Below the pieces are notes generated by a model. That model was not told where the DNA came from. It was given only the letters and a program-made list of their open reading frames with translations, and ran no database searches. Below are positions 1 to 64,000 of a stretch of 64,000 nt of DNA, piece after piece. Numbering within the stretch: the first letter of the stretch is position 1; every line of letters begins with the position of its first letter. Made by a program: the position numbers and the translations under genes. The stretch comes from Citrus sinensis (lineage: Eukaryota > Streptophyta > Magnoliopsida > Sapindales > Rutaceae): positions 5,810,001-5,874,000 of the forward strand of contig NC_068562.1 in NCBI RefSeq assembly GCF_022201045.2. Reading direction: 5' to 3'.

Positions 1-1
1 G

Positions 2-1877
2 ACATTTTTATGTGGTAGAGGAGGGATTTACGCAATAGGTGCCGTGGTGGCTAACCGCATGGGAGACCGTTCAAGGCGAGATTTCTTCTTGAATCTCTTT
101 CTTGAGGTATTATATTCAATCATCAACTTTTTAATCCTTGTCAGTATTAATGCATTAATGGGAAGGTTGTTTCCACTATTGTTATAGTTTACATCTTTGC
201 CTAAAGAAAGGAAAAAGTGTCATATTTAATTGGATATTTGCTTGGTATACCAAATAGCATAAAATATTGATGGTTGATGGTTCATAATAGACCGATTTGG
301 CTTATTCATGCCTGCTACTAAAAAATTGAGTTGCCTTAGCCATTTTTTGCTTAATTTAGGACCAGATTGTTATATATCAATGTGAAGTTTATTTTCACTT
401 TACAAATAGTTTCATATTTTTTTTACCGAAATAAAGGACAGGTATCCTACTTGAGCTACGGATATCATATAACATCAATGGTCTGGTCTACATCCTACCA
501 ATTTGCTAATTCATGCCTACTACTACTAATAAAATGAGTTGCCTTAGCCACTTTTTCCTTAATTTAGGATCGCATAAAGAACTTATATATCTAGGAAGCC
601 AGTATAAATTCTTCAGTGGGGAGCCTTCACTTTAATAAAGTGAAGACCAAATATAATGGGAAACTAAATCTTTTTCCAATTATCTAGAGGATTATTGCTG
701 TTAAATTGTCTGTAATTTTGTTCACTGGCGTGTCTTAAAATTTTAAGAAAGGTATATTAAGTTGGAATGTAACCATATGGGTTAGCTTTACATATCATGG
801 AAACGGAAGTGCACTTTAAAAGTTAAGTTTTGACACACACACATGAAACTACTCTGTCATTTTCTGGTACAGTAATGTCCATGGGAATCAACCAAATATA
901 TGTATCTAATAAATATTTTCAATTATTTATATATAGATAGCACAAGAGAGAGCCCTCCCAGCTGGACCAGAAGAAGGCGGATTCGGAATGTCTTATGATC
1001 TCCTTTATGGTCGAGCTGGATTTTTATGGGCTGCTTTGTTCGTAAACAAGCATCTCGGGGCAGGGACATTGCCTAATGAGCTTCTCATGCCTATTGTTGA
1101 TGCTGTTTTAGCTGGGGGCAGAGCAGGTGCAACTGCTAACACAGCGTGCCCCTTGATGTACAGATGGCATGGCACAAGGTACTGGGGTGCAGCCAATGGT
1201 CTTGCTGGAATTTTGCAAGTGCTACTTCACTTCCCCCTCTCTGAAGAAGACGCTGAGGATGTGAAAGGAACTTTACGGTATATGATGAGTAATAGGTTCC
1301 CTCAGAGTGGCAATTATCCCGTTAGTGAAGGAAACCCGAGGGACAAGTTGGTGCAGTGGTCTCATGGCGCAACTGGTGTGGCCATCACGCTGTGCAAGGC
1401 ATCGCAGGTTAGTGTTTCAGCAAAATCATTTTTTTAACTTTTCCCTTTTGGCACACAATAGCAGGGAGGTTAGAAAGTCTTTGATAGTCTTTGCTCTTGG
1501 GGTAAAATATGTCTACGTTTTCTTCAATCTTGCAGGTCTTTCCAAGTGATAGAGAATTTCGTGATGCCGCTATAGAAGCAGGTGAAGTTCTGTGGAAGAA
1601 TGGATTGGTGAAGAAGGTGGGACTGGCTGATGGAGCGGCAGGAAATGCCTATGCCTTCCTTTCCCTGTATCGTCTGACGGGAGAGACCATATATGTGGAA
1701 AGGGCAAATGCATTTTCTAGCTTCTTGTATCATAATGCTCAGAATCTAGTGACCTCAGGACATACTCGCGGTGCTGATCATGGCTACTCTCTGTTCCAAG
1801 GACTTGCCGGTACAGCTTGCATCTGGTTTGATCTGCTTGAGCCAGTGAACGCTAGGTTCCCAGGATATGAACTCTAG
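2..1877 (+). CDS. LanC-like protein (GCR2/GCL family), C-terminal 305 residues
   Basis: Three exons are visible: 2-106, 937-1407 and 1536-1877, joined in phase 0 at GT-AG sites. The N-terminal exon(s) lie before the window; full-length relatives are around 400 residues, so roughly 100 are missing. The family forms a cytosolic or membrane-associated alpha/alpha barrel related to bacterial lanthionine cyclases. Family signatures visible are TFLCGRGGIYA in the first exon, YDLLYGRAGFLWA early in the second, YRWHGTRYWGAANGLAGI, and GNAYAFLSLYRLTG in the third. The residues that bind zinc and do catalysis in LanC proteins are changed: WCHG reads WSHG, the usual LCHG reads LADG, and AAHGLAG reads AANGLAG. 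The protein is therefore probably not a working zinc enzyme and may be the divergent plant GCL branch. The frame is open to a natural stop, so I see no sign of a pseudogene. Family assignment is firm; which paralogue it is remains unknown. Confidence 0.92.
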
Positions 1878-2278
1878 GTTAAAATTAATCAAACTCTTGT
1901 CAACTTTATTAGTATTAATTATTAAAATGTAACCCTGAGATGTACTGGAATCGCTCCAATTGCAAGCATGAGAGAAACATTCACTGTTTAATTAGTGAGA
2001 TATAGGACAGGCACCGCGGAACTGAAATCGGATTTTAAAGGGATGTTGTAGTCTTGGAAATTAGTGCCACGTGGCGTTTAATATAATATTAGAAATACAT
2101 GGCTCAAAAGATACTGTAATGTGTCTTGGGGCTTAGTCAAATTGGCGGTCCGGCATTGTATTTAGGATCAGCAGATGGGAAAGATAATTGATTGAGAGTA
2201 GCTTGTTACATGGACATGGAACCTTGGAGATTGAAACAGAAAGATCATATGGAAGGAATACAGTTGTTGTAACATTTT

Positions 2279-2301
2279 CACGTCATTGATTTTATTTGAC
2301 C
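2279..2301 (+). promoter_or_regulatory. as-1-like TGACG core plus W-box upstream of PR-1
   Basis: CACGTCA at 2279-2285 contains the TGACG core bound by TGA bZIP factors (on the minus strand). TTGACC at 2296-2301 is a W-box core for WRKY factors. Both kinds of site are known to control PR-1 genes in the salicylic-acid response. They lie about 310-330 bp before the ATG and 35-55 bp before the first of two TATA-like boxes. The motifs are short and could occur by chance; function is inferred from position. Confidence 0.45.
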
Positions 2302-2520
2302 GTGATAAAGGTAGGTATGTCGTTTCACTTTCCTATAAATAGAAGAATGGAGTTTATTTTAAGCTTCTGAAGGAGAGTGTAAATAGCTAAGCTATAGACA
2401 TTTTTTTTGTGTTGCGACAAGTATTTTACTTTATTTGAAAGAAAAAAGTTTGAAAAAAAAATCAGTTAATTAGTTGCTGGAGGAATGAAGCTGATCCGAT
2501 AATTTTCCAGTTGTGAATCC

Positions 2521-2528
2521 TATAAATA
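2521..2528 (+). promoter_or_regulatory. TATA box of the PR-1 gene
   Basis: TATAAATA stands 80 bp before the PR-1 ATG, leaving room for a short 5' leader. An identical octamer at 2333-2340 could serve a second, upstream start. Confidence 0.6.
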
Positions 2529-2607
2529 CCAAACAAAAGGCCACAGAAACTCCATCGACCAAATCAACTGAACCCAACCTTCTCATCGTCCCCTTCCCCA
2601 TTCCGCC

Positions 2608-3099
2608 ATGAAACAGAGAATGAGAACGGAGTTTTGCAAGATGCTGCTTTGCAGCCTGATGATGATAACGTTGGGAATGGCCAACTCAAGACACCCAGAT
2701 GACTGGCTGCATGCACACAACGGAATTAGAATCCAAATGGGGCTTCCCGCGTTGGCTTGGGATGACAAGCTAGCTGATTATGCAAAATGGTACGCCAATG
2801 AACGCAGGGGGGATTGCCGACTGGAGCACTCAGACACGCCTTTCGGGGAGAACCTAGCCTGGGCAGACTACGACATGAAGGGTTCAGAAGCTATTCAAAT
2901 GTGGATTGATGAGGTGAAAGACTATGACTACAATTCTAATACATGCAGGGTTCCGGATATGTGCGGCCATTACACTCAGGTGGTTTGGCGAAATACGGCT
3001 CGCGTTGGCTGTGCTAGAGTTAAGTGCCACAATGGCAACACGTTTTTCACTTGCAACTATGATCCCCCTGGCAACTTCGTTGGGGCGAAGCCTTTCTGA
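2608..3099 (+). CDS. Pathogenesis-related protein 1 (CAP superfamily), 163 aa
   Basis: Single-exon, complete gene as is usual for plant PR-1. Residues 1-27 form a signal peptide with a hydrophobic core (MLLCSLMMITLGM), so the product is secreted to the apoplast. The CAP domain follows: HNGIR (His), FGENLAW (Glu) and CGHYTQVVWRNT (His) supply the metal- and sterol-site residues. The mature part has six cysteines (RGDC, NTC, DMC, VGC, VKC, FTC) for the three standard disulphides. The C-terminus CNYDPPGNFVGAKPF matches the motif from which the 11-residue CAPE defence peptide is cut in tomato PR-1b. PR-1 binds sterols and is a salicylic-acid marker; cleavage and signalling here are inferred. Length is normal for the family. 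Start choice: first ATG after the TATA box, directly ahead of the signal peptide. Confidence 0.95.
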   Translation: MKQRMRTEFCKMLLCSLMMITLGMANSRHPDDWLHAHNGIRIQMGLPALAWDDKLADYAKWYANERRGDCRLEHSDTPFGENLAWADYDMKGSEAIQMWIDEVKDYDYNSNTCRVPDMCGHYTQVVWRNTARVGCARVKCHNGNTFFTCNYDPPGNFVGAKPF

Positions 3100-4389
3100 T
3101 TGAGGACACCATACCTCTCTTTTTTTTATTCTTTTAATTATTTTATTGCCTGCCAACTTGATTATTCTTTGTTCATTATTTATTTTCATCATCAATGCAT
3201 CCTGTCTAAACAAACATAATTGTTGATTTATACATTAATTTAATTGTTGGTGTTCGAAACTTATTACGAAGAAAGCTAGTGGATGTGCTTCCGAGTACTC
3301 AGAACAGAGTTTATTCTTTACTGATTGGCGGATTCCACCTGAAACGCAACCCTTTTTTTTTTCGGAATAATTTGATGAGTACACAAAGCTTTATTCAAAG
3401 AAAAATGAGAGGGAGAGAATACATAAAGAAAAATGTTATCAAGAAAACTGATAACATGGGGCCTAGGCATTCCTAATTCAACAATCGGAGAATATAATTA
3501 GGAGGCTCAATTCACTAGTGAATTCAGATCCAATATTGAGCTGATCTATATTCAATACTCGCCAACATATGTATACATGTATGTGGGTGGGCGCGCGCAA
3601 CGAATGAGCATTTCACCAATTAACTCTTGACAATTCGGCCAACGAGCAAAGGGACACTATGGTGGCTCAAATGGCTTTATTGATGATAAAATCAAGTAAC
3701 TGCCGATATTGAATCACTTTCAATCCACACCGTAGTCCACCTCTCTGATGTGCCAACTCTACAGCCTGAAGTATTCAAAGTATTTTGCAAAGAAGGCTGC
3801 AGGAAATTCCAAAGAGATAGCAAAATAAAAAGAAAATGATAAGCCCCCATTGAATCATCAAAAAAGTGAAAAACCACTCGAGCTGATATCCAGGATTTCC
3901 TTTAGACGATTTATTTGTGTTAATGTTGAGGATTCATTTCCTCTAATCATCTTGCTTTTGACTTGACTTTTCTTTTGAGGTCTATTAGGATAAAAATAAA
4001 CGCAATGAAATGATACATCTAAAATATGCATATTTAATAATATATGTATGTGTCAAATGATCATTTAAAAGGTAAGCAAAGACAAGATGAGTAGATGATT
4101 CATTTCTTAATCTTAATCCATGGTCCATAAGGTGCATGCTAATTTTAGACCTTGACGCATTGATATAAATCACAAATTTTAAGTCCCATGTCTCAAACTT
4201 ATGCCCTCAACACGATTAGGCCAAGATTTGTCATGACTGTTATGGCCTATTTTTGAATATTTTGAAGCAAGATTATAATTTCATAAACTACCTAACTAAA
4301 ATTCTGCCAACCACATGTTACATGATCTTTGAAATTTTATAAAGAACCAGAATTCACTTTGTCAATACAAGAATTGAGGACCTGTTCAG
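3100..4389. other. AT-rich spacer downstream of PR-1
   Basis: PR-1 3' UTR, then AT-rich sequence with T- and A-runs. Short open frames here have no family features and unbiased composition. I see no gene. Confidence 0.5.
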
Positions 4390-5020
4390 GATTTTTTTTT
4401 TTTTTTTGGTGAGGCTCAAAGGTAATTTTAAAAATTAAAAATTAATTTTACTATTTGGTAAATTATGTCGAAATCACTTTTGGAAAAATTATTCTATTCT
4501 ACAATAGATTTTAATAAGTAGGAAAAGAATAACTTTTGAAAATCTAATTTTGAGAATTAATTTTATACTTAATAATATATATATATCCTCAAATATATCA
4601 TAAAATTTTAAAAATATCCTTATTAATTAAGAAATAAAATCATTAATTATGGTCAATTATATTGGGATAACCAAAAAATAAAAAATAAAATTAATAATAC
4701 AAAATTATTATTCTAATTATCAATTATTATATCTGCACAATGAAAATATTTTTTATACATGTTTATAATGTGTAAATAGATTTTATTTAACATTATGTCT
4801 ATTTCAGTTATTTATATTTTTACAGTAATTTAATAGTAAGATTTACCAAACACATACATATGACTAATTTTAAAATTTACAAAACTTTTAAAAAGAAAAT
4901 TTACCAAATGTTTAACTAATTATATTCATAGCTGATTTTTTTTTTTTTTTTGTCTTACAACATTATATTCACAGCTAACATTAATTATTTCAAAAAGTTA
5001 CAACATAATCAAACTAACCC
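4390..5020. repeat. AT-rich dispersed repeat, copy A (related to 26810-27330)
   Basis: This block aligns by eye, in direct orientation, with 26810-27330. Shared landmarks in the same order include a TA-run followed by CATAAAATTTTAAAAAT-like sequence, CCTTATTAATTA, AATAAAATTAATAATA, TTATCAATTATT and TTAACATTATGTC-like tracts. It looks like a non-autonomous element of several hundred bp. I could not define terminal repeats or a target duplication, so family and exact ends are uncertain. Confidence 0.5.
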
Positions 5021-7735
5021 TTACTCTTTAATCATTGACAATTCAATATAAATCCATGTTATATATGAATAAAATAAATGATAGAGTTCGTGATCAGCAA
5101 AATATTAACTTATATGATCTTTTAGGTAGGCACACATAAATCATGAAAATTACAAATAAAAAAAAAAGAAGCAAAATCGCTTAGTTGTGGACGTACACAA
5201 ATCAAGATTACTTAATTAAGGTCATACTCCTAACGGTTTCTTGCACCATCAATAAAATATCCATTTACATTATCCGGTGACCTTTAGCTAAAATTACAAA
5301 ACAATGCACATGAGCTTGAAAGTTCAGAAGATCTATTACCGAAATCCGATCGAAAGTAATTGAAAAGTAGGGATGGCATGGGGGAGGGGAGGGGAGGGAA
5401 GGGGAGGGGACGGACATCCCAATACCTATCTCTAATTTTTTACATGTGTCCTTGTCTTTTCGCCCTTCAAAATTACTTCAAAGAATTTATGTCCTTTCCT
5501 TAAATAATAATAGGGGATCTCTGAGAGTCCCGATCTCTGAATAATTAATATATTTTTAGTTTTCGATTTTAATGTAATCATATTAGAATAAAAAAATTTA
5601 AATAAAAATAAAGTTTGACAATATATATTATATTAACATTAATACATTACAAAAGTCACACTAAGAAATACAAATGATTAAAATAATTATTTTCGTCAAT
5701 TTTTATAATCCTCTAATAAAAAGAAAAAGAAATTATTTTTATAGCGATAATGAAATAAAAGAAATTGATATAGACACTTAAATATTTTTAATAAATATTT
5801 AATGAATATTATAATTAAAACAAAACTTTTGGGCCAACACTATCATGTCCAGTCTTTTTAATGTCTTGAACAGAAATTTAAAACTATAACTAGTTAACTA
5901 GACCCAAAAGTTTAATAACATAAATATTTTAATATTTATTATTTATATCAATATGTAATAATTTACAATTTAAGTTGTATTATTTATTCACTAATAATTA
6001 AAAAATAAAAATAGGGAGAGGATTGAGATTCCACCTCATCATCGTCTATTTCCTGAATAAAAAAATTGGATAAAAGATCGTTTATGTAAATTTCTCAAAT
6101 AAAAAATTGAGTATCAAATCATCCTTGTACCCTCTTTCAATAGAAAAAATCCCTGAGAGTCTCATCTCTATGAGGATTTCTGCCGTCTCTATTCAAAAGA
6201 GATAAAATGTCTAAATCGGTTGGGTATCAAATTATATATACAAGTTCATCCAAATGGTCATGATCTGTAATAGTAATCGTCAAAAGATAATCCAGTGATT
6301 TAAACGATGCACTAGTAGGTTTAACGAGTTAATCCAATCCATTGAGAAACCCAATGATACAGCGGGCCAGTTTGGTTGTCAATTCATCAGGGATATATTT
6401 TGCGATAATGGCGCGCCCGTGTGTACAATGATGGCGGAAAAAAAGCCCCCGTAACTAAATATGGAAAATCTCGATGCCTTTGTTCTAAACTTGGCTTCGT
6501 TTATTATTAGCGAGCTTTAATCGTTCCCAATAAGCAGCCATAAATTGATCACAAGTTAGATGTTTATTGTTTCCATCCAACATTATTTAAAATTTGTCTT
6601 TAATAATATTCGTTTGGGCCTTTATTTGGTATATGACTAAAGTTTTGATTATTTCAAACTCGATAAATGTCAGAATACCTATTTTGTAGAGTTAAATCAA
6701 ATGTTTCGTAAGAATACAACTTTAAAAGTCGAAAAGTGCAAGATACAGTAGAATGATACTTGTACGCTAGGGGCATATAAATGATCTTGTTAATTAGGTC
6801 CAATTCTACATTTCATAATTAACCATATGGGGTCTTAAACATGTAAGTTAAGTATTATATAGATATTTTTTTTTTTTATAAAAAAAAGGTATCATTAATA
6901 TATTAATTTTCTTACGAGGATCAATAATTAATAATTAAAGAAAAGAAAGAAATAACTTCGATTTATCCCATAACAAGTAAGAGAGTAAAAAAATTCAAAA
7001 AGCTACCACTCGGGTCGACCAGAATGCGCGATGCGATGATAACTGATGCGTGTGTAGCTTCGTTTCATTTTTGTTGGCGTGCGTGCTTTTGCTTTCATCC
7101 AAGAAAAAGGTGAACAAAACAGAATACAATACACAACAACCCACTAATCAAATCAATCAAAGGGGGAAATGGGGACCACCAGTATTAAATTGCCATTTCT
7201 ATATGTTCAGTGTCAACCCCTCTCCACCGTCCACGTCATCATTTCGGTTCTACCTCCTGTCACCTATCTTCTTCTCCTCCTTTTGTGAAAGGCCTCTTGT
7301 AATCTTCTCAAACCGCACACCTACTCCGAGCATCATTGTCATAAATGCACGACCACTGTCCTATACAGACACATTCCTAAATAATGAAGGTTTTATGCCC
7401 ACAATTTTAACTGTTGTTAATTTACATGATTATGTAATATATATGAAGTTAACAGTTATTATTAATAATATAAAAGTGTAAACAACAAAAATTATATGTG
7501 TGACTGATAGTAACTGTTGGGTTCATGTATGTTACATAATTATATAACTTAACAATTTTTTTTTAATTAACCGGATTCAATGACATAAATGAATGGATCA
7601 TCGAGTTCGATGACCTACGTCCCACAAAGTATTCTAATTTAAAGAAAATAAAATAATACAAGTTTTAATTCTTGTCAAACTTGAATCTTACAAAATAAAA
7701 AAAAAATTCAATTCAATTATACTTTATGTTATTTT
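5021..7735. other. AT-rich intergenic DNA, no gene seen
   Basis: Low-complexity AT-rich sequence with a purine-rich GGGGAGGGGA-type patch near 5382-5410. The 143-codon open frame at 7050-7481 has no domain, no splice logic and ends in AT-rich sequence; I regard it as chance. Confidence 0.45.
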
Positions 7736-9326
7736 GAAAAAAGAAACAGACACCCCCAACATTTAACAAAGGGACACAAAATCCCTTAATATTTGAAAAA
7801 AGACATACAGACCCCTATTTCTTAACTGAAACAGTTTCGTTAAATCAGTCAAAGGTTAATATCGTAATTGCATATTAATAACAAATGAATTGACCAAAAA
7901 CCCACACACGAACAAAACGCTTAACACACATGCATTGACACTACTCCTCCCAGATCTTGACAAATCCTTAATGGACACACTCACACGGTTTTCCGAAAAC
8001 TATTAGAACTGCTGGGGCTGTTGGAAGTCGCTGGAACTGCTGGGCTGCCGCAAGCTGCTGGATCTGCTCGCACTGCCGCTGCGTCGATCGAGACTGCGTC
8101 TGGCTGCTGCTCGTTCGTGTGGCTGCTGCTCGTGTGTCATTGCTGCTCGTTCGGGTACCTGCTGCTCATGCATCTTCAATCCACAGTTCACTACTCTTAA
8201 ACTAGTTTTTCCCTCTTTAATTTTCATTTTTTTACTAAATTAACTTTATTTCTATCATTCAAAATCCACTAGAATTTTAGAGAATTTTTGGACAATTAAT
8301 TAATTTTGGAGAATTTTAGACAATTAATTTCACCGAAGAAGTGGGCTTACCATGGGCATAATGCCAGAAGATGACAAAGCCAGCTCTTCGGTGACTCATT
8401 TATTAATTATTCACCCTTTAGAATGGCTTAATTATTTCTTTTTATTATCATTCAAAAAAATTTTGACATGTTTGATGCATAATGTTTATGCGGGAATATA
8501 AATAAATGATGATGAAAATTTTTTTGTTTGTTTATGGCTATTTGATGAATATAGTTCTTAATTTGTCTGGTTTATTGGAGATTTATTGTGCTTAATGTAT
8601 CAATGAAAAGCTTGTACTGGTTTGCAGATGGGAACAAATAATGGCATGCTTTCAGACAATACTACAACGACATCCCAACAAGCTATGAGAGGAAGTTCAC
8701 AAGTTAGGAGCCAGAGTTGTCATACAAATTTGTGAATAAATTATGTTTTTTTTTCAAAAAATATTATGGTTATTGTTGTAATGATTACTAGTATCAATTT
8801 GATACAATATTATGATATAAGGATTATTTGTTATGTTTATTGGTGGTTTTTTATGTCTATTCGATATGTTATTTAGTATAATTAAGATGTTGTTAACCAT
8901 TTTTTTTTTATAATTTTTTTACTATACAAGTTTAAATGATTGACATATGAAGAATTGTTATTCTTATGGCATTAATAATCAATTTTATTTATTTTTATTG
9001 TTGAATAATGGATTAAAATTATTTGGCTTGAAGAGAATTTGATAAAAAATTATTAATAATTTTATTATATGGACAAAAATTTTAATAGAGAAATTGGGCA
9101 ATGAGGGTATATTTGTAATTTTATTAATAATATATGGGCAAAATAGACAATGAATAATTATTTTTTTATATGCTAGAAGGATATAACGGTAATTACACGT
9201 TTAAATTATAATTTCCGTTAAAACTAACAGTTTTCGTTAAGAAATTGGGGTTTGTATTTTTTTTTCAAACATTAGGGGGTTTTGTGTCCCTTTACTAAAC
9301 GTTGGGAGTGTCTGTGTCCTTTTCCC
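7736..9326. mobile_element. Mutator-like (Pack-MULE-like) element with ~140-bp terminal inverted repeats
   Basis: The left arm (about 7736-7885) and right arm (about 9185-9326) are inverted copies. The left has ACAGACACCCCCAAC, AAAGGGACACAAAA and CTATTTCTTAACTGAAA; the right carries their complements GTTGGGAGTGTCTGTGT, TTTTGTGTCCCTTT and TTTTCGTTAAGAAATTGGGG. Flanks give a likely 9-bp target duplication with one mismatch, TGTTATTTT (7727-7735) and TATTATTTT (9327-9335). Long arms and a 9-bp duplication fit Mutator-like elements. The inside has no transposase. It has a GC-rich block (8015-8180) in otherwise AT-rich DNA and a coding-like stretch (about 8628-8740), as expected if it captured host fragments. 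The AT-rich flank makes the exact ends approximate. Confidence 0.75.
8015..8180. repeat. GC-rich CTG/GCTGCTCGT-repeat block inside the MULE
   Basis: Irregular repeats of GCTGCTGCTCGT and GGAACTGCTGGGCTG-like units, about 60% GC by impression against a strongly AT-rich background. It is open on the minus strand in a 74-codon frame (8003-8227) rich in Ser, Arg, Gln and Ala, which is low-complexity and probably not a gene. The best explanation is a captured fragment of a Gln/Ser-rich coding region. Confidence 0.5.
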
Positions 9327-10150
9327 TATTATTTTTTTTACACGAAGATATCACTACTCAAAGGTATGAAGAGAGGAGAAATAAATAAATTAATAGAGAA
9401 ATATGTATATTGAAAGAGGAAGTACAATATATTCTAAGCTTTTCTCTAACTCTTTTTCTTAGTAACACCCTTGATGGATTATGATTTTGCAAAAATCCAA
9501 CCATCGAACTCTTTATTCTCAACAATGGCAATTTTGAGGGAATCAAGCCCTCTTTCAACCTATTCTCCTAAATAAAATAGTTCTTATCATCAATTCAAAT
9601 TTTGGTATCAAAAGTCTTTTTTTAATACAATAATGATTAAGTTAAAAAATAGAAAAATACTTATTTTAGCATAAATTATTAAAATATTAAATTACTTTTT
9701 AAGTCAAAATTTAAAGTTAAAGGCACTCTTTCATACATATAGTGGTGATTTGGTTTAAAATTTTAGAATTTATTAAAATGCGGGATGAATTAACAATGCT
9801 CTGAATAAATTTTTAAACCATTGTAAACTATTCAATAAATTATAAAAGCATGTTCATACCGTTGTAAATTCATCTCGGCCAATTTAGAATTTTTCCATAT
9901 ATATAGTCAAATTCAATTCGAATAAATAAGTGCATACTACCATACAAGCCCATGGGAGCAGACAATGCATGGACGTCCGTCCATCAATCAATCAATCATC
10001 ACTCGTGAATCGAGTGATAGACAGACCGAACACTTATAGATTGCTTGTTAATCATTCGTGGAAAGCAACATATTAATTATTTGAAATGCCCATTTTTTAA
10101 TAAAAAGAAAATAATAAGTGTGCTACTTTTACAAATTGGGATCAGGCTAC

Positions 10151-10183
10151 GGTGCAACTGTGGCACCGTGCTACAGTTGCACC
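10151..10183. other. Perfect 11-bp inverted repeat (hairpin)
   Basis: GGTGCAACTGT (10151-10161) and ACAGTTGCACC (10173-10183) are exact complements around an 11-nt loop that is itself partly complementary (GCACCGTGC). GC-rich in an AT-rich setting, about 800 bp before the SnRK2 start. It could be a mini foldback element remnant; no function is shown. Confidence 0.5.
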
Positions 10184-10919
10184 TAAGTTTATCCCTACAA
10201 ATTGACCCTTATTAGTTTGAGGTCGTTATGATAATTTTATATTTTCTCAAATTTTATTTGAGTTAATTTATCTCTAGTATTATTTTTTTTCTCATTCTAT
10301 TAAAAAAAGAATTTATATTGTCACATAAATTACAGTTTATAGTATTTTTTTAATTGTAAAAGTATTCATAATTACTAACATCAAATATTCCACTTAAGTA
10401 AGCATCATATTATTGTTTTGATAAAATGTTAAAGCTTAAACTGTTTTGACTCAATTAAGGGAAGAGAAAACAAGCTTTCATTTTAATTTTTGTTTTCAAT
10501 ACAAAATTTTTGACATTTACATTCCGACGATATTTCCATGAGGAAGATGCAATTGTGGGAAGTTCCCTAAACGAGAGGATAAGATATAAAGCAACACCTC
10601 GGTCGCAACTTGTTCAGTTGCGTCCGAAATTCTAACCTCTATTTTGGAGACACGTGTTGGTGTCTGCTCTTGGAGTCTTCGTTGACCCCATTCTTTTGTC
10701 ATCTGACAGTCCATTAAGGCGTAGCTTAGGTAGCTGCTATTGCTAGCCCACCAAACTTTTCAGCTTTTGCATTCGTGGCCATGAAATTGATTTCGATGGA
10801 GATTCTCAACGCAAATAATTAACCAGTAGCGATCGACCAAATACAGACACAACACTGTATCACAGGGCACTTATACTTGTGTGCGTGTGTGTATATTAAC
10901 GGAGAAAAGATTCAGTCTT

Positions 10920-10920
<1 letters not shown>

Positions 10921-10946
<26 letters not shown>
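10921..10946. repeat. (AT)13 microsatellite in SnRK2 5' leader region
   Basis: Pure AT dinucleotide repeat, 46 bp before the kinase ATG; likely polymorphic between individuals. Confidence 0.9.
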
Positions 10947-10950
<4 letters not shown>

Positions 10951-10991
10951 AATATAAAGTTCGTTCAATAATTTTTGAAGCTAATTGGAAA

Positions 10992-11865
10992 ATGGACCGT
11001 TTCGAGATTCTGAAAGATATTGGTTCAGGGAACTTTGGCGTTGCTAAGCTTGTGAGAGACAAATGGAGTGGTGAGCTCTATGCTGTCAAGTATATTCAGA
11101 GAGGCCAGAAGGTATTGTATGTTCCTTCGTTTTTATGAATTCTAATCTGGGTGGGGGTTTTGTTTTATGTGCTTGCTTTTGCCCATTGATTCGAGTTTTT
11201 ATTTTTGGGTTTCCGGAAGATTGATGAGCATGTTCAGAGGGAGATTATGAACCACAGGGCCTTGAAGCATCCTAATATAATAAGATTTAAGGAAGTAAGT
11301 TAACAAGTTTCCTTAATTCCCAAGTGACATTATCTTTTACTGCATGCTCTTTTTGCTTTGTGTGTGTATATATATTCTCTTAGCTCCATGTTCAACAACA
11401 GGTATTGAAGGGTAGTGCTTTTGTATCCTCCTCAAAATAGAACTCTTTCAGAGAATCGCAGCGTCTTTCCTAGCCTTTCTTTTTTTAATATTAGCCTATC
11501 TATAATTAGGATATCATTCACATGTTAACTTCCTTCCTTCTTCAATTTTCAAGACCCTTTTTTTTGTTTTTTGTTTTTTGTTTTTTCTTTCCGGTTACGT
11601 ACTCCGGTATTACTAATTTTTCACTTCACAGTTTTCTTCCCCACATATACTCCGCTATGTATTCTTGATTCAGATATGAATATGTTAATTAACATATAAG
11701 AAAACTATTTTATCTAAGCTTTTGACTTTTTCTATATTTGCTATCTAATCAATTAATTTACATTCTCATAAATTGCTTATAATATAAAATAATCACTCAG
11801 AGCCAAATATATTTGAAACTCTCAAGTCAATAATTCGTTATAGTTCTATTGTTAAGCTACCACAC

Positions 11866-11899
<34 letters not shown>

Positions 11900-13743
11900 G
11901 AATGAAAATTCTTAAAGATGTGGTTAATTACTGACTTGAAACAATTATTGTTTCAGTTAATTCGCTAGGTCGCTGACCAAGAAAACATACTTTAATATAC
12001 ATGCTTGAACAATATTCTTTCATTCGGTTGAAGTTCAAATCAATTTTTCTGCTAACGAAAACCGTAGCTTCTCCTTCGTGTAGTAATCAGTTTTTAAGGT
12101 CTATGTTATTAATAATCAATCTTGTACATTATATTCAGGTCTTTTTAACCCCAACTGAACTAGCCATAGTCATGGAATACGCAGCTGGCGGCGAACTTTT
12201 CGAGAGGATATGCAGTGCTGGCAGATTCAGCGAGGACGAGGTTCATGCATTACTTCTAAGTTATTATTTTCATCATTAATTATGGTTCCCGAAAAGATTT
12301 TGTGCTCCCCGTGTATACTCTCTCATCTGTTATAATTAGACCATCCAAAACTTTTATCTTTCGATTATTAATAACATCTTGTTTGTATATCAGGCACGAT
12401 ACTTCTTTCAACAGCTAATATCCGGAGTAAGCTACTGTCATTCAATGGTAAAAATTGTTCAGTACGCTGTTGATAATGCAGCTTTTTCTTTCTTTCTTTC
12501 TTTTTTTTTTAAATTTTTTTAAAGACTTGCTGATAAAATGTATGCATACTTGAATTCATTTAATTGTAGCAAATTTGCCATAGAGATCTTAAGTTGGAAA
12601 ACACACTCTTGGATGGTAGCAAGGCACCACGTCTCAAAATATGTGACTTCGGCTACTCCAAGGTAATTAGAAGAAGATTCTTTCAAGTTGTGAATGTTTC
12701 ACGTTTTTATTTTTTATTTTATTTTATTTTTAAATTTTAAATTGATTGTATCGAAATGTTTCACGTTTTAGATTATCAAATTTAACTTTGCTATACTTGT
12801 TGTTGGATGCTACGCAGTCCTCAGTGTTGCACTCGCAACCCAAATCCACCGTTGGAACCCCGGCCTACATCGCGCCTGAGGTTTTGTCTAGAAAAGAGTA
12901 CGACGGCAAGGTGAGCCGGTATTATTTCAAAATTAATTCGTTATATTATAACCCACTGCGTACGCTTGCTTGATCTCTACTTTAATCCGACTAATTAATT
13001 ACTGAAAACTATTTTAAATCAATCCTTGAGATATATATATAAATAATAGATTGCAGATGTTTGGTCTTGTGGGGTGACGTTGTATGTGATGTTAGTCGGG
13101 GCTTATCCTTTTGAAGACCCAGAGGATCCAAGAAACTTCAAAAAGACAATTCAGGTTATTTATAATTTATTAACCTGCATTATTACCAATTTTAAAATGC
13201 TTTCTGGTGTCTCAATTCTATTTGTTGCGATTTTATAAATAAATTGATCAATATACAAATAACGATGGATTACTGCAGCGGATTCTGAGTGTCCACTACT
13301 CAATACCAGGTTATGTCAGAGTTTCATTGGAGTGTAGACATCTCTTATCTCGGATTTTTGTGGCCGACCCCGAAAAGGTGTATTTATTTATCTGTCTACA
13401 GTTCGATCCTAGTATGTTAATGATCTAATTTACTTATTAGGGTTAAATTATTTTGCAGAGAATAACCATACCAGAAATTCAAAAGCACCCATGGTTCTTA
13501 AAGAATTTGCCAATAGAATTCATGGAAGAAGATGAAGGGAGCATGCAAAAAGGTGATGAAAATGACCAATCTCAGAGTATTGAAGAAATATTAGGCATCA
13601 TTCAGGAGGCACGAAAACCAGGGGAGGGTCCCAAATTTGGTGGGCAATGCTTAATAGGAGGAAGTATGGATCTCGATGATTTGGATACAGATGCAGATAC
13701 AGATGATATTGAGACAAGCGGCGATTTTGTCTGTGCATTATGA
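10992..13743 (+). CDS. SnRK2-type serine/threonine kinase, subclass II (SnRK2.7/2.8-like), 341 aa
   Basis: Nine exons: 10992-11111, 11220-11294, 12139-12240, 12394-12447, 12570-12662, 12818-12910, 13050-13154, 13279-13377 and 13459-13743. All junctions are GT-AG, phase 0, the classic SnRK2 structure. Motifs in order: Gly-loop [16 protein letters not shown]-type lysine in YAVKYI, catalytic [24 protein letters not shown] activation loop, [10 protein letters not shown], and the SnRK2 box around [13 protein letters not shown]. The tail is Asp-rich ([13 protein letters not shown]) and ends GDFVCAL. The short N-terminus, 341-residue length and this tail fit subclass II rather than the longer OST1 type. 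SnRK2 kinases phosphorylate bZIP factors and channels in osmotic and ABA stress, in cytosol and nucleus. The start is the ATG directly before [10 protein letters not shown]. Introns hold a TA microsatellite (11873-11899). All key catalytic residues are present. Confidence 0.96.
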
Positions 13744-14879
13744 GATTTGAGTGCCAACTTCAAATCATTTCATCTTGCCAATTGCTCGCTACTCAATTCT
13801 GGATAAGGTGGCTGTCTCCTCATGTCTTGGGAATCAAATAATTTGTGTTTAGATTTAATGAGTGATGTTGATTTTCTGATGTGTAACAGTGTAAGCTTCT
13901 CTTCTAAAGAGTGCTTCATTGTATATTTAGTTCATAGTTTTGTAATAGGTAAAACTTTTAATTGTCTCATAATTAAGTTAGTGGATGTTTGTACATTTTA
14001 AAATAAAAATTTGGCCACTTATTTAACCAAATATGAGGATGAACATCCAAATTTTTTTTTTCATCCTCTTTATTCATTAGTTATATTTTTTTTTCATTTA
14101 TTAGTTAATCATTTGAGTTTTTGACCGAAGCTCAAATTATCATTCACTACTTAGGTAATAAAGACACGGATTTAAATTTACTATTAAATTAATTTGTGTT
14201 CATCTTTTCATAATCACACATGCATATATAGAAATATACGGTAAAAATTTAATTAATTTTATAATTTTATTTAATAATTAATAATTATATCTTTTAAAAA
14301 GATTAGTAAAAAGTTGAACTTAACACTCAATCGCTTCCTCATAGGAAGATTTAGTGCAAGTCTTTATAAGAAAATAAATATTTTTTTGAAACAACCCATG
14401 ATTTATGCTTGTAATATAGTAAATGTTGTAATGCAGTTGAATATATATAATGATTTCATGGGATCCCACTAAAACTAAGTCGACCTATGCCTATGATTCA
14501 AATTACTGTAATTAATATTTTAACAATACCATCATATTATATTAAAAATGTATAGACATATCGGACAAGAAATATATGCAGCGTTGATGTTTTTTAATGT
14601 TATCTAGCAGGCAAAGTATTGTGGTCGGATAAAGTCAAATGCTTATAAAATATTTATTCCAAGTGCAATAGCCACCTGCCCATGGGGTTAAGCTCCGACG
14701 TTTAATTAATAGTGATGGTGACTTAATCCACTCTTAAAAAAAAAGAAAAAAAAATCATAAGGGACATAAAATACTTCAATATAGTGCCACATCATATGCC
14801 TGTCGCTTACGAATCTACAGCAAATTAAAGACCCGGGATGCAGCATATCATCCAACGTTAGTTCATGCCAGATTGAGGG

Positions 14880-15118
14880 TGCGTGAGTTTGTTGTTGAAA
14901 AAAAATTATAATTATGAAATAAAAGTTAATAATATATAATAAATATAAATTTTAAATAATAATTTTGATAAAATTATTAAAGATATAATAGATTTTTCAT
15001 TATATAAATGAAAAATTATATCAACATAGTTTACAAGTTATAATAATTAGTGTTCATCAAATATTTTAGTGTTGTAACTTTTAAACTACATATGCTTAAC
15101 CTCAATCTCAAACACGCG
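14880..15118 (+). repeat. MITE-like repeat, inverse copy of 42358-42620
   Basis: It matches the reverse complement of the block near 42358-42600 over more than 200 bp. Shared tracts include AAATTATAATTATGAA, AAAAGTTAATAATAT, TATAAATTTTAAATAAT, AAATTATTAAAGATATAATA, AGTGTTGTAACTTTTAAA and AACCTCAAT in the same order. Two copies of one small non-autonomous element family in opposite orientation. No target duplication fixed. Confidence 0.6.
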
Positions 15119-18100
15119 TTGCTTTCAACTTATAAATCCATTTATATATATATATATATATATATATTCCATGTCCATGGATATGCAACTTGAGTAATTG
15201 GCATAATATGGACACCCATGCGTTGAAAGGAGTTTTCTATGTGACTTGCGTTTGTACGCAAGGAATTTTTTATTTATGTATCTTGACTTTATATGCATAA
15301 TATTACTGTAATTATAAATAACGATATTTGTTCTTAATGAATTTATAGGAGCGACACAAACACAACGGTAGATTTCTTTTACTGTTTTCTATATCTTGAC
15401 ATCGGTTTTCATTTTTTATTTTTCGATTTTAAAGAGTTAAGAGACAAAAACGACTTCCACCTACGTTTTTTTTTTGCCGTTCTATGGATTCATGATAGAC
15501 AAATATCATTTATTTAAAATTTCTTTTAAATTATATGACATTCATCTTCTGATAGTTGATAATTTTTCATATATTATTTGATCGTCCAATATGCCACATT
15601 ATTTGAGATGCCTTGCGTTAATATTTACTATCCATTATCTATTGGCCAAAAATGCTGGTCAAACAACATTATCTCGATGTTAGTTTGGAACTCCATGATG
15701 AAAAAACTTGGAGTGGGAGGATGATTGCGACTCGTTTACTAATGAATAATTCTTGTTCCTATCTTTTTTGTTTTTTTTTTTAATTTTAATATTTTAATTT
15801 TGAGTCGTATTTTTCAACAGGTGCTGCTGGTTATATCGATCTGTAGTGAAAACGAGTGCAAATATTTTATCTTCTGTGATAATGTATAATATTTAGGAAT
15901 AAATGCTGTGACAAAACCCTCCTAATTCTTTGGAGCTTTTAATTGCCATGAAACTCCAATTGATTTGATGAAATGTCTTTATCAAATATGTTTTGGTTGT
16001 TATAATCAAATTCCAATCACATACGGTAGTAGGTTGTTTTATATGATGGTGATTCCTTTTGTTTTTGAATGTTATAATGCAATTTTACAGATATTTGCTG
16101 TAAAAAAAAATCCACCCAATCCCTAGAACAATTATTTAATAGCTCAATTCAGATACCTTAAGAACAAACTGAAAGGTTTCGTGATACTGCTACGAACTAA
16201 TTTCTATGTAATTTTGTCACATGAATACAATAAAATGCATTATTCGAGCTCACAAAAATGGACCATACATAAAAACCAAATTATCTTTGTTGAGCGTGGC
16301 TGTATCGATTCATCACCCACCGAGATATTGAGGATTGAAGCGGGAAGGCGAAGGCATAGAGTCTGGCAATCTGCTCTTCCAAAAACGCTGGTTAGTGTCC
16401 AATTTCGTTCTGCCTAATATACTTCTACGTATTTAAACTATTTGCTTGAATGGTTTGGATAAGTTCCTTTTAGATCCAAAACACCATTGAATTATTTTTT
16501 AAAATATTTTATTTCTAAACTTACAAACAGTGTTCCATAAGTACCCTAGATCACTCTTTTTCTCTGTGAAGACCTGTATGTCAAAGTGTGTTTTGGTTTC
16601 TCTACTTTTAAATAGTAGGCTCTTTTCTTTTTTTTTTAAAGAAATATTCAGCTCTATTTGGTTTAACTTAGAGATTTTTAAAAACTATTGACAAAAACAC
16701 AGCTCAGTGTTTAGTTGTCAATTTAAAATAAGTCTTTTTAACCATTAGTATGTTTGGTTCTACAATAATAAAATAAATCCCAAATAGAGGTGCTCAACTG
16801 GTTTTTACTACATTTTAATAATTATTTTTATTAAAATTTTAATTTTACAAAATTTTAATAAAAATAAATTAATTTATTTATTAAAAATTTATAATTTTGT
16901 AAAATTTTATTAAAATAACTGAATTTATTTCTTAAAAGAATAAATCCTAAAATTTTAATAATTTAGGGGATTTTTATTAAATCCCAAAATTTTGCAATTA
17001 TTTTTATAATTATAATTTTATATTAAAAATAAGAATTCTAATTTTGGGATTTATTTTTTATTAAATTTAGGGATATTTTTATGATTATAATTTTTAATTT
17101 TAAAATTTTTTATAAGATAAAATAGTCTTTTAATTTATTTGGGATAAAATTATTATTTTATTAAAATTATTTAATAGTGTTAATGTAAAAGTGATTAGTT
17201 GATACAAATGTGAAAAGAAATGTGGTGCAAAGTACATGTTAGAATTTTGTAGTGGTTGGATGAATATAAGACAAAATAAAGGTGGTGCAATGATAATTTT
17301 CCAAGAATAAAAAATCTAGAAAAGGAGGCAAAATAATGAACACAAACCTTCATTCTCAAGTGCAAGCACCCTCATTTTCTTTAATTCGGATATGTTGTTA
17401 AATCATATGGTTTAATAGAATTATTATTCAATGCGCTATAAAACCGTGCGATATAAAAGTATATCTGCAATGACTCTGTTAAACTGCACGATTTAACAAT
17501 ATGTCTGTATAAAAAAAATGAGGGCGTTCGCATTAAAGAATAACTGAATATATAGGTATTTAGAATTAATAAAATTTTGTTATGGTATTTTTTACACTAC
17601 ATACAAAATAGATTTTAAAGACCCAAAAGCTATGCTTTAAATTAACCAAACGCCATAAGAACTTTGATAAGTGCTTTTGGAATGAGGGGGCAAAAAAAAA
17701 AAAAAAAAACACTTATGACCTTTACAGAAGCTATGTCAAACACACACTTAACATTTAACAAAACAAATTGAACAAAAAGAATTTTGCTTTTTAGTACAAA
17801 GGTGTTGTACTACTCTGCCTTAAAAGGCATGGCTGCTGTAAGAAAAAAACATATTGTGATTGTAAAATAAAAATCACTAATGTGTCAAAATATAACTTTA
17901 ATTTTAAAAAAAATAATAAAAAAATAATAAAAATTTTCAACATACAAATGTGAGATAAAATCAAAACATTTTAAAACCGTAGCAGCACGTAGCTTTTAAG
18001 TATAAAGTTGGAAAAGTATTTGTCAAGCGATTCAAATTATATAGAGGGTTTTATAAGGATTTTGGTAGGGCGTTAGATGCTTCCCTCACATATTTCATGT

Positions 18101-18378
18101 GATCTGCTAGTTGTCTCTGTCCAGTCATACATGTTATGATTATTATTTATTTTTCTGTCTGTGGGTATCTTAAGAAGTTGAATGGGATTATTCAAAAAAA
18201 GCCCACGCATATTTCCAGCGCAAGCCCATTCATCAACTCCATCGAGACCGTCAATCCCGATATCCGTATTTAAGGAGCCACGTGTAAGGGCAATCGAAAA
18301 CACCGATACAAGCTAACCATTATTCTATAAAACACATTGACGTCATCCATATATATTAAATAAGTTTTGGATCCCCCA

Positions 18379-18387
18379 AAACCCTAA
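18379..18387 (+). promoter_or_regulatory. Telo-box (AAACCCTAA) in the RPS6 promoter
   Basis: AAACCCTAA sits 79 bp before the first ATG. This element is a common feature of plant ribosomal-protein gene promoters, which supports the assignment and start of the RPS6 gene. Confidence 0.7.
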
Positions 18388-18465
18388 TCCTCAGAGAAGG
18401 AGTCGGAGTAGTACTAGAGCCGAAGCGCTTCTCATCTCTTTAGCCACAGACTCTATCGAACAAAG

Positions 18466-20437
<1,972 letters not shown>

Positions 20438-21784
20438 ATTAGATTCTTTGCTATAGTTGTTCTTTGGTCGGTTATGTATTGTCCTGCTGAATTCTTTCTA
20501 ATAGGTTGAGGAAATTTCGAGTGTTTTTGACTTAATATCCCATGGAATGTGATACAATAACCTTCATAGACACTTTTCGATTTTGTTTACTTAAATTGGT
20601 TGATGCTCAGCTATTTTCTTTAGTTTGGTGTTTAAATGTCATAATGTGGTTACCTTTATCAATTATTGATGTTTCAAATTTTTTGTCAAAATTTTGAAAC
20701 TTATTGGCATGCAGATGGGATATTTGGTTATTACTTATGATCGGCTGCTGAAGAGATTTCAATAATTCAATGTGTGTTTAACGAGAAATAAGTTGCAATT
20801 AGTGCAATGAAGTAATTTTTCTGTAACTGCATTGGAGCGTTTGATAGCCGATAACAGGCATCAGTAATCTGCCATTTTTATATATATTTCTAATAGAGAT
20901 TTTTCAACGAAGAGTTCGTACACTTTATTACCTCACCAGATAAATACTGGTGACTGAGGTCAACATGGTCCATGCCTGAACGCTTCATTACCTCACCAGA
21001 TAAATACTGGTTTTCAAATTGCTTATTTTCCACTGGAAGCGGGTGAGATCAATGTGGTCCATCTTGAACGGAAGTCTGATTTTGGATCAAACTTGCTTCC
21101 ATTTGACAGCTGGATTGTATCGCACTCTCTTCGGCGTAAATGCAAATGCTCTGTGAAAAGAGTCGGGCCACATTACCCTGAAACTGCAAGAAGGGAGTTA
21201 AAGGACCACTACCATCTTCCTTTCATCATCCGAATGGTGATGCTACACTGCCGAGGATAAATATTGCAGGCTTTACGACTCTGAAGCATCTTTTTCTACT
21301 TTTTGCAATCTTTGACTATCGATATCATTTTGATTACTCTACTTAGAGGATACTGGATAGAAACAAAAAGAAAGTGCGTAATTGTGTATGACACCTTCCA
21401 TGATCTGGATAGAACAGTTTTACTTTATTAAATATTTTCTAATGTTAAGTGCTTCTTGCCTTCCCAATTGGTGATTGAAAAAGGGTCTAAAGTCCATAAG
21501 TTGAAGGTTCCATATCACGAGACGGTAAAATTATACTTAAAAACGACAATAGAAGACCTGCCATAGTCCCAAAAGAAAGATCAGTTCTTAGTAATTTTAA
21601 TCATCAAAAGCCATCCAAACCATGATAACATAGACGCTTACATTCTCACTCTCCAATTCCAGTTTCTATAGCATCAGAATTAGGAACATTACACTGGATG
21701 AAAATGTATCTAGTCTTATTATATAACTCTCAATGCTTTTTGTATTCTAGAAATGCCTCTAATCATCATAATGCTGTTTGCTCC
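20438..21784. other. Spacer between RPS6 and the peroxidase (tail to tail)
   Basis: RPS6 3' UTR, then a locally duplicated segment (20927-21071). The peroxidase on the minus strand ends at 21785. The 68-codon frame at 21054-21260 lies in the duplicated segment and has no recognisable features. Confidence 0.5.
20927..21071. repeat. Local direct repeats downstream of RPS6
   Basis: ATTACCTCACCAGATAAATA plus CTGG occurs at 20927-20950 and again, exact, 60 bp later at 20987-21010. A second unit, TGAGGTCAACATGGTCCAT (20955 on), recurs as TGAGATCAATGTGGTCCAT (21044 on). It looks like a tandem duplication followed by an insertion. Confidence 0.75.
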
Positions 21785-23557
<1,773 letters not shown>

Positions 23558-25896
23558 CTTCTTGGGCTTGCAAAATAAGCAAAATGAAGTGGGTGAGGTC
23601 CAAAATGAGTATTTTGTTGAGTTTATAAGTAAATATGAAGTGGGGCGGTTTGGCTTACGAGTGTCAGGCTGTTTTAATTTCTTTGGCTGTGTGTGATTGT
23701 GAATGGAGAGAGGGATTGGATTCTGTTTTTAAGTTTAGTGAATTGGTGTCAACAATGTACAGGGCATTCTTGTTATGACAAGAGGAGGCAAGGAGAGGGC
23801 CAATTTGCTTGAGAGTAATTGAGAAGGATGTTTAACTGACAGAAACCAATTTTGGATGGTCAGATTTTGGGCCCTTGTTCAAGTTTTTAGTGGCTGATGA
23901 AGATTTGGATTTAGATTACTTTCTAGCGCGTCAACTATTGCGACACCCATGATGCTTTCTGACTGAATTATTAAAATTTACGCGGCCACTTTCTGTTGCC
24001 TTATCCATTGATTAACTTTAAAAAAAGGGTCAACTGGTTTAGGCCGTATTCACGTATTTTGTGGAAGACACTGTGTCAATCCATGTCCATTTCAACTATT
24101 AGTAATTAGTATTGATGCTGTTTTAAGCGTAGCATTTTCAAAGTATGGTATCACATAAGCTTATGAATGATCTACTTGTAATGTCTGAAAGCAACCAACC
24201 ATTTGAATTTCAAATATAAATTCTCTATTTTGATTATAAATTAGATTAAAATTGTGTGCTTTACACATTCTATGCGGTATCATATTTGGTATTACTATTT
24301 TGTAAGATTTGCTTCATATACTTTCACTTATTCTCTTATTATTGAATACATCTTGAATCAACTTAGTTACGGTTGGCATTGTGCTTGACGGCGGTGCTTT
24401 TATGTGAAAGTACTGGAACATTTGATTAACATTTTAAAATTTATTCAATGATTATTTAATGAAAATTATATATACTATCCTTGCTTATTTAAAGAAAAAT
24501 AAAATAAAATTCATGCTTATTAAATACTCAAATCTCATCTGCTTTCTCTTTATAGCTAATATTTCTTCACTTTGGAACCATAGCTTTAAAACATTAATAT
24601 TACACAAACTATCTCTTTTTGGAACTATAACTTTAAAACCACATCATTAAATAAGGTCTTCACATCTAAATGGGCAGTTTATTATAACGTATATTTCTAA
24701 TTCATAGCAAATCATTTTTATTTCGTTAAATGAAAATTTGGTTGTTGTATATGTATAATCAGCATTTAATATGAAACAGTACTTGCGTGGTTGAAGAATT
24801 TGATCATGGACGTACTGTGATCACATCAAAAGATTATACTAAATTCATTTCTCTAGGTATTTGATCACGGACAATTATCCAACATAGATAGGTTGCTGTG
24901 TCACTCTCTAATGCCTCGCCGCTATCGAATTGGATGATGTTTTTAGCCTTCAATTCAATAGTCTCTGAATTTGATTTCAATTCATCACAAGCCCCGAGAA
25001 AGTCCCACAAAAAACGTTGCTGAATTCCCAAGCAATGGTCAATTATTATCGATTTTGCAGTGAATGGGTAAAAGTAACGTCAATCTAACATTAAAAATGT
25101 CTTATCACTGATAATAATTGCTCTATTCATTGTACCTATCAAATGCAAAAACGGATAAATTGAGCCAGTAGTTTGACTCGGATCGAATAATCAATTGCTT
25201 TAAAATGAAAAATTAAATATAATAAAAACCGGTGGTGCTTAAAAAAAACAAATCTTAAATCCAAAATTAAAATAATCAGACGATAAAAAATATTCGTATA
25301 CATCTTAACGATCGTCCTAAAGTATGCGACCGCTCGGCTCTTCATGAAATCCAGTGAATCAAAACACTTTTGACCAGCCACGAGAGATTTTTACCATTTT
25401 TTCAAGTAATAATAATTTTAGATTATTGTCAATAATTATCGTGGGCAATAAGGTAAAATTGGTGGCAGGATGACCCAAAAAAAATCATCAGAGTTCAGAG
25501 TTTTGTCAATGAAGTGGTCCAATATCCCCGCATCATCGGCTCCGGGTCGTGGGGGAAGGAACGTGATTGAGGCCCCCCCGCCCCCGACACGTGATGTTAG
25601 TTGGACTAGCATTTTCAGTGGCCCTGAATCCTGATCACTTGCAGCATAAACCTACTTGAATCGGCTGTGATTCCTCATCAAATTGGCGATGATGCTCTGT
25701 GCTCATCTTATTGTTCCACTTTCATCATATTTTCACTTAGTTTAAATTGCAGCATAAATGAACCACTCGGCCTTAGCCGAGTGGGGCGTCATTCCTTAAA
25801 AATTTGAGAGAAATTTTAAACCCTTCGAATATTAGAGAGAATTAAAATTTTACAATATTATATAAGATCTGATAACATTTATTATAGTATTATATA
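23558..25896. other. Peroxidase promoter and spacer
   Basis: The first few hundred bp upstream (23558 onwards) serve the minus-strand peroxidase. A minus-strand frame at 25031-24834 encodes 65 residues of well-mixed composition (for example WDFLGACDELK and AKNIIQFDSGEALESD) that could be a coding remnant, but I do not recognise it. The rest is AT-rich without visible genes. Confidence 0.4.
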
Positions 25897-26283
25897 AGAA
25901 AATTATCATTTGTATACCCTTAGTTTACTCAATTATCAAGAATACTACAACACTTTAAGAGTGTATCAATCGTTCACCCTAAATTGATAAAATGTATCAG
26001 CCGACCACCAAATCATTAGTTACCGTTTAAATATGATAACGTCAGAAGGGTAATATGGTCTTTTTATATGATACAAGTGATAATTTAAGGGTATACAAGT
26101 GATAATTTTTAAGGATAAAATCGTCAATTTACTGTAATTCCGTTAACTTTCAAACGATAATTAACGATTTGGTGGTCGGCCGATATATTTCGTCAACTTA
26201 GGATAGATGATTAATACATTCTCAAAGTGTTATAATATTTTTGATAATAAAACAAATATAAGATATACGAATAATAATTTTCC
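25897..26283. mobile_element. 387-bp palindromic MITE (Mutator-like foldback)
   Basis: Two arms of about 130 bp are inverted copies: left has AACACTTTAAGAGTGTAT and CCGACCACCAAATC, right has ATACATTCTCAAAGTGTT and GATTTGGTGGTCGG. The ends (AGAAAATT and AATTTTCC) are flanked by a likely 9-bp target duplication with one mismatch, TATTATATA (25888-25896) and TATCATATA (26284-26292). No coding capacity. Size, long arms and 9-bp duplication fit a MULE-derived MITE. Confidence 0.75.
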
Positions 26284-26809
26284 TATCATATAATATATTA
26301 TAATGTGAGTAATAGTTTCACGTATATAATGTAATATGTTATAAGTGAGGGATAAGTGAGCCATGAGTGTAATAAAAAAAAAAAGTGCAGCACAAATGAC
26401 ATTACGACAGATGCCAATCATCCAATAGTCAATTTAACTCAGTTACACGTGGGCACAACTTTTAGATGCTGATAAGTTCAATGCCTGTGAGATACTGAAA
26501 TAATTACCAAATCAATAACATTTATGATACGAAGGATGGGCTACGTGTTACGATAACCCAACCGGCAAATCTCGAGTTACTTTTTAACCCGAGATTTGTG
26601 CCAATTGCTTTATCTAATATAAAAGGCCAAGTTTATCGAGAACGGAGGATGATCACACAAAGATTCTGCCTTATAAAAGATAGATGATACAACATAATGA
26701 CACCCACATCAATTAGACTTATTTTAATGTTGAGCTCGATGCTCAATGTCTACTAGTCAAAAAGCATTTTCAACACCAAAAGTTTTCAGAGTAGATTGTT
26801 TTTGGGAGA

Positions 26810-27330
26810 TTCGAAATAAATTTAAAAAGTTTAAACTTAATTTTAATATTTAATAATTTTAAAAAAATTAATTTTAGTAAAGTTATTTCATTTTACAACA
26901 TATTAAAAAAAAGGAGTAGTTTTTTAAAATATTATTTTGGGAATAATTTTTATATTTAACATAATATATATATATATATATATTATAAAAATTAATTATC
27001 CTTATTAATTAGAAAATAAAATTATTAACTTTAAAAATATTATTATTATTACAAATTATATTGAAATAATAATACAAAGAATAAAATTAATAATATAAAA
27101 TATTTATTTTAGTTATCAATTATTCTATATACGCAATAAATAATATTTTATACACTTGTTTATATAAATTTCATTTAAAATTATGTCCAATTTAATTATT
27201 TATTTTCTTAAAACAATTCAACATCAAGATTTGTCAAGCACATACTATTATCAAAATCAAAAGAAAATCAAAGGTTATTTCTATATTTTGGTAAAATTTA
27301 AATTTAAAAAATTCACTTGAAAATAACGTT
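26810..27330. repeat. AT-rich dispersed repeat, copy B (related to 4390-5020)
   Basis: Direct-orientation relative of copy A. Shared ordered tracts include a (TA)n run then ATAAAAATTAATTATCC/CCTTATTAATTA, AATAAAATTAATAATA, TTATCAATTATTCTATAT and AAATTATGTCCAATTT. Ends not resolved. Confidence 0.5.
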
Positions 27331-27417
27331 TAAGTATGAATATATTTATGTATATACTTTGGACTTTATATAGAAAATTTGTTTATTGGCCTCTTATAAC
27401 ATTCATTTTAAATTTGG

Positions 27418-28690
27418 TCCAATAATATAAAATTTGTACATGTTATATGTATTACATTATATTTAAAATATTATTGAAGGACGACATGTTATCTCATCTA
27501 TTATGTTAAACGACAAAGCGTAAATCGTATCCACCAGCACATACTAATTTACGAGCCGTCGCATACTATTTACAATCCGCAGTTTACATTTTTTGTGAAA
27601 ATAACATACCACAAATTTGCTACCCAAAGACACGTCGTCTATTATGTTGAATTCCATATGATTGTGATGAAAGTAGGAGATCATTCATTTTTGAACAATT
27701 AAACAAAATATTTTTCCATGTTTATCTTTCCCAACATTAAAAATGTATATATAGTCCAATAATATAAAAATTGTACATGTTATATGTATTACATTTCATT
27801 TGAAAATTTTATTTTTTTTCATAATCTTAATATATGTGGATAAGTAGAGCATTTATAAAATTTAAAATTGAACGAGCATTAGCTAAATAAAAATAAAATC
27901 AGACGCAACTTATTTGTCCCAAAACACACTTTTGAAAAAAAATAAAAACAAAAAAAGCATACTTTGCAAAAAATTTTAAAAAATAACACTGCTAACATTG
28001 CTTTTTTATTTCTTTTATACAAATGACTACTTTAAAATTTTACTCTCTACATGGCAAGTTATATATTTTTTAATGACATTACATCTAAATATTTCAAATG
28101 TTTATTTACAAGCATGCTGAAGATGTCAAATCGTTTGGCTGATTATCAGGCAAAACGATGATGTCCTGGTGGTTAATTGAGGGACGATGTGACACCTTTA
28201 CAATTATAATAAACGAAAAAGTGTGGATGGTATATGCCGGCCCAAACTATTAAACGTGGAAATGTCATAATTGTGGTGGAGATGATAAATCAAAACAAAA
28301 CCAGAAGTAACTCATTTATTCCAAAGCGCACTTTTGAAAACAAAAACAGTACTTTGCAAAAAAAAATTGAAAAAACTAACACTGCTAATATTGCTTTTCT
28401 ACTTTTTATTTTATTTTATAAAAATAACTATTTTAAAATTTCACTTTAAACAGGACAAGTCATATATTTTTTTAACCATATTACATCTAAATATTTTAAA
28501 TTTTTATTTGCAAACATATTGAAGATGATAGGTCGTTTAGTACATTACCGGTCAAATAACATGTCATCATCGTATATTAGAGGAGGAAGATATGACATCT
28601 CCATGTTTACACTCAAACACACATATATATTTGGTCTAATAATGTAAAAATTATACATGTTACATGTATTATATTTTATTTGGAATATTT
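27418..28690. repeat. Diverged tandem/interspersed repeat cluster
   Basis: Three units recur. R (ATAATATAAAAATTGTACAT... TTATATGTATTACAT) is at about 27420, 27755 and 28637. P (CGCACTTTTGAAAA... ACTTTGCAAAAAA... AACACTGCTAA) is at about 27903 and 28292. Q (ATTACATCTAAATATTT... GCTGAAGATG) is at about 28078 and 28480. The P-Q block is thus duplicated about 390 bp apart with many differences, so the duplication is old. Confidence 0.6.
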
Positions 28691-28974
28691 AATATTTTTT
28701 ATTTAAAAAAATTGATGCAATATATCAAATTGAATATTCAATACTGTTAAATATTTTTAAGTTTATATATTTTTTAATAAGGTGGCATGAGTTTTTTTTT
28801 TTTAATACTACAATTACAATAGATAACATCCAAAATGCAATTCGATATATGTAAAATTTGTCTTGTTAGTTGTTACTATAATTGAAATAATAAATATGCA
28901 AGAGAATACAGGAAGACATCATCAATCTCAGTAACTGCCACATTTATGATGGGTGTACTTTCCAGATTGAGGAA

Positions 28975-29960
28975 TTTGAATCTAAAATTAGAATCATTGA
29001 CAATGTTTACTTTGCAAAATAGATGCGAAAATTATAATCGGAATCGTCGGCTCACCCTAATTTGAGAATAAGAAATGAGAGATTGACTCCCCAAAATAGG
29101 TTGGGAGTCAGTCTCCCATTTCCAGTATTACCAATGTTGACCCTTATAAAATTTTCAAAAATTTAAAATTTTGAACATACCTCCATTAAATTAAAAATTA
29201 TAAATAACAAAAAAAAAAAAAGAGCAAACATTTCGAACCCTTGAGGCAGCCTCCATCGTAGCCAAATCACTTGAAGAAGCCTCCATCATAGCCAAGCATT
29301 TCTGGCCTCCCTCCCAGCACTTGGATTAGGCGCCATAGCGGCAGCTTCCCAAATCACAGCAACTACACTCGCTGTCGCTGAAAACAGTAGTCGTTGATGC
29401 GTCAGCAGTCGATTTCACATGGAAGCATTAGCCATCTCCTCCCCATCGGCAACCATGCAGTCCATGATGATGATGATTATTATTTTTTGAACCGATGATG
29501 ATGATTTTTTTTTTGGCAAAAAAGATGATGATGATTATTTTTATTATTATTTGAGAAATTGATGATGGTAATTTTTGATATTATTGTGTTATTGATGATG
29601 ATTTTTTATTCTGATTATTTGGTTGTTTTGATTATTATTATTACTATTATTTTTTTAAATGCATGATTACTATTATCATCATCATCATTATCATTATTAA
29701 ATAATAGTAATAATTCCAATAATTAACGTACAAAATAATAATTATGACAATAGCTAATTAAGAACTTTTTAATAATTTGAAACAATTTAACTCATTCATA
29801 TTTCAATTATAAGACAAAGTAAACACATTAATAGCATTCTAACTCATTCTGATTTTGATTAATACATTTAAGTAAATAACTTAAAATGATTCCCATTCTC
29901 TTTTTACATTCCATTCCATCTTAATTCTTATTTAGTAAATGCATCATTAAGCTAATGGAT
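28975..29960. repeat. Low-complexity and MITE-like segment related to 46480-46990
   Basis: GATGAT and TTATTA runs (29467-29700), then a segment whose reverse complement resembles 46500-46700. The clearest match is ATTAATGTGTTTACT, with similar order of AATTGTTTCAAATTATTAAAA and AGAATGGGAAT-like tracts. Homology is by eye and moderate. Confidence 0.35.
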
Positions 29961-30819
29961 TAGGTGGCTAATAATAGTCCAATTTACTTTTTTTGAGATT
30001 TTTATTATTAATAGGACAATTTCAGACAAAAAGTCCGCTGCCGAACACAATTTTTTTTTTTTTTGAGTTAGACTATTGGCACCTTATGATCTTCTCATAA
30101 AACCCTCCTTTTAGTTATATTCATTTTATTTTCGAAAATATCTCTTTTTTTAGATACACTTTTCTAAGTTTTCAAATTTCATTTGATTTGTTTTATTTTT
30201 AAAACTCAAAGTATTATTGTGCTACTTTTTTTAATTATTTTCAATTTTATTATTACTCTACACACAAATTAAAAAGTTATATGAGTGATAAGTTTTTTAA
30301 TATTAATCATTGGTTGAAATAACACATATTTCAAATTATAATTTCAAAGTAATTTTAAGTATAAAAATATTTAAACAATAAGAAATCAAAAGAGAACAAT
30401 AGATTATAATTAAATAAAATTATAATTAAGGACAATTGAAAATTAAACACATAAATTTTTTTTCCAACAAATCATCCCCCCGCCCCCCACCCAAAAAACA
30501 TAGAGTATAGGTGGTGGAACTTTTAAGAGGTACATGGGTTCGATTGGATTTGATTGTGGCGATCCAAAAACAGCAAATCGTGGGAATATTATTAAGTGGG
30601 CTGGGTTAATCACGTACAATTAGTATATGAAGTCCATAGCCCATAGATGAATCTGTGACTCGTAATCATAACGCGCAAAACAATAGCACGCAACGCAAGG
30701 GCGGGCGTGTATCGCAGGAAACGGCACCACGAAAGAAGCAACTAGCCTCTAGTCTAGGCAGTGGGCGTATGCATAGCGGCAGGGAGAGTCTAACAGTAAC
30801 GTAAGGAAAGAAAGAAAAA

Positions 30820-33800
30820 ATGGGCGGCGGAGGAAGAGAAGGGAGGAGCTACAGGTCTCGCACTCAACGAAAACATTTCAAGCAAAGCAGAGAGAATGTT
30901 TGGAAACGTTCCAAATCAGATCCCGATTCTACTGACGGTCATGCGTCTCCGTGGCAACCCTTCGCCACTCAGAATCCCTCCTTCGATGAGTACTACAAGG
31001 TCTACTTTACTTGTTTTCCTTGATGCATCTTACAGGTTTCTTTCTATATTTGTTTATTTAATTATTTTGTTTTTAAATGCTTTAATGAGTTTGTGTAATT
31101 ATAGGAGCAAGGGATTGTGGCGGCTGAAGAATGGGACAGGTTTATCGAAGTTCTTCGTAAGCCATTGCCTGCTGCTTTTAGAATCAACTCTAGGTAATTA
31201 TAAAAAAATATTTCTTACACATTTTTTTTTTATATTAAAATTGTTGCTTCTAGTGAGTTCTCTATCTTATGTGCTATTTTACTTTAAATTATGGAGCGCA
31301 TAGTCTTCATTTACTAGAAACATTTTGAAAACAAATTACCACTACTCTTGGTGTTGTTTAGAGCTTAACTTGTTTAACAATTGGGTAAATTTAGAATAGG
31401 GAGTTGCTGCTCTGTAATTGTGAATTGTTGGCTTGCAACTTCATGCTTAACTTAATGCCTACATTATCTGTGGTAATGTCCTGGAAATTCTTCTTTGTGT
31501 TTGCTGCTGTCGTTGGCATGTGATTAGCTATGTTTGGTTGGTGATTTTCGACTTGGATTACCTGTTGAGTGGGTTGCTTGGCCTGTGGAGCTTAATTAAC
31601 TGGGTACATAGCTCCTTCGATTCCCAGGTATAAGCACTAGATTGTAACTAGTTTTATTTTCACATATTGCTCAACCTCTATGCTAACAAGGAGGGGGCGG
31701 CGGAGCTTTTAGGTTTAAAATAAAAAAAGAATTGATATTGAAACAGATTACATTATGCTTGTTAAATAATAATAATGTATAAGAATCAAGGGAACTCAAA
31801 AATTAGAATTTCAAATGGTACTGGAGTCAAAGTTTGTGGATTGGTTGCTGATTGCATTGAAATTCTATAGGAATATTGGGAGGCAATAGTAAAACTGATC
31901 CGGGATTATGTCGTCGGATATGTTAGCCGATAGTTTTATAACAGGATTAGGCTGCAGCAGGCATGGTGGTAGAGGTTGTGTTAACGGGGCCATCAGCATT
32001 TTCTGTTATATTTTTCTATTTTCTGAAACAAAAGGTTATTCAAATCCCGGTGGCACCATTAACAGCAACTGAAATTCGTCTAAACGATCCATTCTTGGCC
32101 TTTTTTGGGGTATTTCCAGTACTGAAATTATGGAATAAAAGGATGGTTTACCAAGGGTGCTCTTCTTCTTTCCTGTGTTGAAGGACTTTCCTTATTCCTA
32201 TGCTTTACTCCACACTTGATCTTTCCTTTTCCTTTGAACTTAATTTTTCTTTTCTCAGCTATTGAATGAGTCATCGCAAAAAATTTGTAGCTTAGTTAGT
32301 AGTTTTTGTTTTTTATTTTTATTTTGCAGTAGCCAATTTTGTTCAGATATTCGATCTCAGTTGGAGAATGACTTTATGAAATCTCTTCAAACTGAGGTAA
32401 GGCACAATATTTACTTCCTGAGAGTAACACATCTAAAATCGTGCTGCATTCTCTTCAGAACTTATTGTCTTTTATTCTTCAGGTAATCGAAGAGGGTGAA
32501 GTGGAGCCTATTAGACCGTTGCCTTGGTACCCCAACAATCTTGCTTGGCATTCAAATTTTTCTCGCATGCAGTTGAGGAAGAACCAAACCCTTGAGAGGT
32601 ATTATGCGTTATATGATGTTCTTTTTGGTAGCTTTAAGTGGTAACAGAGGAATGGCTTCACCCTAAAATGTATAAAGGAGGAGCTGTATGGAGCCTCACC
32701 AGTAATGCTAATTCCTTCTATGTTCATTTGGTTATGTGTTTATATGAATCTTTCTGTGTGTGGATGGTTGCATGCATAAAAATTACTCGTAGTTACTTTA
32801 GTCTGTGTGTTTTACAATACAAATTTGAATTGGTAAAAGCTGTGATGGAAGTTTAGGCACATTGAATATTGGTGTCCAAGATTTCCTATGAGAGATCTCT
32901 CTCTCTCCTTTTTTTTTTTTTTTAATTCTCATGCATTAATAATCACAGAGAACATATGATATTTAAACTTTGCTGCAACAAACCTGCCATGATACAGTTT
33001 TCAGATAATCTTGTGCTGAGAAAGTGAAGTTTGGTGAAAAAGGTCAAATTTTGCTTCAAAAATAAGGATTCATGATCAGGAAGAGTTTATTGGGTGTTTG
33101 GGAGAATTTAGTAAGTGACCTCAATACAGTAAGAATTTGATTGTACCTTGGTATTTGGTCGAGGATAAAATTTTCACTAAATTTTTTATGTTAGTTTATG
33201 GCCATATACTTGCTTACTGCTAGCTTTTCATGAAAAATGGTGGATTATGATGGGAGCATTGGGAACTTTGTCAGGAGATGTAATTTCTCGATGCTATGAA
33301 CCCTCTTCAGTTGTGCAAGTATTGGCTGCAAGTCTGTATTTGGAATTTTGGAGTGTTTGTGTTGAGTTTGTAGCTCCTAATATAAGTCCTCTTGTATGGA
33401 AACACCATGGCTAATATTTATATTGGATGTAAACTTCTTTTCTTGTTTTAGCTTTCTTCTGTGCAGATGCTAAATCTTTAGCTTAGTTGTCAGTTTATGG
33501 TGTTTGCACCTGTCACTTGAGAGCTGTTTGACTTTATTCTGTCAATGATCATGAAAAGCATAAGCTGTTCATCTCTCTCGTTAATTTTATTAATAATATC
33601 AATATTTATTCTGTGTATTATCATAAGCTATGCTATTAACAACTTTAATTCAAATGATATGATTTACCTTTTTGTTTGTTGGTTCTTTGCTATTGGAATC
33701 TTTTTACAGTATGTGTAAGTTGTCTGAAATATGATCAGCTGATTTGGATTATTGAACTATATGTGAAAGAGTTAACATTAATTATGATTACCACTTTCAG

Positions 33801-36800
33801 GTTCCACAAGTTCCTAAAACTAGAAAATGAAATCGGAAACATCACCAGACAGGAGGCTGTCAGCATGGTGGGCTGACTTAACTGTTGGGGGTTTTGCAAT
33901 AACATTATTATTTATAAAAATTTCTGTGTTCAATGGCTGCAGTTTTTTCTTCAGCTTAAGGATTGTTTCTGTTGTAGGTACCTCCCCTCTTCCTGGATGT
34001 GCAACCAGATCATTTTGTACTTGACAGTAAGCAACTTATGCACATCTAAGGCTTGTTTCTCTATTTCTCTCTCTCTTAAAAACAAAGCTTGTTTTCCCAT
34101 TTTAGTTTATGCAAATGATGTTCTCTGTCTGTCTGTTTTTATTTATTATTATTTAAAAGCTTCATAGGAGGTTTTAATTTATACTCTTACATCTCAGCCA
34201 AGATCTAGCTCTAGTTGTAAGGAGCTACCTCGCTAGTAATCAGGTCTTGGGTTTGAGCCTCACTAGCATGCGTTGGTTAATAAATAAATAAATAAAGTTT
34301 ATACTCTTACATCTTAATTTTGCATCTTGTATACCTTGCTATTTTGATATGGGTTTTGAGTTGCAGGTTATAGGCATGAAACACTAATGCATTATTAATC
34401 CAAAAATTGAAAACAAACGTAATGTGGTTGTCCTCACTGCTTTCTCTTGTGTTATCCAGTGTGTGCAGCTCCTGGTTCAAAAACATTCCAATTGCTGGAG
34501 ATTATACATCAATCAACAAATCCAGGAGCTCTTCCTAATGGAATGGTTTGTCCTACTTTAATTATCTTCTATGCCAGTATCTACTCTATCTGGTTCATTT
34601 GGTTTCTTCTGCTTCTCTTTCTCTGTATTACATCTAAAATGTAGCTAGCAACATTACTGCTAATTTGCTAGAGCAAGTTTTCATGGTCATCTGTGGAGCT
34701 CTTGTTTCATTATTTTAGTTCTGTTTGCTAATTTGGTTCATTTTATTCTTTCTTCAATTTTTTTTTTAAAAAATTCATCAATAGGTTATAGCAAATGATC
34801 TTGATGTCCAAAGATGTAATCTTCTCATCCACCAAACAAAACGAATGTGCACTGCCAACTTGATTGTCACAAATCATGAAGCCCAACACTTCCCTGGTTG
34901 CCGAGCAAATAAAAATTTCTCCAGTGCTTTCGATAAAGGAATTGAATCAGAGTCAAACATGGGTCAACTTCTATTTGACCGTGTGCTATGTGATGTTCCT
35001 TGCAGTGGAGACGGTACCCTGCGCAAGGCTCCAGATATCTGGAGAAAATGGTTGGATATTTTTCTCTTAATACTTTTTTAAATCTTCATTTGCTGTTTTA
35101 CACTACATGTGGAATTAGTTTTGCATTGCCATAATGCAGGAATGTAGGATTAGGCAATGGGCTCCATAGCCTACAAGTTCAGATAGCCATGCGAGGTACC
35201 TTTCCTAAAAACATATAATATTGAAGTTCTTTTATGATCTATGGTCAAATGGTTTTTAAGTTTTCTAGGTTGGTAATTTTTTATTATTGTCTTTGTGTGT
35301 CACGGAGTTGAATATGTTGATGTTGCTTTTTGATTGTTAGTCATGCTAGCCTAGGTCAAAATTATCATCCACTATTTGCTCAGGGTCACATTGGCTGATA
35401 AATGAACCCTTACCAGTCAACTAGTGAAGACCAGAAAATTGATGAAATGCCTGATGTCTGTCTGAACACAGCATTCTTGATAAGTCATTCGATTCCAAAA
35501 GTTTTAATTCCATTGCCGTTGCATAACAGGCATATCAGTCCACTAGAGGTTGTTTGACTCATTTAGTTTTCCTTGAAAGAAAAACTTTTTGAAGAGAATG
35601 TCAAGATGATTGGTATCTTGATAAATACTCTTATCCTTTTTTTTTGGTTTAATAAAATTGAGATTTTGGATGAATGTCTATTGCTTAAACATTAACATAC
35701 TTGGTAACCTAGAGTGTTAACAGTGTTGCTCCATTATCTCAATAAGCCTGCCACATACTTAATTTTGGATTGGGCTCCTTTCTTTTTCTAAGAGTTATTT
35801 CTTTCCATTTCCATTCAGCGGGGCATATTGCACTTACGATGGTGGTTTTTGTTACTGCAGGTATATCTCTACTCAAAGTTGGTGGAAGAATTGTTTATTC
35901 TACCTGCTCCATGAATCCAGTGGAGAATGAGGCTGTGGTTGCCGAGGTAATGTATTTGTTATTACATGTAACCATTTATAGTTTGGTGGTGAAATGTGTT
36001 AGATTGTTTTATCATCATTAGAATTATGATAAAGTAATGATTTACTTGTTTGCTGTCGTTTATAGATATGATCTTACTGGTTGCACCCCCCAAGTCACCA
36101 TCTTTTATGACTCATTGTTGTTTGCCAGGAACATTTTATGTTTTACATTCTACTATGGTTTAATAATGTTGCCCTTGTCTTCCACATTCTTCAGATTTTG
36201 CGGAAATGTGAAGGATCTGTTGAACTCGTTGATGTCTCAAATGAGGTTCCCCAACTTATTCGTCGGCCAGGTCTTAGAAAGTGGAAGGTGAGTCATGACT
36301 CCTCTGAATCCAGGCTTTAATCCTGTTCCTGTCTATGGTTTGATATGCTATTTCTATATGGATCAAAATTTGTGGTGTGCATTAGTTTGTGTCTTGCTAT
36401 TACTAAACTTATGCTATACAATGAAAAGTCTTTCCATTGCCTAAAACTCTGGAGTTAAGCATTTGCATCTTTCTGGACGTGTCAATAGAAAACAATACCT
36501 GCTCCTGGTCGGACACTCTAAATTGATGTTTGGTAATGTGCACGAGCATGTGAACCCTTAATATTATGTTGACAGGAACACGAACAAGATTTAAGACATT
36601 AAAAAAGTAACAAACTACTAGGCTTCATTGTTGAGTAAATATATGGTAAAATTCTGGTTGCTGTAAAGAGAATATATCTTGTTGGGGGTATAAAATAAAA
36701 AATAAAAACATTTTAAAAGCTTTATAATTTGTGTTGACACCTAAACACATTCCGGCATTTTGCTTATATAAACAATGTGATGTATATTTTGGTCTCAATT

Positions 36801-38944
36801 AAGAAAAGTGTTATGACCTTTTACTTTTATCTGCTTGTGTTTGGCATTACACTAGTCTGCTGCATTTGAAATACTATGTTCTCTGTGTATGTAGGTACGT
36901 GACAAGGGCATCTGGTTAGCTTCCCACAAACATGTTCGGAAATTCCGGAGAATCGGGATTGTTCCCAGCATGTTCCCTTCTGGCAGTAGCCATATGGACG
37001 TAACTGACATTGAACCTAAGCATGGGAATGTTACTGATGTAAATTCTGATGAAGGACTTCAGCAAGTGGAAGATGTTTTGACTTCGGCGGATGATTTGGA
37101 AGAGGAAGTCTCCGATCTTCCATTAGAACGTTGCATGAGGTTAGTTCCTCATGATCAGAACTCTGGAGCCTTTTTCATTGCTGTCCTCCAGAAAGTTTCC
37201 CCGCTGCCAGGTAATAACACTGGGACAGCTTGTTATTTTTATAAATTTATAAGTTAAGGTTTTGGCTTTACTATAACTAAGAATATTTAGCTAATGCTGG
37301 TGGCACAAGCATAATAAGCTCCATTTAGTATGATGCTTGATGACCATCTGCTTCTGCAAAGCTTGAGTTCCAACAATGCGAGGAGCATCAGTGCTTCCTC
37401 CCTTTCTGAGCTTTCAGTTGGCATCTATGAGGAAATATGTATATTTATGTATTCTTACAAGTCTATTTCCTGCAGTAGTCCAGGAGAAACATATCAACCC
37501 AGAAGAGAAGATGCTCCCTAGAAATGATGATCCACCTAAAAAATTACAAAACCAGGATACAGAGGAATTGAATGGAATGGAGGTTGATTTAGCAGACGGT
37601 ACAGATGAAAAAGATCCAGAAGGCTCTTTGGAGGCTAATTCTATTGATAATGAAGATGGGGCTGCAGTGGAACCTGATCCTTTGACATGTGAAAAGGTCG
37701 ATTCGGAGGAAACTGAAGTGCCTGTTAACACGGAAACAAAATCTGAAAGAACTGGTGGGAAGAGGAAGTTACAAATTCAAGGCAAATGGAAAGGGATTGA
37801 CCCTGTTATTTTCTTCAATGATGAAACTATTATCAACAGCATAAAGACATTCTATGGCATCGACGACTCGTTTCAGCTTAGTGGTCAGCTTGTCTCCAGA
37901 AACGGTGACACAAACCGTGTGAAGAGAATTTACTATGTTTCGAAGTCAGTTAAGGATGCTCTTGATCTAAATTTCCGAGTTGGACAGCAACTTAAGATAA
38001 CTTCTGTTGGCCTGAAAATGTTTGTAAGTATATTCCAGCATAACTTGGCTTCCAGTCGTTCTAATCTTTATTATTTTTCCTTGCCTTGCACTCCCTTCCA
38101 ATGGACTTGGGTCAAAGTTCTTTATCCACATCTTTTGCTACCCATTCTCAGCTTATTTGTGTTCTACTCATTTAGAATTAAAAACTCTCATTAATCACAG
38201 ACCTACGTATTTACCAACTTTATTTCACTCATTGTCTCTTTACTAAAGCTATGAACAAAGGAGCTACATGCTTGATCTGCAACAAAGAGTTGTCCAAATG
38301 AACTAAAAAAAATTCTATTTTTAGATTAACTTTTTACTTATTTTTTCTTTTTCCTTTAAACAGGAGCGGCAAACATCCCGGGAAGGTAACTCTGCACCAT
38401 GTTCTTTCAGGATATCATCTGAAGGTTTACCAGTAATTCTTCCATACATCACCAAACAGATTCTATATGCATCTCTGGTAGACTTCAAACACCTTTTGCA
38501 ATACAAGACTATTAAATTTGCGGATTTTGTTGATGCTGAGTTTGGAGAAAAGGCTTCAAAGCTGATGATGGGGTGCTGTGTGATAGTATTAAGTAAAGGT
38601 CTTTACAGTGCATACTGTTACAAGATGTTAATAGGTTCACTGAATTTGTTTGTTTACTCAATTATTGATCTGCTGATTCGGCAGGTGGGGAAGCTTTGTC
38701 AAATCCTGTCCAAATTGATGCGTCAACAATAGCAATAGGATGCTGGAAGGGTAGGGCCTGTTTGAGTGTGATGGTTACAGCAATTGACTGCCAGGAACTG
38801 CTAGAAAGGCTTTTAATGCGTTTGGAGATTGAAAAGGGTGATTTAGTTCAGGAAAACGCTATGGGGACCGATGAAGTGCAAGAAGAGATGAATGATAATG
38901 GCAAGGAGGAGCCAGAAAGTCTTGAAGTGGCGGTGAATACTTGA
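30820..38944 (+). CDS. tRNA (cytosine-5-)-methyltransferase, NSUN2/TRM4 family, 837 aa
   Basis: Fifteen exons: 30820-30999, 31105-31193, 32330-32396, 32483-32598, 33801-33867, 33978-34026, 34460-34545, 34785-35050, 35140-35195, 35861-35946, 36195-36287, 36895-37210, 37476-38023, 38364-38598 and 38685-38944. Phases match at every GT-AG junction. The protein carries the Rossmann methyltransferase core: SAM site MCAAPGSKTFQLLE (about residue 190), ANDLDVQR, the motif-VI catalytic cysteine region LCDVPCSGDGT, GNGLHSLQVQIAMRG, and STCSMNPVENEAVV with the second catalytic cysteine. An acidic linker (EELNGMEVDLADGTDEKD) and a C-terminal PUA-like RNA-binding part follow. The N-terminus is basic, as in nuclear TRM4. 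The enzyme makes m5C in tRNA variable loops and some mRNAs. Intron 6 carries a SINE. Arabidopsis has two such genes (TRM4A/TRM4B); this looks closer to TRM4B by length, tentatively. Confidence 0.95.
34195..34297 (+). mobile_element. tRNA-derived SINE with 17-bp target-site duplication
   Basis: A 103-bp insert in intron 6 of the TRM4 gene is bracketed by a perfect 17-bp direct repeat, TTTATACTCTTACATCT, at 34178-34194 and 34298-34314. The insert starts with a degenerate A box (TAGCTCTAGTTG), has a B box (GGTTTGAGCC, close to the consensus GGTTCGANNCC) about 40 bp later, and ends in TAAATAAATAAATAAA. Pol III boxes, a simple-repeat tail and a long perfect duplication define a SINE. Very short for the class, so possibly a minimal or 5'-truncated copy. 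Confidence 0.85.
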
Positions 38945-39710
38945 TGTGATAGCAAGTGTTTAGACCCCTGACTACCTTCATTGTTGTGGTAGCAAACTTA
39001 TCATTATATATTTTTGTATTCTTTCTAAACTATTTCTGTTTAACGTGTGCAACAATTAGATTTTTTTGCCATGCAGCCAAAAACAATTTTGAGAGTAGGT
39101 AAACTTTTTGTTGCTGCAGTTATTTATTTTCTTTCAGGCTTAGGAATCCTTCGAAGAGCATGCCAAAGCAATATGGCACATAACTATGATATGGATAAAG
39201 AGAGCTCTCTAGATAATCTTGATTAAAAATTTTATTTTATTTTATTTATTTATTATTATTATTATTGTGTGAATATTAAGAACGCAAGCAAAGAGAACGC
39301 AAGAACACAAGCAAATATTTCAAATCCTTGAATCATTAAACGTAAAGTAGAGTGGGAAATTGAAGCCAAAATGGCAGCTGTATATTTTGAGAGGCGTTTT
39401 ATGCTCATGCCACAGTCTTAACATTTCAACGCCGGGGATGGTTTACATGCAATTAACATGCAAAATTATCGACCAAGGGTCAAGATTAACGGGACAAGGC
39501 CAACCGTAAAAAGATCAAACAAATGAGGTTCCACTCAGCTTTGACTCTGGTTCTATTTTTGCATTCAAAATAAGGAAAGAATCTTCTGCTCCTACGAGAT
39601 AACTAAGCCAATGTGAAAAATATACACACCAAACGCACAACACCTTTCAAAAAAATGTTATTAACTACATAAAACCGATTCGTGCAATATGAGAGTAATA
39701 TCAAATTGCA
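38945..39710. other. Convergent spacer between TRM4 and RABA genes
   Basis: About 770 bp contain the 3' UTRs of the two genes that face each other. A TTATTATTATTATTG run lies at about 39250-39267. No gene. Confidence 0.6.
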
Positions 39711-40879
39711 TCATGTTCTACAGCACATGCTGCTCTTGGCAGGGATTTCTTGAGCTGGGCCTGGAACAAGAATCTTCTTGCCAGAAAGGGATGCAGGGTT
39801 GCCATTGCCTTGACCTTCACCAGCAGTTAGATTCTTCTTGTTTACAATGTTGAAAATCTCAGTCAACACAGTCATGAAAGCATTTTCCACATTAGTTGCT
39901 TCCAGTGCTGAGGTCTCCAAGAAGAATAGTCCTTCCTTCTGAGCAAATTCTTTGGCATCTTCTGTAGGAACCGCCCGCTGCTCCTCAAGGTCACTTTTGT
40001 TGCCAATGAGAATGATAACAATATTCTTGTCAGCATGGCTTCGCAACTCTTCCAGCCAACGGGGTATGTGATCAAAGCTCTGGCGTCTGCTAATGTCGTA
40101 AACCAGCATTGCCCCAACAGCACCTCTGTAATATGCACTTGTAACAGCCCTGTATCTGCTCATTACACCAAAAGGACAAGGAGAGGAAGGAAATCGATAA
40201 ATTATAAATCCAATGCCTGGTGTGCCATGACAAACTGTACAAATTAAATCCACAACTCATGCAGCAGGATCATTCGAGAGTAAGTAACTCTTATGTCCAA
40301 TCCAATAACACTAATAATCCGATCACTAAACAGGATCCCCCAATTCACTTGTATCACAGAAATCAAACACAAGTTTTAAGCGATTAAATCAACGCACTTT
40401 AAACCGCAAAGATCAATCTGATATGCATAGTTAATACACATCGACAAATAACCCATATTTGGATGAAATCACAAACATTCAAAGGCATCAACCGAACCCA
40501 GTGGTTCAAAACTGCTACTGAACCTAACCCACAATACAGTTTCAGCAAAAATCTAAAGTAAAAACATGCGATACAGAAACAATCAGATCAGAAGCTATTA
40601 CACACGTAAAAGAAGAAGAATTGAGAAGTGAAAAAAAAAAAGGCACCGTTCTTGGCCAGCAGTGTCCCAGATCTGTGCCTTGACGCTCTTATGTTGAATA
40701 ACTAAAGTCCTAGTTTGAAACTCAACTCCAATGGTGGCTTTAGAGTCCAAACTGAACTCGTTTCGAGCAAACCTTGCCAGTATCTGAGACTTGCCGACGG
40801 CGGAGTCTCCGATTAAAACAACTTTGAATACGTAATCAATTTTCTGATTGGGATCTCCATAGCCTCCTCCGCTGGCCAT
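39711..40879 (-). CDS. RAB11-type small GTPase (RABA4-like), 225 aa
   Basis: Minus strand, two exons: 40879-40647 and 40155-39711, with a phase-2 intron inside the Arg codon of GQER. GTP-binding motifs are all present: P-loop GDSAVGKSQ, switch I with TIGVEF, switch [17 protein letters not shown], and ETSAL. The P-loop glutamine and the [11 protein letters not shown] tail resemble the RABA4 subgroup. The C-terminal CC is the geranylgeranylation site for membrane anchoring. RABA GTPases drive traffic from the trans-Golgi network and recycling endosomes to the plasma membrane and cell plate; RABA4 members act in tip growth and callose deposition. Length is standard for the family, and the start matches the usual acidic/Gly-rich N-terminus ([19 protein letters not shown]). 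Confidence 0.96.
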
Positions 40880-42086
40880 TTCTACTGAGAGTTAGTAAGA
40901 GATCGAGCTTACCAAGACCGACCAACTTCACAAATCACAATATTTGAACAAGTTTAATTTGTTGGGTGGGATGAAAATATGAAGTATGACTGATGGGTAA
41001 CAGTGAAAAGGGTGGGTTCCACCAGTTGCAGAAACGAAATCATAAACTAATGGCGTAAAGTTGCGGTGTCTGTAAGGATGATGGCTTGGCTATAGCGTAT
41101 GTCTCGGGTGAGCTGTCTCATTGGTCTTTTTTTTTTTCATGTTTTAATTTCAATATACACTATTTGAGTTTGTTTTCAAGCAAAGCGAGACGGCCGGGAT
41201 CTTGTTAAATTCGAGGCTAAAAGTCTAGCGACTGTCGGTTCCAGTGATCATGAAATGCGGGCTTAATTTGTGATTGTGAAAAGATTAAGGGTCGCAACGT
41301 TATTACCATTCTAAACATTATTCGAAAAACCTAATCAAAGGCAAACGTCGTTTTCGCTTGATCGATAATAGATAGCTGATAAAATTTGACGCAATTTAAT
41401 TAATTGATAGCAACACAATAATAAGATATGAGTATGAATTATTAAATTTGATATGATTATTAAATGAATTTAAATTGACACGATTTTTTTAATGTTGGGT
41501 TAGTGTTAAAATTTTTGATACATTTGTTCACTTAATAATACGATTATCTTTTTTTATTCTAAATTAATTTGTAGGTTTTTATGATCAAAATTTAAATATT
41601 AGACATTATTTTCTTTCTTTATTTTTTATTTTTGAAGGATAAACATATACACAGTCCTTCATTTTTTAAATTTTATATAGATTAGGAACGTTAATAGTGT
41701 AAATGTGTACAATATTGGTAGACATGTATGTTTAATAATATCGATATAATTAAAATTTTAATAGTTTAAATGTGTAATATATATATAATATTGTTAAATA
41801 TATAAATATCAATCGAGTCATTGAATAATCTTTTTTATTTTTTGTGTTAGATTAGTGTCTCAATATTTTGACACGATTATTAAATAGGTCGTGCTTGATC
41901 AACCTAAATTTAGTATAACATGAAACTGATATAATGTGAACATGATTTAATGACCCATTTTCTCAATCTAGATAATGCATAATTAAGCGCACTTGTATGA
42001 TAAAAAGTGCAAAACATTGCTCTCGATCAATGATTATGACAAAATGAGGAAAGAAAAGTTTAATAAAAACATTAATAATTTCAACT
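40880..42086. other. RABA promoter and AT-rich spacer
   Basis: Upstream region of the minus-strand GTPase, followed by AT-rich DNA. No open frame of interest. Confidence 0.5.
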
Positions 42087-42160
42087 TGGCCCATGCAGGT
42101 CTCGAACTTGTGACCTTCACGTTATTAGCACGACGCTCTTACCAACTAAGCTAATAGGCA
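42087..42160 (-). tRNA. tRNA-Ile (anticodon AAU), probably decayed
   Basis: The reverse complement folds as a 74-nt isoleucine tRNA. It has D arm AGCTTAGTTGGTAAGAGC, anticodon arm TCGTGCTAATAACGTGA with AAU in the loop, and T loop TTCGAGA. Against the canonical sequence several C-to-T or G-to-A changes break pairs: the first acceptor pair is T-C, and two T-stem pairs are lost (ACAAG against CCTGC). A and B boxes remain readable. No intron; no CCA encoded. I think it is a pseudogene or a weak gene. Confidence 0.75.
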
Positions 42161-42357
42161 GTTACAATTGACGCAACTTTTAATTATTTATTCGAAGCGG
42201 TTAAATGAGTATTTATTCTCTTCATTCCGTGCCGTGGCTTTTGCTTGTAAAATATGTTTCACTTCCAACTTCCAAATTTATATAACAAAGAGGGATGCAG
42301 TTAATACAAACACTCGTAGTACATTTTAATAAAAAATAATGATTGAGCTTTAGTTGT

Positions 42358-42620
42358 AAGGTGAGTTTAACATTGAGGTTGGACAGCTGTAATTTAAAAG
42401 TTACAACACTAAAGTGTTTGGTAAACACTAGCTGATGTAGTTTGGAAGCTATATTAATATAATTTTTCTCTTGTATGATGAAAAATTTATTATATCTTTA
42501 ATAATTTTGTGAAAATCATTATTTAAAATTTATATTTACTACATATTATTAACTTTTGCTTCATAATTATAATTTTTTTTTTCACAGCAGATGTAGCTTA
42601 AAAGCTACAACACTTTAATT
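42358..42620 (-). repeat. MITE-like repeat, inverse copy of 14880-15118
   Basis: Reverse complement of this block shares over 200 bp with 14880-15118. Its ends contain TGATGTAGTTTGGAAGCT and AGATGTAGCTTAAAAGCTACA, suggestive of terminal repeats. No coding capacity. Confidence 0.6.
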
Positions 42621-43055
42621 CCAAACAGGATCATAGAGTTTCTTCATATCACGTTGAGCTAGAATTTATCAAAACATTTGTCTACTTATAATTTTAATAA
42701 TCTCCTTTTAGCATCAAAGAAAGTGCAGATTAATTCATGTTTGCTTTTCTTTGTTTTCAATGTTTGTATAGTATTTTACCCTAGCTTCATTTTTCATCAC
42801 CTAATCACTATAATTCCTCATTTGATAAGAAAATACCGTGCAAATGACTACAAGAAATAAGATTAAAGCCCTCATTATTATAAGATAGATGTTAAATCCC
42901 CTTCTATTAAGGAAGTCCATATCTTATTAAAATTAGAACGAAGTTAAATCATAAAAGCACGAGTTCTAAGTTGCTAAAGGACCGTAAACATTGTATTGAA
43001 ATGTGCCTTTGCTATCTTTTAGTTTGATCAATAAAATGATACATCTCTTATTGGA

Positions 43056-43096
43056 AGATGATGATGATGATGATGATGATTATTATTATTATTATT
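43056..43096. repeat. (GAT)n(TTA)n compound microsatellite
   Basis: About eight GAT units followed by five ATT/TTA units. Confidence 0.85.
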
Positions 43097-43354
43097 GCTG
43101 CTAAATATAGTGAGAGAGGTTGCATACCTTAATCTAATGCGTATATTATTGTGTTAAAAAGAGTGGCTCTTGAACTGATCCTCCCTAAAAACGTGTGATG
43201 ATAAATATCATTTTATGACCAAGTTTAATATTGTACCAAAATTTATTTTTTTTTAAATCAAATTTCTTTCTATGCTTACTTGAACCTCAGATAGGCTTTA
43301 AAAAAAAATCTTACATTATTTTGTTAAAAAAAAATCTTCCTAAAGGGGTTTGTG

Positions 43355-43685
43355 AAAGATGTATTTAGAACATGCAACCTTTGACTAGAAGATACAAATA
43401 ATGTCACTAAAAATTAAGACAAATCATAAACCAAACTCCCGAGTCAAAAAGGAACAAAGTTATAAAATAGATATACATATAATCCAAAATTGACTTTTGA
43501 AGTGACATGTGAAATCTCTAAAATTTCATAAAACTTTTAAACTATAAATTGAACAAAGTTTCTTTACTTAAGCGTCAGAGGCATCAATTCTCACTCTCTA
43601 TTTATTCAAAGCTTTTTCTTAGTCTCTTTTTTTATCTCAAAGACGCCAATTGTTCTACTAAACTAAAGAAAACCTAACAAATAAT
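43355..43685 (+). promoter_or_regulatory. ABCG copy 1 promoter, duplicated before copy 2
   Basis: From about 43355 the upstream sequence resembles 62267-62596: GATGTATTTAGAA, TTTGACTAGAAGATA, AATAATGT, GAGTCAAAAA/AAGTCAAAAA, TAATCCAAA(A/T)TTGACTTTTGAAGTGA, ending in the same leader with TATTCAAA and TCTCTTTTTTT. The duplication unit therefore includes about 330 bp of promoter. W-box cores (TTGAC) occur in both. Confidence 0.6.
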
Positions 43686-46279
43686 ATGGATTCTCCAATC
43701 AAGGTGACTAGATCAACTAGTGTAAAAAATGGCGACATAGAGGTGCAAAGTTGGGCTTCATCATCTTCTAAATCCAGCAAGAATAAAATTTTCCCATTTA
43801 GTACTGCCTTATCAAGCTCTGTTCCACGTAATGATTCTATTACTAGCTCCTTGAAATCAAAGTTTGATAATGGCGTTTTCTTGACGTGGAAGGATCTTTC
43901 GGTTGTGGTTCCAAGTGGTAAAAAAGAAAATCGTAAACATGCAATTTTGCAAGAGCTGACAGGATATGTTGAACCAGGCCAGATATTAGCCATCATGGGT
44001 CCTTCTGGTTGTGGCAAGTCTACTCTTCTTGATGCACTAGCAGGTATTGTTGCAAATTTTTAACTTAAAATTAAGCTAAAAAGTTCATTTATTTTTCAAG
44101 TTTCATAAAAAAAAAGAACACTTACCTATATACTGAGACACACACTACACTGCAGGAAGGTTAAGTTCAAACACTGAGCAGACTGGGGAGATTCTTATCA
44201 ATGGTCGCAAAGAGACGCTTGCTTTTGGAACTTCGGTAAGAAAAAAAGTGAATAATATAATTGTATTAATGTTCGTTATACTTTCACCTAAACTAATAAT
44301 ATGTTATCGAATGTTTTCAAGATACATTTTAGATAATTTACTTATCATTATTTTTTTAATTATCTAGGCCTACGTGACTCAAGAAGACACTCTAATGACA
44401 ACATTAACAGTAATGGAAGCTATATACTATTCTGCACAGTTGCAGCTACCAGATTCCATGTCAAGATCTCAGAAGAGAGAAAGAGCTGAAATGACTATTA
44501 GAGAAATGGGATTACAGGACGCCATGGACACCAGAATAGGAGGATGGAACGTAAGAGGGATTAGCGGTGGACAAAAAAGAAGGGTTAGCATTTGCATTGA
44601 GATCTTGACATGCCCAAAGCTTTTATTCCTCGATGAGCCTACTAGCGGACTTGACAGTGCCGCATCTTACCATGTCATGAAGCGCATTGTTAATCTTGCC
44701 CACGAAGATGGAATAACTGTTGTTGCATCAATTCATCAACCTAGTAGTGACGTTTTTGAGCTCTTTCACAATCTCTGCCTTCTTGCCTATGGCAAGACAA
44801 TTTATTTTGGTCCTGCTTCAATGACAGAACAATTGTTTGCTTCAAATGGCTTTCCTTGTCCAAGTTTAAGAAATCCATCTGATCACTATCTAAGGACCAT
44901 TAATAAGGATTTTGAAGAAGTAAGTGATTATCTAGGAAATTAAAGAATGCTACGAAATATATACATAATTTAATTTGACAAACTTTTGTGTAAAATAGGA
45001 TATTGAAGAAGGAATTGGAAGAACAAGCACTGAAGAGGTTATCAACATTCTAGTCAATTCATACAAATCATCTGACACTTACAGTGAAGTTCAAGAACGA
45101 GTTTCTATAATATGCCAACATGTATGCACACATGTTTAGCAAATTTGATTTGATTAATTTTAATAACATGGTTAATATACTAAATTCGTTGTGCATGTAG
45201 AAGAGAGAAACTTTGGAGAAGGAAAACCAAGCTAGCTTTATCACTCAAAGCCTCGTTCTTACAAAGAGATCATTTGTTAACATGTATCGCGATTTAGGAT
45301 ACTATTGGCTTCGCTTTGCAATCTACATCGCCTTGGGTTTGTGTATAGGGACTATCTTCCACGATATTGGATCTAGTTATGGGTCAATTCAGGTAACTTT
45401 GGTGAAAGCTTAAATTTGCGCTTATGATGTTAAAAGGATTTTAACTTAATCTTTTATATTATGAATACTAGGCCAGGGGATCCATGCTCATGTTTATTGC
45501 AGCATTTTTGACTTTCATGGCGATCGGTGGATTCCCTTCTTTCGTGGAGGATATGAAGGTTTGTAATTTACAGTAGTCTAATTACTTTTAGCCACATGTG
45601 ACACATTTTAATTGACATTTTTTACTTCCTTTAGATATTTGGGCGAGAAAGGTTAAATGGGCACTATGGTGTTGCCTCATTTGTTCTTAGCAACTCATTT
45701 TCTTCTACCCCTTACTTACTCCTGATATCTTTGATTCCTGGAGCAATAGCATACTACCTAACTGGCCTTCAAAAGAATATTGGACATTTTCTATACTTTG
45801 TTTTGGAGCTTTTTGTATCCATGATGTTGGTTGAGAGCTTAATGATGATTGTTGCAAGCATAGTGCCAGATTTCCTCATGGGAATCATAACCGGCGCTGG
45901 AATTCAAGGAATTATGATGCTGAATGGAGGTTTCTTCAGATTGCCAAACGATCTTCCGAAGCCAGTTTGGAAATATCCTATGTACTATATTGCATTTCAT
46001 AGGTATACTTTTCAAGGATTCTACAAAAATGAGTTTGAAGGATTAACATTCCCTAATAATCAAGCTGGAGGGCCTCCAACAATCACTGGTAAAGAAGTCC
46101 TCACAAATATTTGGCAAGTTGATATGGGACACACCAAGTGGGTTGATCTTGCTATCTTGTTCGGAATGCTGTTTTTTTATCGGTTTTTGTTTTGGGCAAT
46201 TATTAAAACTACTGAGAAATTTAAACCTATTATCAAATCTTTTAGGTTTGTTTCTTTTAAGCCTTGTAGACAGATGTAG
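43686..46279 (+). CDS. ABCG half-transporter (PhABCG1/WBC11-like), copy 1, 678 aa
   Basis: Seven exons: 43686-44043, 44156-44235, 44368-44919, 44999-45121, 45201-45392, 45472-45558 and 45635-46279, all GT-AG and in frame. The nucleotide-binding domain comes first, as in the ABCG class: Walker [10 protein letters not shown], signature ISGGQKRR, Walker [14 protein letters not shown]-loop SIHQPSS. The membrane domain has about six helices, from [20 protein letters not shown] to [17 protein letters not shown], with the [11 protein letters not shown] loop typical of the cuticle/volatile ABCG group. Half-size ABCGs act as dimers at the plasma membrane and export lipids, cutin or wax precursors, or volatiles; the substrate here is not known. 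All catalytic motifs are intact. A second copy lies 18.9 kb downstream. Confidence 0.95.
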
Positions 46280-46479
46280 GACAATCCCTCTGCCACCCTA
46301 GCACAACTTGAACAGAAAAATGAATGTATGAAATAGCTCTGCCATGTTTTGTGACATTATATAGTTGTATAGAAAGCAACCAATATTGTTGGTGTCGTTG
46401 TAATAAATAAATTAATAAATTAATTTGAGATAATGTCTTGTGTCGAGGATTTTTAGTAAAATTTAATGGTGCATTTACC

Positions 46480-46990
46480 AATAAGTAATTGAAATAAGGT
46501 GAAATAAGAATATAATGGAATTAGAATGAACTTAAAATCATAATGAGAAATGAGATCGGAATGGACTACATAAGCATTAATGTGTTTACTAAGAATAAGA
46601 TAAAGTTGTTTATTTTAATTGTATTTATTTTATTTTGGAATTGAAATAAATTGTTGTAAATTATAAAAATAACCTTAGTTGATTATTATCATTATTTATC
46701 ATAGAAATAATTATTATTTTTACTCAAAATAATTATTGTTAATAACAACAACAATAATATTCTTATTATCGTTAAAAAAGAATTTTTAAATTTTATTAAG
46801 GATAATAATGTTAATCACTCCTTATCCACATTCTCACCTCTCATGAAAATGAGATTCTTATTCACCATCCCTAAATTTATAAGGTCTACTCTAATTTTAT
46901 TTCTATTTTTTAATAAATAAGTATTGTTAATAATTCTTATTCCTCACTTCTATCTTTCAATTTCATAAATAAACATGTTTTAAGACTTTG
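46480..46990. repeat. MITE-like AT-rich segment (inverted relative of 29740-29960)
   Basis: Shares GCATTAATGTGTTTACT and neighbouring order with the reverse complement of 29740-29960. Edges read ATTTACCAATAAG and AAATAAGTATTGTTAAT, possibly degenerate inverted ends. Weak, by-eye evidence. Confidence 0.35.
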
Positions 46991-47680
46991 AAATTTATAA
47001 GAGGGGCAACATCAACAAACTTGACGATAATATACTAATATCTCACCAGATGGGTGTAATGGTGATAGTTGTCGGGACAATTGGGTGCAGGGCAAAATTT
47101 GTTGAAACATTTGGAGTAATGAAAAATAAGCCTAATTTTACCCATCGGCAGCCACAATCTCAAGCTCTGTAGTCCCAAGTTCAAATAAGTTGGATGCACT
47201 AGTTGAAGTTGTGTCGTCTACAACCTCAATAGAAGCTTTCACTCTCCATCATTTAATTTATTTACGGAAGCTTCTAGCTCTGATGCTATGCATCATGCAC
47301 ACGCCACTAAAGCCACCGGTCGAGCCACCAACTCAGAGAGCCCCGCCACACCGCACACATGTTTTGCGGGTGTGCTTTCTGGTAGGTCACGTACTGTGCT
47401 TGGTAGTGCGGGATAGTGTTTTATGCATTTGATTTCATATGTCAAAAAATTTGAATGATAGGAAAATTGATGAGTTCATGTATTTAGGAGAATTCAGTGG
47501 TTGAATTAATTTTCAAAATATCATTATGGATGAGGTGTAGAGTTTGGAATATTTTGTTGTTTCATTTGTGTTGCGTCTGTTTTTAGTAATGTTATTTGCG
47601 TATAAAACTGCATATAATTTAATCACTCTTATATAAACCACACAAAAACTCTTTTGGTTACTAGTAATACAAGAGAGAAA

Positions 47681-47963
47681 ATGGAGGAAGAAACGCACGA
47701 GCTTTACGGAGGCGAAATCTCTAACATGAAATGTGACATATTGGTTGCCGATGACAACGTCGTTAATGTACTTTTTAAAATTTTTCTGTCATATGATCAA
47801 TTGGTTGATTAAAACCCTAGCTATTCGATAGATCTATTTATTTTATTTATGTATTTGTAGGAACTGGATTAGATGAATAAGTGGTTGAAGGGGAAGGAGA
47901 AGGAAGTTGCCACTCTTCATGAGATTTAGGCTATAGTCAAAAAGGATATGGGGGTTGCTCAAG
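47681..47963 (+). pseudogene. Fragment of a nuclear poly(A)-binding protein (PABN/PABPN1-like) gene
   Basis: Exon-like part 1 starts at the ATG at 47681 and reads MEEETHELYGGEIS, like the plant PABN N-terminus. Part 2 (47861-47963, after a TTGTAG acceptor) reads ELD, stop, MNKWLKGKEKEVATLHEI, stop, AIVKKDMGVAQ, which follows the coiled-coil region of PABN (the helix before the RRM). The two in-frame stops and missing RRM exons show it is dead. An intron separates the parts, so it arose by DNA duplication, not retroposition. Assignment rests on remembered family sequence. Confidence 0.65.
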
Positions 47964-48712
47964 GTTTTTATTTCTTTAAACTATTTTTTTGTTGTTCCTT
48001 CTATCTCTTTTGAGTTTCCTGAAACTAAAACCTTTTGCATTAGTCGGTGAGGTTTTGTTGATCAATGATTGCTTAAATTTTTTATTTCGTAAAAGACTGG
48101 ATAAATTGTTCAACGTAAGTTTATGGTATGCCTCACGATGCTGTAATTTTTAATTCTTTTTTTGTTACTACAAGCTCCATGGAATCCTGACTGGATGGTC
48201 TATTGATTTAGTTGTTGTCAGATTGTAATAAGGACTTAATGACTCACCAACCACTAAACCTTACATTGCTTCAATATCAAATATGAGTTTCAAAACAAAT
48301 GATTACTGATACCACTATTTTTAGTTCTTCATTCACTCATCTCCATGGGTAAACTGATTCTAATATGTTCATCCCGCCAATCCTTGTTAATTGAATAGAA
48401 AAATTATCATTGACTATTTATTATTTTTAAATCTTAATTTGGGTATTAAATATATGTGTGCATATCGAGAAAATAATATATTAACACTACGAATTTAATT
48501 GAGGTCTATTTTGGTATTGATGAGAGTGTGTAAAGTAAAAGTTAAGTTTTTGAATTTATCAAAAAGTGTGCAAAGTAAAAGAGTGTCTAAAATATATTTT
48601 ATAGTACAAATAGCCTATTGTCTTATTTGATTTCAGTATGCATATGCATTTTTAAAAAATTATTTTTCAATACTAACATGTTAATGTCGCACCATCTGCT
48701 ATAGGACCAATG

Positions 48713-50066
48713 TGTTGAGTGTTAGAAAATGCATATTTATAAAGGAGAAAACCGTCATTTTACATTTCAAGTCTTACTAACAACCCTTACTTTTATGTAT
48801 TTAACATTCTTATGATTTAATTACGTGTGTTTTATTTTAATTAAGTAATTTATGTATTTTAGGGGCATTATAGTCATTTCACAATAAAGGAGAGATCAGA
48901 CGGCAAAACGGACATCACTTTTGAACTCAGGACGGTCGAAAACCTTAGGAGGAGCATAAAAGGAAAAATGGCACTATTCACATGTACGGTACTATTCACG
49001 TGTACGATACTGTATACGTTACTGTTCACGACACTGTTCACATAGACGGATGATGATGTGGCATTGACCGATGATGTGGCATTGACTGATGAGGTGTCAC
49101 GATCCTGTTGGACTAAAATTCTTATGTACTGTTGATGGTGACGTGGCAGCATATCAGTGGACGAAAAATCTCGCGTACGGTGCATGCATCACACAGGATT
49201 ATTTTCAACCAAACCGCGTTACTGTTCATCCGGGTCAAACCGTGTTACTGTTCATCCGCGTGGTCAAACCGTGGACTGTTGACTGATGACGTGGCGCAAT
49301 CCTGAGTGTCCAAACTGTTTTTAATCCGATGGCCATGATTTACTCCATGTATCTATAAAAAGGGGGCCTCCCCCCCCTAATTTGAGATCTCTGAATCCAT
49401 TTTTGGGATCCATTTTCTGTAATTCCCTCTCCATCTTGTATTTTCTTCGTATTTTAATAAATTTTCATTTTGCCCCTAGTTCAATTATGAGTGGCTAATT
49501 TTCTTTCAAGCTTGGGTTGAAGGTGAAGTCTCAACATGTGTCATGGGCTTAATTTGGTAAATTTATTTTCTCTTCCCCTCTAGTTTTTGTGGATGTTTTG
49601 ACTTCTCGTCGACAAATAATACTAATCTTGTCTAGTACCGCCTTGGTTACACCGGCCCTCTAGTACAAGGTTATTATTATTTGGCACGATAAGCCCTTAG
49701 CACCATATTGATTAGAGCGTGGTTCATGAGGTGTGGATTCCCCCCTCATGATTTAATTGGCATTAATACGGATTATTTAGCCCATGATGCATGTTGATAC
49801 GGATCTAGATACCCAAGTACGTCATTTCAATAGAATTCTCTTCAATTTATTCTCACCATTTCAATACCAATTTTAGAATTTATTCTCTCCATTTTAATTT
49901 AAGTTTTAGCATATTCCAATCATTTCCACCACAAATCCAATCACCCATTCACAAAATTAATTCTATACAATTAAAATCCACCTCCTCGTGGGATCGACAC
50001 TCGTCACCATAGATCTATACTACAATAGATTCGTGCGCTTGCGAGTACATTAAAATTTGCACAACA
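48713..50066 (+). repeat. Left LTR, 1354 bp
   Basis: TG...CA bounded. U3 contains short tandem units (GATGATGTGGCATTGAC twice or more; ACTGTTCA many times), a G-box CACGTG near 48998-49003 and TGACGTGG at 49139-49146 and 49286-49293. TATAAAAA is at 49354-49361, and AATAAA at 49456-49461 is a plausible poly(A) signal in R. The open frame on its minus strand (48874-49185) comes from the repeats, not from a gene. Confidence 0.96.
49354..49361 (+). promoter_or_regulatory. LTR TATA box
   Basis: TATAAAAA followed by a G/C-run, in mid-LTR and repeated in the right LTR at 60534. Suitable spacing to AATAAA at 49456 for a U3-R-U5 layout. Confidence 0.65.
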
Positions 50067-50072
50067 AGTTTT

Positions 50073-50090
50073 TGGCGCCGTTGCCGGGGA
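50073..50090 (+). other. Primer binding site, tRNA-Asp
   Basis: TGGCGCCGTTGCCGGGGA, starting six bases after the left LTR, is complementary to the 3' end of plant tRNA-Asp including CCA. This primes minus-strand DNA synthesis and is typical of Athila/Tat elements. Confidence 0.85.
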
Positions 50091-50453
50091 GGTAAGTAAT
50101 TTTAATTCATAGAATTAATTTTTGTGAATAATTTCTTTTATTTGTTTTCTTGTATTTTTTTTAATTATTAAAAAAAAGAAAAAGAAAAAAAAAGTGAATC
50201 TACATATAAAGGTTAGTATTTCTTTTCTTTTTCTCTTCTTTAAAATTCTGTAATTTAATTTTCAATTTATTTATTTTTTCTTTGTAATTTTTTTTTATTT
50301 TATTAATTTAATTTTTTTTCACGTATTTATTTTTGTGTATTTTTATAGAAAGGTTGTAATAGCGCAATAAGGTTAGTATTGTAATTTCTCTCTCTTCTTT
50401 ATTTTATTTGTATTTATTTTGTTCCATCTTCATTTTCATTTTATTTATTTTGC

Positions 50454-52046
50454 ATGCATGGTCGTAGGTCATTATTACCTAATCTTGAACCTATAGACCT
50501 TGAACTTGAGAAAACAATTCGCACACAAAAGCACATTAAAAATAAATTTGGAATGGATTTACAAGCACCACAGGAGAGGCCATTTAAGGACTATTTTAGT
50601 CCCTTAGCTAATTTGAGCACATCATGCATAAGATACCCAAATGTAGCTGCTAGGAGCTTTGAACTAAAACCTAGTGTGCTAAATTGTCTCCCCACATTCT
50701 ATGGCTTAGAAAATGAGGACCCATATAATCATTTGAATGATTTTCATGCTATTTGTCAAACATTTAAATATGAGAATTTTTCAGACGATGATGTTAAACT
50801 CAGATTATTCCCATTTTCTTTAAAGGATAGAGCTCGTTCATGGCTTAATACATTGCCTGCTAATAGCATTTCATCATGGGAACAAATGGTAACAAAATTT
50901 TTGAATAAATATTTCCCAGTGCATAAAACCAATGCTATTCGCAGGGAAATCTCGGAGTTTACCCAAAGAGAGGACGAGCAGTTTTTCGAAACATGGGAGC
51001 GATTCAATGGGCTACTCTTGAAGTGTCCACATCATGGATACGAGAAATGGCACCAATGCCAATACTTTTTGGAGGGATTACTACCAAATGTGCAAGAATG
51101 GCTAATGGCAACAAGTGGAGGAGAGCTAATGTCAAAAAGTGCATCAGAGATTTGGGAATTTTTCCAGCGACAAGCGGATAATTCCCAACAACGGAGTCGA
51201 TCACTCAGGAATACTAGAAGAATTAAAGGAGTGAATGAGGTTCAAATTGGCGAATCAAATTCAGAAATCAAAGAAGTCAAAGCGATAATTGAAGGTCTCT
51301 CTCGACAAATAGCATCGTTATCGACTGCTAAATCAACAGAGGCACATGACCATGACTCATACTCAGATCAAGCCAATGCCATAGGTGTAATGAGAAAACT
51401 ATCGAATTACAACCCATACTCCAACACATATAACCCTGGATGGAGAGACCACCCCAATTTTTCATGGTCTCAAGGATTCCAACAGAATGGACCAGCAGCT
51501 CCAGCTCCACCAATGCAACAAATTGCTCAAAATTCTCAAGCCTCTCAGCCCCCATTTAGACCATACAATCAAAACCAGAATTATTCTCAACCCAGACCAT
51601 GGGAGGATTCATTCCAGAATCTCAAGAATCTTACTCACTCCACGATTGAGCAACAGAACCGCACCATTGATGGACTACGAAATGAGTTGAGAGCAGGCTT
51701 CAACTCACAAGCTCAATCAGTTTCAAGCCTGGAGAAGATGGTGGGACAACTTGCTTCTTCAGTTCAGACCTTGGCAATGACCGTTGAGAAAGGTAAGTTT
51801 CCAAGTCAACCAGTGCCTAACCCTAAAGGAGTACATGAAGCAAGTACCAGTTCACCACAGCAGCATGGAGAGATCAAAGCAGTAATGACCTTGCGAAAAG
51901 GAAAGGAAATCGACAACAAAGTGGAGATGCCGGTGACAAAGAAAAATCAAATTGTACCTGTGAACGTTGAGGACTCACCACCGGAGGAGAGAGAAGAAGC
52001 CAACCTACGAGAATACGTTCCCAAAGCTCCATTTCCTCAGAGTTAG
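50454..52046 (+). CDS. gag: Retrotransposon gag, 530 aa
   Basis: Capsid-type retrotransposon gag domain at about residues 105-250: [62 protein letters not shown]. The C-terminal part is Gln/Asn/Ser-rich with a basic end. I see no CCHC zinc knuckle. The start is the first ATG in frame, about 390 bp after the LTR. The frame ends at 52046, while the pol frame opens at 52043 in another phase. In related elements gag and pol normally form one frame, so a one-base-type break, or less likely a programmed shift, separates them here. Confidence 0.93.
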
Positions 52047-55000
52047 CGAAAGGAAAAAAGGGAAAATCTACAGGTGAGATTCTCGAAATCTTCAAACAGG
52101 TAAGTGTTAACATCCCTTTACTTGATGCTATAAAGCAAGTTCCATCTTATGCCAAGTTTCTTAAAGATTTGTGTACTAAAAAGAGAAACATGCATGTTCA
52201 AAAGAAGGCATTTTTAACAGAAAACGTTAGTTCTATACTCCAACATAAAATTCCTTTAAAATGCAAAGACCCAGGCTCCCCCACTATCTCATGTAGTATA
52301 GGGAACCACACAATTGAGAATGCTTTGTTGGATTTAGGAGCTAGTGTAAATTTATTGCCTTACTCTGTGTTTGTGAAACTTGGACTGGGAGAATTACACC
52401 CAACTCCAGTGGTGTTACAACTTGCAGATCGGTCCACGAAAATACCTCGTGGTATTGTGGAGGACGTGCTTATCCAGGTAGACAAGTTTTATTTTCCTGT
52501 TGATTTCATTGTAATTGACACTCAACCAATACAGGATTCAAGGAAGCACATCCCCATTATTCTAGGCCGACCTTTCTTGGCAACTGCGGATGCTCACATT
52601 CAATGTAGGACCGGAAATATGCAATTGTCCTTCGGCAACATGACTATGGAGTTGAACATCTTCAACATTGCCAAACAACCTCACAATGCAGATGATGAAA
52701 TTGTTGATGTGGATTTAATAGAAGCATTAGTTGATGACACTTTTGTTTCAAACCTTAGTGATGATCCTTTACAGACATGCTTAACTCACTTTGGTTTTGA
52801 TTTTGATTTTGATATTGACAGATCGGTCGAAGAGGTCAATGCCCTACTTGACTCAGCACCATCTATGGACACTAATAAATGGAAGTCAAGAGTTGAACAA
52901 CTAGCACCATCAGAGAAGAAACTCATCCCATCATCAGAATCACCACCGAAACTCGAGCTCAAACCATTACCCAACACTTTGGAATATGCATTTTTGGGAG
53001 AAGAAAGTTCTCTGCCGGTAATCATCTCATCATCCCTCAATGATGAACAAAAAGGTAAGTTGTTGGATGTTTTAAAAGAGCACAAAGGAGCATTAGGATG
53101 GACCATAGCAGACATCAAAGGTATAAATCCAGTAGACTGCATGCATTACATTCACCTTGATGAAAATGCTAAATCTACTAGGGAAATGCAACGTCGGTTA
53201 AATCCTAATATGAAAGAAGTGGTTAGAACTGAAGTCCTTAAGCTATTAGATGCAGGTATCATTTACCCCATTTCTGATAGTTCATGGGTCAGTCCTATAC
53301 AAGTTGTCCCCAAAAAGTCAGGAGTCACAGTAGTTACGAATGCCGATAATGAATTGATACCAACTAGAGTAACTACAGGATGGCGTGTATGCATTGATTA
53401 TAGAAAATTGAATTCTGTCACACGTAAAGATCATTTTCCTTTACCATTTATCGATCAAATGCTTGATAGATTAGCAGGCCACGAATTTTATTGCTTTCTA
53501 GATGGTTACTCAGGATATAATCAGATTCCCATAGCACCAAAAGATCAAGAGAAAACTACTTTCACTTGCCCTTTTGGCACATTTGCATATAGGAGAATGC
53601 CATTTGGATTATGTAATGCACCTGCTACATTTCAACGATGCATGTTAAGCATTTTTTCTGATATGGTTGAACGATTCCTTGAAGTCTTTATGGATGACTT
53701 TTCTGTCTTTGGTGACTCGTTTGATCAATGTTTACATCATCTAACGCTAGTTCTGCAGAAATGTATCGAGAAGAATTTGGTCTTAAATTGGGAGAAGTGC
53801 CATTTTATGGTAAAACAAGGTATTGTCCTCGGTCACATCATTTCGAGCAAAGGTATTGAGGTGGACAAAGCCAAGGTGGATCTCATTTCTAATCTTCCTT
53901 CACCCAAAACAGTCAGAGAAGTAAGATCTTTCCTTGGGCATGCTGGTTTCTATAGACGTTTCATTAAAGATTTTAGCAAAGTTTCTAGACCCTTATACAA
54001 TTTACTTGCTAAGGATGTACCTTTTATCTTTAATGATTCATGTCTCATGGCGTTTGAAAAATTAAAACAATTGTTGACATCATCACCCATCATTCAGGCC
54101 CCAAACTGGAGCTTACCATTTGAGCTCATGTGTGATGCATCTGATTATGCAGTAGGAGCAGTTTTAGGACAAAGAGTTGATCGAATTCCTCATGTTATTT
54201 ACTATGCTAGTATGACATTGAATGATGCACAGTTGAACTATTCAACTACTGAAAAAGAAATGCTAGCAGTAGTGTTTGCATTGGAAAAATTTCGATCTTA
54301 TCTCATTGGTTGTAAAATAATTGTGTTCACAGATCATGCTGCTCTTAAATATCTTCTCACAAAGAAAGATGCAAAAGCTAGACTAATTCGTTGGGTGTTA
54401 CTTTTGCAGGAATTTGACTTGGAATTCAAAGATAAGAAAGGGTTAGAAAATGTTGTGGCGGACCATCTCTCTCGTCTTCACTTTGACACAATTACAGAGC
54501 CATTAATATTAAATGAGTCATTTCCAGATGAACAATTAATGAGTGTGGAAGTATTACCTTGGTATGCTGATATAGTTAATTATCTTGTTACAGGTAAACT
54601 TCCAGAGCATTGGACCAAGCAAGACAAGATCAAATTCTTTGCGGAAATAAAGAATTTCTTTTGGGATGACCCGTATTTGTTCAAGTATTGTGCAGACCAA
54701 ATTGTTAGACGATGTGTCCCAGAAAATGAAATTCAGAATATCCTTTCATTCTGCCATGAACAAGCTTGTGGAGGCCGTTTCAGTGCTAAGAAAACAGCGA
54801 CTAAAGTTTTACAATGTGGTTTCTATTGGCCAACACTATTTCGAGACGCTTACACTTTTTGTTCTTCATGTGATAGGTGTCAACGAATGGGGAGCATTAC
54901 ACGAAGGAACATGATGCCACTAAATCCAATTTTAGTGGTTGAGATTTTTGACGTATGGGGTATCGACTTCATAGGACCCTTTCCCCCTTCTTTTGGCCAT

Positions 55001-55855
55001 CAATACATATTGGTTGGTGTTGACTACGTCTCAAAATGGGTAGAAGCAATTCCATGTAGGACCAATGATCACAAGGTGGTGATAGCATTTTTGAAAAGCA
55101 ACATTGTTTCACGCTTTGGATTCCCACGAGCGATAATCAGTGATGGTGGTGCCCACTTTTGTAACAAAGCATTCAAAGCTCTTTTGACAAAGTATTCAAT
55201 CACACACAAAGTGGCGACCCCGTATCATCCGCAAACCAGTGGCCAAGTTGAGATCTCCAATCGAGAAATAAAGCACATATTAGAAAAAACGGTGAGGCCG
55301 GACAGAAAAGATTGGTCATTAAGACTTGATGATGCCTTATGGGCATATAGAACGGCTTTCAAGACCCCGATTGGGATGTCACCCTACAGGCTAGTGTATG
55401 GAAAAGCTTGCCACCTACCTGTGGAACTCGAACATCGTGCATATTGGGCCATCAAGAAGTTCAACTTTGATATGCAGCATGCCAGCTCAGAAAGAAGATT
55501 ACAACTGGCAGAACTTGAAGAAATTCGCAATGATGCATACGAAAATGCCAAGATTTACAAGCAACGAATGAAAGTCTTTCATGACAAGCACATTATGAGA
55601 AAATCTTTCACTCCAGGTCAGAAAGTGCTTTTGTTCAATTCTCACTTGCACCTATTCCCAGGTAAGTTACGCTCTCGTTGGTCTGGCCCATTTATTGTTC
55701 ATACTGTTTTTCCACATGGGGCAATTGAAATTAAGGACCCAAAGAACGGTGTCACGTTTAAAGTTAATGGTCAAAGATTAAAGCCATATCTAGAATACCA
55801 ACCACGTGGAGAAGACACCGAAATAAATTTGAGTGACCCACCAGATTTGAATTGA
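52043..55855 (+). CDS. pol: Retrotransposon pol: protease, reverse transcriptase, RNase H, integrase
   Basis: Open from 52043 (first ATG 52169, giving 1228 aa). Numbering from that ATG: aspartic protease [12 protein letters not shown] with Asp55; RT with [35 protein letters not shown] and the catalytic FMDDF (Asp509-Asp510); RNase H from about 650 ([24 protein letters not shown]); integrase zinc domain at 863-904; then [16 protein letters not shown] and VEISNREIK supplying the D,D,E triad; and the [11 protein letters not shown] tail. Oddity: the zinc domain should be HHCC, but position 870 is Arg in place of the second His (GGRF instead of GGHF). No internal stop. The polyprotein needs the upstream gag frame for normal expression, and that link is broken. 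Confidence 0.95.
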
Positions 55856-55983
55856 TTTTTTTTTCTTTCTTTTTGTTGATTTGATTTTGTTTTCTTTCTT
55901 TATATTATTCTTTTGCTAATTGAAATTGTTTTTGCATAAGTGTGTTTATTTTACCATTAAGTTTTCTCTTATCATTGTTAATC

Positions 55984-56217
55984 ATGAGTCTCATACTTAG
56001 GCCGTTCCTCCTGAACATTCTTAAACCACTTCAACGTGTCAAAACTCATCTCAAAAGGCAGATTCAATTTTGTAAAACACAACGCATTTGGGCTCTACAA
56101 CCACCAGAGTTAGTAGCCTATGTTGAGGGTTTAGAAAGCCAACTCAGAGACATTGAGAGAAGTGTTTACGACATCCAGTTGGAGCTTGAGGTAAATTCAA
56201 TAAGAGGACGATTTTAA
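55984..56217 (+). CDS. Extra ORF 1: small basic/helical protein, 77 aa
   Basis: Starts 128 bp after pol. From the ATG at 55984 the protein has a hydrophobic N-terminus (MSLILRPFLLNIL), a basic stretch (RVKTHLKRQ) and a likely amphipathic helix or coiled coil (VEGLESQLRDIERSVYDIQLELE). The frame is open upstream to 55942, where it would add more hydrophobic residues, so a spliced product with a fuller membrane anchor is possible. No family recognised. Its position is where Athila elements have env-like sequence. Confidence 0.55.
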   Translation: MSLILRPFLLNILKPLQRVKTHLKRQIQFCKTQRIWALQPPELVAYVEGLESQLRDIERSVYDIQLELEVNSIRGRF

Positions 56218-56358
56218 TTTTCTTTGTGTGTTTTAATTTGTTTTTCTGTTTGTGTGCTTTAGTTTGTTACCCCGGTGAAGTGGCGGATAACGGTACTCCG
56301 TGACAATCAAGTCGGTTACTTCAGTTTCCCATAATAACTGATATTCTGAGGCGAAGGT

Positions 56359-56805
56359 ATGGACAGAAACGAGATTCTAACGAAGCTTCACAAGCGATTC
56401 CCTTCACTTCCTCAGAATGCCCTCCTTACGATCTATAAAGCTCGGTCCGAACGCATGCGATTACTCATGAGAAATAACATACCTGCTGACATCCGTTGGT
56501 TAATCGAGGCTAAAGTACGATCGGCAGGTGAGTTACCTCCAAAATTTATTGCATACATGCCTGGTTGTGGTAAAGGAAATTATGCAAGAAAACGACGAGC
56601 TCGAAGAATTTCTGTTGCTTGTCATAAGTGTGCCAGAATGAGTTGCAATAAAAACCCATGTTCTTTAGGAATGATGTCTGATAACAGGGAAGATAAGATT
56701 CAATTCATTAGGGATGGCTTGAATAAGGAGTCATTGGATGATATCCTTTTGTCTCTTGAAACGCATCCCAGTGGATATGTGCAAGGAGTGATTCTCCAGT
56801 TATAG
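56359..56805 (+). CDS. Extra ORF 2: cysteine-rich basic protein, plant-virus NABP-like, 148 aa
   Basis: The ATG at 56359 opens an uninterrupted 148-codon frame. Residues 72-83 (GKGNYARKRRARR) form a basic, nuclear-signal-like patch directly before a compact cysteine cluster C88-x2-C91-x4-C96-x4-C101. The N-terminal 60 residues are helical (HKRFPSLPQNALLTIYKARS; NNIPADIRWLIEAK). This layout (helical N-part, YAR-basic patch, zinc-finger cysteines) recalls the small nucleic-acid-binding proteins at the 3' end of carlavirus genomes, whose cysteine spacing is however wider. Likely role, if any: nucleic-acid binding or silencing suppression for the element. Resemblance is from memory and needs a profile search; convergence is possible. 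Confidence 0.6.
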   Translation: MDRNEILTKLHKRFPSLPQNALLTIYKARSERMRLLMRNNIPADIRWLIEAKVRSAGELPPKFIAYMPGCGKGNYARKRRARRISVACHKCARMSCNKNPCSLGMMSDNREDKIQFIRDGLNKESLDDILLSLETHPSGYVQGVILQL

Positions 56806-57239
56806 CCATTATTCCAGAAAGAGCATGTACGATATAGTCTCGGGAATCTGACTATAAACGACCCTGTTTGCCTGTTTATAAGAAAACTGGATGGGAAGCC
56901 TATCCTCGACCCATAGAGGGCGTTCAAGCCGTTTCTGGACGTAAAACCAGAGGAAGATGTGAGCCACAGTCGCAACTACGTGTAAATATCCTTTTACTTT
57001 ACTGTTATTTTATTTCATTTCACTGTTGTTTTATTGTTTGCATTATTGTCTTTAATAATTTTATTACTGTTTGCTTTTTCCTTTTTACTGTTTTCTTTTT
57101 GACTCGTGAGCCATGTGCTTCATGCGTTATTTGACACTAACATGTTACCTCATTCACAGCTGTGACCTACTATCACCAAGACTCTTAAATGTGATTTCTT
57201 TTGTCAAACACTCACAAATTGTTTTTGAGAAATATTCCA
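56806..57239 (+). other. Leader between extra ORF 2 and the LOG-like ORF
   Basis: About 430 bp. The first 190 bp read as mixed, coding-like sequence (for example PVYKKTGWEAYPRP at about 56870) but with stops in phase, then a T-rich tract (56985-57120) of intron-like composition ending in CACAG at about 57156-57160. A splice joining upstream sequence to the LOG-like frame is possible but not shown. Confidence 0.4.
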
Positions 57240-57908
57240 ATGGCAGCTACTCCCAATAGACAATTCAAGAACATTTGTGTGCTTTCTGGATTTACCTATG
57301 ACAAACATAAAGAGTTCGTTGAGGCAGCCATAGATCTTGGTCGAAGCATAGCAGCGAGAAATTTACATTTGGTGTATGGAGGAGGTAACCGAGGGTTATC
57401 AAAAATGGTCTCCGAAGCAGCTTTTATCAGAGGAAGTCAAGTGTTAGGCATCATCCCAAGAGTCCTAAAACCATTGGGCAGTTCGTCTGACTCATCAACT
57501 GGAGAAGAGTTAGTCGTCTCAGGTATGCAAGAAAGAATAACTGAAATGCTTAATCATGCTGATGCTTTTGTTTTCCTTCCAGGAGATCTTGCAACACTAG
57601 AGGCACTTATGACACTAGCATCTTGGGCCCATCTACACATTCACCAGAAACCCATCGGTTTGTTAAATGTCAATAACTTTTATGATGGCTTTATCGCATT
57701 TCTTAACCATGCAATAAAAAACTATTTCATTCCCGCTAATGTGAAAAAACTCTTTATTTGTGCTCACACTGCTAATGAGCTACTGGATCTATTACAAGCT
57801 TATAGACCGGAGCCAGACCCCTGGACCTTTGTGTTGGAGCGTCCAAATAATGATGGTAACAGTAGCAGCAGTAAGAAGTACAAATTAGATTTAACTCTCC
57901 GCCTGTAA
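57240..57908 (+). CDS. Extra ORF 3: LOG-like (cytokinin riboside monophosphate phosphoribohydrolase fold), 222 aa
   Basis: The ATG at 57240 opens a full-length frame of normal LOG size. The Rossmann-type fold is clear along its whole length: FKNICVLSGF, EAAIDLGRSIAARNLHLVYGGGNRGLSK (phosphate loop, 44-54), VLGIIPRVL, MQERITEMLNHADAFVFLPG, TLEALMTLASWAHLHIHQKPIGLLNV, and YDGFIAFLNHAI. LOG enzymes release active cytokinin bases from their nucleotides. The catalytic motif PGGxGTxxE is altered to PGDLATLEA (114-122), losing two glycines and the last Glu; Arg99 in the MxxR segment is kept. It may thus be catalytically dead yet folded and possibly dimer-forming. It carries a unique basic C-terminus (NSSSSKKYKLDLTLRL). 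No introns, unlike host LOG genes, as expected for a gene carried through an RNA stage. Confidence 0.85.
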   Translation: MAATPNRQFKNICVLSGFTYDKHKEFVEAAIDLGRSIAARNLHLVYGGGNRGLSKMVSEAAFIRGSQVLGIIPRVLKPLGSSSDSSTGEELVVSGMQERITEMLNHADAFVFLPGDLATLEALMTLASWAHLHIHQKPIGLLNVNNFYDGFIAFLNHAIKNYFIPANVKKLFICAHTANELLDLLQAYRPEPDPWTFVLERPNNDGNSSSSKKYKLDLTLRL

Positions 57909-58090
57909 ATATTTTCTTCTGTGTTGCACCACCCAGGTGATGTCTTCTAAACTCTACTTCTTTCATTTCAAACATTGAGGACAATGTTTCGTTCTGGTTG
58001 GGGGGAGGGAATAGTCGACAATTGTGAAATTTTGGTTAAGTTTTTACTAATTTTTTGTTGTAGAAACTAACTGTTGCTAACTTTTTGTGT

Positions 58091-58322
58091 TGAAGATGGC
58101 TGAATATGGAGTGTAGTTACTCTAGAAACGCATCTTCATTGTTTGAAAAAAAAATTCAAAAAAAATAAAATAAAATAAAAAAATTCAGACATTTTCTTTT
58201 TCTTTATTATGTGTTTATGTTTATTTTTCTTCTTTAATTTCTCCTCTATAAATATACATTTTCCAACTTTTGAGTCGAAGATGGCTGAATATGGAGTGTA
58301 GTTCCTCTAGAAACGCATCTTC
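58091..58322 (+). repeat. 47-bp direct repeat in the retrotransposon 3' region
   Basis: GAAGATGGCTGAATATGGAG plus GTGTAGTT.CTCTAGAAACGCATCTTC-like sequence occurs at 58091-58137 and again at 58276-58322, differing at about two positions. Each is followed by an A-run. Confidence 0.85.
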
Positions 58323-58953
58323 TTTTAAAAAAAAAAAAAAATCATTTTCGTTTTCTATCATTTTACGTGTAACTTTTCTAATTAGTTTTTATACATCATT
58401 TTCACATTTCTGCATGCATATTTTCCTTTCATGTTTAGAATAGGTTGGGGGGTAGAATGATGTTTAAAAAAAAGAAAATGTGTGATTTGTTTTAACATTG
58501 GATGACATGATTAATTTCAAATTTTAGTATTTGTATTATCTTTGGTCTTAAGTGATGTTACGCTATGTTTGCTACTTTACATGTTGATGTCGGAGACAAA
58601 TGTGAGTTGCTTGAAGGAATGAACATGTCATAATAAGTGCCAAGTGAGTTGTTGAGCCTATCATTTTCTTGGAGAGTAACCCTTTTGCCCATTCTCTATA
58701 CAGCTTAGCAGTTTATTATTTTATACACGATCTCTAGATTTCTTTTGAGTTAACCCTTTAAAAAAAAAATGGTAAAATTAAAAAAAAAAGAAAAAAGAAA
58801 AAAATGTGTGTTACTACATTGGGAGGCCCATCTAACTAGTAGATATGGATAATTATTTAGAGCCCTAAAAGATGATGGAAAGGCCATCTTTGATCCGTTT
58901 GAGCCTTTCTAGCCATCCCTGTTATTAAATATCCATAGTTACCCCTTTTGAGC

Positions 58954-58994
<41 letters not shown>

Positions 58995-59852
58995 TCTTTG
59001 TCAACTTATCATCTTGACCCACTCCGATTTGGAGTATTACCCAATGTCTTTTAAGTCTCATCCCTATTTATGTTTGAGAAAATGTAAATAATTATGTTGT
59101 TCAGTGAAGTTATGCCAAATAAAAGCAAAAAAAAAAAAAAAACAAAACAAAACAAAACAAAAGTTGTTGTTTCAAAAGAATAAAAATAACAATAATAGGT
59201 GAAATCCACCTTGCAACTTCCAAAAAAAAAAAAATCTGTATTTTTCTCAAACATACACTTTGTTTTCCTTATTTCCTTTCTTTGTTAGCCATATCCCTAG
59301 CCTACGTTACGTCCTAATAAAAGTCCTTCTTGATTTTAGGGAACTATAGTTTGAAGTAGAAGCTAGTTATATGGGCTAAAAAGATGTAGTGATGCATAAT
59401 TAAAAAAAAAAAAAGATAAATAAAGTGGGTTGACTAACATTTTATTTGACTTGAGATCGTATTATTTCTAAGCTGAGGGCATATTTATTTCATCTTGGTG
59501 AGAGCATGTGATATCACTTCTTTATTATTTTCTCTCTCAATTACCATTCATTGGAGTGACTATTTTTATTGGGATTAATTTATTTGTGAGAGTGTCACTA
59601 CTTCCAGTGAGATTTTGGGGTTTGACATGTCATTCTTGAGAGTAGCTAAAACAAAGTCTACTGGGCTAATTCATGTGGATGGTTGATGTGGGTGTGATGT
59701 TGCTTTAGACTGGAGATAATACTTATACTTTTATTTGATTGCTATCATTAATCTGATGGAATAAATACGAGTGTTTCTATTAAAACAAAAAAAAAATTAT
59801 TTTGAATTTGAATTTTGTTTTCGCTTTATTTGCTAGGGACTAGCAATAAGCT

Positions 59853-59864
59853 GGTTGGGGGGTG
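59853..59864 (+). other. Polypurine tract (plus-strand primer site)
   Basis: GGTTGGGGGGTG stands directly before the right LTR, the expected place for plus-strand DNA priming. Confidence 0.8.
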
Positions 59865-61246
59865 TGTTGAGTGTTAGAAAATGCATATTTATAAAGGAGA
59901 AAACCGTCATTTTACATTTCAAGTCTTACTAACAACCCTTACTTTTATGTATTTAACATTCTTATGATTTAATTACGTGTGTTTTATTTTAATTAAGTAA
60001 TTTATGTATTTTAGGGGCATTATAGTCATTTCACAATAAAGGAGAGATCAGACGGCAAAACGGACATCACTTTTGAACTCAGGACGGTCGAAAACCTTAG
60101 GAGGAGCATAAAAGGAAAAATGGCACTATTCACATGTACGGTACTATTCACGTGTACGATACTGTATACGTTACTGTTCACGACACTGTTCACATAGACG
60201 GATGATGACGTGGCATTGACCGATGATGTGGCATTGACTGATGAGGTGTCACGATCCTGTTGGACTAAAATTCTTATGTACTGTTGATGGTGACGTGGCA
60301 GCATATCAGTGGACGAAAAATCTCGCGTACGGTGCATGCATCACACAGGATTATTTTCAACCAAACCGCGTTACTGTTCATCCGGGTCAAACCGCGTTAC
60401 TGTTCAAAGTCGGGTCAAACCGTGTTACTGTTCATCCGCGTGGTCAAACCGTGGACTGTTGACTGATGACGTGGCGCAATCCTGAGTGTCCAAACTGTTT
60501 TTAATCCGATGGCCATGATTTACTCCATGTATCTATAAAAAGGGGGCCTCCCCCCCCTAATTTGAGATCTCTGAATCCATTTTTGGGATCCATTTTCTGT
60601 AATTCCCTCTCCATCTTGTATTTTCTTCGTATTTTAATAAATTTCCATTTTGCCCCTAGTTCAATTATGAGTGGCTAATTTTCTTTCAAGCTTGGGTTGA
60701 AGGTGAAGTCTCAACATGTGTCATGGGCTTAATTTGGTAAATTTATTTTCTCTTCCCCTCTAGTTTTTGTGGATGTTTTGACTTCTCGTCGACAAATAAT
60801 ACTAATCTTGTCTAGTACCGCCTTGGTTACACCGGCCCTCTAGTACAAGGTTATTATTATTTGGCACGATAAGCCCTTAGCACCATATTGATTAGAGCGT
60901 GGTTCATGAGGTGTGGATTCCCCCCTCATGATTTAATTGGCATTAATACGGATTATTTAGCCCATGATGCATGTTGATACGGATCTAGATACCCAAGTAC
61001 GTCATTTCAATAGAATTCTCTTCAATTTATTCTCACCATTTCAATACTAATTTTAGAATTTATTCTCTCCATTTTAATTTAAGTTTTAGCATATTCCAAT
61101 CATTTCCACCACAAATCCAATCACCCATTCACAAAATTAATTCTACACAATTAAAATCCACCTCCTCGTGGGATCGACACTCGTCACCATAGATCTATAC
61201 TACAATAGATTCGTGCGCTTGCGAGTACATTAAAATTTGCACAACA
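59865..61246 (+). repeat. Right LTR, 1382 bp
   Basis: Same ends as the left LTR. It is 28 bp longer because of an extra tandem unit (around 60391-60420, with ACTGTTCAAAGTCGGGTCAA). By eye it has four substitutions against the left copy; one turns GATGATGTGG into GATGACGTGG and adds a third TGACGTGG site. Confidence 0.96.
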
Positions 61247-61251
61247 CAATG

Positions 61252-62266
61252 CATTTGCTAGAAATTCTAAAATTGTTTTACCCTGTGTATGGAATTATTT
61301 TTACCTCTTCGTTTTTTGCATTCAGATTATTAAACAAGTGAATAAAACTTTTTTTACATTGTACTTTCGCGATCTTCCGTACTTGCGTATTAAACAGTAA
61401 TTAAAACTTGTCATTTGCATTTAATTTATGCTTTTTTTGTACTTGTTTATCATGCATTGTTGGTAACTATTATACTGTTTTGGAATTAATTTTTCAAGTT
61501 TTATATGAAAAGATGTTGGTCGTTCACTTTCCATTTGTATATGCTTCAGCAACTTGCTAGTTTCTGTGTGAAATTTGTAATCCATTTGTTAGTATTTCTT
61601 TCTTTGTTATTCATCAATATGTTTGAACTATGATCCTTTTATAATGTAGAACATTATTTTAGAATTTTAGATATTTGTTATTTTAGATCTTTTGATATTT
61701 TTTATTTTTAATTAGAGTCAATTATGATATTTTTTTTTCGTTTAATCGTATTATAATTGTAATTTAATTTTTCATTTAACTTAATGTGAGGAAGTAGATT
61801 TATCCTTTTATAAATAAGGAGGTTTTGTCATTGTTAATTAAATTCAGTTATTCAATTAAAACCTCACTTTTATAATTTTCGTTGGGATTATCTATCAAAA
61901 TCTCTCTTATATAGTCATTTAAATTAGAGCATTATCTAATAATGCTTAAAGTGTTATCAAAATCTCATTGAGTCATTTAAATCAAAATGAGATCTAATTA
62001 TGTTTCGATTAGAGTGTAACCTAATTACGTTTGCTTGGATTGTTGCTAGAACGATATCTAGCATTTATCTAGCTTGTCAATCCGCTTTCATTATCCCGTT
62101 GCGTCAAATACTTATCACATTAATGAATCTTACTTGAACCCCACCTAGGCAAATTTCATTTTTTAAAATTTTATCTTTCATTACTTGTTTCTTAAAAAAA
62201 AATTTCCTTCGGCGAGATTTCACAAGTAGGGTGTGTGTATCACTGTTAAAAAAAGAAAGAAAGAAA
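61252..62266. other. Spacer between the retrotransposon and ABCG copy 2 promoter
   Basis: AT-rich, no gene seen. It is the continuation of the DNA interrupted by the insertion at CAATG. Confidence 0.5.
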
Positions 62267-62596
62267 AAAAGATGTATTTAGAATATGCATACAAACTTTG
62301 ACTAGAAGATAAAAATAATGTTAATTACTAAAAGTTAAGACTAATAAAAAACCACACTCTTAAGTCAAAAATGAACAAAATTATACAATATATTCAAATA
62401 TATATATATAATCCAAATTTGACTTTTGAAGTGATGTATGAAATCCCAAAATTTCCTAAACCTTTTAAGATTATAAATGAAATAAAGTTCTTTATATAAG
62501 AGTTAAAGGCTTTAATTCTGAGTCTCAGTATATTCAAAACTTTTTTTTAGTCTCTTTTTTTTTCTCAAAGGTGTCAATTCATGTACGAAGCTTAAC
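62267..62596 (+). promoter_or_regulatory. ABCG copy 2 promoter (duplicated)
   Basis: Resembles 43355-43685 up to the start codon, with several small indels; left limit of the duplicated block is near 62267, after an AAAGAAAGAAAG run. Confidence 0.6.
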
Positions 62597-63874
62597 ATGG
62601 ATTCTCCAATCAATGTGTCAAGATCAACTAGTGCAAAAAATGATGACTTAGAGGTGCAAAGTTGGGCTTCATCATCTTCTAGATCCAGCAAGAATAAAAT
62701 TTTCCCATTTAGCACTGCCTTATCAAGCTCTGTTTCACGTAATGATTATGTTGCTAGCTCCTTGAAATCAAAGTTTGATAATGGCATTTTCTTAACGTGG
62801 AAGGATCTTTCGGTTGTAGTTCCAAGTGGTAAAAAAGAAAATGGAAAACGTGCAATTTTGCAAGAGCTGACCGGGTATGTTGAACCAGGCCAGATATTAG
62901 CCATCATGGGTCCTTCTGGTTGTGGCAAGTCTACACTTCTTGATGCACTGGCAGGTATTGTTTCAAATTTTTAACTTAAAATTAAACTGAGAATATAATT
63001 TCTTTTTCAAGTTTTCCCTAAAAAATAAAAAATAAAATCACTTAGCTACGTACTAAGACACACACTATATTGTAGGAAGGTTAAGTGCAAACACTCAGCA
63101 GACTGGGGAGATTCTAATCAATGGTCGCAAAGAGATGCTTGCCTTCGGAACTTCGGTTAGAAAAAAGTGAAATAATACTATTGTATTAATGTTCATTATA
63201 CTTTCACCTAAAATAGTAATATGTTATTGAATGTTTTAAAGACACATCTTAAATAATTTACTTATTATTATTTTAAAAATTATTTAGGCCTATGTGACTC
63301 AAGAAGATATTCTGATGACAACATTAACAGTAATGGAAGCTATATACTATTCTGCACAACTGCAGCTGCCAGATTCTATGTCAAGATCAGAGAAGAAGGA
63401 AAGAGCTGAAATGACTATTAGAGAAATGGGATTACAAGATGCCATGGACACTAGAATAGGAGGATGGAACGTAAAAGGAATTAGCAGTGGACAAAAGAGA
63501 AGGGTTAGTATTTGCATTGAGATCTTAACACGCCCAAAGCTTTTGTTCCTCGATGAGCCTACTAGCGGGCTTGACAGTGCCGCATCTTACCATGTTATGA
63601 AGCGTATTGTTAATCTTGCTCGCGAAGATGGAAGAACTGTTCTCGCATCGATTCATCAACCTAATAGTGACGTTTTTGAGCTCTTTCACAATCTCTGCCT
63701 TCTTGCTTATGGGAAGACAATTTATTTTGGTCCTTCTTCAATGGCAGAACAATTGTTTGCTTCAAATGGCTTTCCTTGCCCAAGTTTGAGAAATCCATCC
63801 GACCACTATCTAAGAATTATCAATAAGGACTTTGAAGAAGTAAGTGATTATCTAAGAACTTAATGAATGTTATG

Positions 63875-63929
<55 letters not shown>

Positions 63930-64000
63930 TTCGACCAACGTTTGTGTAAAATAGAACATTGAAGAAGGAACTGGAAGAACAAGTACTGAAGAGGTTATCA
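62597..64000 (+). CDS. ABCG half-transporter, copy 2, 5' part (cut by window end)
   Basis: Exons 62597-62954, 63076-63155, 63288-63839 and the start of exon 4 at 63955. The first three exons have exactly the same lengths as in copy 1, and the frame is intact. Walker [10 protein letters not shown] and Walker [13 protein letters not shown] are kept, but the signature reads ISSGQKRR instead of ISGGQKRR, a Gly-to-Ser change in the ABC signature, and the H-loop reads SIHQPNS. Both could lower ATP turnover. Intron 3 has gained a long (AT)n tract. The membrane domain is beyond the window. Otherwise very similar to copy 1, so a tandem duplicate. Confidence 0.94.
63877..63920. repeat. (AT)22 microsatellite in ABCG copy 2 intron 3
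   Basis: Pure AT repeat; the matching intron of copy 1 has only a short ATATAC stretch, so it expanded after the duplication. Confidence 0.9.

Follow-up and report, generated by a model that had tools for sequence, protein, structure and literature searches.

Extra open reading frames (ORFs) are common in plant LTR retrotransposons, and their roles are mostly unknown. Within Ty3/gypsy, the Athila lineage, a member of the OTA superclade, is described as carrying extra sense-strand ORFs after pol (Neumann et al. 2019, PMC6317226). According to PMC9289625, which cites Steinbauerova et al. 2011, gypsy consensus sequences from Citrus sinensis and C. clementina contain a YgdH (LOG) domain, and the same holds for Populus trichocarpa when one filter is switched off; this paper also describes orchid gypsy elements that carry an AlkB domain, which is reported to be functional (PMC9289625). 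The presence of a LOG domain in Citrus gypsy elements is thus already published; what we add is evidence for selection, for capture from a plant, for loss of the active site, for an EAR-type tail, and for a CRP-type neighbor. In the element described here, the extra ORF is a recognizable host hormone gene that appears to be under clear selection and to have a disabled active site. In the open-licence PMC literature, we found nothing on lost catalysis, selection, an EAR tail or a CRP neighbor of a retrotransposon LOG.

Three other described systems bear on this element. In CgLOG, whose residue numbering we follow, Arg99 and Glu122 have been proposed to act in catalysis; phosphate binding falls to the loop Gly116-Ala117-Gly118-Thr119, and Lys100 and Glu121 contribute to the binding of adenine. 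Ala replacement of the active-site residues, except Ser19, nearly abolished activity (PMC4979012). CgLOG is a dimer, and its active site is formed by the dimer pocket (PMC4979012). HaRxL21, a downy mildew effector, binds TOPLESS through a C-terminal EAR motif (PMC7446885). Roles in the suppression of silencing and in pathogenicity are described for viral CRPs, and the CRP of chrysanthemum virus B is described in addition as a transcription factor that causes hyperplasia (PMC12172455).

The window analyzed here is a 64,000-nucleotide stretch of Citrus sinensis DNA, and it contains a complete young Ty3/gypsy LTR retrotransposon (positions 48713-61246) that carries a LOG-derived frame, hereafter retro-LOG (Table 1). 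As expected of Ty3/gypsy, the element has LTRs, a target-site duplication, a primer binding site-like sequence (TGGCGCCGTTGCCGGGGA, putatively of the tRNA-Asp type), a polypurine-like tract (GGTTGGGGGG), and gag followed by pol domains in the order PR-RT-RH-INT. A Pfam scan did not find a second RNase H in pol, and extra ORFs lie on the sense strand between pol and the 3' LTR; based on this negative search and these ORFs, the element fits the Athila type within the OTA superclade. The window copy is damaged, which the initial annotation had not noted: gag and pol lie in different frames, although the LOG frame is whole. Intact relatives exist; in many of the other copies listed, gag-pol is a single open frame of about 1820-1835 aa. 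The zinc-finger ORF is also short in the window (148 aa, versus 185 aa in 28 of 30 loci of subfamily A, defined below).

Table 1. Positions of element features within the window
Feature	Position	Strand	Description
Target-site duplication CAATG	48708..48712 left, 61247..61251 right	.	two sides identical, 5 bp
5' LTR	48713..50066	+	1354 bp, TGTTG...CAACA
Primer binding site-like TGGCGCCGTTGCCGGGGA	50073..50090	+	
gag frame	50454..52046	+	530 aa, PF03732
pol open frame	51971..55855	+	protease, RT, RNase H, integrase
Small sense ORF	55984..56217	+	77 aa
C4 zinc-finger protein, viral CRP/NABP type	56359..56805	+	148 aa here
LOG-derived protein (retro-LOG)	57240..57908	+	222 aa, open frame
Altered catalytic loop PGDLATLEA (canonical PGGxGTxxE)	57579..57605	+	
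C-terminal LDLTLRL, EAR-type LxLxL motif	57885..57905	+	
Polypurine-like tract GGTTGGGGGG	59853..59862	+	just 5' of 3' LTR
3' LTR	59865..61246	+	1382 bp

Antisense inside gag, at 50937-51040 on the minus strand, the sequence matched Rfam snoR71 with 42.5 bits (cut-off 40); this match possibly reflects retroelement sequence inside the Rfam family. Outside the element, two copies of a repeat that are 87% alike lie on either side (44000-44404 and 62597-63863), and the right copy sits in an ABC transporter gene. The 3' LTR ends ~1.35 kb upstream of the next ORF. Elsewhere in the window, a minus-strand frame at 21785-22387 resembles, by eye, a fragment of a class III plant peroxidase.

Retro-LOG belongs to the LOG family. 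It matched Pfam PF03641 (E 3.5e-28) and TIGR00730 (125 bits; cut-off 96), and its best PDB match was At2g37210 (2a33; E 7e-45), followed by another Arabidopsis protein, At5g11950; the initial annotation had considered that the domain might align better with a non-LOG family, and Pfam, TIGR00730 and PDB all returned LOG. With these matches, the LTRs and the target-site duplication all present, its account of an intact 222-residue LOG-fold ORF inside an LTR element is borne out, as are the kept VYGGG motif, the kept Arg99 and the change of the catalytic motif to PGDLATLEA. The frame had also been called intronless; it is indeed continuous, whereas three citrus host LOG loci align exon-wise in several pieces.

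We searched the genome (299.7 Mb, 11 contigs) with the protein as query. The best 150 of 2107 candidates, a biased top slice, were all 96-100% identical over at least 221 of the 222 residues and had no internal stop, which disposes of the possibility, raised at the outset, that no other copy has the frame. A second query (best 150 of 2106 candidates) reached two more groups. Copies of subfamily B were about 81-99% identical to this query, many of them with stops, and those of subfamily C were about 78-81% identical and mostly open. Overall, related copies number several hundred in this genome and fall into at least three subfamilies (A, B and C). An exact 21-mer coding for LDLTLRL occurs 825 times in the genome, versus 0 times for the reversed control. 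Contig C1 contained 14 of the best 150 hits to the pol C-terminus, and 13 of these 14 had a LOG or tail match downstream at the expected distance, a count for which the upstream control is fair for tail places only; when LOG places alone were counted, 9 of 14 pol hits had one downstream and 0 of 14 had one upstream.

Between the two LTRs of the window copy there are four substitutions and a single 28-bp indel, which corresponds to an insertion age of about 0.11-0.21 million years at substitution rates of 1.3e-8 and 7e-9. Three other copies, with a 5-bp duplication at each, have 7, 0 and 0 LTR substitutions. Based on these counts and duplications, the family was mobile very recently, and the existence of copies with substitution-free LTRs makes the role of retro-LOG testable. 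Among the best 120 of 756 database homologues, the named rows were all from Citrus x changshan-huyou. In this set, the name cytokinin riboside 5'-monophosphate phosphoribohydrolase is borne by many Citrus proteins that closely match the transposon ORF. Such names are probably automatic, and proteins that are named LOG enzymes but derive from a transposon would distort counts of the LOG gene family in Citrus.

The origin of retro-LOG was assessed with a maximum-likelihood tree of 58 rows: 9 retro proteins, 17 plant rows and 32 bacterial rows (30 of 80 bacterial loci and two PDB sequences). In this tree, for which no root was inferred and in which the bootstrap was not fully settled, the retro proteins form one clade (100/100), and the retro and plant rows split from the bacterial rows (97/96). 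This affinity to plant LOGs agrees with the earlier proposal that the element captured a host LOG gene. The retro stem is long (1.89), and the best tree joins the retro clade and Arabidopsis LOG8 without strong support. Retro-LOG is 39% identical to Pseudomonas LOG versus 37% to Arabidopsis LOG3; a bacterial origin, which the former value might suggest, was rejected because the tree splits off the bacterial rows. Two scans of viral contigs found no relative. Because retro-LOG groups with plant rather than bacterial proteins and is missing the host introns, its capture probably proceeded through spliced plant RNA.

The initial annotation described the retrotransposon as young. This holds for the insertions, as judged by LTR substitutions of 4, 7, 0 and 0, but not for the capture, which would be older than the subfamily split unless the LOG module passed between subfamilies later. 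Synonymous divergence between A and B/C was undefined or 3.6 in pol; for LOG it was 0.75-0.80, and for the zinc-finger ORF 0.95-1.16. This contrast may be a mosaic signal of exchange of the 3' module between element lineages.

We compared active-site residues in an alignment of 120 retro, 120 host and 80 bacterial rows. The proposed catalytic Glu122 is Glu in all 120 host rows and in 78 of 80 bacterial rows (one Gly, one gap), whereas it is Glu in none of the 120 retro proteins (Ala in 107, Thr in 6, Asp, Ser, Gly and Val in 1 each, gap in 3). Gly116, Gly118 and Lys100 are likewise invariant in 120/120 host and 79/80 bacterial rows (one gap). In the retro proteins, position 116 is Asp in 115/120 (gap in 3), position 118 is Gly in 0/120 (Ala in 106, gap in 4), and position 100 is Ile in 106/120 (Lys in 1, gap in 12). 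Asp at position 116 was seen in 0 of the 79 aligned bacterial rows, although the scan pattern allowed Asp. The 33 open genomic copies, drawn from A, B and C, all have Asp116, Ala118 and Arg99, and residue 122 is Ala in 31 and Thr in 2. Retro-LOG therefore has neither the PGGxGTxxE motif with its catalytic Glu nor the Arg-Lys pair (R99, K100) of functional LOGs. At the same Glu, two PDB chains of one LOG, 5zbk and 5zbj, carry different residues; the Ala in 5zbk was presumably engineered. Since active-site residues are replaced in all three subfamilies, retro-LOG is very probably not a phosphoribohydrolase. The suggestion that the element biases hormone state by making cytokinin is accordingly unlikely, as the proposed catalytic Glu and three more conserved active-site residues are replaced nearly everywhere.

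Using the Nei-Gojobori method, we calculated dN/dS from open copies with frames of the expected length only (33 LOG and 38 zinc-finger frames from 68 loci). Between subfamilies, dN/dS of LOG was 0.178 (A-B), 0.212 (A-C) and 0.228 (B-C) at dS of 0.57-0.80, and dN/dS of the zinc-finger ORF was 0.223 (A-B), 0.250 (A-C) and 0.304 (B-C). Within subfamilies A, B and C, the values were 0.09, 0.50 and 0.35 for LOG and 0.57, 0.85 and 0.26 for the zinc-finger ORF; we give these little weight because protein similarity guided the choice of A copies and some B copies are decaying. In neutral simulations with d 0.37 per lineage, about half the A-C synonymous divergence, 49 of 20000 frames remained open and mean identity to the starting sequence was 47%; with d 0.285, 129 of 20000 remained open. 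The A and B retro-LOG proteins are 75-77% identical. The low dN/dS between subfamilies, the rarity of open frames under neutrality, and an identity of 75-77% versus 47% argue that retro-LOG has been kept by selection. Selection had been raised as a possibility at the outset, with neutral decay (dN/dS near 1) as the stated alternative; the values of 0.18-0.23 between subfamilies fit the former and are far from 1. Selection would act most simply through the propagation of the element itself. Retro-LOG thus appears to be a selected pseudoenzyme, in which Arg99 and the fold are kept and the active site is dismantled.

The C-terminus of retro-LOG differs from those of the host proteins. An EAR-type motif is defined by LxLxL, a pattern that LDLTLRL matches. 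LxLxL occurs within the last 20 aa of 87/120 retro proteins versus 0/120 host LOGs, the latter being LOG1/LOG3-like only and the best of a longer list. Among the 33 retro proteins lacking it, 25 end elsewhere (most are evidently cut-short gene models) and 8 have a variant of the tail; among open genomic copies, 32 of 33 end with LDLTLRL. In the 22-column linker that precedes the last 12 codons, dN is 0.30-0.41, whereas the 13 copies compared all share LDLTLRL. The last 12 codons have dN of 0.155 (A-C) and 0.165 (B-C), not lower than that of the core (0.148 and 0.109), and in the neutral simulation with d 0.37, LxLxL survived in 4396 of 20000 lineages (22%). Given a motif this short, its neutral survival and a dN not below that of the core, conservation of the tail is by itself weak evidence. 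The tail also has few synonymous changes, which could point to a role of the nucleic acid.

Upstream of retro-LOG, the zinc-finger ORF encodes a protein that combines a basic stretch with a C4 finger, which in most relatives is spaced C-x2-C-x4-C-x3-C. Xanthoceras, Acer and Populus also have relatives, with 55-73% identity in the aligned sets. Of 25 family members, 24 matched Carla_C4 and 23 matched Viral_NABP with E of 0.01 or better; the Carla_C4 score was 16.5 bits for the A copy and 20.9 bits for the C copy (Pfam cut-off 20.9). The AlphaFold model of this protein is poor (mean pLDDT 53). The aligned part of the 77-aa ORF is free of stops in 30/30 A loci; the ORF is recognizable in 22/30 B loci, of which 9 have stops, and it had no significant Pfam match. 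Read from its GT..AG context, a possible intron at 56191-56262 would continue this ORF to 92 aa by splicing. T-rich, plant-intron-like GT..AG stretches lie before both larger frames (56981-57159 before the LOG frame, and 56191-56262 before the zinc-finger frame), which suggests spliced mRNAs. The 3' part of the element holds up to three conserved accessory proteins.

In the interpretation that we prefer, an Athila-type Ty3/gypsy lineage in Citrus would have taken up a plant LOG through spliced RNA; the captured protein would have lost its catalytic residues and come to bear a C-terminal EAR-type motif, and selection would keep it as an accessory protein that acts by binding, not by catalysis. 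We consider this interpretation probable, if by no wide measure, and we infer the binding mode from sequence. The most likely mode would be that the LOG-fold dimer presents its LxLxL tails to co-repressors of the TOPLESS type, or titrates these co-repressors, and host transcription would consequently be altered where the element is expressed; in a second mode, retro-LOG would pair with host LOG. The adjoining CRP-type zinc-finger protein probably counters silencing, which would make the 3' part an accessory cassette that targets the host. More tentatively, such a cassette might combine a CRP-type silencing suppressor with a LOG pseudoenzyme whose dimer serves as sensor or scaffold and whose EAR tails redirect TOPLESS; together, the two would shift both silencing and cytokinin output in those dividing cells that contribute to the germ line. 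We regard this fuller version as doubtful; if it is true, a plant transposon carries effector-like proteins resembling viral and oomycete ones.

A decoy or dominant-negative role had been left open by the initial annotation; a role of that kind is now favored, together with the EAR-type tail, which that annotation had not mentioned. In its strict form, the retained dimer surface of retro-LOG would pair with host LOG and lower or redirect cytokinin activation, and the tail would be incidental. In CgLOG, which acts as a dimer, the pocket of the dimer is the active site (PMC4979012). The core of the retro-LOG fold is conserved (dN about 0.11-0.15 versus dS 0.57-0.79), and the catalytic residues are lost; however, 37% identity between retro-LOG and Arabidopsis LOG3 makes heterodimers uncertain, and a tail shared among copies is left unexplained. 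We judge this form unlikely.

Still less probable, in our view, is that retro-LOG is a changed enzyme or a nucleotide-binding protein whose pocket takes another nucleotide or ligand. Several pocket residues are mostly kept (Arg99 in 99/120 retro proteins, with Ile in 7, Lys in 2 and gap in 12; Thr119 and Glu121 in 114/120 each), and the new residues Asp116, Ala118, Ile100 and Ala122 are largely conserved across subfamilies. However, the proposed catalytic Glu is gone, and Ala at active-site residues of CgLOG nearly abolished activity (PMC4979012).

That the captured frame is a passenger, carried without function, seems very improbable. Recent insertions may be open simply through youth, and many subfamily-B copies have stops, but open copies also occur in subfamilies whose dS from one another is 0.57-0.80 and whose dN/dS is about 0.2, and neutral frames seldom stayed open (49/20000 with d 0.37; 129/20000 with d 0.285). 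That retro-LOG is an active enzyme producing cytokinin and stimulating cell division is scarcely credible despite the LOG family membership, the kept Arg99 and the phosphoribohydrolase names in databases, as almost every copy has changes at four conserved active-site positions and the names are probably automatic.

Taken as a selected pseudoenzyme that would act by binding, retro-LOG can be set beside the described systems. Like LOG enzymes (PF03641, TIGR00730), it has the family profile, the length, VYGGG, Arg99, Thr119, Glu121 and an affinity to plant proteins; unlike them, it is without Glu122, has Asp for Gly116, Ala for Gly118 and Ile for Lys100, and combines an EAR-type tail and the lack of introns with carriage by a mobile element. 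Like HaRxL21, it is a non-host protein with a C-terminal EAR-type motif; however, HaRxL21 is not described as a LOG-family protein, and its binding to TOPLESS was demonstrated (PMC7446885), whereas such binding by retro-LOG is predicted from the motif. The zinc-finger ORF shares the basic stretch and C4 finger with viral CRP/NABP proteins (Carla_C4, Viral_NABP), but it has longer conserved flanks, and its Citrus A members score below the Pfam cut-off.

Among transposable elements, the YgdH-carrying gypsy consensus sequences very probably represent the same kind of element as the one in the window; PMC9289625 reports the presence of the domain, and we found no mention there of lost catalysis, selection, the tail or the zinc-finger neighbor. 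The orchid AlkB elements are likewise gypsy elements with an acquired conserved enzyme domain; however, AlkB is reported to be functional, whereas the LOG here is without catalytic residues (PMC9289625). As in Athila as described in PMC6317226, no second RNase H was found, and extra sense ORFs lie between pol and the 3' LTR; unlike those of Athila, the extra ORFs here would encode a CRP-type protein and a LOG pseudoenzyme.
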